Assembly (NCBI RefSeq): GCF_008124605.1
Contig: NZ_VRYN01000007.1
Span: forward strand, 1 to 47,357
Direction of reading: 5' to 3'
Length of the DNA stretch: 47,357 nucleotides
Source of the DNA: Halobacterium salinarum DSM 3754
GTDB taxonomy: Archaea > Halobacteriota > Halobacteria > Halobacteriales > Halobacteriaceae
The notes under the pieces are model-generated. The model searched no databases and had not been told where the DNA came from. It worked only from the letters and a program-made list of their open reading frames with translations. A program made the translations under genes and the position numbers. Below are positions 1 through 47,357 of this stretch, piece by piece (position 1 is the first letter of the stretch; every line of letters begins with the position of its first letter).

Positions 1-93
1 GACAAGCTAAAAATAGCGTGCACCAAGTGTACGGCGCTTTCAATTCGTTAGAGCTGATTCAGCAAACCATGAGAACTCTTCTATGACACCCTC
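1..93 (-). mobile_element. Terminal part of an insertion sequence (ISH1-like by site) inside bop
   Basis: On the minus strand the bop sequence runs to AGTTATTG (93-100) and then switches to non-bop sequence beginning GAGGGTGTCATAGAAG (78-93). The same 16 bp tip occurs at 47266-47281 on the plus strand, so it is an IS end. AGTTATTG in the 5' end of bop is the established ISH1 insertion hot spot. The segment is visibly AT-richer than the chromosome. A subterminal motif, CGTGCACCAAGTGTACGG, lies at 17-34. The transposase gene is outside the window, so the family name is inferred from the site only. Confidence 0.85.
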
Positions 94-107
94 AATAACT
101 CCAACAT
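93..107 (-). pseudogene. bop: Bacterio-opsin gene fragment, first five codons, disrupted by an IS
   Basis: The start codon is the complement of CAT at 105-107, followed by codons for M-L-E-L-L, the known N-terminus of the bacterio-opsin precursor. The reading frame is then lost at the IS junction at position 92/93. Bacterio-opsin is the retinal-binding light-driven proton pump of the purple membrane. With the coding region separated from its promoter, no bacteriorhodopsin is expected from this locus unless the element excises precisely. Confidence 0.9.
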
Positions 108-126
108 GCAACAGTACCTAACGAGG

Positions 127-161
127 ATATGTGTGTAACTCTACGACCCAATCAGTATGGT
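127..161 (-). promoter_or_regulatory. bop promoter: UAS, RY box and TATA element
   Basis: Taking the known start two bases before the ATG (position 109), the UAS ACCATACTGATTGG lies at -52 to -39 (148-161). The TATA region AGAGTTACACACATA lies at -33 to -19 (128-142). An 11 bp alternating purine-pyrimidine tract, TACACACATAT, is centred at -23 (127-137). All three match the published layout of the bop promoter. The promoter is intact although bop itself is broken. Confidence 0.92.
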
Positions 162-350
162 ACGCTCGTGACGGAATTTAGACCGATGAACCGTCAGACA
201 CGGAGCCGACACGCGGATTCCAAACCATACCAAAATAGCGCACCCCACCGAGTGTGTGGGCCACAGCGGCTGTGAAATGCCCGCTGCCTGCTGGTTCAAC
301 GGCCGGCTGGCGTCGAAACACCCGCGGTGAAGTCGATGCGTGCACGCGTG

Positions 351-533
351 TTACCACTCGAAGCGCACGAAAAACTCGTGATCGTTGCGGCACTCAACCG
401 TTCGCACCTTCTGGGTGTCGCTGGTCGGCTCCTGTCGTGACGCAGCCGTGACGGACTTCACGGTTGCACCCATCGGGAGCCCCATCTTCACGTCGGATCC
501 GCACCGCGGACAGTGGAGGTCGGTGATCGGCAC
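351..533 (-). CDS. brz: Brz, small zinc-finger regulator of bop and crtB1
   Basis: This 60-residue protein begins with GTG (complement of 531-533) and lies in the bop-brp intergenic region on the bop strand. Visible zinc ligands are C8-x2-C11 and C48-x3-H52, a CCCH-type pattern. A small zinc-finger protein encoded exactly here in H. salinarum (Brz) is known to activate bop and crtB1 transcription, so the assignment rests on position, length and motif. A TATA-like ATATTTAAG at about 559-568 suggests a nearly leaderless transcript. The coding sequence appears intact, so this regulator should remain functional for crtB1 although bop is disrupted. Confidence 0.9.
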   Translation of the reverse strand: MPITDLHCPRCGSDVKMGLPMGATVKSVTAASRQEPTSDTQKVRTVECRNDHEFFVRFEW

Positions 534-581
534 TACTCCCGGGTGTGTCTTCCCGTTCCTTAAATATTCTCCAGTTCTGAT

Positions 582-615
582 ACCCCACTAGCTTGGGTCT
601 TTTTTGATGCTCGGT
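582..615 (+). promoter_or_regulatory. brp promoter with bop-type UAS
   Basis: ACCCCACTAGCTTG at 582-595 matches the bop UAS consensus ACCcnactagTTnG with one fixed-position mismatch. Counting 39 bases on, as in bop, the start falls on the brp ATG at 634, so the transcript would be leaderless. A T-rich TATA-like stretch lies at 599-606. Bat is known to act through this UAS class. Confidence 0.75.
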
Positions 616-633
616 AGTGACGTGTGTATTCAT

Positions 634-1713
634 ATGAGCAATAGGTCGCAGTTCGTCCCGTCGTGGCTCGTGCCGGAGGCAGCCGGCGACCTCCCGTTGA
701 CCGTGTCGCGGCTGTCACTGCTCGCGCTTGCCGCCGCGTTCGCGGTCGGATACGGCGCGGGCTTCGCGGTCCCACTGGAGGTCCAGGCGGGCGTCTACCT
801 GTTGGGTATGGTCGCGATGAACCTCCCGCACGGCGGCTACGAGCATTTCGAGAACCTGCGGCGACGGGCTGCCTCCTTCCAGGGCAAGTATATCGTCGCC
901 TACCTGGTCGGGATCGCGGCGTTCGGCGCGCTGTTTTTCGTCGCGCCCGTCGCCGGACTGGGGCTGGCAGTCACGGTGGCCGTCGCCAAAGGTGGGTTCG
1001 GTGGCGTGCAGTCGATGGACGCCCTCTACGGAACTGACCATTTGCGCACGCGCCCCCAGCGGTGGCTCGCCGCCGTCGTCCGGGGCGGCGCGGTGATGGT
1101 GGTTCCCATGTTGTTCTGGACGGACGTGTTCTACGCGTTCAGCTCGGTCATGATCTCGATTTTCGACCCCAGCGCCGTGTCGGCGCTCGGCGGTGACATC
1201 GCAACCCGGCGGCTCGTGCTCGGCGGCGGGTACGGGGCGCTCGTGGTCGCACACCTGGGGCTCGGCTACCGGCGGGCGGCCGGCACCGGGTCGTTCCTCG
1301 CCGACGCCGCCGAGACGCTGCTGTTGATCGCGTACTTCGCGCTCGTTCCGGTGGTCATCGCCGTCGGGCTGTACTTCCCGCTGTGGTACTCGGCCCGCCA
1401 GGTGGCCCGATCGTCGGCCGTCGACGACACGGCGATGACGCAGGCAGACGCCACCGGCATGCTTGACGCCCTGGACGCCGACGACCCGGCGCGCGCCACG
1501 CTTGCCTCGTGGGCGGTGCTCATCGTCGGCAGCGTCGCCACGTTCGGCCTGGCGGCCGTGCTCTGGCTGCTGTCCCCACAGCCCCTGGGTGGTGGTGGGA
1601 TCCTCGTGGGCTTGGTCGCGTTCTGGAGCATCTTCGTGAGCATCATCGCGCTCCCGCACGTCGTCGTCGGCGGGTGGCTTGACCGCACTCGCGGCATCTG
1701 GTACGTCCCATGA
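634..1713 (+). CDS. brp: Brp, beta-carotene 15,15'-dioxygenase-type protein for retinal synthesis
   Basis: Brp/Blh proteins cleave beta-carotene to retinal, the chromophore of bacteriorhodopsin. The protein has 359 residues from the ATG at 634. An upstream in-frame ATG at 604 is disfavoured because the UAS spacing puts the transcript start at 634. The chain is almost wholly hydrophobic, with about seven to nine membrane segments. His-containing motifs typical of the family are visible: LPHGGYEH near residues 61-68, YGTDH near 132-136 and LPHVVVGG near the C-terminus. The stop overlaps the bat start (ATGA), so brp and bat form one transcript. Confidence 0.95.
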   Translation: MSNRSQFVPSWLVPEAAGDLPLTVSRLSLLALAAAFAVGYGAGFAVPLEVQAGVYLLGMVAMNLPHGGYEHFENLRRRAASFQGKYIVAYLVGIAAFGALFFVAPVAGLGLAVTVAVAKGGFGGVQSMDALYGTDHLRTRPQRWLAAVVRGGAVMVVPMLFWTDVFYAFSSVMISIFDPSAVSALGGDIATRRLVLGGGYGALVVAHLGLGYRRAAGTGSFLADAAETLLLIAYFALVPVVIAVGLYFPLWYSARQVARSSAVDDTAMTQADATGMLDALDADDPARATLASWAVLIVGSVATFGLAAVLWLLSPQPLGGGGILVGLVAFWSIFVSIIALPHVVVGGWLDRTRGIWYVP

Positions 1714-3734
1714 CGAGCGTCCAGAACACCGAGTCCGAGACCGCCGCCGGCGCGACGACGATCGGCGTGTTGTTCGCGGGCAGCGACCCGGAGACGGGGC
1801 CGGCTGCCTGTGACCTCGACGAGGACGGCCGGTTCGACGTGACCCAGATTCGTGATTTCGTAGCCGCACGCGATCGCGTCGACGATCCCGACATCGACTG
1901 TGTGGTCGCCGTCCACGAACCGGATGGCTTCGACGGCGTGGCGTTCCTGGAAGCAGTCCGACAGACCCACGCGGAGTTCCCGGTCGTGGTCGTGCCGACA
2001 GCCGTCGACGAGGACGTTGCGCGGCGCGCCGTCGACGCCGACGCGACGGGGCTGGTGCCGGCGGTGTCCGAGGACGCGACCGCGGCGATCGCCGACCGCA
2101 TCGAGCAGAGCGCGCCCGCCCACTCCGAGGACACCGAGACGCGGATGCCGATCTCCGACCTGACCGTGGAGTCCGAGCGCCGCCTCAAAGAGCAAGCCCT
2201 CGACGAGGCCCCGATCGGGATCACGATCTCGGACGCCACCGACCCGGAAGAGCCGATCATCTACATCAACGACTCCTTCGAGGACATCACGGGGTATTCG
2301 CCCGACGAGGTCGTGGGCGCGAACCACCGCTTCCTCCAGGGGCCGAAGACCAACGAGGACCGCGTGGCGGAGTTCTGGACCGCGATCACCGAGGACCACG
2401 ACACCCAGGTCGTGTTGCGGAACTACCGCCGCGACGGGTCGCTGTTCTGGAACCAGGTGGACATCAGCCCGATCTACGACGAGGACGGCACCGTCTCACA
2501 CTACGTCGGGTTCCAGATGGACGTCTCCGAGCGCATGGCTGCCCAACAGGAGCTGCAGGGGGAACGCCAGTCCCTGGATCGACTGCTGGACCGCGTGAAC
2601 GGCCTGATGAACGATGTCACGTCGGCGTTAGTGCGGGCGGCCGACCGGGAGGAGATCGAAACTCGGATCACCGACCGCATCGGCACCGGCGGCGAGTACG
2701 CCGGCGCGTGGTTCGGGCGGTACGACGCGACCGAGGACACGATCACGGTCGCGGAGGCAGCGGGGGACTGTGAGGGATGCGACGGCGACGTCTTCGATCT
2801 CGCGTCCGCCGGCGAGGCCGTCGCGTTGCTTCAGGACGTCGTCGAGCAGCGCGAAGCGCTCGTGAGCACGGACGCCGACGGCGTCTCCGGGACCGCCGAC
2901 GGCGACGCGTGCGTGCTGGTGCCGGTCACGTACCGGTCGACGACCTACGGCGTGCTCGCCGTGTCGACCGCCGAACACCGCATCGACGACCGCGAACAGG
3001 TGTTGTTGCGCTCGCTTGGCCGCACGACCGGCGCGTCGATCAACGACGCGTTGACCCGGCGCACCATCGCCACGGACACCGTGTTGAACATCGGCGTCGA
3101 GCTGTCCGATACGGCGCTGTTCCTGGTTGAGTTGGCGGGGGCGACAGACACCACCTTCGAGCAGGAGGCGACGATCGCGGACAGCCAGACGCAGGGCGTG
3201 CTCATGCTCGTGACAACGCCACACGACGACCCCCAGGCGGTCGTCGACACCGCGTTGGGCTACGACGCCGTCCAGGACGCCGAGGTCATCGTCTCGACCG
3301 ACGACGAGAGCGTGGTGCAGTTCGATCTGTCGAGTTCGCCGCTGGTGGACGTGCTCTCCGAGTGTGGGAGCCGGGTCATCCGCATGCACGCCGACCGGAC
3401 GACGCTGGAGCTCGACGTCCGGGTCGGAACCGAGGGGGCGGCGCGGCGGGTGTTGAGCACGTTGCGGGACAAGTACGCCGACGTGGAGCTGGTCGCGTAC
3501 CACGAGGACGATCCCGAGCAGACCCCGCATGGGTTCCGCGAGGAGTTGCGCAACGACCTGACTGACCGGCAGCTCACCGCCCTCCAGAAGGCGTACGTGA
3601 GCGGCTACTTCGAGTGGCCGCGGCGCGCGGAGGGCAAGCAGCTCGCGGAGTCGATGGATATCGTGCCGTCGACGTACCACCAGCATCTGCAGGCTGCCAA
3701 GCAGAAGCTCGTCGGCGCGTTCTTCGAGGAGTGA
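1710..3734 (+). CDS. bat: Bat, bacterio-opsin activator
   Basis: Bat is the transcriptional activator of bop and related genes, proposed to respond to low oxygen and light. The 674-residue chain shows an N-terminal receiver-like region (1-135), a PAS/LOV-type domain (about 155-275), a GAF domain (about 300-430), a linker region, and a C-terminal bacterio-opsin-activator helix-turn-helix (about 610-672, starting LTDRQLTALQKAY). The PAS domain carries NHRFLQGP at 205-212, where photoactive LOV domains have NCRFLQ; here H206 replaces the cysteine. The gene overlaps brp by four bases. The full length shows no break. Confidence 0.95.
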   Translation: MTSVQNTESETAAGATTIGVLFAGSDPETGPAACDLDEDGRFDVTQIRDFVAARDRVDDPDIDCVVAVHEPDGFDGVAFLEAVRQTHAEFPVVVVPTAVDEDVARRAVDADATGLVPAVSEDATAAIADRIEQSAPAHSEDTETRMPISDLTVESERRLKEQALDEAPIGITISDATDPEEPIIYINDSFEDITGYSPDEVVGANHRFLQGPKTNEDRVAEFWTAITEDHDTQVVLRNYRRDGSLFWNQVDISPIYDEDGTVSHYVGFQMDVSERMAAQQELQGERQSLDRLLDRVNGLMNDVTSALVRAADREEIETRITDRIGTGGEYAGAWFGRYDATEDTITVAEAAGDCEGCDGDVFDLASAGEAVALLQDVVEQREALVSTDADGVSGTADGDACVLVPVTYRSTTYGVLAVSTAEHRIDDREQVLLRSLGRTTGASINDALTRRTIATDTVLNIGVELSDTALFLVELAGATDTTFEQEATIADSQTQGVLMLVTTPHDDPQAVVDTALGYDAVQDAEVIVSTDDESVVQFDLSSSPLVDVLSECGSRVIRMHADRTTLELDVRVGTEGAARRVLSTLRDKYADVELVAYHEDDPEQTPHGFREELRNDLTDRQLTALQKAYVSGYFEWPRRAEGKQLAESMDIVPSTYHQHLQAAKQKLVGAFFEE

Positions 3735-3767
3735 CGCGGGCCACACGCCGGCTGTGGCGGATCCGTG

Positions 3768-4196
3768 TCAGTGTTCGAGGAACGTCGTGAGGTTGTCGAC
3801 GGTGGCGGCGGCTTCCCGTTTGTTGTATGCTTTTGCGATCGGGGCCAGCACCGATTCGATGACCGTGTCCGGCAGGTCGTACTCGGCCTCGTAGGTCAGC
3901 GACGTGGTGTCGTCGCCGGAGAGCCGGTACGTGATGGTGCCGTCGATGGCGCCCGTCAGCTCCTGGACGAGCCGGCGCTCGGGCACGCGTTCGATGTCTT
4001 CGACAGTGCCGACGAGTTCGACGCCGGCGAGTTTGTATCGGTATTTGGCTCGTTTGCCGCCACTGGCAAGCGCTTCGACATCCGTGACGGTGATGAGTCC
4101 GGGCGTGATCTTGACGTGGTTCCGAGGGTCATCGAGGAAGGAAAAGACGTCGCCGGGCGGCGCGTCGATTGTGGCCTGTTGTTCGACCGTGAACAT
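3768..4196 (-). CDS. SRPBCC (START/polyketide cyclase-like) protein
   Basis: The 142-residue protein starts MFTVEQQATIDAPPGDVFSF, the usual opening of SRPBCC fold proteins, which bind small hydrophobic ligands. It continues with alternating beta strands and ends in a long helix. The ATG at 4196 fits the family start; the frame stays open upstream but is not protein-like. It converges on bat with a 33 bp gap. Its promoter resembles the bop promoter closely (see 4247-4280), so a role linked to purple-membrane or retinal/carotenoid metabolism is a reasonable inference. The ligand is unknown. Confidence 0.85.
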   Translation of the reverse strand: MFTVEQQATIDAPPGDVFSFLDDPRNHVKITPGLITVTDVEALASGGKRAKYRYKLAGVELVGTVEDIERVPERRLVQELTGAIDGTITYRLSGDDTTSLTYEAEYDLPDTVIESVLAPIAKAYNKREAAATVDNLTTFLEH

Positions 4197-4246
4197 GGAT
4201 GAGTGGTGTGGAGTTGGCGTCGTCCGACGTGTGGATGATGGTGGCG

Positions 4247-4280
4247 TGGGTGGGTAACTACAGCCCCCAATCAATTTGGT
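4247..4280 (-). promoter_or_regulatory. bop-like promoter upstream of the SRPBCC gene
   Basis: On the minus strand ACCAAATTGATTGG (4267-4280) matches the bop UAS ACCATACTGATTGG at 12 of 14 bases. At exactly the same spacing downstream both carry AGTTACNCAC. By analogy the start would lie near 4228, giving a leader of about 32 bases before the ATG at 4196. Confidence 0.65.
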
Positions 4281-4312
4281 AGAAACTCCCACATGTCGCG
4301 GCACGCTCGAAC

Positions 4313-4346
4313 ACCCAAACACATGGGGGATGGGGCTTTAGCATTG
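4313..4346 (+). promoter_or_regulatory. UAS-like motif upstream of the AAA ATPase gene
   Basis: ACCCAAACACATGGGG at 4313-4328 matches ACCCAAACTGATGGGG upstream of crtB1 (7123-7138) at 14 of 16 bases. A TATA-like CTTTAG lies at 4336-4341. By bop-like spacing the start would be near 4365, leaving a leader of about 22 bases that includes a GGAGG-like ribosome binding site before 4387. Confidence 0.55.
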
Positions 4347-4386
4347 AGCGGCAACCTGTAGGTGTGCTACCGGAGGCAGGAGGCGG

Positions 4387-6462
4387 ATGACGCGGGTGCG
4401 TGTCACCCTCAGAGACGCCGCCGACAGGACAGCCGACGCGCCGGCTGTCGGTCCGGGCCAGCTCAGTTTCACCGCCGAAACCCGCCAGCAGATCGGGGTG
4501 GCGGAGGGCGACGCCGTCACCGTCACCGGCAGCGAGGACACCGTTGCGACTGTCGGCCCCGACACCACGGCCATCGCGGCCAGCAGCGGGCTCGCGGGCG
4601 CGGATGTGCTGCGGAACGTCGGCCCGACGGACACGGTCACGGTTGCGCCCGCCGATCCCAGTCCGGCAGCCGAGCTCACCGTGGCACCGGCCACGTCGTC
4701 GACCCTGGAGGGCGACGCCGACGCGCTTGCACGCGCGCTCGCCGGGCGTCACCTGGTCGCGGACGACCGCATCGCCGTGCCGCTGTTCAGCGGCACCGTC
4801 GTGGTGACTCTCGACGTCGAGGACACGACGCCGGGCGGTCCCGTCACCGTCACCGCCGACACGGCGATCACGCTCACGGGCCACGCCGCCGACAGCGGGC
4901 ACGCGGACGCGGAGCACGCGACGCCGGCCGACACCAGGGTCGGCGGGCTCGACGACGAACGCGGTGCGCTCCGGCGGCTCGTCGTCGCGCCGCTGGTCGC
5001 CGATTCGTACGCCGCCATCGGCGTGCGGCCGCCGGCCGGCGTGCTCGTCCACGGGCCGGCAGGCACCGGGAAGACAACGCTCGTGCGTGCGGTGGCGGCG
5101 GCCGCCGACCTGGCGGTCGAGTCGGTGGCCCCCGAGGACGCCGGCGACCGGGACGCGCTGGCGGCGGTGTTGGACGCCGCCCGGGACGCCGAGCCGGGCT
5201 GCGTGGTGTTCGTGGAGTCGCTGGCCGCGGCCGCCCCCGACCCGACGGCGGACGGCGCCAGCGGTCGCGGGTCGCCGTCGGCGCTCGGGTGGCTGCTCGA
5301 CCGCGTCCGGGGCCACGACACAGTCGTGGTGGTCGGGGAGACCACCGATCCCGACGCCGTTGATCCGGCGCTCCGGCGGGGCGGGCGTTTCGACGCGGAG
5401 GTGCGCGTCGGCGTGCCTGATCCGGCCGCTCGGCGCGCCATCCTCGACGTACACACGGACGGCGTTCGGCTCGCCGACGCGGTGTCGCTGGACGCGGTGG
5501 CCGACCGAACCCACGGGTACACCGGCGCGGACCTGACCGCCGTACTCGTCGACGCCGCGACCAGGGCTGCCGGCAGCGCGGCCGGCCCGCCGGTGATCCG
5601 CCAGCGCGACCTCGAAGCCGCCCTGGACGCCGTGGGTCCGTCCACGCTCCGCGACGCGTCGGTGCAGACGCCGACGACCACCTACCAGGACATCGGCGGG
5701 CTCGACCGCGCGAAACGCGAGGTGGTGCGGACCGTCGAGTGGCCCCAGCGGTATCCGGCGTTGTTCGAGCGCTTGGACGCGGCCGCGCCGACCGGCGTGT
5801 TGTTACACGGGCCGCCCGGAACCGGGAAAACGATGCTCGCGAAGGCCGTGGCGGCGTCCACGGACGCGAACTTCCTGTCCGTCGACGGCCCGGAGTTGAT
5901 GAACCGCTACGTGGGCGAGAGCGAGCGCGGCGTTCGGGACCTGTTCGAGCGCGCGCGGCGGCTCGCGCCCGCCGTGGTGTTCCTCGACGAGGTTGATTCG
6001 CTCGCGCCGGCCCGCCACGACACCGACACGGGGGCGTCCGAGCGCGTCGTCTCCCAGCTGCTGACCGAGCTAGACGGGCTGTCGCCCCGCGGTTCGGTTG
6101 CGGTGTTGGCGGCGACGAACCGTCGGGAGTCGGTGGACCCTGCGCTGCTTCGCCCGGGGCGGATCGAAACCCAGGTCGCGGTTCCGATCCCGGACCAGGA
6201 CGCCCGGGCCGCGATCTTCGAGGTGCAACTCGACGGCGTGGCGACCGGACGCATCGACACCACCGCGCTGGCCGCCGCCACGACCGGCTACACGGGCAGC
6301 GACATCGCGGGTGTCGTCCGCGAGGGTGCGCTGTTGGCGATGGAGGACCACCTCCGCGAGACGGAGTTCGACGCCACCGACGCCAGCGGGCTGGTCGTTA
6401 CCCAGCGCCACCTGCGCCGCGCCATCGAGACGACGGCCCCGTCGGTCGACGGCGCGGGGTGA
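4387..6462 (+). CDS. Two-domain AAA ATPase of the Cdc48/VAT type
   Basis: This 691-residue protein has a Cdc48-like N-domain (1-170) followed by two AAA modules. D1 has Walker A at 223-230 (GPAGTGKT), but its Walker B position reads FVES (E277-S278) instead of the usual hydrophobic-DE, so hydrolysis there is doubtful. D2 is canonical: Walker A 475-482 (GPPGTGKT), Walker B FLDE (D534-E535) and an intact second region of homology. Family members unfold or remodel protein complexes. The start is supported by a GGAGG-like site just upstream. The gene sits between bat and crtB1 and has a crtB1-like upstream motif, suggesting co-regulation with the purple-membrane genes. Confidence 0.92.
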
Positions 6463-6506
6463 TGGTTTGGCACATCGTTGAAGACGCCGCCGGTCGAAGC
6501 GGCGGT

Positions 6507-6674
6507 ATGGAGAAGCAGGATCTCGTCGTCGCGGTGCATGTGATGGTTGCCGTCGCCATCGCGGCGTTCGGACTCGTCCGGATCTCGCGGGGCCAGCGGG
6601 TGCCGGGCGCGCTGAACGTCGGGTTCGCGATCGTCGTGGTTGGCGTTGGGGTGTACATGCGCCAGTTGGTGTGA
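6507..6674 (+). CDS. Small two-helix membrane protein
   Basis: The 55-residue protein starts MEKQDLVVAVHV and has two hydrophobic segments (about 6-22 and 31-48) with a short basic turn (RISRGQR) between them. The frame is open back to 6459, overlapping the ATPase stop, but ATG 6507 gives a more natural membrane protein. It lies 44 bp after the ATPase on the same strand and is likely co-transcribed with it. Function unknown. Confidence 0.7.
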   Translation: MEKQDLVVAVHVMVAVAIAAFGLVRISRGQRVPGALNVGFAIVVVGVGVYMRQLV

Positions 6675-6690
6675 ACGACGCCACGCCGAG

Positions 6691-6724
6691 GGGCCACCAG
6701 TTTGGTCCGTGTTTGAAACGGGCG
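6691..6724 (+). promoter_or_regulatory. Weak UAS-like motif before the coiled-coil zinc protein
   Basis: GGGCCACCAGTTTGG at 6691-6705 keeps the ACnAGTTnG half of the bop UAS but lacks the leading ACC. A TATA-like TTTGAAAC lies at 6713-6720. Adding the bop spacing of 39 bases puts a start at about 6743, on the GTG at 6742, which fits a leaderless gene. Confidence 0.4.
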
Positions 6725-6741
6725 AGCGCCTACCACTAGCT

Positions 6742-7110
6742 GTGAGCGAAGACGCCGACAACTCGGGAGAGCAGGCGGCGGAGGCGACCGACACCCAAGA
6801 CCACACGGAGACGGACGCCGAATCGGAAGCCAGCGAGGCCACGGAGCGCAGTGAGGACGTCGTCGTCGATCTCGATTCGGCGGCGGCCTACGAGCAACGC
6901 GTCGACGAGCTGGAGGCGGTCGTCGAGGAGCAACGCGAGCAGATCGAGGAGTTAGAGGACCTGATGCTCGATCTGTCGGTGCGCGCGGCCGACGACAAGG
7001 GGATGGGGGTGTGTCCGGAGTGTCACGGTCCGGTTGAGAAGATCGATCCGTGGTTCGGCGCGACCCGCATCGAATGTCGGCGCTGCGGGGAAGTGTACCA
7101 CGAGTACTAG
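6742..7110 (+). CDS. Acidic coiled-coil protein with C-terminal zinc ribbon
   Basis: From the GTG at 6742 the product has 122 residues. The first 45 are very acidic and low-complexity, residues about 50-80 form a strong heptad coiled coil (VDELEAVVEEQREQIEELED), and the C-terminus carries two zinc knuckles, CPECHG and CRRCGE. This looks like a dimeric adaptor or nucleic-acid-binding protein, but no function is known. An earlier in-frame start at 6640 overlaps the previous gene and is unlikely. It is the last gene before crtB1. Confidence 0.75.
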   Translation: MSEDADNSGEQAAEATDTQDHTETDAESEASEATERSEDVVVDLDSAAAYEQRVDELEAVVEEQREQIEELEDLMLDLSVRAADDKGMGVCPECHGPVEKIDPWFGATRIECRRCGEVYHEY

Positions 7111-7122
7111 CGCACCTAAAGC

Positions 7123-7156
7123 ACCCAAACTGATGGGGTGTCGGTTTGAGGCGCGA
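7123..7156 (+). promoter_or_regulatory. crtB1 upstream activator motif
   Basis: ACCCAAACTGATGGGG at 7123-7138 shares ACTGATnGG with the bop UAS, with one extra base after the leading ACC. crtB1 is known to be controlled by Bat and Brz. The inferred start, 39 bases on, is near 7175, about 45 bases before the ATG at 7221. Confidence 0.6.
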
Positions 7157-7220
7157 AACGAGTGTAGGTCCACACAGGTCGTATTGCGCGTCAGGCAACG
7201 CCGCACACGCACTGTCATCC

Positions 7221-8189
7221 ATGGTCTCACCGGAACACCTACGACGGAGCAAGGCAGTCCAGCGCCGCACCGGTCGGACGTTCCACATCGCCACCCGGTT
7301 CCTCCCCGAGCGCGTCCGCTACCCCACGTACGTCCTGTACGCGTTCTTCCGGCTCACCGACGAGATCGTCGACGACGAGGCACCTGGGCCGCCCGACGAA
7401 CAGCGCCGCCGCCTGGCACACGTGCGGGCGGCCGCTCTCGGTGATCGCGACCCCGACGACCCCGTGCTTGCGGCGTTCGCCGCGCTCCGCGAGGACCACG
7501 ACATCCCCCGCGAGGAGGTCACCACGTTCATCGACGCCATGCAACAGGACGTCGACACCGCGCGCTACCGGAGCCACGACGACCTGGCGGAGTACCTCCG
7601 TGGGTCGTCGGTCGCGGTCGGATACATGATGCTGTCCATCATGGACGCCCCGGAACCGGAGCGCGCGCGTCCACACGCGGCGTCGCTGGGGGAGGCGTTC
7701 CAGCTCACGAACTTCCTGCGGGACGTCCGGGAGGACGTACTCGACTACGACCGCATCTACCTGCCCAGTCAGACCCTGGCCGCCCACGGCGCGAGCCACG
7801 ACGACATCGCCGCCCTATCGGCCACCCCGCAGGTCCGGGACGCGATCCGTGCCGAACTCGACCGCACCGAGCGCCTCTACCGCCACGGCGTCGCGGGCAT
7901 CGAGCACCTGCCCGCCGACTGCCAGTTCCCGGTGCTCGCGGCGGCCGTGATGTACGCCGACCAGCACCGCCTGATCCGCGCCCAGGACTGTGACGTGCTC
8001 TCACAGCGGCCCACGCTGACGCTGCGGCGGCGGCTCAGCGTCGTTGCGCGAACGTGGCTGCGCTGGCGGGTCAGCGACGACCCGACTGCGGTGTTCCACG
8101 CGGTCACCGGGATCGGGGAGCCCGACGCCGGTGGCGTGCCCGAGCAGTCGTTTGCGGTGCGGGAGTCCCAGCCCACGCGGGCGGACTGA
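7221..8189 (+). CDS. crtB1: Phytoene synthase
   Basis: This enzyme condenses two geranylgeranyl diphosphates to phytoene, the first committed carotenoid step towards beta-carotene, retinal and bacterioruberin. The 322-residue chain from ATG 7221 contains both Asp-rich magnesium-binding motifs of the trans-isoprenyl synthase fold: DEIVD at 47-51 and DVRED at 168-172. Length is normal for the family. The open frame extends to a TTG at 7146, which overlaps the predicted promoter and is rejected. It closes the bop-brp-bat neighbourhood. Confidence 0.93.
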   Translation: MVSPEHLRRSKAVQRRTGRTFHIATRFLPERVRYPTYVLYAFFRLTDEIVDDEAPGPPDEQRRRLAHVRAAALGDRDPDDPVLAAFAALREDHDIPREEVTTFIDAMQQDVDTARYRSHDDLAEYLRGSSVAVGYMMLSIMDAPEPERARPHAASLGEAFQLTNFLRDVREDVLDYDRIYLPSQTLAAHGASHDDIAALSATPQVRDAIRAELDRTERLYRHGVAGIEHLPADCQFPVLAAAVMYADQHRLIRAQDCDVLSQRPTLTLRRRLSVVARTWLRWRVSDDPTAVFHAVTGIGEPDAGGVPEQSFAVRESQPTRAD

Positions 8190-8190
8190 G

Positions 8191-8679
8191 CTATCGGCCG
8201 CCGCGCAGCAGCTCTGAGATGCGATCCCGGATGCGGTCGTGGTCGCCCAGCCGGAGGTAGTACGCGCCGGTGCCGTCCTCGTAGTAGTCCTCGATCTCGC
8301 GCTCGACGGTGAACCCGAGGTTCCGGTAGAACCCGATGGCGTTCTCGTTGGTCATGCGGGCGTGACAGGAGGCCTTGCCGGCGTCGGCGGCGACGGACGC
8401 GACGAGTTGCTCGCCGAAGTTCTCGCCGCGATAGTCCGGCGCCACCGCGAGAAACAGGATGTAGCCGTCGGATCGCGCCGCCGCGAACCCGACCAGCTCG
8501 TCGTCACCGCCGCCGAGAAAACAGTGCACTGCGGCCCGTCGATAGGCGTTCGCGAAGAACCCACGGCGTTGTTTCAGGAGCCCCTCGTGCTCCCGGATGT
8601 GTTCTTTCAGCGCCCACGCCGCCTCAAGGTAGTCACCGCTTCCCGGGGGCACTACCTGTTTGTCCACCGTGACGCTCAC
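8191..8679 (-). CDS. GNAT family N-acetyltransferase
   Basis: The 162-residue protein starts at GTG 8679 (MSVTVDKQVV). The acetyl-CoA binding motif lies in the stretch LAVAPDYRGENFGEQLV, with the typical R/Q-x-x-G-x-G/A pattern. It is followed by NENAIGFYRNLGF, the C-terminal signature of RimI-like enzymes. It probably acetylates a protein or small-molecule amine; the substrate cannot be told. It converges on crtB1 one base from its stop and diverges from archease, whose start is 130 bp away. Confidence 0.85.
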   Translation of the reverse strand: MSVTVDKQVVPPGSGDYLEAAWALKEHIREHEGLLKQRRGFFANAYRRAAVHCFLGGGDDELVGFAAARSDGYILFLAVAPDYRGENFGEQLVASVAADAGKASCHARMTNENAIGFYRNLGFTVEREIEDYYEDGTGAYYLRLGDHDRIRDRISELLRGGR

Positions 8680-8809
8680 CCCAGAGTGTTGCGTCGCGAC
8701 GACTATAATTCCACCGTCCCGCACGGGGAACCGGGGCGTCGAAATCCTTTCGGGCGTCCTGGCCGTTCGCAGACCCAATGCATACCATCGAACCAGGCGG
8801 GGGCGGCGC

Positions 8810-9283
8810 GTGACGTTCGCGTTACGCGAGCACACCGCCGACATCGCCGTGGCGGCGGCCGCCGACAGTCTCGGCGGCGTGTTCGGCGCGGTCGCGGACG
8901 GCATGGCGGCGGCGATGATCGACGACGACGTGCCGGCCACCGGCGCGCAACTCACGGTGTCCGAGCGCGCGGAATCACGGGAGGCGGCGCTGTACGATTA
9001 CCTCACCCGGCTGCTCTACGAGCGCGACGTGCAAGGCGTGTTGCCCGTGGACAACGCCGCAACCGTCGATGAACCCACCGGCGGCGGTGACTGGCGCGTC
9101 ACAGCGTCAGCCCGAGGGGTGCCACTGGACGCGGTCCACGCCCGCGACCTCAAGGCGGTGACGTACTCGGAGATGCAGCTCACGCCGCCCGGCGGCCCCA
9201 CCCACGCCGAGGCGGGGACGCCACCCGACGCCGTTCGCGAGCACCCCGACGACTGGGCCGCATACGTCGTTTTCGACGTGTGA
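8810..9283 (+). CDS. Archease, RtcB-activating protein
   Basis: Archease stimulates guanylation and turnover of the RNA ligase RtcB. The 157-residue protein from GTG 8810 shows the family signatures: REHTADIAV near the N-terminus, KAVTYSEMQL in the middle, and a C-terminal VVFDV. Length is typical. rtcB lies about 1.1 kb downstream on the same strand with only a DoxX-family gene between, consistent with a shared tRNA-splicing or RNA-repair role. Confidence 0.92.
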   Translation: MTFALREHTADIAVAAAADSLGGVFGAVADGMAAAMIDDDVPATGAQLTVSERAESREAALYDYLTRLLYERDVQGVLPVDNAATVDEPTGGGDWRVTASARGVPLDAVHARDLKAVTYSEMQLTPPGGPTHAEAGTPPDAVREHPDDWAAYVVFDV

Positions 9284-9320
9284 GAGGCTTTTGCGTGTCG
9301 AGCGCCTACGACCACACAGC

Positions 9321-10367
9321 ATGCCCCCAGTCGCACCCGCGTCGCCGGGTCACGTCAGGTACGTCTCCGACGGCGCGCCCACGGACCGCGCCATCGCGTT
9401 CCTCGTGGACGTGCTGTCGACGCCGCTGAACGCCGCCATCGTCGCGGCCGGCGCGGCCGCGGTCGTGACGATCCTGGTCGTCGCAGTCCGCTACCAGCCG
9501 GCCGCCACGGACGTCCACGCGCTCCGGGACGCCCTCGCGGGCTACCACACGTTCATGCCGTGGATGCTCCGGCTGGCGGTCGGGCTGCCACTGATCGGGG
9601 CGGGGTTCACCGGCTATTTCATCTCGCCGGCGGTCCAATCGCCGACCCGCGTCTTCCAGGTCACCATCGGGTTCCTGCTGTTGTTCGGGCTGGCCACCCG
9701 CGCCGTCGCCCTCGTCGGGCTGACCGCCTACCTCGCGGAGCTCGTCGTCCACCCCGAACTCGTGCTCGCAAGCGAGTACATCGGCGGGTTCCTGGGGATC
9801 GCGCTGCTGGGCAGCGGCCGCCCGAGCGCCGACCACCTGCTCCAGCGGGTCGCGGCCGCCGACGGATCGCTGTACGGGCGACTCGACCCGCTGCATCCGG
9901 TCGTCGACCGGTTCAACGACCTCATTCGGCCCTTCGAACGCTACGCACCCACCGTGATCCGCGCCGGCCTCGGGTTCAACTTCGCGCTGCTCGGGTTCTG
10001 GGAGAAACTCGCACACCCCGGGCGGGCGCTCGCGGTGGTCGAGAAATACGAGCTGACGACGGTCGTCCCCGTTGATCCCGGCCTCTGGGTGCTCGGCGCC
10101 GGTGCCACGGAGCTTGCGGTCGGCGTGTTGTTCGTGCTCGGGCTGTTCACGCGGGCCACCGCGGCCACCGCGTTCCTCGTGTTGACGACGACCCTGTTCG
10201 GCCTGCCGGACGACCCGGTGTTGGCCCACGTCACGCTGTTCGGCATGGTGTCGGCGCTGTTCGTCACCGGTGGCGGCCCGCTGTCCCTCGATCGCGTACT
10301 CGACGCCTGGGACGACCGGACAGCCACCCCGCAGCCGGCAGCCCGCGGCGACGACGCCGGGTCGTAG
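9321..10367 (+). CDS. DoxX family membrane protein
   Basis: The 348-residue integral membrane protein has about eight hydrophobic segments arranged as two similar halves. Family-type motifs occur in both, such as RLAVGLPLIGAGFTGY and RAGLGFNFALLGFWEKLAHP. DoxX-like proteins are linked to respiratory or redox functions, but the role here is unknown. ATG 9321 is preceded by a short gap after archease. It interrupts the archease-rtcB pair without obvious functional relation. Confidence 0.85.
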   Translation: MPPVAPASPGHVRYVSDGAPTDRAIAFLVDVLSTPLNAAIVAAGAAAVVTILVVAVRYQPAATDVHALRDALAGYHTFMPWMLRLAVGLPLIGAGFTGYFISPAVQSPTRVFQVTIGFLLLFGLATRAVALVGLTAYLAELVVHPELVLASEYIGGFLGIALLGSGRPSADHLLQRVAAADGSLYGRLDPLHPVVDRFNDLIRPFERYAPTVIRAGLGFNFALLGFWEKLAHPGRALAVVEKYELTTVVPVDPGLWVLGAGATELAVGVLFVLGLFTRATAATAFLVLTTTLFGLPDDPVLAHVTLFGMVSALFVTGGGPLSLDRVLDAWDDRTATPQPAARGDDAGS

Positions 10368-10405
10368 CCGAAACGTATTCCAGCGCGGGCGGCCGACGAA
10401 CAGCC

Positions 10406-11908
10406 ATGTCCACCTTCGACGCCGACGGCCACCGGCTCACCGAAGTCGAGCCGGACGTCTGGGCGCTCGCGGACACCGGCGACGAGTCGGTGCCGGCGCG
10501 CGTGCTCGCCAACCGCAGCCTCTTGGCGCAGATCAGCACCGACAACACGCTCACCCAGCTCCGCAACGTCGCCGGCATGCCCGGTGCCGTCGCCCCAGCG
10601 CTCTGCATGCCCGACGGCCACCAGGGCTACGGGTTCCCCGTCGGCGGCGTCGCCGCCTTCGACGCCGAGGACGGCTGCATCTCGCCGGGCGGCGTCGGCT
10701 TCGACATCAACTGCGGCGTCCGCATGCTGACCACGACGCTCACCTACGACGACGTCAAGGGCCGCGAAGCGGCGCTCGTGGACGCGCTGTACGACGCCGT
10801 CCCCTGCGGGCTGGGCGGCGGCGGCGTCCACGACGGCACGCACGCCGACCTGGACGCCGCCCTCGAACGCGGCATCGACTGGTGTGTCGAAGAAGGGTAC
10901 GCCGTTCCCGCGGACCGCCGCCACTGCGAGGACGAGGGGCAGCGGCTCGACGCCGATCTGGACGCCGTCTCGAAGAAGGCCCGCGACCGCGGCGCGAGCC
11001 AGATGGGGTCGCTCGGGTCGGGCAACCACTTCCTGGAAGTCCAGCGCGTCACCGACGTCTACGACGACGACACCGCCGCGGCGTTCGGGCTCGCCGAGGA
11101 CCAGGTCGTCGTGTTGATCCACTGTGGCTCCCGCGGCCTGGGCCACCAGATCTGTTCGGACTACCTGCGCCGCATCGAACAGGAGCACCCCGACTTCCTG
11201 GCGTCGCTGCCGAACAAGGACCTCGCAGCCGCGCCCGCGGGCTCCGAGCTCGCCGCGTCGTACTACGGCGCGATGTGCGCGGCCATCAACTTCGCGTGGG
11301 TGAACCGCCAGCTCATCACCCACGCCGTCCGGGAGACGTTCGCCGATGTCTTCGACGCGCCCGACTGGGAGGCCCTCGGGATGGACCTGCTGTACGACGT
11401 GTCCCACAACATCGCGAAGCGCGAAACCCACGCGGTCGTCGAGACCGAGGACGGCTACAGCCTCGCTGGGGACGGCGAGCGCGTCGAGCGCGAGCTGTTC
11501 GTCCACCGGAAGGGCGCGACGCGCGCGTTCCCCGCCGGCCACCCGGAGGTGCCGGCGGCCTACCGGGAGGTCGGCCAGCCGGTCATCATTCCGGGGTCGA
11601 TGGGCGCGGGCAGCTACGTGCTGCGTGGGGGCAGCCAGTCGTTGGGCCGGACGTTCGGTTCGACCGCCCACGGCGCGGGCCGCCTGATGAGCCGCACCCA
11701 GGCCAAAGACGAGTACCAGGGCGGCGACGTGCAGGACGCCCTCGAAGCCGACGACGACATCCACGTGAAGGCGGCCTCAGGCGCGACGATCGCGGAGGAA
11801 GCGCCCGGCGTCTACAAGGACATCGACGACGTGGTCGATGTGTCAGCCGGCCTGGGCGTGGGCGACCCCGTCGTCCGCACGTATCCGGTCTGCAACGTCA
11901 AGGGGTAG
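10406..11908 (+). CDS. rtcB: tRNA-splicing ligase RtcB
   Basis: RtcB joins 2',3'-cyclic phosphate ends to 5'-OH ends during tRNA splicing, using GTP and manganese. The 500-residue chain carries the metal-binding cysteine in FDINCGVRM (C103), several conserved His motifs (GSGNHF, IHCGSRG, VSHNIAKRE), and the guanylylated histidine in HGAGR (H422). No intein is present, and length is as expected. The stop abuts the convergent next gene directly. Confidence 0.96.
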   Translation: MSTFDADGHRLTEVEPDVWALADTGDESVPARVLANRSLLAQISTDNTLTQLRNVAGMPGAVAPALCMPDGHQGYGFPVGGVAAFDAEDGCISPGGVGFDINCGVRMLTTTLTYDDVKGREAALVDALYDAVPCGLGGGGVHDGTHADLDAALERGIDWCVEEGYAVPADRRHCEDEGQRLDADLDAVSKKARDRGASQMGSLGSGNHFLEVQRVTDVYDDDTAAAFGLAEDQVVVLIHCGSRGLGHQICSDYLRRIEQEHPDFLASLPNKDLAAAPAGSELAASYYGAMCAAINFAWVNRQLITHAVRETFADVFDAPDWEALGMDLLYDVSHNIAKRETHAVVETEDGYSLAGDGERVERELFVHRKGATRAFPAGHPEVPAAYREVGQPVIIPGSMGAGSYVLRGGSQSLGRTFGSTAHGAGRLMSRTQAKDEYQGGDVQDALEADDDIHVKAASGATIAEEAPGVYKDIDDVVDVSAGLGVGDPVVRTYPVCNVKG

Positions 11909-12301
11909 CTACCGGGAGAATCCCGGGCCGGTGGGGCCACGTGGCCCCGTCGGCTCCAGCGAATCGGCGAGCGTGACCGGCTGTGACTCCTGTGTTCCGT
12001 CGACCTCCTGGCCGTCCTCGAACCGCACGAAGTTCAGGTACACGGCCTCCCCACAGCCTGGCGTGTCGTCGTGGCTGTCGGCCTCGTGTGGGGGGTGAGT
12101 CCAGTCCAGACCGTCGTGGTCGGCGTCGCCACACGACAGCGCCACGCCGTCCCACTCGTCGGCCTCGTAGTCGTCGCTGGGGGTGGCGTACGTCCAGCCC
12201 GCCAGCGGGAACGGCGTGACGGATTTGTCCGCGAGATACGCGTCCCGGTCGAGCTCGGCGACGGCGCCACACCGCGGGCAGTAGTACGAGACGGCAACCA
12301 T
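11909..12301 (-). CDS. Haloarchaeal zinc-ribbon protein, function unknown
   Basis: From the ATG at 12301 the protein has 130 residues. It opens with a CPRC knuckle (C8-C11), and later single cysteines in LSCGDADHD and TPGCGEA could complete a second zinc site. The middle is Asp/His-rich. The C-terminal tail, rich in Pro, Gly and Thr, looks disordered. The stop codon is directly adjacent to the rtcB stop. I recognise no enzymatic domain. Confidence 0.75.
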   Translation of the reverse strand: MVAVSYYCPRCGAVAELDRDAYLADKSVTPFPLAGWTYATPSDDYEADEWDGVALSCGDADHDGLDWTHPPHEADSHDDTPGCGEAVYLNFVRFEDGQEVDGTQESQPVTLADSLEPTGPRGPTGPGFSR

Positions 12302-12393
12302 GCCAGTGGGTTGGGGCGCGAGACGGAAAGCCCGTGTGGGAACCGGCAGGGACTCCGGAAAGCATTTGCCGGAACCGACGCGAACCATCGCGT

Positions 12394-13260
12394 ATGATAG
12401 ACGAGACCGCCGAGGAGATCCGGGAGATGCGCACGCACTCCTCCTCGGTCGTCGCGGTGAAGGCGGCGCGAGCCCTGGAGGCGCTGCTGGACAGCGACTA
12501 TCCGACGGTCGCGGCGTACGTGCGCGCCCTGGAGCGCAACAGCACGGCGCTGCGGCGCGCGAACCCCTCCCACGCCTCGCTGGTGACGACCCAGCGGGAG
12601 GTCGTCTCCCGGGTTCGGGACGCCGACCCGGCGTCGATCCCGGAGGCCCAGGAGGTGACCGCGGCCGCCATCGACGACGTGGTTGCGCGGGTGAACATGG
12701 GCAAACACGACGCCGCCGCCGCGACCGCCGAACACATCACCGACGGGCAGACGCTGCTCACGCACGACTACTCGTCGACGGTGCTGGAGGCGATCGAGCT
12801 CGCAGCACAGGACGGCGCGCACCTCGACGTGTTCGTGACCGAAGCCCGGCCCCGACACCTCGGCCGGAAGACCGTGCGCGCGCTCGCCCAACTGGACCGC
12901 GTCGACCCCACGCTCATCGTGGACGGGGCCGCAGGCCACGTCCTCGACGACTGTGACCGCGTGCTGTTGGGGATGGACTGCATCGTGGCAGACACCTACT
13001 ACAACCGCGTGGGGACGTACCCGATCGTGGCGGCGGCTGCGGACGCCGGCACCCCGGTCACGGTGGCGGGGTCGGCGGCCAAACTCGTCGCGGACGGCTT
13101 CCAGTTCACGAACGACTTCCGGGACACAAGCGAGGTGATCCGGGAGCCGCCGGCGGGGTTCACCGTCGAAAACCCGGCCTACGACGCGACGCCAACCCGG
13201 CTGCTGGACGCCGTGGTAACCGAGGACGGCCGCCGCACTGAGTTCCCCCTGGAGTCGTAA
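12394..13260 (+). CDS. eIF2B alpha/ribose-1,5-bisphosphate isomerase family protein
   Basis: The 288-residue protein has the eIF2B-like fold. Homologues include initiation-factor-like proteins and archaeal ribose-1,5-bisphosphate isomerase of nucleoside breakdown. The conserved aspartate of the GMD motif (D195) is present, but the catalytic cysteine expected after TH is replaced: the sequence reads THDYSS at 123-128 (D125). Isomerase activity is therefore uncertain. It is convergent with trmB (8 bp gap), a sugar-metabolism regulator, which hints at a carbon-metabolism role. ATG 12394 fits the family start. Confidence 0.85.
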   Translation: MIDETAEEIREMRTHSSSVVAVKAARALEALLDSDYPTVAAYVRALERNSTALRRANPSHASLVTTQREVVSRVRDADPASIPEAQEVTAAAIDDVVARVNMGKHDAAAATAEHITDGQTLLTHDYSSTVLEAIELAAQDGAHLDVFVTEARPRHLGRKTVRALAQLDRVDPTLIVDGAAGHVLDDCDRVLLGMDCIVADTYYNRVGTYPIVAAAADAGTPVTVAGSAAKLVADGFQFTNDFRDTSEVIREPPAGFTVENPAYDATPTRLLDAVVTEDGRRTEFPLES

Positions 13261-13268
13261 CCGCCTGC

Positions 13269-14354
<1,086 letters not shown>

Positions 14355-14395
14355 TTAGGTGGCGGTCGGCGCGCGGGAGGCGGGGCGTGGGGGCG

Positions 14396-15745
14396 TCAGT
14401 CGTCGGCGTGGAACCGGATGCGCCCCTCGGTCTCCGGGTTGATGCCCTCCTGGCGGGCGTACGACGCCAACACCTCGTGTTGGGTGTCCAGCTGGTCGAT
14501 CCGGTGGCCGGCGTCGAGCGCGGGGAACTCGTCGTCGGAGTAAAACAGGTAGTCGGTGGTCGCGAGCGTGTACGTGGCGTCCGGGTCGACCGGGTCGCCG
14601 CCGACGGACGCACTCACGAGGCCGTCCCCGTCGCGCCATTCGAGCGTCGCACCCGAGACGTGGGCGTGCCACCAGTCCGGCTCGGCGAACCCGAGACCGC
14701 CGCTGCCGTTGCCCGCCCGGAACACGTCCAGGAGCTCCCTGCCGGTGAGCTCGGCGACGCTGACGGGCTCCGCGAACGGCACGACGCTGACGAGGTCCGC
14801 GACGGTCACATCACCCGCGAGGGCGGGCCCGTCACGGACGCCGCCGGCGTTCTGGAGGCCGACGTCGGCGTCGGCGGCCCACCGGTAGGCGTCGGCCACG
14901 AAGTTCCCGATACGGGACTCCCCCTCGAAGAGCGTGCGCTCGGTCCGCTCCATGGGGGGTGTGACGTGTCCCACGACGGCGTCGAGGCCGGCGTCCGCTA
15001 GTCGGTCGCGGAGCGCGGCCGTGACGCCGTCGTGGCGTGGCGCGTTGTCGACCTGATGGCGGGTCACGGTGTCGGCCGCGATGTCGATCTCGAAGACCAC
15101 GTCACCGCCGGCGCCGGGGCGCGTGAGCAGCGTGCCGTCGAGGCGTTCGACGCGCTCGCTGGCGATGTGGCCGCCGAGCACGGCGTCAACAGTGGTGGCG
15201 GCCGCGAGTTCGTCGTCGCCGCGCCCGAGATGCGAGAGCGCGATCACGTACTCCGCGCCGGCGTCCCGGAGCGCCGCCTCGGCGTCGGTGGCCGCTTGGA
15301 TCGGGTCGGTCACGGTGAGGTCGCTCGCCATCGGGTTGAGCGCGGGCGTGTCCGCATCGAGCACGCCGAAGAACCCGAGCGTGGTGCCGTCGCGCTCGAC
15401 GAGCGTCCAGGGCTCGACGCCGGCAACCCGGTCGCCGTCGTGGTAGACGTTGGCCGACACCCACGTCTGTGGGGAGTCCGCGACCACCGCCGCGGTCCGC
15501 GACGGCCCGTAGTCGAAGTCGTGGTTGCCGAACGTGGCAACGTCCGGGTCGACGGCGCTGTAGAGGTCCATGGCCTGCTCGCCGTCGGTGACAAGCGACA
15601 GCACCCCGGGCGCGGTGTTGTCACCGGTCCCGGCGGTGATCGCGTCGGGGTCGCGGCCCGCGAGCAGTCCCGCCAGCCGGCCGGCTCGTTCGGGCGTGTC
15701 GTAGACGTTCTCTAGGTCCGAGTAGTGATAGATACCGGGCGACAC
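14396..15745 (-). CDS. 5'-nucleotidase/UshA-family metallophosphatase-like protein, cytoplasmic
   Basis: The 449-residue chain from GTG 15745 has an N-terminal metallophosphoesterase domain (GTGDNTAPG, GNHDFDYG, ALSHLG, GGH) and a C-terminal 5'-nucleotidase substrate domain (NFVADAYRWAADADVGLQNA, GRELLDVFRAGNG). Relatives hydrolyse nucleotides or 2',3'-cyclic phosphates. The first motif reads SDLE where a D-x-H ligand pair is usual, and GGHIAS stands for GHTH, so the metal site is not classical. No signal peptide is visible. The frame continues upstream to 16117, but that stretch antisenses the next gene. Confidence 0.85.
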   Translation of the reverse strand: MSPGIYHYSDLENVYDTPERAGRLAGLLAGRDPDAITAGTGDNTAPGVLSLVTDGEQAMDLYSAVDPDVATFGNHDFDYGPSRTAAVVADSPQTWVSANVYHDGDRVAGVEPWTLVERDGTTLGFFGVLDADTPALNPMASDLTVTDPIQAATDAEAALRDAGAEYVIALSHLGRGDDELAAATTVDAVLGGHIASERVERLDGTLLTRPGAGGDVVFEIDIAADTVTRHQVDNAPRHDGVTAALRDRLADAGLDAVVGHVTPPMERTERTLFEGESRIGNFVADAYRWAADADVGLQNAGGVRDGPALAGDVTVADLVSVVPFAEPVSVAELTGRELLDVFRAGNGSGGLGFAEPDWWHAHVSGATLEWRDGDGLVSASVGGDPVDPDATYTLATTDYLFYSDDEFPALDAGHRIDQLDTQHEVLASYARQEGINPETEGRIRFHADD

Positions 15746-15836
15746 AGTGGTGAACGGAGGTGGGTGCCGGCAAAGGGGGTTTCGGAACTGACACCCGGTG
15801 GAAAGCGATAAATGCGGGACCGCGGTAGGCGGTGGT

Positions 15837-16076
15837 ATGCTGACCGTCGAGGGCGAGGACAGCCAGCCGCTGTACGTCGCCACGGACGAGGGTGAGACCG
15901 GCCAGGACGGCCCGTTTTTCGTGGTGTACCGCACGCCGGACCGCGAGCGCCGCTGGGGGTGGTACTGCTCGAACTGCGAGTCCATCGACAACGCGATGGA
16001 TTCGATGGGCCGCATCGAGTGCAACGGCTGTGGGAACTTCCGCAAGCCCGAGGAGTGGGACGCCGCCCACGAGTGA
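15837..16076 (+). CDS. Small zinc-finger protein, haloarchaeal (DUF5816-like)
   Basis: The 79-residue protein from ATG 15837 has a beta-rich N-terminal half (FFVVYRTPDRERRWGWYCSNC) and two zinc knuckles, CSNC and CNGC. It resembles the haloarchaeal DUF5816 group, as far as I can recall. Function unknown. It is divergent from the nucleotidase-like gene with a 91 bp gap holding both promoters, including a gcgataaatg TATA-like element at 15806-15815. Confidence 0.8.
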   Translation: MLTVEGEDSQPLYVATDEGETGQDGPFFVVYRTPDRERRWGWYCSNCESIDNAMDSMGRIECNGCGNFRKPEEWDAAHE

Positions 16077-16148
16077 TCGCGGCGCACGCCCGGCCGGCTG
16101 GGCGGCTCCGGGGGCACAGCTTATGCGCCGCGGCGGCGTATCGCGGGC

Positions 16149-17063
16149 ATGTTCGTTGGACACGCGATGCTGGCGTTCGGCGTGGTGGCGCTGTTCGTCG
16201 GCCGAACGGGCGTGCCCCGTCGCCGTGTGCTGGCGTTGGCCGTCGCCGCCGGGCTGTTCGCCGCGCTCCCGGACGTCGACATGGTGGCCGCGCTGGTCGG
16301 GGTCGTCGGCGTCGATCCGACCCAGCCCCTCGCCGCGGCCAACTCCTTTTGGGGCGCGTCGACGACCGCCCACCGGGGCGTGACCCACTCGGTTGTCATT
16401 ACGCTCCCGGCAGCGGCCGCGTTCGCGCTCGCGCCCACCCACCGGGCGCTCGCCGCGGGCTGCTTGGGCGCGCTGGTCGCCGCCGTGTTCGCCACCAGCG
16501 GCCCGGCCGCGGCCGTCGTTGCTGCGGTGTTCGCGGTCACCGGGTGGTTCCTCGCCGCCGTCGCATCGGGGATCGGCGTCCGCGGGCGGCGCCTGTTCGC
16601 GGTCGCCGCCGTCGGTCTGGTGAGCCACCCGTTCGGTGATCTGTTCACCGGCGACCCGCCGGCGCTGCTGTCCCCCCTGGACGTCACCGTGTTCGCCGAC
16701 CGCGTGACGCTCGCTGCCGACCCCACCCTGCAGGTGGTGGGCGCGTTCGGGGTCGAACTCGCGGCCATCTGGCTGGGTGTACTGGGCGCGCTCGCGATCG
16801 CCGACCGCAGCCTCCGGGAGTTTGTCACCGCCCGCGCGGTCGCGGGCGCCGGATACGGCCTGGCGGTGCTCGCCGTGCCCGCGCCAACCCTCGACACCTC
16901 CTATCAGTTCGTGTTCAGCGTGCTCGCGGTCGGCACCATCGGCGTCGTTCCCATCCCACATCGGCGACGCCCCACGGTGCCCGCCGCCGCGCTCACCGGG
17001 CTCGCAGCCGTCACGGTCGCGGTCGCCGCGTACGCGGCGCTGTACCTGGCTGGCGTCGCGTAG
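16149..17063 (+). CDS. Membrane-bound metal-dependent hydrolase (YdjM/DUF457 family)
   Basis: The 304-residue polytopic protein has about seven hydrophobic segments and the family metal-binding motifs: H5 in FVGHAML, PDVD at 41-44, HRGVTH at 75-80, and [13 protein letters not shown] in the C-terminal half. The family is usually described as an inner-membrane hydrolase; the substrate is unknown. ATG 16149 leaves a 72 bp gap after the upstream zinc-finger gene. Confidence 0.88.
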
Positions 17064-17113
17064 CACGCCCGCCGGCGCATAGTTTTATGCCGGCCCCAGC
17101 GGAATGCTGTCAT

Positions 17114-17320
17114 ATGGTCTTCAAGAAGGTCCTGCTCACCGGCACCAGCGAGGAGAGTTTCACCGCCGCCGCCGACGACGCCATCGACCGCGCGGAGGAC
17201 ACCCTCGACAACGTGGTGTGGGCGGAAGTCGTCGACCAGGGCGTCGAAATCGGCGCCGTCGAGGAGCGCACGTATCAGACGGAAGTGCAGGTGGCGTTCG
17301 AACTCGACGGCTCCCAGTAG
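17114..17320 (+). CDS. Dodecin, riboflavin-binding protein
   Basis: Dodecin forms a hollow dodecamer that stores riboflavin and lumiflavin, and may protect cells from flavin photochemistry. The 68-residue sequence shows the ligand residues known from the Halobacterium structure: W36 (flavin stacking), E45 and Q55. A TATA-like TAGTTTTATG lies at 17079-17088, about 26 bases before the ATG, indicating a leaderless transcript. An upstream GTG-like extension from 17087 overlaps that promoter and is rejected. Confidence 0.96.
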
Positions 17321-17458
17321 TCGATCACGCCGCCTTCTCGGGTGGATTCGCACGAAGAAGTCGGCCGTGGAGCCGTCGAGGCGCGCACAGGGAGATCGTC
17401 CGCCGCGTCCGGGTCGACGTGCCAGTCCGGACGCGAGCAAGGAGGCGTTCGGTTCGGT

Positions 17459-18736
17459 TTACTCGTCCTCGAACCGAGCGTCGACGCTGGCCGCGTGCCC
17501 CTCAAGTCCCTCGGCGTCGGCCAGCGTGGTCACCGTCTCCCGGAGCGCCGCCAGCCCCTCGCGGTCGAGGCGCTGGACCGTCGTCGACCGCAGGAACGTG
17601 TCGACGCTCAGGCCGCCGGTGACCCGTGCAGTCCCGTTGGTGGGCAACACGTGATTGGTGCCGGCGGCGTAATCGCCGGCGGCGACGGGCGCGTACCCGC
17701 CGAGGAACACCGAGCCGGCGCTGTCGATGCGGTCCAGCAGTGCCTCGTCGTCGCTGGCCTGGATCGAGAGGTGTTCGGCGGCGTACTCCTCGGCGAACAT
17801 CACGGCCTCGCTCATCGACCGCGCGACGAACACGCCGCTGGCCTCGTTGTCGAGGGCGGCCCGAATGGTGTCGGCGCGTTCGCGGTCGTCGAGGCGGGCC
17901 GCAACCGCGTCGGTGATCGCGGCGGCGGTCGCCTCGTCGTCGGTGACGGCAACCACGCTCGCGTTCGGGTCGTGTTCGGCCTGCGCGAGCAGGTCGGCGG
18001 CGACGAACGCCGGCTCCGCGGTTTCGTCCGCGACCACGAGCAACTCGGAGGGGCCCGCCAGGAAGTCGATCTCCACGTCGCCCCGCACCTCGGCTTTGGC
18101 CGCCGTCACCCACTTGTTGCCGGGGCCGACGACCGTCTGGACGGTGTCAACCGTCTCGGTGCCGTACGCGAACGCGCCGATGGCCTGCGCGCCCCCGACC
18201 TGGTAGACGCGGTCCGCGCCGGCGGCGTGCGCCGCCGCCAGGGTGACGGGGTTGATCGTCTCGGCGGGCGGCGTCGCCACGGCCACCTGTTCGACGCCCG
18301 CCACTACCGCCGGGATCACCCCCATCAACACCGACGACGGGTATGCTGCCGTGCCGCCGGGTGCGTACACGCCCACCCGCCGCACGGGCCGGAAGCGCCG
18401 CCCCAGCTCCCGCCCCGCAGCGAACGACTCCCGCCAGTCGTCGGGCAACTGGGCCTCGTGGAACGCCCGGATGTTCGCCGCGGCGTCCTCGATGGCGTCG
18501 TACACGTCGTCGGGCACCGCGTCAGCGGCGCGCTCCATCTCGTCGGTGACGTCCAGGTTCCCGACCTCGACGTCGTCGAACTCGCTGGCGAGCGCCCGCA
18601 GCGCAACGTCGCCCTCGCTCTCCACGCGGTCGAGGATTTCCGCCACGTCCGAGCGCACGGCGTCGACGCCGGCGTCCCGTTCGAACAACGCCACCCGGCG
18701 ATCCGGCGCGAGGTCGGCGACGGCTTCGTACTCCAT
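17459..18736 (-). CDS. hisD: Histidinol dehydrogenase
   Basis: HisD catalyses the last two oxidations of histidine biosynthesis, L-histidinol to L-histidine, with zinc and NAD. The 425-residue protein from ATG 18736 contains the expected motifs: VGVYAPGGTAAYPS, VVGPGNKWVTAAK, DFLAGPSELLV, the zinc-ligand region QAEHDP, and EEYAAEHLSI with the catalytic Glu-His. Length is normal. It stands alone rather than in a his operon, as is usual in haloarchaea. The 138 bp gap to dodecin holds no credible gene. Confidence 0.96.
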   Translation of the reverse strand: MEYEAVADLAPDRRVALFERDAGVDAVRSDVAEILDRVESEGDVALRALASEFDDVEVGNLDVTDEMERAADAVPDDVYDAIEDAAANIRAFHEAQLPDDWRESFAAGRELGRRFRPVRRVGVYAPGGTAAYPSSVLMGVIPAVVAGVEQVAVATPPAETINPVTLAAAHAAGADRVYQVGGAQAIGAFAYGTETVDTVQTVVGPGNKWVTAAKAEVRGDVEIDFLAGPSELLVVADETAEPAFVAADLLAQAEHDPNASVVAVTDDEATAAAITDAVAARLDDRERADTIRAALDNEASGVFVARSMSEAVMFAEEYAAEHLSIQASDDEALLDRIDSAGSVFLGGYAPVAAGDYAAGTNHVLPTNGTARVTGGLSVDTFLRSTTVQRLDREGLAALRETVTTLADAEGLEGHAASVDARFEDE

Positions 18737-18823
18737 ACGCCGGCTTCGATCCCGCACCGTTAGTGCGTTTTCATCGCACACAACCACCGAGACGCTTATT
18801 TATGTGTCTTTCCTACCCCATCT

Positions 18824-20116
18824 ATGTCGATTGCCGCACTGGACGCCGACGACATGGGGGAGGAGGTGTGGCGCGGCGCACTCAGTCAGTTTTTCACGGC
18901 GTTCCCGGAGCCGCTGTTCGTCGTTGACCGCGACGGGACGGTCGTGCTCTGGAACGACGCCATCGTGGAGATGACGGGCGTCGAGGCCGCTGACGCGGTC
19001 GGCACCCCCTCGATCGAGCTGTTCGGTACCGAGGGGGAGACCCAGACGCTGGCCGAAGCCGTCCTGGAGCGCGGCGAGGCGATCCGAGAGACGTCGGTTC
19101 GAACCTCGGAACTGCCTGCAGGCGCCCAGCACGCCAAGGCCTCGGCGACCCCACTGCACAACGACGGTGCGGTGATCGGGGCCGTGGAAGTCCTCACTAT
19201 CGTGACCGACGTGGTCGAACAGCGCGAGCGCGTGAAACGCGCACAGCGCACGCTCACTGACGACGTGGAGGCGGCCGTGACGGAGCTGCGGGACGTCGGC
19301 GAAGGAGTCGCCGACGCCAGCCAGGAGATCAGCGATCTCGCCGCCGAACAGGCAAGCGACGTCAACGACATCGCCGCCGACGTGTCGGATCTGTCGGCCA
19401 CCATCCAAGAGGTCGCCGCCAGCGCCGACGAAGTGCGCCAGCGGAGCACGGAAGCACGCGAACGGGCCGAGGCATCCCGGGAGGCAGCCGAGCGCGTGCT
19501 GGCGGCCGTGGAGGCGTTCGCCGACGCCGGGGACACGGTCAGCGTGAACACCGCGTCGCTGCGCGAGCACCTCGACGAGATCGACCAGCTGGTGGACGTG
19601 ATCAACGACATCGCCGACCAGACGAACATGCTGGCGTTGAACGCCAACATCGAGGCCGCCCGCGCCGGCGAGGACGGCAGCGGGTTCTCGGTCGTCGCCG
19701 AGGAGGTCAAGGACCTCGCCGAGCAGTCCCAACAACAGGTCGGCGACATCGAGGCGCTGGTCGCGGACATCGAAGCCGACAGCGAGGAAACCGCGAAAAG
19801 CGTCGCCGCGGCCAACGATCAGGTGTCCTCGGCGCGCACCGCCGCCGAGGAGCTCGTCGAGAACCAGGACGCGATCGCCAGCGCGATCGGGGAGACCGCG
19901 GAGGGCATCGCGGAGATCGCGGCCGCCACCGACGAGCAGGCCGAAACCGCCGCGGAGATCTCCGCGGCGATCGACACGGTGGTCGAGCGCGCCGACGCCG
20001 TGGCCGACGAAACGGCCGATGTCGCGGCCGCGAACGAACAGCAGACGGACATGCTGTCGGACATCGAGCAGTCGGTGCGTGACGCCGAACGCGTGCTCAC
20101 AAGCGACGACGAGTGA
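18824..20116 (+). CDS. Soluble methyl-accepting transducer (Htr family) with PAS domain
   Basis: The 430-residue protein has a PAS sensor domain (about 15-125), a heptad-repeat helical linker, and a methyl-accepting signalling domain (about 150-425) whose hairpin tip is recognisable at DQTNMLALNANIEAARAG and the following VVAEEVKDLAEQS. No membrane segment is present, so it senses a cytoplasmic signal and relays it to CheA/CheW. It resembles the soluble Htr proteins of H. salinarum (possibly Htr12). A TATA-like CTTATTTATG at 18794-18803 lies about 25 bases before the ATG, so it is leaderless. Confidence 0.9.
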   Translation: MSIAALDADDMGEEVWRGALSQFFTAFPEPLFVVDRDGTVVLWNDAIVEMTGVEAADAVGTPSIELFGTEGETQTLAEAVLERGEAIRETSVRTSELPAGAQHAKASATPLHNDGAVIGAVEVLTIVTDVVEQRERVKRAQRTLTDDVEAAVTELRDVGEGVADASQEISDLAAEQASDVNDIAADVSDLSATIQEVAASADEVRQRSTEARERAEASREAAERVLAAVEAFADAGDTVSVNTASLREHLDEIDQLVDVINDIADQTNMLALNANIEAARAGEDGSGFSVVAEEVKDLAEQSQQQVGDIEALVADIEADSEETAKSVAAANDQVSSARTAAEELVENQDAIASAIGETAEGIAEIAAATDEQAETAAEISAAIDTVVERADAVADETADVAAANEQQTDMLSDIEQSVRDAERVLTSDDE

Positions 20117-20164
20117 CCGCCTGGTTGGTGGATTTTTTGCGCCGCCCACCGTACCCCCGGCCGT

Positions 20165-20515
20165 ATGTCCGTTCGAAATCGGCTGCACGGCTGGCAGACG
20201 ATGTTCCACATCGAGTTGCTGTACGGCGTGCTGTTCATCGGTGGGTTCGCGGTACTCGTCTACCGCTTCGACCCGCGGGTTGCGGCGTTCGAAGCCGGCC
20301 TGGTGGTCGGGTATATTCTGCGCGTCTGGGAGAAGATGTCGATCTACGAGCGCGCCATCCAGGACGCGGTCTCCGAGGCCGCCGAAGAACAGGTCCAGGC
20401 CGAAGCCGAAGCGCGCGTCGGCGACGAGGTCGAGTCGCGGGTCCCGGACGCGGTCTCCGAACAGGTGGCCGCCGAGCTCTCCGAGGAGTCCACCGGCAGC
20501 GACGCTGAGCGCTGA
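20165..20515 (+). CDS. Small membrane protein with C-terminal coiled coil
   Basis: The 116-residue protein has two hydrophobic segments (about 15-34 and 40-52) followed by an acidic, Ala/Glu-rich helical tail (about 60-108) with clear heptad character. It follows the transducer gene by 48 bp on the same strand, so co-transcription is possible. No known domain is recognised. Confidence 0.7.
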   Translation: MSVRNRLHGWQTMFHIELLYGVLFIGGFAVLVYRFDPRVAAFEAGLVVGYILRVWEKMSIYERAIQDAVSEAAEEQVQAEAEARVGDEVESRVPDAVSEQVAAELSEESTGSDAER

Positions 20516-20853
20516 CGCCGCGCCTACAGCGCAGGCTGGGCGGTCAAACGGTGTTCGAAGGAACGGTGTCGCCCGCAACACTAACGACCGGCCTCATCCG
20601 TGGGCGGCACGCCCTGTCGGCCGGGAAACCCTCGTGGCGGGCGGGCGGGGTCGTCGACCCCGCCAACTGCCGGGGCGGCGCAAGCCACCGCGGCGCGGGA
20701 CCGGAACACGGCCCCGACGTCGTGTGCCGGCGTCAGCCGGCCGTCGGTGATGTCGCACGCCGGGGTTCTCCGGGCGGTCATCGCGGCCGCATGGCCGTAC
20801 TCGGCCGGGGACAGCGGCGTGCACGCATGGTATCAGGCCACGAACAATCAGGG
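20516..20853. other. 338 bp gap without a convincing gene
   Basis: No tRNA, SRP RNA or RNase P signature is visible here. A minus-strand frame (20581-20781, 66 codons from an ATG) is open back to a TGA at 20833-20835, and contains a few cysteines but no recognisable domain. The plus-strand frames are Arg/Gly/Pro-rich shadows. The segment could be a degraded gene, a regulatory RNA or simple spacer. Confidence 0.5.
20581..20781 (-). CDS. Doubtful short ORF
   Basis: The 66-residue product starts MTARRTPACD and includes DITDGRLTPAHDVGAVFRSR, with Val/Ala/Asp use like that of local genes, but a Pro/Arg-rich C-terminus. There is no detectable promoter and no known domain. The open frame upstream is stopped by TGA 54 bases before the ATG. 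It may be a remnant of a longer gene. Confidence 0.25.
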   Translation of the reverse strand: MTARRTPACDITDGRLTPAHDVGAVFRSRAAVACAAPAVGGVDDPARPPRGFPGRQGVPPTDEAGR

Positions 20854-21105
20854 TTACGACTCGCCGTGCCCGGAGCCACCTCCGCGGTCGGTGTCGGTGA
20901 GCGCGTAAATCTCCTCTCTGGACTCACAGAGGCCGCAAACGCATTCCGCAACGCCCTGGTCGGCGAGCTCCGCGAGGGCGTCACGAGCCTGCGGCTCGCT
21001 GAGGCGGCCCTCGTCGGCGACTTCCACGGGGGACAGCGGGCCGCGGTTGTCGAGGACCACGCGTGCGAGCTTGGCGGCACAGGAGAGGCCCTGTGGCTGA
21101 CTCAT
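20854..21105 (-). CDS. Small winged-helix-like regulator with CxCxxC motif
   Basis: From ATG 21105 the protein has 83 residues. Residues about 8-55 fit a winged-helix core (RVVLDNRGPLSPVEVADEGR, then QARDALAELADQGVAE), followed by CVCGLC, which could bind metal, and a beta-hairpin-like EEIYALTD. This suggests a metal- or redox-responsive transcription factor. It is divergent from the dehydrogenase gene at 21206, so the 100 bp between them carries both promoters. Confidence 0.7.
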   Translation of the reverse strand: MSQPQGLSCAAKLARVVLDNRGPLSPVEVADEGRLSEPQARDALAELADQGVAECVCGLCESREEIYALTDTDRGGGSGHGES

Positions 21106-21205
21106 CACGTCATGCTATTGGAGGTGAGTGAAAAACCCTTCGCAAAGCGGCGAGGACGGTGGTTGTCGCGGAACGCTTACACCGCGGGGTGCCGATCACT
21201 CAGCC

Positions 21206-22153
21206 ATGACCGATGTCGTTGTCCTGCGAACGGGCACGCATGGACTGGCCGTTGATGAGTACGCCGACGCGCTCCGGGACCGCCTGCCCACCCGCGACGT
21301 GGCGGTGGCCCGCACGCCCGCCGCGGAGCGCGACCTGGTGGCTGACGCCAGCGTCGTGACCGGTGCGGCGATCGACCGGGACCTCCTCGACGCCGCCCGG
21401 AACCTGGACGTGTTCGCGTGTGCGTACGCCGGCTACGACCACCTGCCCATGGACCGGCTGCGCGAGCGCGGCGTGGCGGTGACGAACGCCGCGGGCATCC
21501 ACGCACCCAGCATCGCCGAGCAAGTCCTCGGCTCCGTGTTGACGTTCGCGCGGAACCTCCACGAGGGGTGGCGGCGACAGCAGCGCCGCGAGTACCGCCA
21601 CTACCAGGCCCACGAACTCGGCGGCTCGACGGTCACCGTCGTCGGCCTGGGCGCGATCGGGCACGCAGTCGTCGACCGCCTCCAGGGCTTCGATGTCGAC
21701 ACCATCGGCGTCCGGTACACCCCATCGAAGGGCGGCCCGACAGACGAGGTCATCGGGTTCGACGACGCGGCGGTCCACGACGCGCTCGCACGCACCGACT
21801 ACCTCGTGCTCGCCACGCCACTGACCGACACCACGCGCGGGCTCATCGACGCCGCGGCGTTCGACACGCTCCCTCCCGAAAGCGTGCTGGTGAACGTCGC
21901 ACGCGGTGGCGTCGTCGACACCGACGCGCTGGTTACGGCGATCCGCCGGCAGTCGATCCGCGGTGCCGCTCTCGACGTGACCGACCCCGAGCCGCTGCCC
22001 GAGGACCACCCGCTGTGGAACTTCGAGAACGTCCTGTTGACGCCACACAACGCCGGCCACACGCCCGACTACTGGCCGCGACTCGCCGACATCGTCGCCG
22101 AGAACCTCTCCCGCCTGGACGCCGGCGACTCGCTCGAAAACCGCGTAGACTAG
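21206..22153 (+). CDS. D-2-hydroxyacid dehydrogenase
   Basis: This 315-residue NAD(P)-dependent enzyme of the phosphoglycerate/glyoxylate reductase family has the Rossmann motif VVGLGAIGHAV (about 142-152). The catalytic Arg is in NVARGGVVDTDAL, the Glu in DVTDPEPLPEDHPLW and the His in TPHNAGH. It reduces a 2-keto acid or oxidises a 2-hydroxy acid; which one cannot be told. ATG 21206 is the family start; the frame is open to 21128 but that stretch is not conserved-looking. Its stop overlaps the convergent pseudogene. Confidence 0.92.
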   Translation: MTDVVVLRTGTHGLAVDEYADALRDRLPTRDVAVARTPAAERDLVADASVVTGAAIDRDLLDAARNLDVFACAYAGYDHLPMDRLRERGVAVTNAAGIHAPSIAEQVLGSVLTFARNLHEGWRRQQRREYRHYQAHELGGSTVTVVGLGAIGHAVVDRLQGFDVDTIGVRYTPSKGGPTDEVIGFDDAAVHDALARTDYLVLATPLTDTTRGLIDAAAFDTLPPESVLVNVARGGVVDTDALVTAIRRQSIRGAALDVTDPEPLPEDHPLWNFENVLLTPHNAGHTPDYWPRLADIVAENLSRLDAGDSLENRVD

Positions 22154-22376
22154 CCCTCGACGGAGCCGAGCCAGGCGAACAGGCAGCCGAACAGGGACAC
22201 GAAGAGCGCGACGTACACTCCGATCCCAGCGGCGTGCCCACGCTCAGCGCCGCGAGGAAGACGAGCGCGCCGCCGAAGCAGACGAACAGCGACCCGAGAG
22301 CGCCCGCGCCGACGAGCGAGAGGACGCGGAGTGCGCGACTGGTCGCAGGGGTGTACGCCCACTCGATGCGAGTCAT
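22150..22376 (-). pseudogene. Small membrane protein gene with a single-base frameshift
   Basis: Frame 1 starts at ATG 22376 (MTRIEWAYTPATSRALRVL) and has a hydrophobic segment ending LAALSVG. Frame 2 continues the membrane protein (AAGIGVYVALFVSLFGCLFA) and stops with TAG at 22150. They join near the CCC at 22237-22239 (GGG on the coding strand). Adding one G would give 75 residues with two membrane helices and a perfect 228-base frame. Either the gene is broken here or there is a sequencing error. No function is known. Confidence 0.75.
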
Positions 22377-22419
22377 ATCGCAGCGTTCTCGGGCGAACGC
22401 AAACGTGTGTGCCTGCCGC

Positions 22420-23451
22420 TCAGACCCAGCCCTCGCGGGCGAGCAGTTCGCCGTTCAGGATGCTCGCGCCGGCCGCGCCCCGGATGGTGTTGTGCGCGAG
22501 GCAGTTGTACTGGATGCCGGTGTCGGTGGTCTGGATGCCGCCGGCGGCGATCGCCATGCCGTCGCCGCGCATCCGGTCGAGGCGGGGCTGCGGGCGCTCG
22601 GGGGCGGTGAAGGTCTCGATGAGCGGGTCGGGCGCGCTCGGGAGGTCGAGTGTCGGCGCGTCCTCAAAGGCGGCCGCCACGTCCGCGGGCGCGGGGTGGT
22701 CGCTGGTTTCGACGAAGACGTTCTCCAAGTGCCCGTCCAAGGTGGGGACGCGGTTGCAGGAGGCGGACACGACGGCGTCGTGGTGTTGGACTTCGGCCCC
22801 CGTGAACTCCCCGAGGAGCTTCCGGGATTCGGTCTCCATCTTCCGCTCCTCGCCGCCGATGTGGGGCACGACGTTGTCCAGGATCTCCATCGACGTGACC
22901 CCCGAGTAGCCCGCCCCGGAGACGGCCTGCAGGGTCGCGACGTGCACGCGATCCAGGCCGAACTCGGTGAGGGCCGCCAGCGTGGGGACCATCGTGATGG
23001 TCGAACAGTTCGGGTTCTTCACGAGCGCGCCGTCCCACCCGCGCGCGTCGCGTTGCACGTCGATCAACCCCAGATGGTCGGCGTTCACCTCCGGCACCAC
23101 GAGGGGCACGTCGCCGGCGCGGCGCTCGTTGCTCGCGTTCGAGGAGACGACGAACCCAGCCTCGCAGAGGGCCGGCTCAACCTCCGCCCCCACGTCGCTG
23201 GGCAGCGCCGAGAACAGGAGGGCCGTGTCGTCTGGGATCGCAGCCGGCGTGGTCGGCTGCACGGGCAACTCCGCGATGGACTCCGGAACCGGCGTGTCGA
23301 GCCCCCAGTTCGCGGCGTCACGGTACGTTTCACCGGCGCTGTCGGGGCTGGCAGTCACGACGGACAACTCGAAGGTCTCGTGCCCGGCGAGCAACTGTAC
23401 GAAGCGCTGTCCAACCGCGCCGGTCGCACCGAGTACGCCAACTGTGGTCAT
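22420..23451 (-). CDS. asd: Aspartate-semialdehyde dehydrogenase
   Basis: This enzyme reduces aspartyl phosphate to aspartate semialdehyde, feeding threonine, methionine and lysine synthesis. The 343-residue protein has the NADP-binding GATGAVGQRF (8-17), the active-site cysteine in NPNCSTI (C149), and the substrate motif GYSGV. It belongs to the archaeal/fungal class by its sequence style. It lies 46 bp downstream of rps17e on the same strand. Confidence 0.95.
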   Translation of the reverse strand: MTTVGVLGATGAVGQRFVQLLAGHETFELSVVTASPDSAGETYRDAANWGLDTPVPESIAELPVQPTTPAAIPDDTALLFSALPSDVGAEVEPALCEAGFVVSSNASNERRAGDVPLVVPEVNADHLGLIDVQRDARGWDGALVKNPNCSTITMVPTLAALTEFGLDRVHVATLQAVSGAGYSGVTSMEILDNVVPHIGGEERKMETESRKLLGEFTGAEVQHHDAVVSASCNRVPTLDGHLENVFVETSDHPAPADVAAAFEDAPTLDLPSAPDPLIETFTAPERPQPRLDRMRGDGMAIAAGGIQTTDTGIQYNCLAHNTIRGAAGASILNGELLAREGWV

Positions 23452-23497
23452 ACCCCCGTTTCAGTGGGAGTGCGTGATACCACTTTGGGTCGCAGTA

Positions 23498-23677
23498 CTA
23501 GTTGCGCTTGTGTGTGATGTAGCCCGCGATCCGGTTGCGGACGTTCTTCGACTCGATGTTGGTCAGCTCCGTGACGGCGTCCTTGTTGTGCTCGAAGTCC
23601 TCCCGGGAGAACGCATCCTGGTATCGCTCCATGAGGATGTTCCCCGTCTTCTTGACGTAGTCGGGCTTGATAGCCAT
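23498..23677 (-). CDS. rps17e: 30S ribosomal protein S17e
   Basis: This short gene encodes 59 residues beginning [19 protein letters not shown] and ending AGYITHKRN. It matches the archaeal/eukaryotic S17e family in length and in its conserved IKR-like start and NRIAGYITH end. It is part of the small ribosomal subunit. Unlike most proteins here it is fairly basic, as expected for rRNA binding. It sits upstream of asd and may be co-transcribed with it. Confidence 0.93.
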
Positions 23678-23762
23678 ACAGCCCGTTTGCCCCGCCGCTC
23701 GTTAAAAGGATTCGCTTCGCGTGCAGCGCTCCAACAGCCCCCGTTGCCGTCGGACGCCGACG

Positions 23763-24755
23763 TTACGGGTTCTCGAACGCACCCGCAACCAGCAGGGGGA
23801 ACACCAGCGTCGCCTCGGCCTCGATCAGCGCGTAGTTCGGCTCCGCGTCCTCGTCTTTGATCTTCCCCCAGGAGACCGCCTCCTCGGGCGGTGCGCCGGA
23901 CAGCGACCCGTCGCCCTCCATGCCCGTGGAGATGTACACCGCGTAGTCGGCACCGCCGCGGAACAGGTTCGTCATGATCGCGTGGTGTTTCGGCACGCCC
24001 GCGCCCACACAGATGAGCCCCGTCGTGTCGGCCAACAGCCCCTCCTCGATGAGGGCGTCGTAGTCGTCGAGGATCTCGATTCCGACCTCGCTGTCGTAGC
24101 CCTGGCGGTAGTAGTAGAGGAAGTTCCCGATCTCGGCGTCCGTGAGCGCCGGGCAGAACACGGGGATGTCGTTGTCGGCGGCGTTCTTCAGGATCGAATC
24201 CTCGTCGTCCAACGTCGCCCCGAGCTCCCGGGCGAACGCGGTTGGGGTGCGGACCTTCTGGTCGGCGAAGAACTCCTCGAAGAAGTCGTAGAGATACTCT
24301 TCGAGCCACACGTAGCGGTCCGACGGCACGAAGATGTTGCCCAGGCGGTTGATCCCCTCCTCGCGGAGCGCGGCCTCGTCGACGTCCCATTCGCCCATCT
24401 TGAACGGTTTCGCCGTCTTGATGATGTCCTCGGTCAGCGAGCCCGACGTGGTGATGATGACGTCCACGTAGTTCTCCCGCACGAGGTGGGCAACGACCTC
24501 CCGCAGCCCCGACGAGACGATGTTCGACGTGAGCGTCAGATAGATCGTGGCGTCGTCCTCGCGCATCTCCCGGGTGATGTCGACGGCGTCAGCCAGGTGG
24601 GAGGCCTGGAAGCCGGTCGTCGCGTACGAGTCGAGCAGCTCGAAGAAGTCGAACTCACCGCTGAAGTCGTAGCCCCGAACGTCGGGCGTGTCGAGGTCCT
24701 CATCCGAGCCCGGCACGACGTTCTCGTGCGTCTCGTCGGCGTCGTCGCCTGTCAT
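23763..24755 (-). CDS. dys: Deoxyhypusine synthase
   Basis: This enzyme transfers an aminobutyl group from spermidine (or, in archaea lacking it, a related polyamine) to a lysine of aIF5A, the first step in hypusine formation. The 330-residue chain contains TSNIVSSGLREVV, TTSGSLTEDI, the NAD-binding region and the catalytic lysine in VSWGKIK (K298). The start ATG 24755 follows a TATA-like TTCAAATC around 24778-24785, consistent with a leaderless transcript. The N-terminal 20 residues are an acidic extension. Confidence 0.95.
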   Translation of the reverse strand: MTGDDADETHENVVPGSDEDLDTPDVRGYDFSGEFDFFELLDSYATTGFQASHLADAVDITREMREDDATIYLTLTSNIVSSGLREVVAHLVRENYVDVIITTSGSLTEDIIKTAKPFKMGEWDVDEAALREEGINRLGNIFVPSDRYVWLEEYLYDFFEEFFADQKVRTPTAFARELGATLDDEDSILKNAADNDIPVFCPALTDAEIGNFLYYYRQGYDSEVGIEILDDYDALIEEGLLADTTGLICVGAGVPKHHAIMTNLFRGGADYAVYISTGMEGDGSLSGAPPEEAVSWGKIKDEDAEPNYALIEAEATLVFPLLVAGAFENP

Positions 24756-24859
24756 ACAGTGGGATTGTGGGCGCGCGGATTTGAACGTCCCGACATCGCG
24801 TGGCCGGCCACGCTGTGCGTGGCTCCGCTGGCCTACTGCAGAACCGACCCACGCGCGCC

Positions 24860-24889
24860 GTGACAGCCCACCCTTCGGATGGGCGTCAC
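24860..24889. terminator. Hairpin at the end of the Dus-like gene
   Basis: GTGAC-a-GCCCA, then a 9-base loop, then TGGGC-GTCAC form a near-perfect 10 bp stem interrupted by one bulged A. It overlaps the stop codon of the Dus-like gene (24886-24888). It is suited to ending the cofD/Dus transcript or protecting its 3' end, but no T-run follows. Confidence 0.4.
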
Positions 24890-25617
24890 AGCAGCCACTC
24901 CTTGACGGCGGCGTAGACGGCGCGCACGCGCTCGGGGTCGCGGCTCGGCCGGCCAACGCTGACCGCGTCCGCGCCGTACGAGAGGTACTCGAAGACGTCG
25001 TCCCGTGTTCGAACGCCGTTGTTCGCGACGACGAACAGGGCGGTGGCGTCGGCGACGTCCCGAACGACCCGCCGGGAGTCCATCGCGTCGACGTGGATCG
25101 CAGCCGCGCCGGCCCGCTCGATGGCCTGCGCGAGCACGGGCAGGTGGACGCCCTGCACGCCGGCCCGCACTTTCACGGAGACGGCGGCGCCCTCGTCGCT
25201 GGCCGCCCGCACCTGCTCGCAGAGCCGGCTGGTGTCCCGGAGTAAGGTCTCGCCGGCCCCGGCGTCGCACAGCTCGTCCTGCCGGCAGTGCGCGTTCACC
25301 TCCAGGATGGCGTCGTGGGCGGCGCAGACGGCGGCGACATCGCGCAGCGGGCCGAGGCGCACCGCCCGGACGTTCACGGCCGGCCGCAGGAACGCGTCGT
25401 CGAGCTCACTGAGCTGGTCGTCGACCCACGCCACGGGATCGGCGGGCAGGAACTCCTCGCGATCCCGGTCGACCATCGCCCGGGCGGCCTCCCGGGTCGG
25501 TTCGTCGATGGCAATGCCGCCGAGGAACACGCCGCCGGCGTGTTCACCCGCCGACATCGCCCACTCGGCGTCCGCCTCGCCGCTGAGGCTGGCGAGCGCG
25601 AGCCGCGGCGCGAACAC
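24886..25617 (-). CDS. Dihydrouridine synthase-like TIM-barrel protein (MJ0144-like)
   Basis: The 243-residue TIM barrel has Dus-like motifs: NAHCRQDELCDAGAG (compare NxGCP in Dus), VSVKVRAG, IHVDAMD, and VANNGVRTRDD with the flavin-phosphate loop. Similar proteins occur beside cofD in archaea and are of unknown substrate. True Dus enzymes have longer C-terminal RNA-binding domains, missing here. The GTG start at 25617 follows the cofD stop by one base, so the two form an operon and probably share a pathway. Confidence 0.8.
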   Translation of the reverse strand: MFAPRLALASLSGEADAEWAMSAGEHAGGVFLGGIAIDEPTREAARAMVDRDREEFLPADPVAWVDDQLSELDDAFLRPAVNVRAVRLGPLRDVAAVCAAHDAILEVNAHCRQDELCDAGAGETLLRDTSRLCEQVRAASDEGAAVSVKVRAGVQGVHLPVLAQAIERAGAAAIHVDAMDSRRVVRDVADATALFVVANNGVRTRDDVFEYLSYGADAVSVGRPSRDPERVRAVYAAVKEWLL

Positions 25618-25618
25618 G

Positions 25619-26629
25619 TCAGGTCACCTCCCCGCTGGCGGCCACGAGCGCGTCCCGGCAGGCGCGGGCGACGCGCTCGGCGTCGGCCTCGGTGTCGAGG
25701 CTGGTGTCCGTCCGAACCACGGGCCGATCCAGGTCGGTGCTGTCCGCGGTGTCGAGGACGAACGCGTCCGCGAAGTCGTAGGCGTCGGCGACCCCCGCAG
25801 TCGACGGGTCGTGGCCGACGGCGGCCATGAGCTTCGCGGCGGGGCCCGAGAACACCTCGTCCTCAACGAACGGGGAGACGGCGACCACCTGTGCGTCCCG
25901 AAGTGCGTCCGCGATGCCGTCCAAAGCGAGCATCGGGCCGATGCTCGTGACGGGGTTCGAGGGGCCGACGACCACGGGTCCATCCCGGATCGCTTCGATC
26001 GCTGGTTGTGCCGCGGTCGCGCGCTCGCCACCCCGGAACTCCACGTCCTCGACCGTGGGGTCGCCGTGCTCGGCCACCCAGAACGTCTGGAAGTGTTGCT
26101 CGCCGTCGGGCGTCTGAACGATCGTCGCCACGGGGTCGTTGCTCATGGGCACGAGGTCGACGCTGAGATCGAAGGCGTCGGCGAGCCGGCGGGTGACCTC
26201 GGTGAGCGTGTGCCCCTCGTCGAGCAGGCCCGCGCGCAGCGTGTGTACGGCGCGGTCGCGGTCGCCGATGAACATGAACTCGCTGGCGGCCGAGAACCGC
26301 CGCCAGCGCGCGATGTCGCGGCCGGCGGTCTGCGCGTCGTCGGGCAGATACCGGGGCGTATCGGGGTCGATGTCGGCTGCGGCGGCGAGGTCCGTGAGGT
26401 AGTCGTGGGTCGTCGACCCGTCGTCCGCGATCCCCCACCACGTCTCTCGGTCGAGAACGCCACCACCCTCGAAGAGCACAGTGTCGAGGTCCGGACACAC
26501 GAGCAGTCCGCCGAGCGCCACGTCGTCGCCGGTGTTCCCGACAACCGTCGTTTCGGCGGGGTCGAACACCCTGCGGGCGCCGGCGAGGAGCTTCGGCGTG
26601 CCCGTCCCCCCGGCCAGGAACGTCGTCAT
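25619..26629 (-). CDS. cofD: 2-phospho-L-lactate transferase, coenzyme F420 synthesis
   Basis: CofD joins a lactyl (or related) phosphate diphospho-guanosine to Fo, making F420-0. The 336-residue chain begins [14 protein letters not shown], the family signature. It also has VVGNTGDDV with the metal-binding Asp, and [15 protein letters not shown] for nucleotide binding. Haloarchaea make F420, so a functional gene is expected. It is divergent from the permease gene 91 bp away. Confidence 0.94.
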
Positions 26630-26720
26630 GCGAACGCCTCGGGGAGCCGGCGAGTAAACGCTTCCGTCCGACGGTCCGGAGACAGCAGGGATTTATGCAC
26701 GCACCGGCGGTGCCAAACGT

Positions 26721-27869
26721 ATGGGAGACACGCGCATCGATCGCGGCCGCGCGGCGTGGTGGGCCATCGGCGCCACGCTGACGGCCGCCCTCGTGTACGT
26801 CGTGTACACGTTCGTGGGAACGTTCGTCCTGGGGTTCTTCCTGTACTACGCCACACGCCCGGTGTACCGCCGAGTGGACCGCCATCTGCGGTCGTCATCG
26901 GTCGCCGCCGTCGTGTCCCTGCTGGTGCTTGCACTTCCGGTGGTCGTGTTGCTGTCCTACACCACCGCGGTCGGGATTCAAGAGCTCACGAGAGTGCTCA
27001 ACGCACCCCAGATCGACCTCACGACCGTTGAAGCGCTCGTGCAACCGTACGTCGACGTTTCGAGGGCCGTCCAAGACCCACAGTCGCTGCTCGGCCAGCC
27101 GTCGGTCCGCGCGGCGATCAACACCACGCTGCGCAGCGCCGGCCAGTACGCCGGCTTCCTCGGGACCGCGTTCGTCCACCTGTTCGCCGTGATCACGATC
27201 GCGTTCTACCTGCTGCGCGACGACACGCGGCTGGCGGAGTGGTTCCACAGCCGGTTCGCCGACAGCGACGGCGTCGTGCGCGCGTACACCGCCGCCATCG
27301 ACGCCGACTTCTCGAACATCTTCTTCGGGAACATCCTGTTCGCGTTCATCACCGGCGTGATCGCGTCGATCACGTTCAACGTCCTGCAGATCGTCTTCCC
27401 CAGCAGTCTGTCGATCCCGTATCCGACGCTCATGGGGCTGTTGACGGGCGCTGCGAGCCTGATCCCCGTCGTCGGGATCAAGCTGGTGTGGATCCCGCTT
27501 CTGGGGTGGCTGGCAGTCGCTGCGGCCCGAAGCGGGGGTGGCTACGGGTTCGTCGCCGTCTTCGGCGTGGTTGCAGCGGTGGTCATCGACTTCATCCCGG
27601 ATCTCGTCGTGCGCCCCTACGTCTCGGGCCGAGACCTCCACCTGGGCCTGGTGATGCTGGCGTACGTGTTCGGACCGCTCATCTGGGGCTGGTACGGCAT
27701 CTTCCTCGGTCCGATGGTGCTCGTGTTCGTGGTGCATTTCGCCCGGCTGGTGCTCCCGGAGCTGGTTGCGGGCGAGGGCATCGCGCCGGTGCCCGCCGGC
27801 GCCGACGACACGCCGGCGTCTGACGCCGACCCCGAGAGCGCCGCCGACCCGGACGACACTGCGGCCTAA
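26721..27869 (+). CDS. AI-2E family transporter-like membrane protein
   Basis: The 382-residue protein has about eight transmembrane segments and the family pattern: an N-terminal helical pair, a long amphipathic region (residues about 90-140), then the conserved PYPTLMGLLTGAASLIPVVG and GRDLHLGLVMLAYVFGPLIWG. Members include AI-2 exporters and Na+/H+ antiporters; substrate unknown here. A TATA-like GATTTATGC at 26691-26699 precedes the leaderless ATG. The C-terminal tail is acidic and disordered. Confidence 0.9.
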   Translation: MGDTRIDRGRAAWWAIGATLTAALVYVVYTFVGTFVLGFFLYYATRPVYRRVDRHLRSSSVAAVVSLLVLALPVVVLLSYTTAVGIQELTRVLNAPQIDLTTVEALVQPYVDVSRAVQDPQSLLGQPSVRAAINTTLRSAGQYAGFLGTAFVHLFAVITIAFYLLRDDTRLAEWFHSRFADSDGVVRAYTAAIDADFSNIFFGNILFAFITGVIASITFNVLQIVFPSSLSIPYPTLMGLLTGAASLIPVVGIKLVWIPLLGWLAVAAARSGGGYGFVAVFGVVAAVVIDFIPDLVVRPYVSGRDLHLGLVMLAYVFGPLIWGWYGIFLGPMVLVFVVHFARLVLPELVAGEGIAPVPAGADDTPASDADPESAADPDDTAA

Positions 27870-28108
27870 TCGAGTTCGGTTCCATCGTGTGGGCAATGCG
27901 TGACCGACGGGGTCCGGGTGGTGAATCCACACTCGGGACACCGTCGGGTGCGGGGTGACGACCCCTCGCCGCGCCGCCGAAACAGGAACGGCACGAACGG
28001 CACCGCGAGGACGAACACCGGCAGGTCGAACACCTGCCAGGCGACGACAGAGACCGCGAGGCTTCCGGCGACACCGACCGCCGCGGTCGCGAGCCGCGCA
28101 GCCACCAT
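27866..28108 (-). CDS. Small membrane protein with C-terminal zinc ribbon
   Basis: The 80-residue protein has two hydrophobic segments (about 5-24 and 28-44) followed by RRRGEGSSPRTRR and a zinc-ribbon pair, CPECG and CPHDG. Such membrane-anchored zinc ribbons are common and uncharacterised in haloarchaea. It follows the padR-like gene by three bases on the same strand, so it is probably co-transcribed and regulated by that repressor. Its stop overlaps the stop of the permease. Confidence 0.8.
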   Translation of the reverse strand: MVAARLATAAVGVAGSLAVSVVAWQVFDLPVFVLAVPFVPFLFRRRGEGSSPRTRRCPECGFTTRTPSVTHCPHDGTELD

Positions 28109-28111
28109 CCG

Positions 28112-28390
28112 TCAGGACTGACCGACGTACTGGGTTTCCCACTCGCGGCGCGCCTCCAGCTCCCGGGTGCCACGATGCGTGAGGGTGTAGTAGTTCGTGC
28201 GCTGGTCGAGTTCGCCCTTGTCGATGAGCCCCTTCTCGACGAGGGTGTCGAGGTTCGGGTACAGTCGTCCGTGATGGATCTCTGATGTGTAGTACTGTTC
28301 GAGTTCGTCCTTGATCGCCAGTCCGTGGGGCTCATCTAACCCCGCAACAACGTACAAGAGGTCTCGCTGAAACCCTGTCAAGTCGTGCAT
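28112..28390 (-). CDS. PadR family transcriptional regulator
   Basis: The 92-residue winged-helix protein has the family motif IHHGRLYPNLDTLVEKGLIDKGE, corresponding to the PadR wing region, followed by NYYTLTHRGTREL. It lacks the long C-terminal dimerisation helix, as in many haloarchaeal PadR-like proteins. The 140 bp upstream region is shared with the divergent amphi-Trp gene and contains TATA-like TCTTATACTCC (minus strand, about 28419-28429). Confidence 0.92.
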   Translation of the reverse strand: MHDLTGFQRDLLYVVAGLDEPHGLAIKDELEQYYTSEIHHGRLYPNLDTLVEKGLIDKGELDQRTNYYTLTHRGTRELEARREWETQYVGQS

Positions 28391-28530
28391 ATGTCTTGGA
28401 TCCGGTACTAGTTTCGTGGCTCGGAGTATAAGACTGGTGGCCTCAATCGGGGGGTGATCTCACTCGTGGCGCGCCGAGTGGCCGGTGGTTCGCCCGCGAT
28501 GTTATACGTGCTGGGCGCGTTGGAGGCCAC

Positions 28531-28827
28531 ATGACAGAAACCGTCCTGTTCGAATCCGAGTCCACGCAGTCGCGTGCCGACGTCGCCGCCTACCTGCGCA
28601 CCGTCGCGGACAACCTACAGAACAACGACACGATCACGCTGTCGGCCGGCGGGGACACCGAAACCGTCGATCCGCCAGCGTCCGTCGACTTCGAGGTCAA
28701 AGCCGAACGCGAGACGACGGGGGGCAGCGGCCCCGACGAGCTCAGCATCGAGTTCGAGCTGGAATGGGACGACGCCGACCACAGTGCCGACGGCGAGACG
28801 ACCGACACCGGACTCGACATCTCCTGA
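28531..28827 (+). CDS. Amphi-Trp domain protein
   Basis: The 98-residue protein fits the amphi-Trp family: an N-terminal helix (SRADVAAYLRTVADNLQNND), then alternating strands ending with the Trp-containing ELSIEFELEWDD. The family is small, widespread in haloarchaea and of unknown function. The C-terminal 15 residues are acidic and disordered. A TATA-like GTTATACG at 28501-28508 lies about 26 bases before the ATG. Confidence 0.85.
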   Translation: MTETVLFESESTQSRADVAAYLRTVADNLQNNDTITLSAGGDTETVDPPASVDFEVKAERETTGGSGPDELSIEFELEWDDADHSADGETTDTGLDIS

Positions 28828-28950
28828 ACCCGCGCCGGCCGGCGTGACATCCGGAGCCGGGATACAGACGCTGCTGCGCGAGTCGTCACAACGGAAAAGG
28901 ATGCGGAGCCGGAAACCCCGGCCCCGCAGCCGCCCTGAATTGGTCCCCGC

Positions 28951-28980
28951 TGACGCTTCGGCCCTCCAAGCGAAGCGTCA
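28951..28980. repeat. Perfect 10 bp inverted repeat
   Basis: TGACGCTTCG (28951-28960) and CGAAGCGTCA (28971-28980) form a perfect stem with a 10-base loop. The gap from 28828 to 29037 holds no gene. It is a possible bidirectional transcript end for the convergent genes on each side, or the trace of a small mobile element. Confidence 0.6.
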
Positions 28981-29037
28981 CCTAATCCGAAGTGACCGAC
29001 CATCATAAATCTGTTCCTGGCGGTGGTGATACGGCGG

Positions 29038-29184
29038 TTACATGTGTTCCTCTTCGAGCGCCCATCCGAGCGCCCGGCGGTAGTACGTGAACATCTCCCG
29101 GATGCCTTCGTGGCTCATCTCCTCTGACTCCAACTCCTCGACCAAGAACTCGTACTGCTCGCGGATCTCCTCCTCGTCGCGCAT
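29038..29184 (-). CDS. Very acidic 48-residue protein
   Basis: The ORF from ATG 29184 to TAA 29038 encodes a helical, Glu-rich peptide: MRDEEEIREQYEFLVEELES, then EGIREMFTYYRRALGWALEE. Its composition fits haloarchaeal proteins and differs from a random shadow. The aromatic FTYYRRALGW segment suggests a packed helix. It lies 58 bp downstream of the DUF1028 gene on the same strand. Function unknown. Confidence 0.65.
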   Translation of the reverse strand: MRDEEEIREQYEFLVEELESEEMSHEGIREMFTYYRRALGWALEEEHM

Positions 29185-29242
29185 GCCACCCGGTAGCAAC
29201 TCCAGCAGTAAGAAACGCCCCCTCCGAGGGCCCGGCCACCCG

Positions 29243-30154
29243 CTACGTGCGGTCCAGCCGCGAGATCCCCTGCCAGATGGCGTTCACCAGGCGGTCCTCG
29301 CCCTCGCCGGCGGCGTCCGCCCAGCCGCGTGCGAGTGCGTCCTCTAAGGCAGCCAGATCGTGGTTCTCGAAGTTGTTCACGGCCTGAAACGCCGCCAGCG
29401 CGTCGCGCTCGGCGTCCCCGAACGCGCGGCCAGGAGCGCCGTCGTAGAACCCCAGCCCGGACAGCGCCGCCAGCACCGACTCGGCGGTGTCACCCGCGAG
29501 TTCGCGGTACTCAGTGGGGGCGACACGCTCCAGCAGCGTGATGTCGTAGATGTGGAACACCCGTTCGAGCTCGTCGATGGGGTGGTCGTGGTCGTCGACG
29601 CGCACGTCGATCCAGCGGTCGTTTCCGCCGTCGTAGCCACCCCCGGGCTTGGCGACGTACAGGGCCGCGCCCTGCTCGCCACGCTGGTCGCCGCCCGCGT
29701 CGTTGCCGGCGTGGAGCGCCGCCAGCAGCCGCTCGGGCAGCCCGCCGTCGGTGTCCTCGAACGTGTCGGCCATCGCGTCGACCGTCGCCCGGTTCGCCAG
29801 GATGTTCCCCTGGGCGGTGTAGTGGTCGCCCTGCCGGTCGCTGGCGTGGTCGACGCACTCCGCGCCCGTGAACGCCGCCACGGAGCCGTCCTGGCCGACG
29901 ACCCCTACCTGCCGCTGTGGGGCCTCGTCGTCAGTGTTCGTCAGCTCCGCGACGACCTCGTCGGCCGAGTGTCCCGCCCGCAGCAGGTCAAGGCCATCGG
30001 AGCCGTACGCGACGTTCGCGAGGCTCTGGGTGGCGATGGCACCGGCGTCCGCGCTCGCGAACGGGACGACGGAACCGACGGCCACGAACTTCGACTGGAC
30101 GGCGACGCCGACCGCGTCGGTCTCGGGGTCCCGCGCGACGATAGAGAACGTCAT
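29243..30154 (-). CDS. DUF1028 (Ntn-hydrolase-like) protein
   Basis: The 303-residue protein begins MTFSIVARDPETDAVGVAVQ and continues with SKFVAVGSVVPFA, ATQSLANVAYG and TAQGNILAN, the DUF1028 signature. The fold is related to Ntn hydrolases. Some relatives process peptide or amide bonds, but the substrate is unknown. The C-terminal 80 residues, with GLGFYDG, form a peptidoglycan-binding-like helical part seen in longer family members. Start and length are regular. Confidence 0.9.
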   Translation of the reverse strand: MTFSIVARDPETDAVGVAVQSKFVAVGSVVPFASADAGAIATQSLANVAYGSDGLDLLRAGHSADEVVAELTNTDDEAPQRQVGVVGQDGSVAAFTGAECVDHASDRQGDHYTAQGNILANRATVDAMADTFEDTDGGLPERLLAALHAGNDAGGDQRGEQGAALYVAKPGGGYDGGNDRWIDVRVDDHDHPIDELERVFHIYDITLLERVAPTEYRELAGDTAESVLAALSGLGFYDGAPGRAFGDAERDALAAFQAVNNFENHDLAALEDALARGWADAAGEGEDRLVNAIWQGISRLDRT

Positions 30155-30184
30155 GGGGCACGGTTGCCCGCGCCGGGCAAAAGA

Positions 30185-30640
30185 CTACGGCTCGGCCACC
30201 TCCGTTGCCGTCTTCTCGGCGGTCAGCGGCTGGCGGCTCGCCAGCGCCACCGGGAACGCCGGGTGTTCGACGAGGTGCCACAGCACCATGTGTCGGCGGC
30301 CGGCCGTCAGCCCCGTGGCCGAGAGGTCCTCGGCGGTGAACGTCTCGGGGGGCCGCCGGCAGCGCCCCCGGAGCGCGTCGAAGCTCTCGAAGACCTTGCG
30401 GTTCCCGGCGGAGTCCGCGCCCCGGCGCTCGACGACGTAACTGCCGTCGGGCCGCCGCACGCCCGCCGTGTTCATGAACGACTCGCGGGCAGTCAGCGCG
30501 TCGGAAAGCGAGTCCCGTAGCTGTTCGGCGTCGTCCGTCGGGAGCACCAGTTCGTCGCCGTCCACGGAGACGACCACGCGGTCGCCGCGGCGTTCGGCCC
30601 AACAGTCAGGCGAGCCGGCGAATTTCTCGACCAGCCGCAT
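30185..30640 (-). CDS. Conserved haloarchaeal hypothetical protein
   Basis: The 151-residue protein starts MRLVEKFAGSPDCWAERRGD and shows two short beta-hairpin repeats (VVVSVDGDELVLP, GSYVVERRGADSAG) followed by a helical C-terminal half with FTAEDLSATGLTAGRRHM. It looks like a globular cytosolic protein. I recognise no domain. It lies 30 bp upstream of the DUF1028 gene on the same strand and is probably co-transcribed with it. Confidence 0.75.
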   Translation of the reverse strand: MRLVEKFAGSPDCWAERRGDRVVVSVDGDELVLPTDDAEQLRDSLSDALTARESFMNTAGVRRPDGSYVVERRGADSAGNRKVFESFDALRGRCRRPPETFTAEDLSATGLTAGRRHMVLWHLVEHPAFPVALASRQPLTAEKTATEVAEP

Positions 30641-30736
30641 CGCTGCGGCTTCGGGTATCCTCGGCGGCCGGAGTCTGCGTGTAACTCGGCATCGTGGCAG
30701 TCTGTTTCCCCGATATCACAATAAGTCCGGCGATGG

Positions 30737-30753
30737 GACAGACTCGGTCTGTC
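30737..30753. promoter_or_regulatory. Perfect palindrome, possible operator
   Basis: GACAGAC-TCG-GTCTGTC is a perfect 7 bp inverted repeat with a 3-base spacer. It lies between the stop of the hydrolase gene (30808) and the start of the hypothetical gene (30640), about 100 bp upstream of the latter. It could be a regulator site or a hairpin ending the hydrolase transcript. Confidence 0.35.
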
Positions 30754-30807
30754 AGACCGCGCTCCCGTGAGGCGTGCCGGTTCGACGTGGGGATCGCGTC
30801 AATGGGG

Positions 30808-32106
30808 TCAGGTGTCGGCGACGCCCCGGACCCACTCCGCCACGTCACGCACGGCGTGTTCGGCGACGTTGTCCGCGAACTGGAGGTGTGTCATCGTGGA
30901 CGGCTCGTGGCCCGTCTGGAAGTAGTGCCCGAGCCCGTCGTAGAACGCGACGCGGCCCGCCTCCCCGAGGTCCAGGTCGCGCCAGTCGGCCAGCAGCTCC
31001 CGGTGCATCTCGACGAGTTCGGGCTGCGCCTCTGGGTCGGCGCGCCCGGTCTTCAGCGCGAACACCGGCGCGTCGATGGACTCGGCGAGCGCGCCCGGGT
31101 CGTAGTCCAGCACGCTGTCCCACCACCGACCCGGCTTGTCTCTGAGCACCTCGTCGGGCTCGTAGTCGCGGTCGACCAGTCGCGGGGCGGTCTCCTGCTG
31201 CTGGGCCAGGAGCGCTTCCTGGTCCTCGTCGAGGTCGCCGTCCGGTTCGAGGAAGTACCGGAGGTGCCTGACGTCGTCGGGGTCGGGCTCCGTCCCACTC
31301 GGGCCATCGAGGGACACGACACCCGCGACGCCCCCGTGTCTGTCGGCGATTCGGGGCGCGGCCAGCCCGCCCTGACTGTGGCCCGCGACGAACAGCGCGT
31401 CCTCGTCGACCGTATCGGCGCTCGCGAGTTCGTCGAGGGCGGCAACCGCGTCGTCGACGACGACAGTGTCGAGCGTGTGCTCCTCAGGGGCCACGTCGTG
31501 GTCGTGCAGGCGCTTCTCGTACCGGAGGGCCGCGATACCCTCGGTCGCCAGCCCCCACGCGAAGTCCTGCAGAAGCTTCGACTCGTCGGCCGTCCCGTCG
31601 GGATCGTGAATTCCGGCCCCGTGGACGAGCACCACGCCGGCGAACGGACCGTCGCCGTCGGGAACTGCGAGCGTGCCGTCGAGGGCCACGTCGCCGGCGT
31701 CGACGGTCACGTCGCGCTCGGTGAAGGCGTCGGTGTCGGCGTATGCCGGCGGTTCGTACTCGCTGGGGAGCGCGAAGTCGGCGACCTCGCCGTCGGCGAC
31801 GCGCAGGTCGAGGTGCTGGCTGCCGTCGGCGAACACCAGTTCGACCGATACCTCGCCATCATCGGTAGTCACGTCGCCGACGCCCGCAGACTCGCCGTAC
31901 TGGCCGTACAGCCCGTACCGGAACTCTTCGAGGGCGTCTTCGGCGTCCAGTTCGCCGAACTGGAGGCCCGCTGAGAACGCGTCGAGGACCGCCTCGCGTC
32001 CGGTCTCGGAGAGCAGTGCGGCGGCCTCGGTGGCGGTGGCCGCGTCTTCGGCCGCGAATCGGGCGGCGAACTCGGTGGCCGTCGCTTTGGGGTCACGTGA
32101 TGGCAT
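30808..32106 (-). CDS. Alpha/beta hydrolase with N-terminal DUF3887 domain
   Basis: The 432-residue protein from ATG 32106 has an N-terminal DUF3887 module (about 1-115, ATEFAARFAAEDAATATEAA then LQFGELDAED). An esterase-type alpha/beta hydrolase follows: the oxyanion region VVLVHGAGIHD, nucleophile serine in GHSQGG, and the late His in GLGHYFQ. It lacks the lipoprotein signal found on bacterial relatives, so it is probably cytosolic. The substrate is unknown. It diverges from the zinc-ribbon gene at 32200. Confidence 0.88.
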   Translation of the reverse strand: MPSRDPKATATEFAARFAAEDAATATEAAALLSETGREAVLDAFSAGLQFGELDAEDALEEFRYGLYGQYGESAGVGDVTTDDGEVSVELVFADGSQHLDLRVADGEVADFALPSEYEPPAYADTDAFTERDVTVDAGDVALDGTLAVPDGDGPFAGVVLVHGAGIHDPDGTADESKLLQDFAWGLATEGIAALRYEKRLHDHDVAPEEHTLDTVVVDDAVAALDELASADTVDEDALFVAGHSQGGLAAPRIADRHGGVAGVVSLDGPSGTEPDPDDVRHLRYFLEPDGDLDEDQEALLAQQQETAPRLVDRDYEPDEVLRDKPGRWWDSVLDYDPGALAESIDAPVFALKTGRADPEAQPELVEMHRELLADWRDLDLGEAGRVAFYDGLGHYFQTGHEPSTMTHLQFADNVAEHAVRDVAEWVRGVADT

Positions 32107-32199
32107 ATGCCGGGGTTCCCGACGCCGCGGGAAATAGGTCGGTGGTCTGTCAGACGCCGAGCCACCGGAGTTATCCCGCCACCCGGCCAACGCCGGAGT

Positions 32200-32904
32200 A
32201 TGGACGTGCGCGGCGAGCGCGAGTGTAAGTCGTGTGGGACGCGCTGGTCGTATTTCGAGACCGGGAGCGTCGAGTGCCCGAGCTGCGGGAGCCGCCGGAG
32301 CGTCGGCGTCGGCGAGCGCGAAACGCACACCGATACCGCCGACGCCCTCGACCTGACCGCGGCCCAGCGTGCGGGCTCCGAGGACGTGCTCGACGCCCTC
32401 GAACCCGCGACGGAGGCGTGCCGCGAGTACTGTCGGTCCCGCGGGTTCGTCTCCGGCGGCACCCTCCTGGACCTCGACGACACCTACCTCGCCGCCGCGG
32501 AGCTGTGGCGCGTCGGGGTGGTGCTCGCGGGCCAACACGCGATCAGCGACGACGAACAGCGCCACGTGGTTGCGTTGCTGCACGGGGCTGCCGACGGTGA
32601 CCGACCCACACCTGCCGCGGTGCCGGCGTCGCTGCGGGGGCCCCGGGGGCTGGCGGCTGCGGCGGCCGTCGACGCCTACCGGACGGACGTTCGGGCGTAC
32701 TGTGGTGGCGACGTGCCGATGCCCGAGCGCGACCTCCTGGAGCGCGCGCGAGAGCACGGTCGTCGAGTGGACGCCCTCGACGGCGAGGTGGACCCCCAGG
32801 ACAGCGCCCGCCTCGTGGCGGCGGTGCGGGCGATCGGGGACGCGCTCCGCGGCGACGAGGCGGGGATCGAGCGCGCCCGGACACGATTGAACGCGCTGGG
32901 GTGA
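32200..32904 (+). CDS. Zinc-ribbon protein with helical domain, haloarchaeal
   Basis: The 234-residue protein starts with a four-cysteine zinc ribbon (C9-x2-C12 and C26-x2-C29), like those of transcription factors. An all-helical domain follows, with repeats of LLERAREHGRRVDALDG character. No enzyme motif is seen. It may be a regulatory or RNA-associated protein. ATG 32200 is 13 bases after a GC-rich TATA-poor stretch; the upstream open frame is not protein-like. Confidence 0.75.
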   Translation: MDVRGERECKSCGTRWSYFETGSVECPSCGSRRSVGVGERETHTDTADALDLTAAQRAGSEDVLDALEPATEACREYCRSRGFVSGGTLLDLDDTYLAAAELWRVGVVLAGQHAISDDEQRHVVALLHGAADGDRPTPAAVPASLRGPRGLAAAAAVDAYRTDVRAYCGGDVPMPERDLLERAREHGRRVDALDGEVDPQDSARLVAAVRAIGDALRGDEAGIERARTRLNALG

Positions 32905-32938
32905 CAACTGAGAACAGTCCGGTCGCGGCCGCTGGCGG

Positions 32939-33832
32939 TCAGGGGAGCGCGACCGCAACGCCGGTCTGCTCGCTGGCGGCCGCCAGGGTGTTGTACAGCA
33001 ACATCGCCCGCGTCATCGGGCCGACACCGCCAGGGACCGGTGTGATGGCGCTGGCGGCCGCCTCCGCCGAGTCGTAGTCCACGTCGCCGACGAGTTCGTA
33101 GCCCTTCTCGGTGTCCGCGTCGACGCGGTTGATGCCAACGTCGATGACAACCGGGTCTCCGGAGAGCATGTCGCCGTCGATCAGTTCGGGAACCCCGCAG
33201 GCCGCGACCACGACGTCAGCTCGCCGGGTGTGCGCGGCGAGGTCGTCGGTGTGGCTGTGGCAGATCGTCACGGTGGCGTTGCCGCCGGCGGCCTTCTGTG
33301 CGAGGAGGTTCGCCAGCGGCTTCCCGACGATGTTCGACCGGCCGACGACAACGACCTCCGCGCCGTCGGGGTCAACGCCCTGGTGTGCGAGGAGCTTCTG
33401 GACGCCGTGGGGCGTACAGGGCTTGAAGCGCGGGGTGCCGCCGACCAGCTTCCCGACGTTCTCCGGGTGGAAGCCGTCGACGTCCTTCGCGGGGTCGACC
33501 GCGGAGAGCACGCGCTCGTCCGGGACGTGATCGGGGGTCGGGTCCTGGACGAGGATGCCGTGGACGTCTTCCCGGGCGTTCAACTCGGCGACGGTGTCGA
33601 ACAGCGTGTCGGCGGACGCTTCGGGGTCGATGCGGACGTCCTCGGCGGCGATCCCGACCTCCTCGCAGTCCTGTTGTTTCATCGAGACGTACGTCTCGCT
33701 GGCCTGCTTGTCGTTCATCAGTACGGTCGCCAGCCGTGGCGTGACACCCGCGGTTTCGAGTGTTTCGACGGCCCCGGTGAGGTCCGCGCGCAGTTGCGCG
33801 GCGACGGCGTCGCCGTCGATGATCTCGGTCAT
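32939..33832 (-). CDS. folD: Methylenetetrahydrofolate dehydrogenase/cyclohydrolase
   Basis: FolD interconverts methylene-, methenyl- and formyl-tetrahydrofolate. The 297-residue chain has the substrate motif YVSMKQQ with the catalytic lysine, GILVQDP, the dinucleotide motif VVVGRSNIVGKP, and the C-terminal signature TPVPGGVGPMT. ATG 33832 is the family start. It neighbours glyA on the same strand (172 bp gap), which together supply and use one-carbon units. Confidence 0.96.
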   Translation of the reverse strand: MTEIIDGDAVAAQLRADLTGAVETLETAGVTPRLATVLMNDKQASETYVSMKQQDCEEVGIAAEDVRIDPEASADTLFDTVAELNAREDVHGILVQDPTPDHVPDERVLSAVDPAKDVDGFHPENVGKLVGGTPRFKPCTPHGVQKLLAHQGVDPDGAEVVVVGRSNIVGKPLANLLAQKAAGGNATVTICHSHTDDLAAHTRRADVVVAACGVPELIDGDMLSGDPVVIDVGINRVDADTEKGYELVGDVDYDSAEAAASAITPVPGGVGPMTRAMLLYNTLAAASEQTGVAVALP

Positions 33833-34004
33833 GCGTCTCCGTCCGCGGCGGCCGCCCTTGAATATGGCGGTGTATGCATAAACTGGTGTTTTCCAGATTA
33901 CTTGTACCCACAAACATGCATTATCCGGGTGGGGCGTGCATCAGATTCGCGTCGGCGGTCGCCGGCTCGCAGCGTACGTGGCGAGGACAGCGCCCGCAGT
34001 CAGG

Positions 34005-35252
34005 TCACTCGTACTGCGGGTACTGCTCGCAGAGGTCCGCAACGGTGTCGGCGACATCGGCGTACACCGACTCGTCGCCGAGGTTGTCGATGACGCGCGC
34101 GATGCAGTCCGCAACCGTCTCCATCGCGTCGGCGTCGAAGCCACGGGTCGTCAGCGCCGGCGTGCCGATGCGGATCCCGGAGGGGTCGAACGCCGACCGC
34201 GTCTCGTCGGGCACCGTGTTCGCGTTCAGTACGATGCCGACGTCCTCCAGTTCGCCCTCCACGTCCCCGCCGGAGATGTCGGGGTGTGACTCGCGGAGGT
34301 CGACGAGCACCAGATGTGTGTCGGTGCCCCCGGAGACCAGCGAGAAGCCGTGCTCCTGGAGGCGCTCGCCGAGAACGGCGGCGTTCTCCACGACCTGCGC
34401 GGCGTACTCCTCGAACGCCGGGTCGAGCGCCTCGTTGAACCCCACGGCCTTCCCGGCGATGTTGTGCATCAGGGGGCCGCCCTGCGCGCCCGGGAACACC
34501 GCCGAATCGATGTCGTCGGCGAACGCCTCGTCGCACATCACGATCCCGCCGCGGCCCGCCCGGATGGTCTTGTGCGTCGATCCGGTGACGAAATCCGCGA
34601 CGCCGACCGGGGAGGCGTGTTCGCCCGCCGCCACCAGGCCCGTGATGTGCGCGATGTCGGCCATGTGCAGCGCGCCGACGGCGTCGGCGGCCGCCTGGAT
34701 GCGCTCCCACTCGACCTCCCGGGGGTACGCCGAGAACCCGGAGACGATCATGTCCGGCTCGAACGCGTCGGCGTGCTCGCGCAGCGCCTCGTAGTCGAGG
34801 CGCCCCGTCTCGGCGTCGACCTCGTACTGCTCGACCTCGTAGAGCTGGCCCGCGAAGTTCGCGGGGTGGCCGTGGCTCAGGTGGCCGCCGTGGGTGAGAT
34901 CCAGCGAGAGGATCTTGTCGCCGGGCGCAAGCGTGGCGAAGTAGACGCCCATGTTCGCCGACGACCCGCTGTGGGGCTGGACGTTCACGTGATCGGCCCC
35001 GAACAGCTCCTTGGCGCGCGCGACGGCGAGCTCCTCGACGTCGTCGGCGTACTCGCAGCCGCCGTAGTATCGCGACCCCGGATACCCCTCGGCGTACTTG
35101 TTCGTGAGCTCGCTGGATTGGGCTTCCATGACCGCCTCGCTGACGTGGTTCTCGCTGGCGATCATCGCGAGCGTGTCGTTTTGCCGGTGGCGCTCGCCGG
35201 TGAGCGCGTCGGCGACCTCCGGGTCGACCTCCCGAACCTCGTCGTAAGCCAT
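34005..35252 (-). CDS. glyA: Serine hydroxymethyltransferase
   Basis: GlyA converts serine and tetrahydrofolate to glycine and methylene-THF, using pyridoxal phosphate. The 415-residue protein from ATG 35252 contains the PLP-binding lysine in TGSTHKTIRAG (K228), the HSGSSAN loop and EGYPGSRYYGG. Length is standard. It is divergent from the CHAT-like gene at 35366. Confidence 0.96.
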   Translation of the reverse strand: MAYDEVREVDPEVADALTGERHRQNDTLAMIASENHVSEAVMEAQSSELTNKYAEGYPGSRYYGGCEYADDVEELAVARAKELFGADHVNVQPHSGSSANMGVYFATLAPGDKILSLDLTHGGHLSHGHPANFAGQLYEVEQYEVDAETGRLDYEALREHADAFEPDMIVSGFSAYPREVEWERIQAAADAVGALHMADIAHITGLVAAGEHASPVGVADFVTGSTHKTIRAGRGGIVMCDEAFADDIDSAVFPGAQGGPLMHNIAGKAVGFNEALDPAFEEYAAQVVENAAVLGERLQEHGFSLVSGGTDTHLVLVDLRESHPDISGGDVEGELEDVGIVLNANTVPDETRSAFDPSGIRIGTPALTTRGFDADAMETVADCIARVIDNLGDESVYADVADTVADLCEQYPQYE

Positions 35253-35365
35253 ACTCTCAGGGGGTGGCGCACGGGCCATAAGTCTACCGAGCACGCGCGC
35301 ACGCAGTGGCGTCCTGTTTGTGCCACGATAGAAATATATGCGATGGCGTCGAACCGGGCTGGTAC

Positions 35366-37081
35366 GTGACCAAGCGGCAGTCGCCGGGCGGTCGGCGCGT
35401 GACCGAGTCGGCACCCGACACCATCACCGTCCCGCGGTCGATCGCGGGCGTTGCGGCGAGCATCACGCACGCTGGGGCCGCCCACGAGACCATGGGGCCA
35501 GCACGAAGCCTGCAGTCAAACCGGCAGCGACCGCCGGCCATCGCGTTCGGCGACACCTACTCGATTCCCGACGCAGTCGCGAACGCAACCCCAGCGACCG
35601 GTATCGAGGTGCGCCTGCCGTCGTCGCTGCGGTCGGTGTTCGTGACCGCGCCGCTGGCGTTCTACCTCGGCGCGACCGTGACCGTCGCGCCGGACGCCGA
35701 CCCGGTGTTGCGCGCCCCCGACCACGGTGTCGTGTGGCCGCTGGATGACCCGCCGACTGCCGTGCCAGCGGTGCTTTCGCGGGTGTTCTGGCTCGACTGC
35801 CTGGTTCGGGAGGCGACCACTGACGGCCCGAGCGCGACCGAGACGGCGTTGCTGGACGACCTCGATCTGGACCCGGCCCGGCTGGCTGCGGCGTCGCCGG
35901 CCGGCCGGCTCGCCGCGTACCTGGAGACCCCCTTCGAGCGTGTCGCCGACCGGGTTCCGGACTGGCATCTCGGGATGCACGTTGCGCCCACCTACGAGCA
36001 CGCGACGACGCTGCCGTACCTACTGGACCGGCTGGCGTTGGTGTTCCCGCCGGAAACGGCCAGCCTGGAGCGCCAAGAACTCGTTTCGCGGTCGCTGGAT
36101 GACTTCTACCGGGGCGCACCGGGGCCGGTGGCGAGCGTCGAGATGGTCGATCCGGTCGACCGCCCGGGTCGCATGCAGGGGTGGCTGGCCGACGGGATCC
36201 CCGTGGACGCGTTCAAATCACATCCGGCATCGTACCGCAACCACGACGAATACCAGCGCGACGCCGACCGGGACGCGATCTCCGTGGCGGTCGTGCTCAA
36301 CGACCGCGACATGGCCGGCGAGCACGACGCAGTCGCGGACATCTACGAGTCGCGCGCCGGGGACCTCCCGATCGACGTCACGCTCCACGAGCGGCTCACG
36401 CGCACCGAGCTGACAGAGGTGCTCACCACCCACCACGAGTTCGTCCACTACATCGGCCACTGCGCGGTCGACGGGCTGCGGTGTGCCGACGGCCACGTGT
36501 CGGTCGCGGATCTGCCGGCGCTCAACGTCGAGACGTTTTTCCTGAACGCGTGCGGGTCGTTCCACGAGGGACTGGCGCTCGTGGAGGGGGGCAGTGTCGC
36601 CGGTGCGGTCACGCTGCGGAAGGTCCTCGACGCCCAGGCCGCGAAAGTCGGCACGGCGTTCGCCCGGCTGCTGCTGGCTGGGTTCCCGATCGCGTTGGCG
36701 CTCCGACTGGCACGGCGCCGGATCCGCATGGGCAAAGACTACGCCGTGGTCGGGGATGGGACGCAGACGCTTGCGGTGACTGACGACCGCGAGACCGGCG
36801 TTGCACACGTCGACGCGGTCGACGGTGGCGATCAGTACCGGGTGGCGTGGACGGATCACTCCATGGCGAATCACGGCGGCGGCACGCCGGCACCGCTGTT
36901 GGCCGGTGGGAACCGGCGACTCGGCGGCAACCAGGTGACGTTCACCGCGTCCGCAACCGAGTTAGCCAGGACGCTGCCACGGGTGGACGCCCCGGTCGTG
37001 CTCGACGGACAGTTCTACTGGGCCGACGAGGCTGCGGCGGTCGTCCGTCCTGCCCAACAGAATTGCGGGGACTTCGACTGA
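35366..37081 (+). CDS. CHAT-like (caspase-clan) putative protease
   Basis: The 571-residue protein has an N-terminal region (1-270) without a recognised domain and a C-terminal half resembling CHAT/separase-like peptidases. The candidate dyad is H365 in VHYIGHC (the family has a His-Gly motif) and C396 in FFLNACGS (family LSACxT). The following GAVTLRKVLDAQAAKVGTAF and the LALRLARRRI helix match the conserved end of the fold. A TATA-like AAATATATG at 35331-35339 precedes GTG 35366 by about 30 bases, which sets the start. No signal peptide or membrane segment is seen. Function unknown. Confidence 0.7.
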   Translation: MTKRQSPGGRRVTESAPDTITVPRSIAGVAASITHAGAAHETMGPARSLQSNRQRPPAIAFGDTYSIPDAVANATPATGIEVRLPSSLRSVFVTAPLAFYLGATVTVAPDADPVLRAPDHGVVWPLDDPPTAVPAVLSRVFWLDCLVREATTDGPSATETALLDDLDLDPARLAAASPAGRLAAYLETPFERVADRVPDWHLGMHVAPTYEHATTLPYLLDRLALVFPPETASLERQELVSRSLDDFYRGAPGPVASVEMVDPVDRPGRMQGWLADGIPVDAFKSHPASYRNHDEYQRDADRDAISVAVVLNDRDMAGEHDAVADIYESRAGDLPIDVTLHERLTRTELTEVLTTHHEFVHYIGHCAVDGLRCADGHVSVADLPALNVETFFLNACGSFHEGLALVEGGSVAGAVTLRKVLDAQAAKVGTAFARLLLAGFPIALALRLARRRIRMGKDYAVVGDGTQTLAVTDDRETGVAHVDAVDGGDQYRVAWTDHSMANHGGGTPAPLLAGGNRRLGGNQVTFTASATELARTLPRVDAPVVLDGQFYWADEAAAVVRPAQQNCGDFD

Positions 37082-37158
37082 ACCATCCGAAAAACCGCGT
37101 TTTCCACCGCATGCGTCCGATAAAATTAAATAGCCACACACCATACCGGTGGGTAGAG

Positions 37159-37977
37159 ATGACAGCAAATCTTCTTGGTACAACTGTCGCCGACACCCTG
37201 GAGGGAGTGTTCGGTGACGACCCCGACGAGCTCTACGTCGTGGATCCGAGCCGTCACGCCGTCGAGGCGCTCGTCGAGGCCGCAAACGACTACGACACCC
37301 CACTGCCGACGCTGCGCGTACTCGCCGACGAACGGACGCTCAAAGACGTCATGGACGACTTCATCGTGGCGAGCACCGCCGCGAACCTCGTCGAAGACGG
37401 GTCGCTGGCGCTTCGCACGGTCGACGTCGAGAACCGATCGCCGATGCTCGTCACCGAGGAGCGCGCCATCGCGTTGCTCGAAACCGGGCGCTTCGTTGGC
37501 GGGCTGGCCACCGACGACGACGATCTCGCCGAGACGGCGTACGATGCCGCAAACACCGACTGGGCGGCCGCCGACGAGTTCGCGCTCCGCACGCCCGCGA
37601 TCGACCGCGTCCGCGAGACGCTGGGCGACGACATCAACGCCGATGTCGGCGACGACTTCGACGACGTGCTCGCGTCGCTTGAGACGGCGCGCGGCGACGG
37701 CGAGGGCCTGGACGAGGTCACGATCAGCCTGCTGGTCGCCGCGAAGAACCGCGAGCTCCTCTACGACATCAGCAAGTGGGGCGAGGACGTGGGGATCGCG
37801 TCGAAGGCAACGTTCTCGCGGACGAAGACCAAACTCGAGGATCTCGGCCTGGTCGACACCGAGAAAGTCCCGATCGACGTCGGGCGACCCCGGCTGCGGC
37901 TGAAGCTCGCCGACGACCGCCTCGAAGACGCGCCGGCCCCCGAGTTCGCGAACGTCGCGGAGTCGATGCTGGCGTAA
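37159..37977 (+). CDS. tbsP: TbsP-like transcriptional regulator (DUF5821)
   Basis: The 272-residue protein resembles the haloarchaeal DUF5821 regulator described as TbsP in Haloferax, where it acts with TrmB on gluconeogenic gene expression. The C-terminal third carries a winged helix (SLLVAAKNRELLYDISKWGE, then GIASKATFSRTKTKLEDLGL). The N-terminal part has a Rossmann-like sensor look. The upstream AT-rich AAAATTAAATAG (37121-37132) provides a strong TATA and a short leader. It follows the CHAT-like gene by 77 bp. Confidence 0.75.
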   Translation: MTANLLGTTVADTLEGVFGDDPDELYVVDPSRHAVEALVEAANDYDTPLPTLRVLADERTLKDVMDDFIVASTAANLVEDGSLALRTVDVENRSPMLVTEERAIALLETGRFVGGLATDDDDLAETAYDAANTDWAAADEFALRTPAIDRVRETLGDDINADVGDDFDDVLASLETARGDGEGLDEVTISLLVAAKNRELLYDISKWGEDVGIASKATFSRTKTKLEDLGLVDTEKVPIDVGRPRLRLKLADDRLEDAPAPEFANVAESMLA

Positions 37978-38050
37978 CCCGCTCGCGCAATCCCTATTGT
38001 TTTGGCGTCGCCGCGTCTCCCAGCAGGCATGCCAACAGAGGCCTGGACGG

Positions 38051-39805
38051 ATGACTGATCGCGGTGGTGCCGACGACGGCCCGGTGGTGGCCGTGGTCGG
38101 TGATGGGCCGGCGGTCGGGGCCGTTGAGAGTGCGCTCGCCGATTGTGCTGCGGCCATCACCGACGGGGTTGCGGGCGCGGACCTCGGTGTGGTCGTGGGC
38201 GTCGCGGGCGCTGCGGGGGTTCGCGGGACGGCGGCGACCGCACGACAGCACGACACGCCCCTGGTGACCGTGGAGGTCGGCGGGCTCGGTGGCGTCCCGC
38301 TTGCCGACGTGGACGCCGGTGTTGCACTGCTCTCCCCAGCGGGACCGTGTTTCGAGTGTTTGTGCCAGCGCGTCGAGGCAGCGGCGCCGTCGCGCGCCGA
38401 TGACGCGGCCGCTGACCGGCCGGCTGTCCGGCTGGCGGGCGCGCACGCCGGCCGGCTCGCCGTCGACGCGCTTCGCGGCACCGCATCGCCGGGCACAGTG
38501 ATCGAGGTGCCACACGCCGAGCGCACGGTCGCGCCCGTACCTGGCTGCGCGTGCGCGCCGGCCGATCAGGACACGGCGGTGCCCCGCGATGGGGCGTCGC
38601 TGCCGCTTGCGGACGCGCTGGCGGCGGCCGACCCCCTCGTCGACGACCGCGTCGGGATCGTCTCCCAGGTGGGGGAGCGGGAGTCATTCCCCACGCCGTA
38701 TTATCTGGCCCACGGCGCCGACACGTCCGGGTTCAGCGACGCCACGGCGGCCCAGCAGGCCGCCGGTGTCGATCAGGACTGGAACGCCGCGTACATGCGC
38801 GCGGTGGGGGAGGCGCTCGAACGGTACAGCGCGGGCGTCTACCGGACCCGCGAGTTCGAAACGCACACGCCGGATCACGACGCCGCCGTCCCGCCGTCGG
38901 CGTTCGTGAGGCCGGCGTCGGGTGCCGCCGGTGACACAACCCAGTGGGTGCGCGGCGAACACTTGCAGACCGGGACGGACGCGCTGTTGCCCGCGCCCCG
39001 CGTGGTGTTCCCGCCACCGAACCCGGACAGCGGTCATCCCATCACGACCGGGCTGGGGCTCGGCACCGCCGGCGCGGACGCCCTGCTGTCGGGGCTCTAC
39101 GAGGTGATCGAGCGCGACGCCACGATGCTGGCGTGGTATTCGACGTTCGAGCCGCTGGCGCTTGCGGTCCCGCTGCCGTCGGACACCGCCGACGACGATA
39201 CGCCGGCCGATGCGTTCGCCGCGTTGGCCAGGCGTGCCCGGGCGGAGTCGCTGTCCGTGACGCCGCTGCTGTGCACCCAGGACGTCGACGTGCCGGTGGT
39301 CGCTGTTGCGGTCCACCGGGAGGCGTGGCCGCAGTTCGCAGTGGGGTCGGCGGCCGACCTCAACGCCGAGGCGGCGGCCGCCGACGCGCTCGCCGAAGCC
39401 CTCCAGAACTGGATGGAGTTGCGCGCGTTGGGGCCCGAGCCGGCCAGCCAGGAGTCCGGCGCGATCGGCGCGTACGCCGACCGACCGCCCGCGGCCGAGG
39501 CGTTCATCGACGCCGACACGACCGTGCCCGTCGACACTGTGGGGCCGGCGGACCCGCCGACCGACCCGGCGTCAGAACTCACGGCCGTCCTGGACGCGGT
39601 TGCCGACGCCGGCCTGGACGCCTACGGCGCGCGCCTCACACCCCGGGATATCGACGCCGCCGGCTTCGAGGCGGTGCGCGTGCTGGTGCCGGCCGCCCAG
39701 CCGCTGTTCGTCTCCGAGCCGCGCTTCGGCGAGCGCGCCCGCACCGTGCCGTCGACGCTCGGATTCGAGCCGCGCCTCGACCGCCGGTTCCATCCGTTCC
39801 CGTGA
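38051..39805 (+). CDS. Fused YcaO cyclodehydratase (C-D type) protein
   Basis: The 584-residue protein combines an N-terminal E1/ocin-ThiF-like domain with a C-terminal YcaO domain, the arrangement of azoline-forming cyclodehydratases. A zinc tetrathiolate is visible as CxxC (C100, C103) plus CxC (C166, C168). The YcaO ATP-binding motifs include RAVGEALERYSAG and YEVIERDA, and the chain ends FHPFP, a proline-rich tail typical of these enzymes. It would use ATP to activate amide bonds in a peptide or protein. No precursor peptide gene or dehydrogenase is seen nearby, so the target may be a larger protein. It follows tbsP by 73 bp on the same strand. Confidence 0.85.
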   Translation: MTDRGGADDGPVVAVVGDGPAVGAVESALADCAAAITDGVAGADLGVVVGVAGAAGVRGTAATARQHDTPLVTVEVGGLGGVPLADVDAGVALLSPAGPCFECLCQRVEAAAPSRADDAAADRPAVRLAGAHAGRLAVDALRGTASPGTVIEVPHAERTVAPVPGCACAPADQDTAVPRDGASLPLADALAAADPLVDDRVGIVSQVGERESFPTPYYLAHGADTSGFSDATAAQQAAGVDQDWNAAYMRAVGEALERYSAGVYRTREFETHTPDHDAAVPPSAFVRPASGAAGDTTQWVRGEHLQTGTDALLPAPRVVFPPPNPDSGHPITTGLGLGTAGADALLSGLYEVIERDATMLAWYSTFEPLALAVPLPSDTADDDTPADAFAALARRARAESLSVTPLLCTQDVDVPVVAVAVHREAWPQFAVGSAADLNAEAAAADALAEALQNWMELRALGPEPASQESGAIGAYADRPPAAEAFIDADTTVPVDTVGPADPPTDPASELTAVLDAVADAGLDAYGARLTPRDIDAAGFEAVRVLVPAAQPLFVSEPRFGERARTVPSTLGFEPRLDRRFHPFP

Positions 39806-39815
39806 CCGGGTGAGG

Positions 39816-40958
39816 CTAGATGCCGAACGTGGCCCGGATCATGTCTCGGGTGCCGGGGCCGAGGCCCACCGCCAGCACGGCGACGAGCATCAGCGTGGTG
39901 TACCGGGGGGCGTCCGCCCGGAGCTCCTCGTTGAACAGGGACAACACGAACAGGACCGCCGCGACTTTGAGGAGGATGAACGGCCACGTGTCGCCGATGA
40001 GGTGGGTGACCGACTGCGGCAGCACGGCGTTGGTTGCGTCCACGATGTACGCGTTCAGCGGGTGCTTGGAGATCAGGTCGCCGCGCGGATACCCCAGCTC
40101 AGCGCCCCAGTCGAGGCCCACGACGTTCGCGACGCCGTCGATGGCGTGGCCCCACAGCACGACCGCGCCGACGGTTTCGGTGCCGCTGGTCACGCTGGGC
40201 AGCCAGCGCCGCGCGGCCGCCCAGGTGACCGCCGTGATGACGGTCGCACCGCCCAGCGTGAGCACGGTGAACACCGGAATGAACGTGATGTAGTCGTGGC
40301 TGGCGGCGAGCACGCCCAGCCCCAGCAGCGTCGCGGCCAGCAACACACACCCGATGCCGGCCAGCGGCCGGTGGTACGTTTCGACGGCGTCGGTCCGGCG
40401 GGCGACGGCGACGGCGGCCACGACCGCCACGAGCGTCACCGCGAACATCACGACGTAGATGACGGGGCTGATGATGAGCGTGTTGGCGGGGTACGAGAGG
40501 AACGGCTGGCCGGTGGTGCCGAACAGCTCGGCGGCGTTGTTGGCGTCCTCGACGACGCGAACCACGCCACCAAGCAACACGAACGGGGTCAACGCGTACA
40601 CCAGAGCCAGGCTGTCCGCGATGCGCAATCGCTCAAGCAGGAAGTGTACGCCCACAAGCGCCCCGAGCAGCGTGGCCGCGTATCCGACCTCCGAGACCAG
40701 CGTGTACCCGGGGTACGCGACCGGGCCGCCTGCGCCCGCACACGCGCCCTTCGTCGCGAGCAACTCGACGGCACCGCCGTTCCAGGCGGCGCAGTGTGCG
40801 CCCTGTGCGTCCGCGACGACCGGCCCCCAGAAGTACTGCCACACGAACCCGCCGTAGACAGTGTCCGGGAACACGACTGCCCCGCCGACGAGTGCAACGA
40901 CGACACAGCCGACGGCCGCCGTCCACGCGCGCTCGGCGGTGGTGTCCGGGAAGGTCAT
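39816..40958 (-). CDS. DUF63 family membrane protein
   Basis: The 380-residue protein has about nine or ten transmembrane segments, with DUF63-like sequences such as YPGYTLVSEVGYAATLLGAL, HDYITFIPVFTVL and GHAIDGVANVVGLDWG. The family is archaeal and uncharacterised; charged residues inside helices suggest a channel or enzyme. The ATG at 40958 leaves 149 bp of divergent promoter to the secreted nucleotidase-like gene. It converges on the YcaO gene with a 10 bp gap. Confidence 0.9.
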   Translation of the reverse strand: MTFPDTTAERAWTAAVGCVVVALVGGAVVFPDTVYGGFVWQYFWGPVVADAQGAHCAAWNGGAVELLATKGACAGAGGPVAYPGYTLVSEVGYAATLLGALVGVHFLLERLRIADSLALVYALTPFVLLGGVVRVVEDANNAAELFGTTGQPFLSYPANTLIISPVIYVVMFAVTLVAVVAAVAVARRTDAVETYHRPLAGIGCVLLAATLLGLGVLAASHDYITFIPVFTVLTLGGATVITAVTWAAARRWLPSVTSGTETVGAVVLWGHAIDGVANVVGLDWGAELGYPRGDLISKHPLNAYIVDATNAVLPQSVTHLIGDTWPFILLKVAAVLFVLSLFNEELRADAPRYTTLMLVAVLAVGLGPGTRDMIRATFGI

Positions 40959-41107
40959 GTCCCTACCGGTGTCCGGGGTGGAGTTTACGGTTGCGGTCTC
41001 CACCGCCGTCCCGTATGCACGACCGCGGATAGGTCCGCGGGGATCGCGCGGAATGTGTGGCGATAAATGATCACACTTAATGTGCGGGTGCGGGACACCC
41101 AACACGC

Positions 41108-43156
41108 ATGCGAACCGCGATGACGCTGCTCGTGGCGAGTCTGTGCGTGCTGTCGGCAGCGGTAGTGCCGGCGGGCGCAGTCCAGGCGTCGACCGACGCC
41201 GCGACCGGGACCACCGCCCCGCCGGTCGCCACGGACGCCACCACGGCGCAAGCGAACAACACCACAGTGACGATCCTGTCGTACAACGACATCCAGACAG
41301 CCGCCGCGGAGAACGACAGCCTGCCACGGTTGGCGACGCTGGTCGCCGAGCGCCGGGCCGCCCACGACAACCCGACGTTCGTGTTCGGTGCCGGCGACGA
41401 GGTCAGCCCGCACTCGCTGTCGCCGCTCACGAAGTGGCAGACGCCCGTCGACACGCTGAACGTCATCGACCCCGACGCCGAGGCCATCGGCAACCACGAC
41501 CTCGACTTCGGGTTCGAGGCCGTGGCGAACTTCTCCGAGGCCTCGACGTTCCCGTGGCTGATGGCGAACATCGTCGACAGCGAGACCGGCGATCCGATCC
41601 CGGGCACCGAGCCGTACACGGTCGTCGAGAAGCAGGGCGTGCGGGTCGGCGTCATCGGCCTCGCCGACCAGAAGATCAAGCCCAAGACGGCGGTCGACTT
41701 CGCCGAGCAGGGCTACGAGCTGCGCGACTACGCCGCAGCCGGCAGCGAGTACGCCACCCAACTGCGGACCGAGGAGGACGCCGACGTGGTGGTCGTGCTC
41801 GGGCACTTCGGCGTGCCGGTCGCAAAGCAGCTCGCAAACGAGACCGAGAACGTCGACGCGGTGCTGGTCGGCGACGACGAGATCAAATACCCACCCGCGG
41901 AGACCAACGGGGTCGTCATCAGCGAAGGCGAGGCCCGCGCGAACTACCTCGGCGAGCTCAACCTCACCGTCTCCGACGGCGCGGTCACCGACTGGGAGGG
42001 GCGGCTCATCGACACGCAGAACGCAACCCACAACGAGACCGTGAGCACGCTCATCGAGGACGCGCGCGGCGAGGAGCTCGCCCGGGTTGCGGGGCGGACC
42101 GAAACCACGCTCGACGCGCGGTTCGCGTCCAACTACCACGACGAGACGGCGCTCGGGAACCTCGTGACCGACGCGTTCCGCGCGAAAACCGGCGCTGACG
42201 TTGCGGCCACGAACGCCGGCGGGATCCGGTCGAACAGCCAGTACGGCCCGGGCAACGTGACCGCCGGGAACGTCTACAACATGCTGCCGTTCAACAACCA
42301 CCTGGTCACCATGCGGCTGACCGGCAGCGAGCTGACGGCGCTGCTCGAAAGCCAGGTTGAGACGGTGGGCGACGACGGCGCGTACGATCCCCAGGCGAAA
42401 CTCCAGGTGAGCGGCGTGACCTACGAGTGGGCGACCCACGCGGACGCCGACAGCCTGGTCCGGGACGTGTCAGTCAACGGGACGCCGGTGGCTCCGAACG
42501 CGACCTACAACGTCACCGTGAACTCGTACATGGCCGGCTGGGATTCGGTGGCCAACGCGACCGTGCTGAACGAGGAGTACACGCTGTACGGCACGGTGCT
42601 GTTCGACTACATCGACGCCCAGGGCACCGTTTCGCCGGCCGACACCGACCGCATCCGGCGCGTCGACGCCACCGCCGACGCCGGGACCGTCTCCCTCGAC
42701 GGTGCCGGCGACGCCGCGGTGTCGTTCGCCATGCCGTCGACCAACGCGACCGTCGACACGCAGGCGTTTTACGCGCTGAACGCGGTCGGCGAGCGGGTGA
42801 ACGCCACCCGCACCACCGTGTCCGACAACGGCACCGTCTCGGTGGTGTTCCCGGACAGCAGCCTCAGAACGCTCGCCGCCGACGGCGACGGTGACATCGA
42901 CGTGTACGGCCACTACTCGGTTGCCGGCCGCGAGTACGGGTACTTCAACGCGTCCGTGGTGAACGCCGACGTGACGGCGACCATGGCGTCGTCGAACGGG
43001 ACCGCGACGACCGTCGACCTGACCGCGGAGACCGACACCACCACAACCCCGCCTGCCGACACCGACGCGGGGACCGGACTGCCAGTGCCGGGCTTCGGGA
43101 TCGGCGTGGCGGTGCTGGCGGTGTTCGGTGCAGCGCTGCTGGCGAGTCGCCGATAA
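41108..43156 (+). CDS. Secreted 5'-nucleotidase-like protein with PGF-CTERM anchor
   Basis: The 682-residue protein has a Sec signal peptide (1-27), a UshA/5'-nucleotidase core (metallophosphatase about 45-300, substrate domain about 330-530), a beta domain, a Thr/Asp-rich spacer, and a C-terminal PVPGFGIGVAVLAV...RR tail, the PGF-CTERM sorting signal cleaved by archaeosortase. Many N-x-T/S sequons fit surface glycosylation. Expected metal ligands are incomplete: YNDIQT instead of TNDxHG and VGDDEI instead of GGHTH, while GNHD is kept. Phosphatase activity is therefore uncertain. Confidence 0.88.
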   Translation: MRTAMTLLVASLCVLSAAVVPAGAVQASTDAATGTTAPPVATDATTAQANNTTVTILSYNDIQTAAAENDSLPRLATLVAERRAAHDNPTFVFGAGDEVSPHSLSPLTKWQTPVDTLNVIDPDAEAIGNHDLDFGFEAVANFSEASTFPWLMANIVDSETGDPIPGTEPYTVVEKQGVRVGVIGLADQKIKPKTAVDFAEQGYELRDYAAAGSEYATQLRTEEDADVVVVLGHFGVPVAKQLANETENVDAVLVGDDEIKYPPAETNGVVISEGEARANYLGELNLTVSDGAVTDWEGRLIDTQNATHNETVSTLIEDARGEELARVAGRTETTLDARFASNYHDETALGNLVTDAFRAKTGADVAATNAGGIRSNSQYGPGNVTAGNVYNMLPFNNHLVTMRLTGSELTALLESQVETVGDDGAYDPQAKLQVSGVTYEWATHADADSLVRDVSVNGTPVAPNATYNVTVNSYMAGWDSVANATVLNEEYTLYGTVLFDYIDAQGTVSPADTDRIRRVDATADAGTVSLDGAGDAAVSFAMPSTNATVDTQAFYALNAVGERVNATRTTVSDNGTVSVVFPDSSLRTLAADGDGDIDVYGHYSVAGREYGYFNASVVNADVTATMASSNGTATTVDLTAETDTTTTPPADTDAGTGLPVPGFGIGVAVLAVFGAALLASRR

Positions 43157-43203
43157 CCACCCACAGCCGTCTGTTTTTTCGCTGCCGTCGCGGGGCCGGC
43201 CAG

Positions 43204-43602
43204 CTACGCTTCGATGGCGTCGATGGCGCGCCGCCAGTCGTCGGGCACCGACCGCGGCTGACCGGTGTCCGGGTCGAGGGCGACCTGGACGGTTTCGCCC
43301 GTGGCGACGACGCCGTCGTCGTCGCGGACCTCGTAGGCCATCGTGAAGCTGGTGTCGCCCACGTGGGTGATCGACGCGCCGACCGTGACCGTGTCGGCGA
43401 ACTCAACGGGGCGGTTGAAATCGACGGACAGGTTCACCACGACCATGTCCAGGTCCGTGGGTGCGCGCCCGATGCCGTCGGTGAGATACGCGAACCGGGC
43501 CTGCTCCATGTACGTCACGTAGACCGCGTTGTTCACGTGCCCCATCGTGTCGTGGTCCTGGTAGCGCACGTCGACGGTCTCGGTGAATGCGAACTCAGTC
43601 AT
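43204..43602 (-). CDS. Acyl-CoA thioesterase, hotdog (4HBT) fold
   Basis: The 132-residue hotdog protein has the 4-hydroxybenzoyl-CoA thioesterase-type active site, VRYQDHDTMGHVNNAVYVTYMEQAR, with the catalytic Asp in QDHD. It continues with VDFNRPVEFADTVTVG. It hydrolyses an acyl-CoA whose chain is unknown. ATG 43602 is preferred over the GTG immediately before it. It lies 72 bp downstream of the helicase gene on the same strand. Confidence 0.9.
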   Translation of the reverse strand: MTEFAFTETVDVRYQDHDTMGHVNNAVYVTYMEQARFAYLTDGIGRAPTDLDMVVVNLSVDFNRPVEFADTVTVGASITHVGDTSFTMAYEVRDDDGVVATGETVQVALDPDTGQPRSVPDDWRRAIDAIEA

Positions 43603-43674
43603 CACCGACGCTGGGGTGGGGGAGACGCATAACGCCGCTGGTTCCGGTCGACGGAGCCGGACGGCTGCGGGCGG

Positions 43675-45477
43675 TCACGGCGAGTGGCTGGCGTCGGATT
43701 CGGTCACGCGGACGCCCTTCGTGGAGAGGTGTCGCATCCGGCTGCGGGCGTGGTCTTCCTCCTCGGTGCCGCGGGTCGCCAGCACGAACAGCAGCGACTG
43801 GCTGCCGGGGCGCATGGTGCGGCCGGCGCGCTGTGCGCCCTGCCGGCGGCTCCCGCCGAGCCCGGAGGCCACGACCGCGAACTCGGCGTCGGGCAGGTCG
43901 ATGCCCTCGTCGCCGATGCGGGACACCACGAGGGCGTCCAGTGCGCCCGTGCGGAACTGATCGAAGTGGGTTTCGCGCCTGCTGTGTGGGGTTTCGCCGT
44001 TCACGAACGGGGCGTCGAGGCGCTCGGCGATGCGCTCGCCCTGGCTCAGGTAGTCGACGAACACCAACGCCTGGGTGTCGCCGTGCTGGTCGACGAGGTG
44101 CTCGATCTCGGCTTCCTTGGCGGGGTTCTCGGCGGCGAGCCGGCGGCGGGTGTGGCCGCTGGCGGCGGCGTACTCGTAGCGGTCGTCGTCGTCGCGCCAC
44201 GGCACGTACCGGATTTCGACTTCGGGCTCGGCGACGAAGCCGGCGTCGAAGAGGGCGTCCCAGTCGGTGCCGATGGGGCGACCAACGAGCGTGTAGATGT
44301 CGGCCTCCTTGTCGTCCTCCCGGACCGGCGTCGCGGTCAGCCCGAGGCGGTGTTTGCTCTGGAGGCTGGCCGACCGGCGCGCGACCTCGGCGGGGATGTG
44401 ATGGACTTCGTCGTAGACGATGAGCCCCCACTCGCGGTCGTCGAAGACGTGGCGGTGGCGGTCCATTCCGGCGGTCTGGTAGGTTGCGATGGTGACCGGG
44501 CGGACGCGTTTCTCGCCGCCGTGGTATTCGCCGATCTGGTCGCCGGTCAGGCTGGTGTTCGCCAGCAGCTCCTCGCGCCACTGCGTGGCGAGTTCGCGGC
44601 TGGGAACGAGCACGAGCGTTTCGCCGCCGACGGATTCGAGCGCGCCCATGGCGGCGACCGTTTTGCCCGAGCCGGGCGGCCCGACGAGCACGCCGGCGCT
44701 GGCGTCCTCGAAGCGGTCGACCCAGTCCTGCTGGTACGGCCGCAGGTCGAGGTGGAGGTCGACGGCCAGTGGCTCCCCGGATTCGAGGTCGCGGTCGTCG
44801 CGGACGGGATAGCCGGCCTCGTAGAGCGTGCGCTTGAGGGGCGCGACCTGCTCGGCGGCGACCCACGCCTCCGTGTCCGAGATCGGGGCGCGGAGCACGT
44901 CGTCGTCGAGTTTCTGCTCGGCGACGTTCCCCAGGAGGCTGTCGGTGGCGGCTTCCAGGACGACGTAGCCGTCGTCGTGGGTGCGCAGCCGGAACCGGGT
45001 GGCGCGCGTCCACTGCTCGCGCACCCACTCGATGAGCGTCGGGCAGTCCCGGGGCAGCAGTTCCGTGATGGCTGCCACGAGGTCTGAGAGGCTGTCGAAG
45101 GGGGCGGCCCACACGTCTTCGGCGCGCACCTCGTAGCGGTAGCTCCCCGTTCGGGTGGTGTCCGTGAGGTGTGCGACCCGCGAGAGCTGGGCGCGCGTGA
45201 GCTGGCTGGGCTGATCGACGATGATCTCGCGGCGGTCCGGGAACGGCACGATGCGCTCCCGGTCGGTGAGCTCCAGCCAGTCCCGTGGATACCACACCAC
45301 GGGGTCGGGTTCGACGTTCGCACGTTCGACCTCGTCGTCCGCGGCGAGTGCGGCCAGGGCGTCGGCGGCCGTGGCCTGCGTGCAGTCGAGTTCGCGCGCG
45401 ATCTGTTCGGCCGTCGCCACCGGCCGGCCGACGCCCTCCAGCGCGTCGAGGAACCGGTCCTTGGAGATGTCAGTCAC
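43675..45477 (-). CDS. XPB/Rad25-type DNA helicase
   Basis: This 600-residue superfamily 2 helicase has a winged-helix-like start and a damage-recognition-like N-terminal part. Walker A is GPPGSGKT (266-273), the box II motif DEVHH is at 356-360, motif III is GLTATP, and motif VI is QRAGRTMRPG. Archaeal XPB is linked to DNA repair and often pairs with the nuclease Bax1, which is not visible here. The long frame antisense-overlapping it on the same DNA is a shadow. Upstream it diverges from the small zinc-ribbon gene. Confidence 0.93.
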   Translation of the reverse strand: MTDISKDRFLDALEGVGRPVATAEQIARELDCTQATAADALAALAADDEVERANVEPDPVVWYPRDWLELTDRERIVPFPDRREIIVDQPSQLTRAQLSRVAHLTDTTRTGSYRYEVRAEDVWAAPFDSLSDLVAAITELLPRDCPTLIEWVREQWTRATRFRLRTHDDGYVVLEAATDSLLGNVAEQKLDDDVLRAPISDTEAWVAAEQVAPLKRTLYEAGYPVRDDRDLESGEPLAVDLHLDLRPYQQDWVDRFEDASAGVLVGPPGSGKTVAAMGALESVGGETLVLVPSRELATQWREELLANTSLTGDQIGEYHGGEKRVRPVTIATYQTAGMDRHRHVFDDREWGLIVYDEVHHIPAEVARRSASLQSKHRLGLTATPVREDDKEADIYTLVGRPIGTDWDALFDAGFVAEPEVEIRYVPWRDDDDRYEYAAASGHTRRRLAAENPAKEAEIEHLVDQHGDTQALVFVDYLSQGERIAERLDAPFVNGETPHSRRETHFDQFRTGALDALVVSRIGDEGIDLPDAEFAVVASGLGGSRRQGAQRAGRTMRPGSQSLLFVLATRGTEEEDHARSRMRHLSTKGVRVTESDASHSP

Positions 45478-45609
45478 TGGGCGCGGGTAGGTCGCGGACG
45501 GGAAAACGGATTTCGCTTAGCCGCGGCCGCGGGGTGGCGCGGACGCCGGTCACCTCTAGGCGTTGAACTGTCGGGAACTATTTTGGTACTGCGCGCAGTA
45601 GGCAGGAGT

Positions 45610-45753
45610 ATGTCGGCAACCACCCGGCTTCGCTGTCATCAGTGTGGACGCACCGCTTCCCGAGACGACTGGAGCTCGGCCACCCATCCGTCGCTCGGCG
45701 AGATGACACAGTGTCCCGGCTGTGGGTCGACGGACATCCAGGGGAACCACTGA
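45610..45753 (+). CDS. 47-residue double-knuckle zinc protein
   Basis: From ATG 45610 the product is MSATTRLRCHQCGRTASRDD and so on, with two knuckles: CHQCG and CPGCGS. The rest is short and polar, and length is typical of haloarchaeal micro zinc proteins, which are thought to act in regulation or protein contacts. Its TATA-like TATTTTGG lies at about 45579-45586. It converges with msrB. Confidence 0.8.
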   Translation: MSATTRLRCHQCGRTASRDDWSSATHPSLGEMTQCPGCGSTDIQGNH

Positions 45754-45760
45754 CCGGGCG

Positions 45761-46162
45761 CTACTCCGTCGGCTCGAAGTCCAGGGCGACGGAGTTGATG
45801 CAGTATCGCTCGCCCGTTGGATCGGGGCCGTCTTGGAACACGTGTCCGAGGTGGCCGCCGCATTCGGCGCACACCACTTCCGTGCGTTCCATGCCGTTGC
45901 TGTGGTCTTCTCGGCGCTCGATGGCGTCGTCGTCGGCCGCGTCCCAGAAGCTCGGCCACCCGCAGTGGGCGTCGAACTTCGTCTCCCCGTCGAACAGCGT
46001 CGTGTCGCAGCCGACACAGGAGTAGGTGCCGTCCTCGTCGCGGTCGACGTGGTCGCCGGAAAACGGGCGCTCAGTGCCCTGTTCGCGGAGCACTCGATAC
46101 TGGTCGTCGGTGAGTGTCGCCGCCCAGTCGGTGTCGTCGGCGTCGGTGTCTCGTGGAGCCAT
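45761..46162 (-). CDS. msrB: Peptide methionine-(R)-S-oxide reductase
   Basis: MsrB repairs R-methionine sulfoxide in proteins. The 133-residue protein has the zinc-binding cysteine pairs C49/C52 and C98/C101, the HCGWPSF substrate motif, and the catalytic cysteine in RYCINS (C121). Length is standard. The start is ATG 46162; a TTG further upstream is disfavoured. No msrA is next to it. Confidence 0.95.
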   Translation of the reverse strand: MAPRDTDADDTDWAATLTDDQYRVLREQGTERPFSGDHVDRDEDGTYSCVGCDTTLFDGETKFDAHCGWPSFWDAADDDAIERREDHSNGMERTEVVCAECGGHLGHVFQDGPDPTGERYCINSVALDFEPTE

Positions 46163-46321
46163 TGCCAACCCGTGCCTAGGGGCTGCCGGCAGGTAAGCCT
46201 ACAGGTCCACCACACGGTGGGCCGGGAACGTCCCGCCGCCGGTTCCACAACGTGGCTGGTTTCTTCTGGTAACCTGGTGTGTTGCAGAACCACTATGTGC
46301 GTGGCCACGATACGACGGGTG

Positions 46322-46696
46322 ATGAGCGACGAGGACGACCGGTACAGCGACGCCGCGTGTCACGTGATCGACTCCCTGGAACAGATCGGCAGCCAGTGGC
46401 GGCTCATCGTGTTACACGACCTCCAGGACGGCGAGAAGCGGTTCAACGAGCTGAAACGCTCGACGGACGCCAGCTCGCGGACGCTCTCGCGGGTGTTGGA
46501 TGACCTCCAGGAGCTGGGGTTCGTGAACCGTCGTCTGGAGGAGGCGTCCCCGGTCGCCACCTACTACTCGTTGACGGCGAAGGGGGAATCGCTGTTCCCG
46601 GTGTTCGACGCCATCGAGTGTTGGGCAGAGGAGTGGCTGGCGGTCGACTCCGTGGACGACGACGCCGAGCCCGCCGAATCGATGGCGGACGGCTGA
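46322..46696 (+). CDS. HxlR family transcriptional regulator
   Basis: The 124-residue winged-helix protein has the HxlR core: QIGSQWRLIVLHDLQDGEKR, FNELKRSTDASSRTLSRVLD and ELGFVNRRLEE, then YYSLTAKGESL. HxlR members often sense redox or aldehydes via an N-terminal cysteine; C12 (in SDAACHVI) is present. The acidic C-terminal tail is a haloarchaeal extension. It is divergent from msrB (159 bp gap), so regulation of msrB is possible. Confidence 0.9.
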   Translation: MSDEDDRYSDAACHVIDSLEQIGSQWRLIVLHDLQDGEKRFNELKRSTDASSRTLSRVLDDLQELGFVNRRLEEASPVATYYSLTAKGESLFPVFDAIECWAEEWLAVDSVDDDAEPAESMADG

Positions 46697-46709
46697 CCAC
46701 CCCTGCGGA

Positions 46710-46814
46710 GTGAAAGTGAAACGCCGTTCCGCGACAGCGTCTCCGGCGAGTCATCGCCGGTGGAGTGTCGGCAGCGCGCGATCCGGGAGCGCACGGGGGT
46801 GGCTTCACTTTCAC
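46710..46814. repeat. Nested inverted repeats after the HxlR gene
   Basis: GTGAAAGTGAA (46710-46720) and TTCACTTTCAC (46804-46814) are perfect 11 bp inverted repeats 83 bases apart. Between them a second hairpin, CCGGCGA-gtca-TCGCCGG (46743-46760), has a 7 bp stem. No gene lies in 46697-46859. The structure could be a terminator, a small structured RNA or paired operator half-sites. Confidence 0.5.
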
Positions 46815-46859
46815 GCGCCGACCGGCAGGGATTAGCCGCCCGCCACCCACACGGCACAC

Positions 46860-47255
46860 ATGAGCGGGTACGGCACCCTGCACGCTGACTGGACGGTGTG
46901 GACCGAGGACGCGACCGCCGGCGACGTCGTTGTCTACCGCCCCGATGTCTTCGACAGCGAGTCGTATCCGGCCCCCTGCATGCCGACGCTCAAACTCCTC
47001 CAGCGGCCCCCCACGCAGCGCAAGCGCCGCTCGGGCACCGACACCGACGGATGGTGGGTGTCGCTGCTGTTGGAGCCCGGGGTGCGCGTGAAACACGCCG
47101 ACACACACGCCGCGTCCCGGACCGCAGCCGTCGAGACGGTGCTGGAGCTGGCCGCCGAGTTCGCGGCCGGCGAGATCGACTACCGGAGCGCGTACCAGCA
47201 GCCCCGGGAGGCGTACCTCGCGCGCCTCGACGAACTCACGGGTCGGGACGTTTAA
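46860..47255 (+). CDS. Haloarchaeal hypothetical protein (DUF5820-like)
   Basis: The 131-residue protein starts with a beta-rich part (YGTLHADWTVWTEDAT, then GDVVVYRPDVFDSE), has a basic loop (RPPTQRKRRSG), and ends in a helical tail (AAVETVLELAAEFAAGEIDY). It may belong to DUF5820, which I recall only loosely. Function unknown. Its stop is 10 bases before the IS tip at 47266, so the coding sequence escaped the insertion. Confidence 0.75.
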   Translation: MSGYGTLHADWTVWTEDATAGDVVVYRPDVFDSESYPAPCMPTLKLLQRPPTQRKRRSGTDTDGWWVSLLLEPGVRVKHADTHAASRTAAVETVLELAAEFAAGEIDYRSAYQQPREAYLARLDELTGRDV

Positions 47256-47265
47256 CCACGCGGAC

Positions 47266-47357
47266 GAGGGTGTCATAGAAGTCTTCACACACTATGATAG
47301 AGTTTCTGACTGTTATAGAGAGTTACTAGCTTAGAAAGTCGTGCACTTGGTGCACGG
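47266..47357 (+). mobile_element. Terminal part of a second IS copy
   Basis: The 16 bp tip GAGGGTGTCATAGAAG (47266-47281) equals the tip that interrupts bop. The next 75 bases are AT-rich and different from those at the left end, apart from a subterminal CGTGCACTTGGTGCACGG (47340-47357) that matches the left one (17-34) with one change. This is best read as the opposite end of the same IS type. Its target site is just after the last gene. The rest lies outside the window. Confidence 0.8.

Follow-up and report, generated by a model that had tools for sequence, protein, structure and literature searches.

In Halobacterium salinarum R1/NRC-1 the gene blp (bop-linked protein) lies between bat and bac, and published work describes it as adjoining bat, being co-regulated with bop at low oxygen and having no assigned function. 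Co-regulation with bop was reported by Gropp et al. 1994 (as cited in PMC2253796), and deletion of bat has been shown to lower blp (DasSarma 2012, as cited in PMC6212597). The blp transcript becomes 3.2-fold more abundant in stationary phase (PMC3225822), and polysome data place blp among seven genes whose translation is specifically repressed in stationary phase despite the rise in transcript (a factor of 2.5 versus 0.6; PMC3225822). A 2006 review lists UAS sites near brp and crtB1, and blp is not named there. Beyond Halobacterium, a bop cluster has been described in Halorubrum TP009 (PMC1885257), and in Halorubrum bop clusters an SRPBCC protein is likewise encoded beside bat, with bop, brp and bac; however, it is only 40-48% identical to the Halobacterium protein and its gene lies in tandem behind bat rather than convergent with it. 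Among START proteins, StARD3 and the silkworm CBP are known from the literature to bind carotenoids. In the accessible literature, which covers Gropp et al. 1994 through citation only, no description of the fold of Blp, of its promoter class or of a wider family was found.

The window analysed here is a stretch of 47,357 nt from H. salinarum DSM 3754 (contig NZ_VRYN01000007.1), in which the features listed in Table 1 were located. An earlier, preliminary description of this DNA had noticed an SRPBCC gene behind a bop-like promoter and regarded it as uncharacterised. The gene is blp (OE3100F/VNG1463G) by sequence and by position beside bat, and the published RT-PCR primers for OE3100F match the window exactly at 4012-3993 and 3917-3935; it has thus been named and studied, and "uncharacterised" holds for its biochemical function only. 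The same description was right to expect co-induction with bacteriorhodopsin, which is already published in the form of the co-regulation, the bat-deletion effect and the 3.2-fold rise. It had also proposed a comparison in brz mutants, but dependence on Brz is not supported; the published microarray gives a change of -1.6-fold in the brz mutant, with blp classed as non-regulated, and this excludes Brz as an equal regulator of blp. The regulation of blp is largely known. What is added here is the predicted START fold, a promoter class with two members, and the more widespread linkage of the family to retinal and rhodopsin genes.

Table 1. Genes and promoter elements around blp, in window coordinates
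Feature	Position	Strand	Remarks
bop, first codons	93..107	-	followed by insertion sequence (window 1-92)
bop box AGTTACACAC	131..140	-	7 nt after bop UAS
bop UAS ACCATACTGATTGG	148..161	-	reference site
brp UAS-like element ACCCCACTAGCTTG	582..595	+	then TTTTGAT
brp, beta-carotene cleavage to retinal (BCD family)	622..1713	+	PF15461, E 3e-72
bat, transcriptional activator (PAS, GAF, BAT, HTH_10)	1710..3734	+	convergent with blp
blp (OE3100F/VNG1463G), START/SRPBCC protein, 142 aa	3771..4196	-	PF10604, E 4e-13; matched by published primers
blp transcription start (predicted)	4228	-	32-nt leader; from bop geometry
blp TATA-position box AGTTACCCAC	4250..4259	-	7 nt after UAS; box and spacing as in bop
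blp UAS ACCAAATTGATTGG	4267..4280	-	12/14 identical to bop UAS
bac UAS-like element CCCAAACACATGGG	4314..4327	+	separate element, then CTTTAG; 5' of divergent bac
bac, Cdc48-like AAA ATPase	4387..6462	+	PF00004, E 1e-62; divergent from blp
crtB1 UAS CCCAAACTGATGGG	7124..7137	+	3 mismatches to bop UAS; no AGTTAC box

Beyond its first codons the bop gene itself is disrupted by an insertion sequence (window 1-107; L007 1-130), whose inverted ends GAGGGTGTCATAGAAG are 16 bp long and whose target duplication, GTTATT, is 6 bp. The starts of two contigs (C7 and C1) both carry GAGGGTGTCATAGAAG beside GTTATT, the contig break falling within the insertion sequence, and a search of the genome for another complete bop gave none. 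The strain, or the clone that was sequenced, is probably purple-membrane negative. Since bop is split, induction of blp in this genome could take place with no bacteriorhodopsin being made. A scan of window positions 1-9000 for Rfam families found none.

The region 5' of blp contains a UAS close in sequence to ACCNNACTGATTGG, as in bop regulon promoters of the Bat/UAS type, and, at the spacing found in bop, a bop-type box; the boxes of bop and blp have AGTTACNCAC in common. The preliminary description had reported this likeness, with 12 of 14 UAS bases and the box at the same distance, and both are confirmed. The UAS alone is weak evidence: at up to three mismatches it was found four times in the window against 0.91 expected, the blp site being second best and that of crtB1, with three mismatches, next. 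The UAS and box at fixed spacing are not a product of chance. The composite pattern (ACCNNANTGATTGG-N7-AGTTACNCAC, up to three mismatches) occurs twice in the window, at bop and blp, against 0.00 in 100 shuffles, and across the whole 2.36-Mb genome it was found in the same two places only, 5' of bop and blp. A position weight matrix built from the bop promoters of eight other genomes, with no blp promoter and without the bop promoter of this genome, scored the 94,654 positions of the window with bop first (40.2), the blp site second (20.0) and the next best place at 5.3. The earlier statement that the match is stronger than that of any other neighbour is accordingly true for the composite. A likeness by chance is ruled out by the uniqueness of the composite in the genome, the shuffles, the matrix rank and the run of the pattern over ten genomes given below, and the site is almost certainly a genuine bop-type promoter.

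The box lies 53 bases from the ATG at 4196 on the minus strand and, if the geometry of bop applies, transcription of blp would begin near 4228. The two promoters differ in the predicted leader, of 2 nt in bop and 32 nt in blp, and in that Brz is strongly needed for bop and hardly for blp. In the blp leader no significant fold (z 0.77) and no hairpin that would explain the published translational repression were found. The possibility that the UAS serves mainly the divergent bac gene is excluded by its distance of 107-120 nt from the bac start and by its orientation towards blp with an AGTTAC box, and bac has an element of its own (Table 1). Elements comparable to the latter are found 5' of bac in relatives.

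Two promoter forms can be recognised in the cluster, a division which was made by eye. The form of bop and blp is UAS-N7-(A/G)GTTAC, whereas brp, crtB1 and bac have the UAS-like element in common with blp and, instead of AGTTAC, a TTTTGA-like box after it. Promoter form does not track Brz dependence, which in published data applies to bop and crtB1 and not to brp and blp.

The bop-type promoter is conserved 5' of orthologous blp genes in other species. In ten loci with a blp orthologue, the blp promoter ranked first or second by the matrix in seven (the locus described here and six of nine others), with weaker ranks in G090 (13), G248 (17) and G147 (6). The 7-nt spacing could be aligned in all ten orthologous promoters, the box being degenerate in some. 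When a relaxed pattern was applied to the ten genomes, 11 matches with no more than one mismatch were obtained, comprising seven bop and four blp promoters and no other sites. In Halobacterium sp. TGN-42-S1 (G012) the UAS is identical at 14/14 positions and is followed by N7 and AGTTACCCCC, whereas the remainder of the intergenic region around it has mostly diverged.

In a sample of 391 haloarchaeal genomes, ten carry a strict Blp orthologue, and these are set apart by bit score (at least 221, against 132 or less for all others), both statements applying among the matches listed. In all ten genomes blp is convergent with bat, while the distance to bop is no more than about 6 kb in nine, the bop of the present genome being counted by reading across the contig break, and bac is divergent from blp in nine. 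One locus (L060, in G301) retains bat and blp with a weak brp-like match, and bop and bac are missing nearby, which suggests that the bat-blp pair can outlive bop. More distant family members are found in other arrangements, for which genus labels such as Halorubrum-like were inferred from gene order and published clusters. In Halorubrum-like genomes (group g10) blp follows bat in tandem, and brp, bac and bop are often present too. The convergent order of brp, bat and blp occurs with a rhodopsin gene in one group (f2 g31) and with brp in G084 (f2 g41); in another (f2 g23) bat, brp, blp and a sensory-rhodopsin-like gene lie on one strand, and in a third (f3 g56) bat, blp, rhodopsin and brp are found together. 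Rows of bat, brp, a blp-like gene and a sensory-rhodopsin-like gene on the same strand are seen in another family of haloarchaea at L142, L148, L150 and L154; the L148 copy has an in-frame TGA. Four bop clusters (L058, L059, L063 and L065) have a second, divergent rhodopsin gene between bac and a zinc-finger gene.

In a tree of 99 family members the linked genes are spread over several clades; by the criteria used, 46 members are unlinked, and inspection by eye of the neighbours of a few of these showed genes that looked unrelated, with no carotenoid theme. Two BCD (brp/blh) genes are present in all ten genomes with a strict orthologue. At least two BCD genes were counted in 93 of 120 genomes with a Blp-family protein versus 22 of 271 without one and, within the Halorubrum-like group, in 28 of 29 versus 3 of 16, again among the matches listed; common descent and the transfer of the cluster as one unit inflate the P values of these comparisons, which are a matter of association and not of function.

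With regard to the protein, Blp matches PF10604 (Polyketide_cyc2) at 50.3 bits against a curated cut-off of 27.4, and a Pfam scan at E 0.001 returned only PF10604 and PF03364, with no match to the CoxG model PF06240. NCBIfam gave nothing meaningful, and a search of PDB sequences gave chance matches only. Blp was modelled with AlphaFold from five sequences, and the model is good only for the best of five (pLDDT 80.7, pTM 0.76; the four others 70.5 to 33.8). The modelled order of a strand, two helices, six strands and a long C-terminal helix is the START order, and Blp is predicted from this helix-grip model to be a START/SRPBCC protein. Its structural neighbours include APE2225 of the COXG family (2ns9, Z 17.0), the START protein MSMEG_0129 (Z 17.0) and Mycobacterium smegmatis CoxG (8uds, Z 15.7), which makes the model CoxG-like as well, and it also matches many ligand-binding START proteins. 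The resemblance to CoxG and START proteins (PDB 8uds, 2ns9 and 5z8o) is one of fold (Z 15.7-17), whereas identity is 12-19%, the gene neighbours are other ones and the CoxG Pfam model is unmatched. The fold by itself does not tell the identity of the ligand.

It is plausible, in view of the START-like fold and the linkage to brp and rhodopsins, that Blp binds retinal, a carotenoid or a lipid. The sequence of events proposed is that Bat, directly or via partners, may act at the blp UAS, that an alternative set of basal factors would read the AGTTAC box, and that blp would rise with bop under low oxygen. Blp, as a putative small helix-grip protein of a retinal-rhodopsin module, would then bind a hydrophobic isoprenoid (possibly retinal, beta-carotene or lipid) and may move or present it between the retinal-synthesising enzymes of the membrane and new opsin, serving chromophore supply or membrane assembly. 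The reading as a whole, of a bop-type, Bat-dependent promoter and an isoprenoid-carrying Blp, is considered probable, if not strongly so. Carriage of retinal, carotenoid or isoprenoid is put forward tentatively, as a real possibility raised by the fold and by genetic linkage with brp as well as with rhodopsins of more than one kind. Several observations count against it. The START fold fits enzymes, lipid carriers, receptors and anchors alike; about half of the family members inspected are not near brp or rhodopsin; ancestry, and the spread of the cluster as a whole by transfer, confound the co-occurrence among genomes; and the orthologue in G301 keeps the bat-blp pair without bop or bac nearby. 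In addition, translational repression in stationary phase (2.5) is odd for a protein which would then be needed in bulk.

The presence of CoxG proteins among the best fold matches raises the alternative that Blp, bound to membrane lipid, keeps a soluble partner at the membrane (Bat, the Bac AAA chaperone or a biosynthetic enzyme) with no carriage of chromophore, much as CoxG-like proteins of Sulfolobus bring a soluble dehydrogenase to the membrane (PMC11962113). The constancy of bat, the most constant neighbour of blp, would suit such a role, but PF06240 is absent from the Pfam scan, the 142 residues of Blp include no C-terminal extension and no dehydrogenase gene adjoins blp; a role of this kind appears unlikely. 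The same linkage to bat, the most conserved of all and kept where bop is absent nearby (L060 and several Halorubrum-like loci), could also indicate a ligand-binding co-regulator through which Bat is informed of the retinal or carotenoid status, and the START fold does include hormone receptors such as PYL. This is quite unlikely, as Blp is without a DNA-binding part and the inheritance of a single cluster would account for the linkage just as well. An enzyme of the polyketide cyclase/hydroxylase type, modifying a carotenoid or lipid, is called to mind by the Pfam name Polyketide_cyc2 and by the aromatase/cyclases among the fold matches, but is improbable, as that name spans many non-enzymes and, beside brp and crtB1, the pathway lacks no known step. 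Lastly, that the promoter likeness is a remnant or an accident which does not drive blp is most improbable in the face of a composite unique in the genome, the second rank by matrix, matches at bop and blp only in ten genomes, and the published Bat-dependent, growth-phase expression of blp.

For the proposed isoprenoid carrier, a wider and at present doubtful extension is that Blp founds a haloarchaeal START-fold family of carriers dedicated to retinal (or beta-carotene), acting between Brp and several kinds of rhodopsin and made in step with opsin from a promoter type confined to bop and blp. To our knowledge, no archaeal retinoid-handling carrier has been known before, and Blp would be the first. 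The gene has been a named, co-regulated gene with no assigned function since 1994. In several genera one promoter form is common to bop and blp and to no other gene, which implies that production of the opsin is matched by that of Blp; this form offers a clean test of the basal factors which read the AGTTAC box. If Blp does carry retinal or carotenoid, this would explain how a water-insoluble chromophore reaches new opsin in archaea.

Follow-up and report, generated by a model that had tools for sequence, protein, structure and literature searches.

The window, that is, the whole 47,357-nucleotide stretch of DNA analysed here, encodes a predicted CHAT-type cysteine endopeptidase of clan CD with a His365/Cys396 dyad, one clade of whose family is fixed beside TbsP, which regulates central metabolism and cell development. 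We infer that this protein is a signal-controlled regulatory protease, in which the N-terminal half gates the catalytic domain and for which TbsP, or a protein acting on TbsP, is the likeliest partner or substrate, and we assign this reading a probability of about 0.5. If true, caspase-type regulated proteolysis feeding into transcription would add a new layer to gene control in archaea. The gene and its predicted promoter are placed as follows.

35366-37081, + strand: short-form gene for a predicted CHAT-family cysteine protease (571 aa; starts with GTG)
35327-35339, + strand: TATA-like promoter element gatagaaatatat, 26 nt 5' of the GTG start

An earlier reading of the sequence alone had given this open reading frame, its length of 571 residues and the numbering of H365 (in YIGHC) and C396 (in LNACGS), all of which proved exact. 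Comparison of upstream regions makes the GTG start at 35366 well supported, with gatagaaatatat lying before it and recurring before the start codons of the Halobacterium and Halospeciosus orthologues (L050, L051, L052). Because the spacing is also nearly equal in these orthologues, the element suggests that the transcript is leaderless. Full-length orthologues are about 690-720 aa and carry an additional N-terminal domain, of about 130 residues, which the three closest relatives of the window protein have lost, as has the window protein itself (35366-35500 in the window), with the promoter and start codon still in place.

The remainder of the protein divides into a catalytic domain followed by a smaller C-terminal domain, and an N-terminal half that we consider separately below.

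36278-36760, + strand: caspase-fold (CHAT) catalytic domain, residues 305-465 (Pfam, AlphaFold2 model and Foldseek)
36458-36460, + strand: codon of the predicted catalytic His365 (HYIGHC), invariant in 55 orthologues and kept or lost with Cys396
36551-36553, + strand: codon of the predicted catalytic Cys396 (FFLNACGS), invariant in 55 orthologues and kept or lost with His365
36797-37045, + strand: C-terminal mostly-beta domain, residues 478-560 (DSSP of the model)

The Pfam CHAT family (PF12770) matches residues 317-459 with an E-value of 2.9e-6 and 27.4 bits, above the gathering score of 24, and is the sole Pfam match of the protein at E<=10; the relatives tested, unlike the window protein, score below this cut-off. 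NCBIfam gave no match, and searching the PDB by sequence gave no solved relatives. In an AlphaFold2 model built on an alignment of 55 sequences (pLDDT 85.7, pTM 0.87), the C-terminal part follows the strand and helix order of caspases, with H365 directly after the strand at 357-363 and C396 directly after that at 388-394, as in caspases. The arrangement that defines CHAT proteins, a His after strand 3 and a Cys after strand 4, is thus present by topology of the model. The sequence-only reading stood to fail on a fold that was not caspase-like; Foldseek against the PDB matched the model to SAVED-CHAT (8tl0), separase (5fby, 5fc2), gingipain (1cvr) and Craspase (7zoq), with many caspases lower down the list. 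Judging from the pTM of 0.87 and these matches, the predicted structure has the caspase-hemoglobinase fold.

Conservation of the two residues is consistent with a catalytic role. Both H365 and C396 are invariant across the 55 aligned orthologues, which places the pair far beyond chance and, together with the Pfam match, upholds the CHAT assignment and the His-Cys order proposed from the letters; the original observation of a CHAT-like protein with a His-Cys pair is confirmed. Among 55 further family members, 33 keep both residues and 22 have lost both, with no case of one being kept alone, and such joint keeping and loss is the pattern expected of a catalytic dyad. On a tree built from the columns of the N-terminal half the dyad must change state four times, and well-supported branches make three of these changes unavoidable; the sequences thus suggest about four independent losses, joint every time, which are too few events for a formal test. 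Two Methanocella-like proteins have Gln in place of the first His of HYIGH and still possess GH and the Cys, evidence that the predicted catalytic His is H365 rather than H361.

These observations bear on two alternatives to proteolysis. The caspase fold might have a signalling or scaffold role that involves no proteolysis, with the dyad retained for ligand binding, as the persistence of a large dyad-less clade, sometimes beside a TbsP paralogue, could be taken to indicate, but a dyad that is invariant in 55/55 aligned orthologues and never half-lost is what catalysis predicts, and we consider this alternative unlikely. It is scarcely credible that the fold instead performs other thiol chemistry. 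Clan CD does include such enzymes, some legumains acting as transpeptidases or ligases, but no companion amine substrate was seen, and neither activity has, to our knowledge, been reported for a CHAT protein. Cleavage of protein by the His365/Cys396 dyad would remain the preferred activity.

The N-terminal half was modelled on its own.

35405-36259, + strand: N-terminal domain, residues 14-298 (confident AlphaFold2 model; no PDB or BFVD match; proposed sensor or input domain)

Residues 14-298 gave a pLDDT of 85.5; as far as about residue 220 of the fragment, the majority of blocks exceeded 90. The sequence-only reading had left this half without an assignment, and ours agrees, as searches of Pfam and NCBIfam were without a match and Foldseek found none for the model in either the PDB (best E 0.39) or BFVD. 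A separase-like pseudo-caspase was considered for this region and set aside, since the half modelled alone matches neither database and therefore holds no recognisable separase-type pseudo-protease domain. Based on Foldseek comparison with the PDB and BFVD, the N-terminal half may represent a new fold, and it may serve as a new input domain. Members that have lost the dyad also retain this half, and in some of them similarity to the window protein is confined to it. An RSYPTLRGHPP-like motif is conserved in the N-terminal half of most members, among them many without the dyad; in the window (35504-35536, residues 47-57) it is partly eroded to RSLQSNRQRPP.

Two neighbours of the gene mark its locus.

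37159-37977, + strand: tbsP, transcriptional regulator (PF19138 and PF23336; NCBIfam TbsP equivalog, 373 bits)
34005-35252, - strand: glyA, divergent neighbour (conserved at 76/80 loci; a locus marker and not a proposed functional partner)

Neighbours were counted at 80 named loci found with the window protein as query. Besides glyA, the CHAT gene is accompanied by tbsP at 76 of the 80, by folD at 64 and by ycaO at 33, with glyA usually divergent and tbsP downstream on the same strand, so that the order glyA / CHAT / tbsP is near-constant across many genera. In the window, tbsP lies directly downstream after a gap of 77 bp. The sequence-only reading had named both TbsP and YcaO as partners to look at; synteny speaks for TbsP, and YcaO was dropped, ycaO being near the CHAT gene at only 33/80 loci. 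It was also correct in seeing no typical effector or TPR partner adjacent, as there is no TPR match and the conserved neighbours are glyA, folD and tbsP. TbsP regulates central carbon metabolism, controls gapII together with TrmB and affects motility and biofilm formation (PMC13286277), and a proteolytic input at this point would therefore be plausible for the TbsP-linked clade.

The same locus also admits the possibility, which we hold to be real if doubtful, of an active regulatory protease that is independent of TbsP, its true substrate lying elsewhere and glyA-CHAT-tbsP being an old frozen arrangement. In nearly all loci the gap between CHAT gene and tbsP is 90-530 bp, and a search for conserved open reading frames, aimed at a hidden small gene, found nothing convincing in it; with such a gap and no conserved gene inside it the two genes are probably not one operon, and tbsP probably has its own promoter. 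Core tbsP occurs in 114/116 haloarchaeal genomes, some of which carry no CHAT member at all, and TbsP can thus do without the CHAT protein. Gene adjacency can, moreover, persist without interaction, and the majority of CHAT paralogues have no TbsP homologue beside them. What speaks against independence is that synteny holds at 76/80 loci in many genera, and that paralogues of TbsP show a pairing of their own with paralogues of the CHAT protein.

That pairing recurs in several backgrounds. In a Halobacterium-genus genome (L177), a second CHAT paralogue overlaps the DUF7504 gene upstream of it, with a TbsP paralogue 1.6 kb away, and in four Halorubrum-type genomes (L166, L186, L187, L188) a TbsP paralogue lies near a dyad-less CHAT paralogue. 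DUF7504 (PF24336) proteins, some fused to HalOD1 (halobacterial output domain), are encoded directly upstream of paralogues in several families (L168, L177, L193, L195, L196 and L198-L216, all 15 Haloferax genomes included). In genome G054, a DUF7504 gene is directly upstream of 5/7 non-core CHAT genes, compared with a background of about 15 DUF7504 loci in 3.9 Mb. Gene order makes DUF7504 and its CHAT paralogue a probable two-gene module. Histidine kinases, recognised from their sequences, are encoded 2 and 110 bp upstream of two further CHAT paralogues, and HTH regulators lie downstream of a Halorubrum CHAT paralogue. The theme shared by these contexts, as read from the predicted neighbours, is signal transduction and transcription. 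A common ancestry of TbsP and DUF7504, which would have given the family a shared partner domain, was rejected, with profile comparison returning a probability of 0.1%.

Other features of the paralogues were noted in passing. A large, well-supported dyad-less clade and scattered further members (L136, L160, L165, L166, L178-L189, L191, L197) retain the N-terminal domain, and by their sequences the dyad-less members are conserved pseudo-proteases. At all five of the loci L165, L166, L186, L187 and L188, the dyad-less Halorubrum-type paralogue lies 56-143 bp from a divergent gene of about 350 aa whose product resembles, by eye, an aminoglycoside-phosphotransferase-like kinase. In Halobacterium-genus genomes, two or three full-length CHAT paralogues stand in tandem with spacers of 75-77 bp (L132:4818-11809, L133:5264-9434).

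We hypothesize that, in the preferred reading as a signal-controlled regulatory protease, the N-terminal domain, which in most species follows a further domain, gates the caspase-fold domain, probably in response to a ligand or partner that it senses, and that the activated protease would cleave one or a few proteins, leading to altered gene expression. The absence of that further domain from the window species and three relatives counts against this reading. In the TbsP-linked clade, TbsP or a protein acting on it would be the likeliest partner or substrate, while paralogous clades may serve other modules, including DUF7504/HalOD1 proteins, histidine kinases and other HTH regulators. Precedents for such a regulatory role exist: the CHAT protease Csx29 cleaves Csx30 and so relieves inhibition of a sigma factor (PMC10028731), and the active site of HetF, a putative CHAT protease, is required for heterocyst development (PMC8406250).

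The family is present in 103/116 near-complete haloarchaeal genomes, often as several paralogues per genome, and in the wider phylum positives were found in haloarchaea and one other family (f25) only, two genomes of which we take to be Methanocella paludicola and M. arvoryzae. The distant members in Methanocella-like genomes (L158-L161) have an intact dyad in 3/4 cases and a conserved neighbourhood unrelated to tbsP. Copies also occur on plasmids; most are annotated 'hypothetical protein', with one each labelled 'caspase family protein' and 'CHAT domain-containing protein'. An open-access literature search found nothing on CHAT proteins in haloarchaea or Haloferax, nor on DUF7504.

Several observations argue against a cell-suicide or defence protease of the Craspase or SAVED-CHAT kind, which would cleave its targets after a danger signal. 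SAVED-CHAT and Craspase are among the closest folds, and CHAT domains serve defence elsewhere, but a PADLOC search with four family members gave 0 matches to models of known anti-phage defence systems, and no members were found in phage records or IMG/VR. The gene also occupies a fixed chromosomal site beside housekeeping genes, and the Haloferax member is universal and single-copy. We therefore regard defence as improbable and favour a regulatory protease, since linkage to transcription and signalling genes is conserved and no defence, phage or viral association was seen, which lends support to the earlier suggestion of an unrecognised regulatory protease. The predicted protease probably serves in signalling, and not in cell suicide or defence.

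Among the genera sampled, g40 was identified as Haloferax, with a plasmid stretch of one member matching Haloferax gibbonsii over 94% at 93% identity; g58 is Haloplanus and g11 probably Halorubrum. All 15 Haloferax genomes carry one family member each, with an intact dyad, and in all 15 a DUF7504 gene lies directly upstream of it. Pfam CHAT detected no family member in either the one Haloferax genome tested or the H. volcanii control genome. Extracts of H. volcanii have been shown to possess strong zVAD-FMK-sensitive hydrolysis of caspase substrates, to which no gene was assigned, and the authors of that work noted the absence of clear caspase homologues from archaeal genomes (PMC3615174), in contrast to the nearly universal haloarchaeal caspase-clan family with an intact dyad described here. 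Like this family, the activity is haloarchaeal; unlike it, the activity has been reported also in archaea beyond the family's range (PMC3615174). The Haloferax CHAT member is thus only a lead as the source of the H. volcanii activity, for which alternatives such as the proteasome exist. We consider decidedly improbable the fuller scenario of a core haloarchaeal caspase-clan family that has a new-fold sensor, cleaves TbsP- or DUF7504-type partners and, through its Haloferax member, gives rise to that activity.

Comparison with known systems places the protein within the CHAT family while setting it apart from each characterized type. Metacaspases and orthocaspases (Peptidase C14) share the caspase clan, but the window protein has no Peptidase_C14 match in Pfam at E<=10. 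Separase is likewise a caspase-clan protease and the second-best fold match; it has a pseudo-protease domain before its active domain, whereas the N-terminal half of the window protein matches neither separase nor any PDB fold, and there is no link to cohesin. With the CHAT proteins Csx29/TPR-CHAT and SAVED-CHAT (PF12770), the window protein shares the caspase fold, the His-then-Cys placement, an above-cut-off score and the best PDB matches. It differs in having neither the TPR region and Cas7-11 partner of TPR-CHAT/Craspase, nor any other CRISPR partner, nor the SAVED sensor of SAVED-CHAT (CBASS/type III), and in possessing an N-x-C-x-S motif and a structurally unmatched N-terminal half. The cyanobacterial HetF, likened here by reported role and not by sequence, resembles the family as a putative CHAT protease with a regulatory rather than a defence role (PMC8406250), and differs in being bacterial and linked to the divisome and heterocyst development. 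More generally, the family described here is a CHAT kind that is archaeal, widely conserved, linked to regulators and equipped with an unmatched putative input domain.
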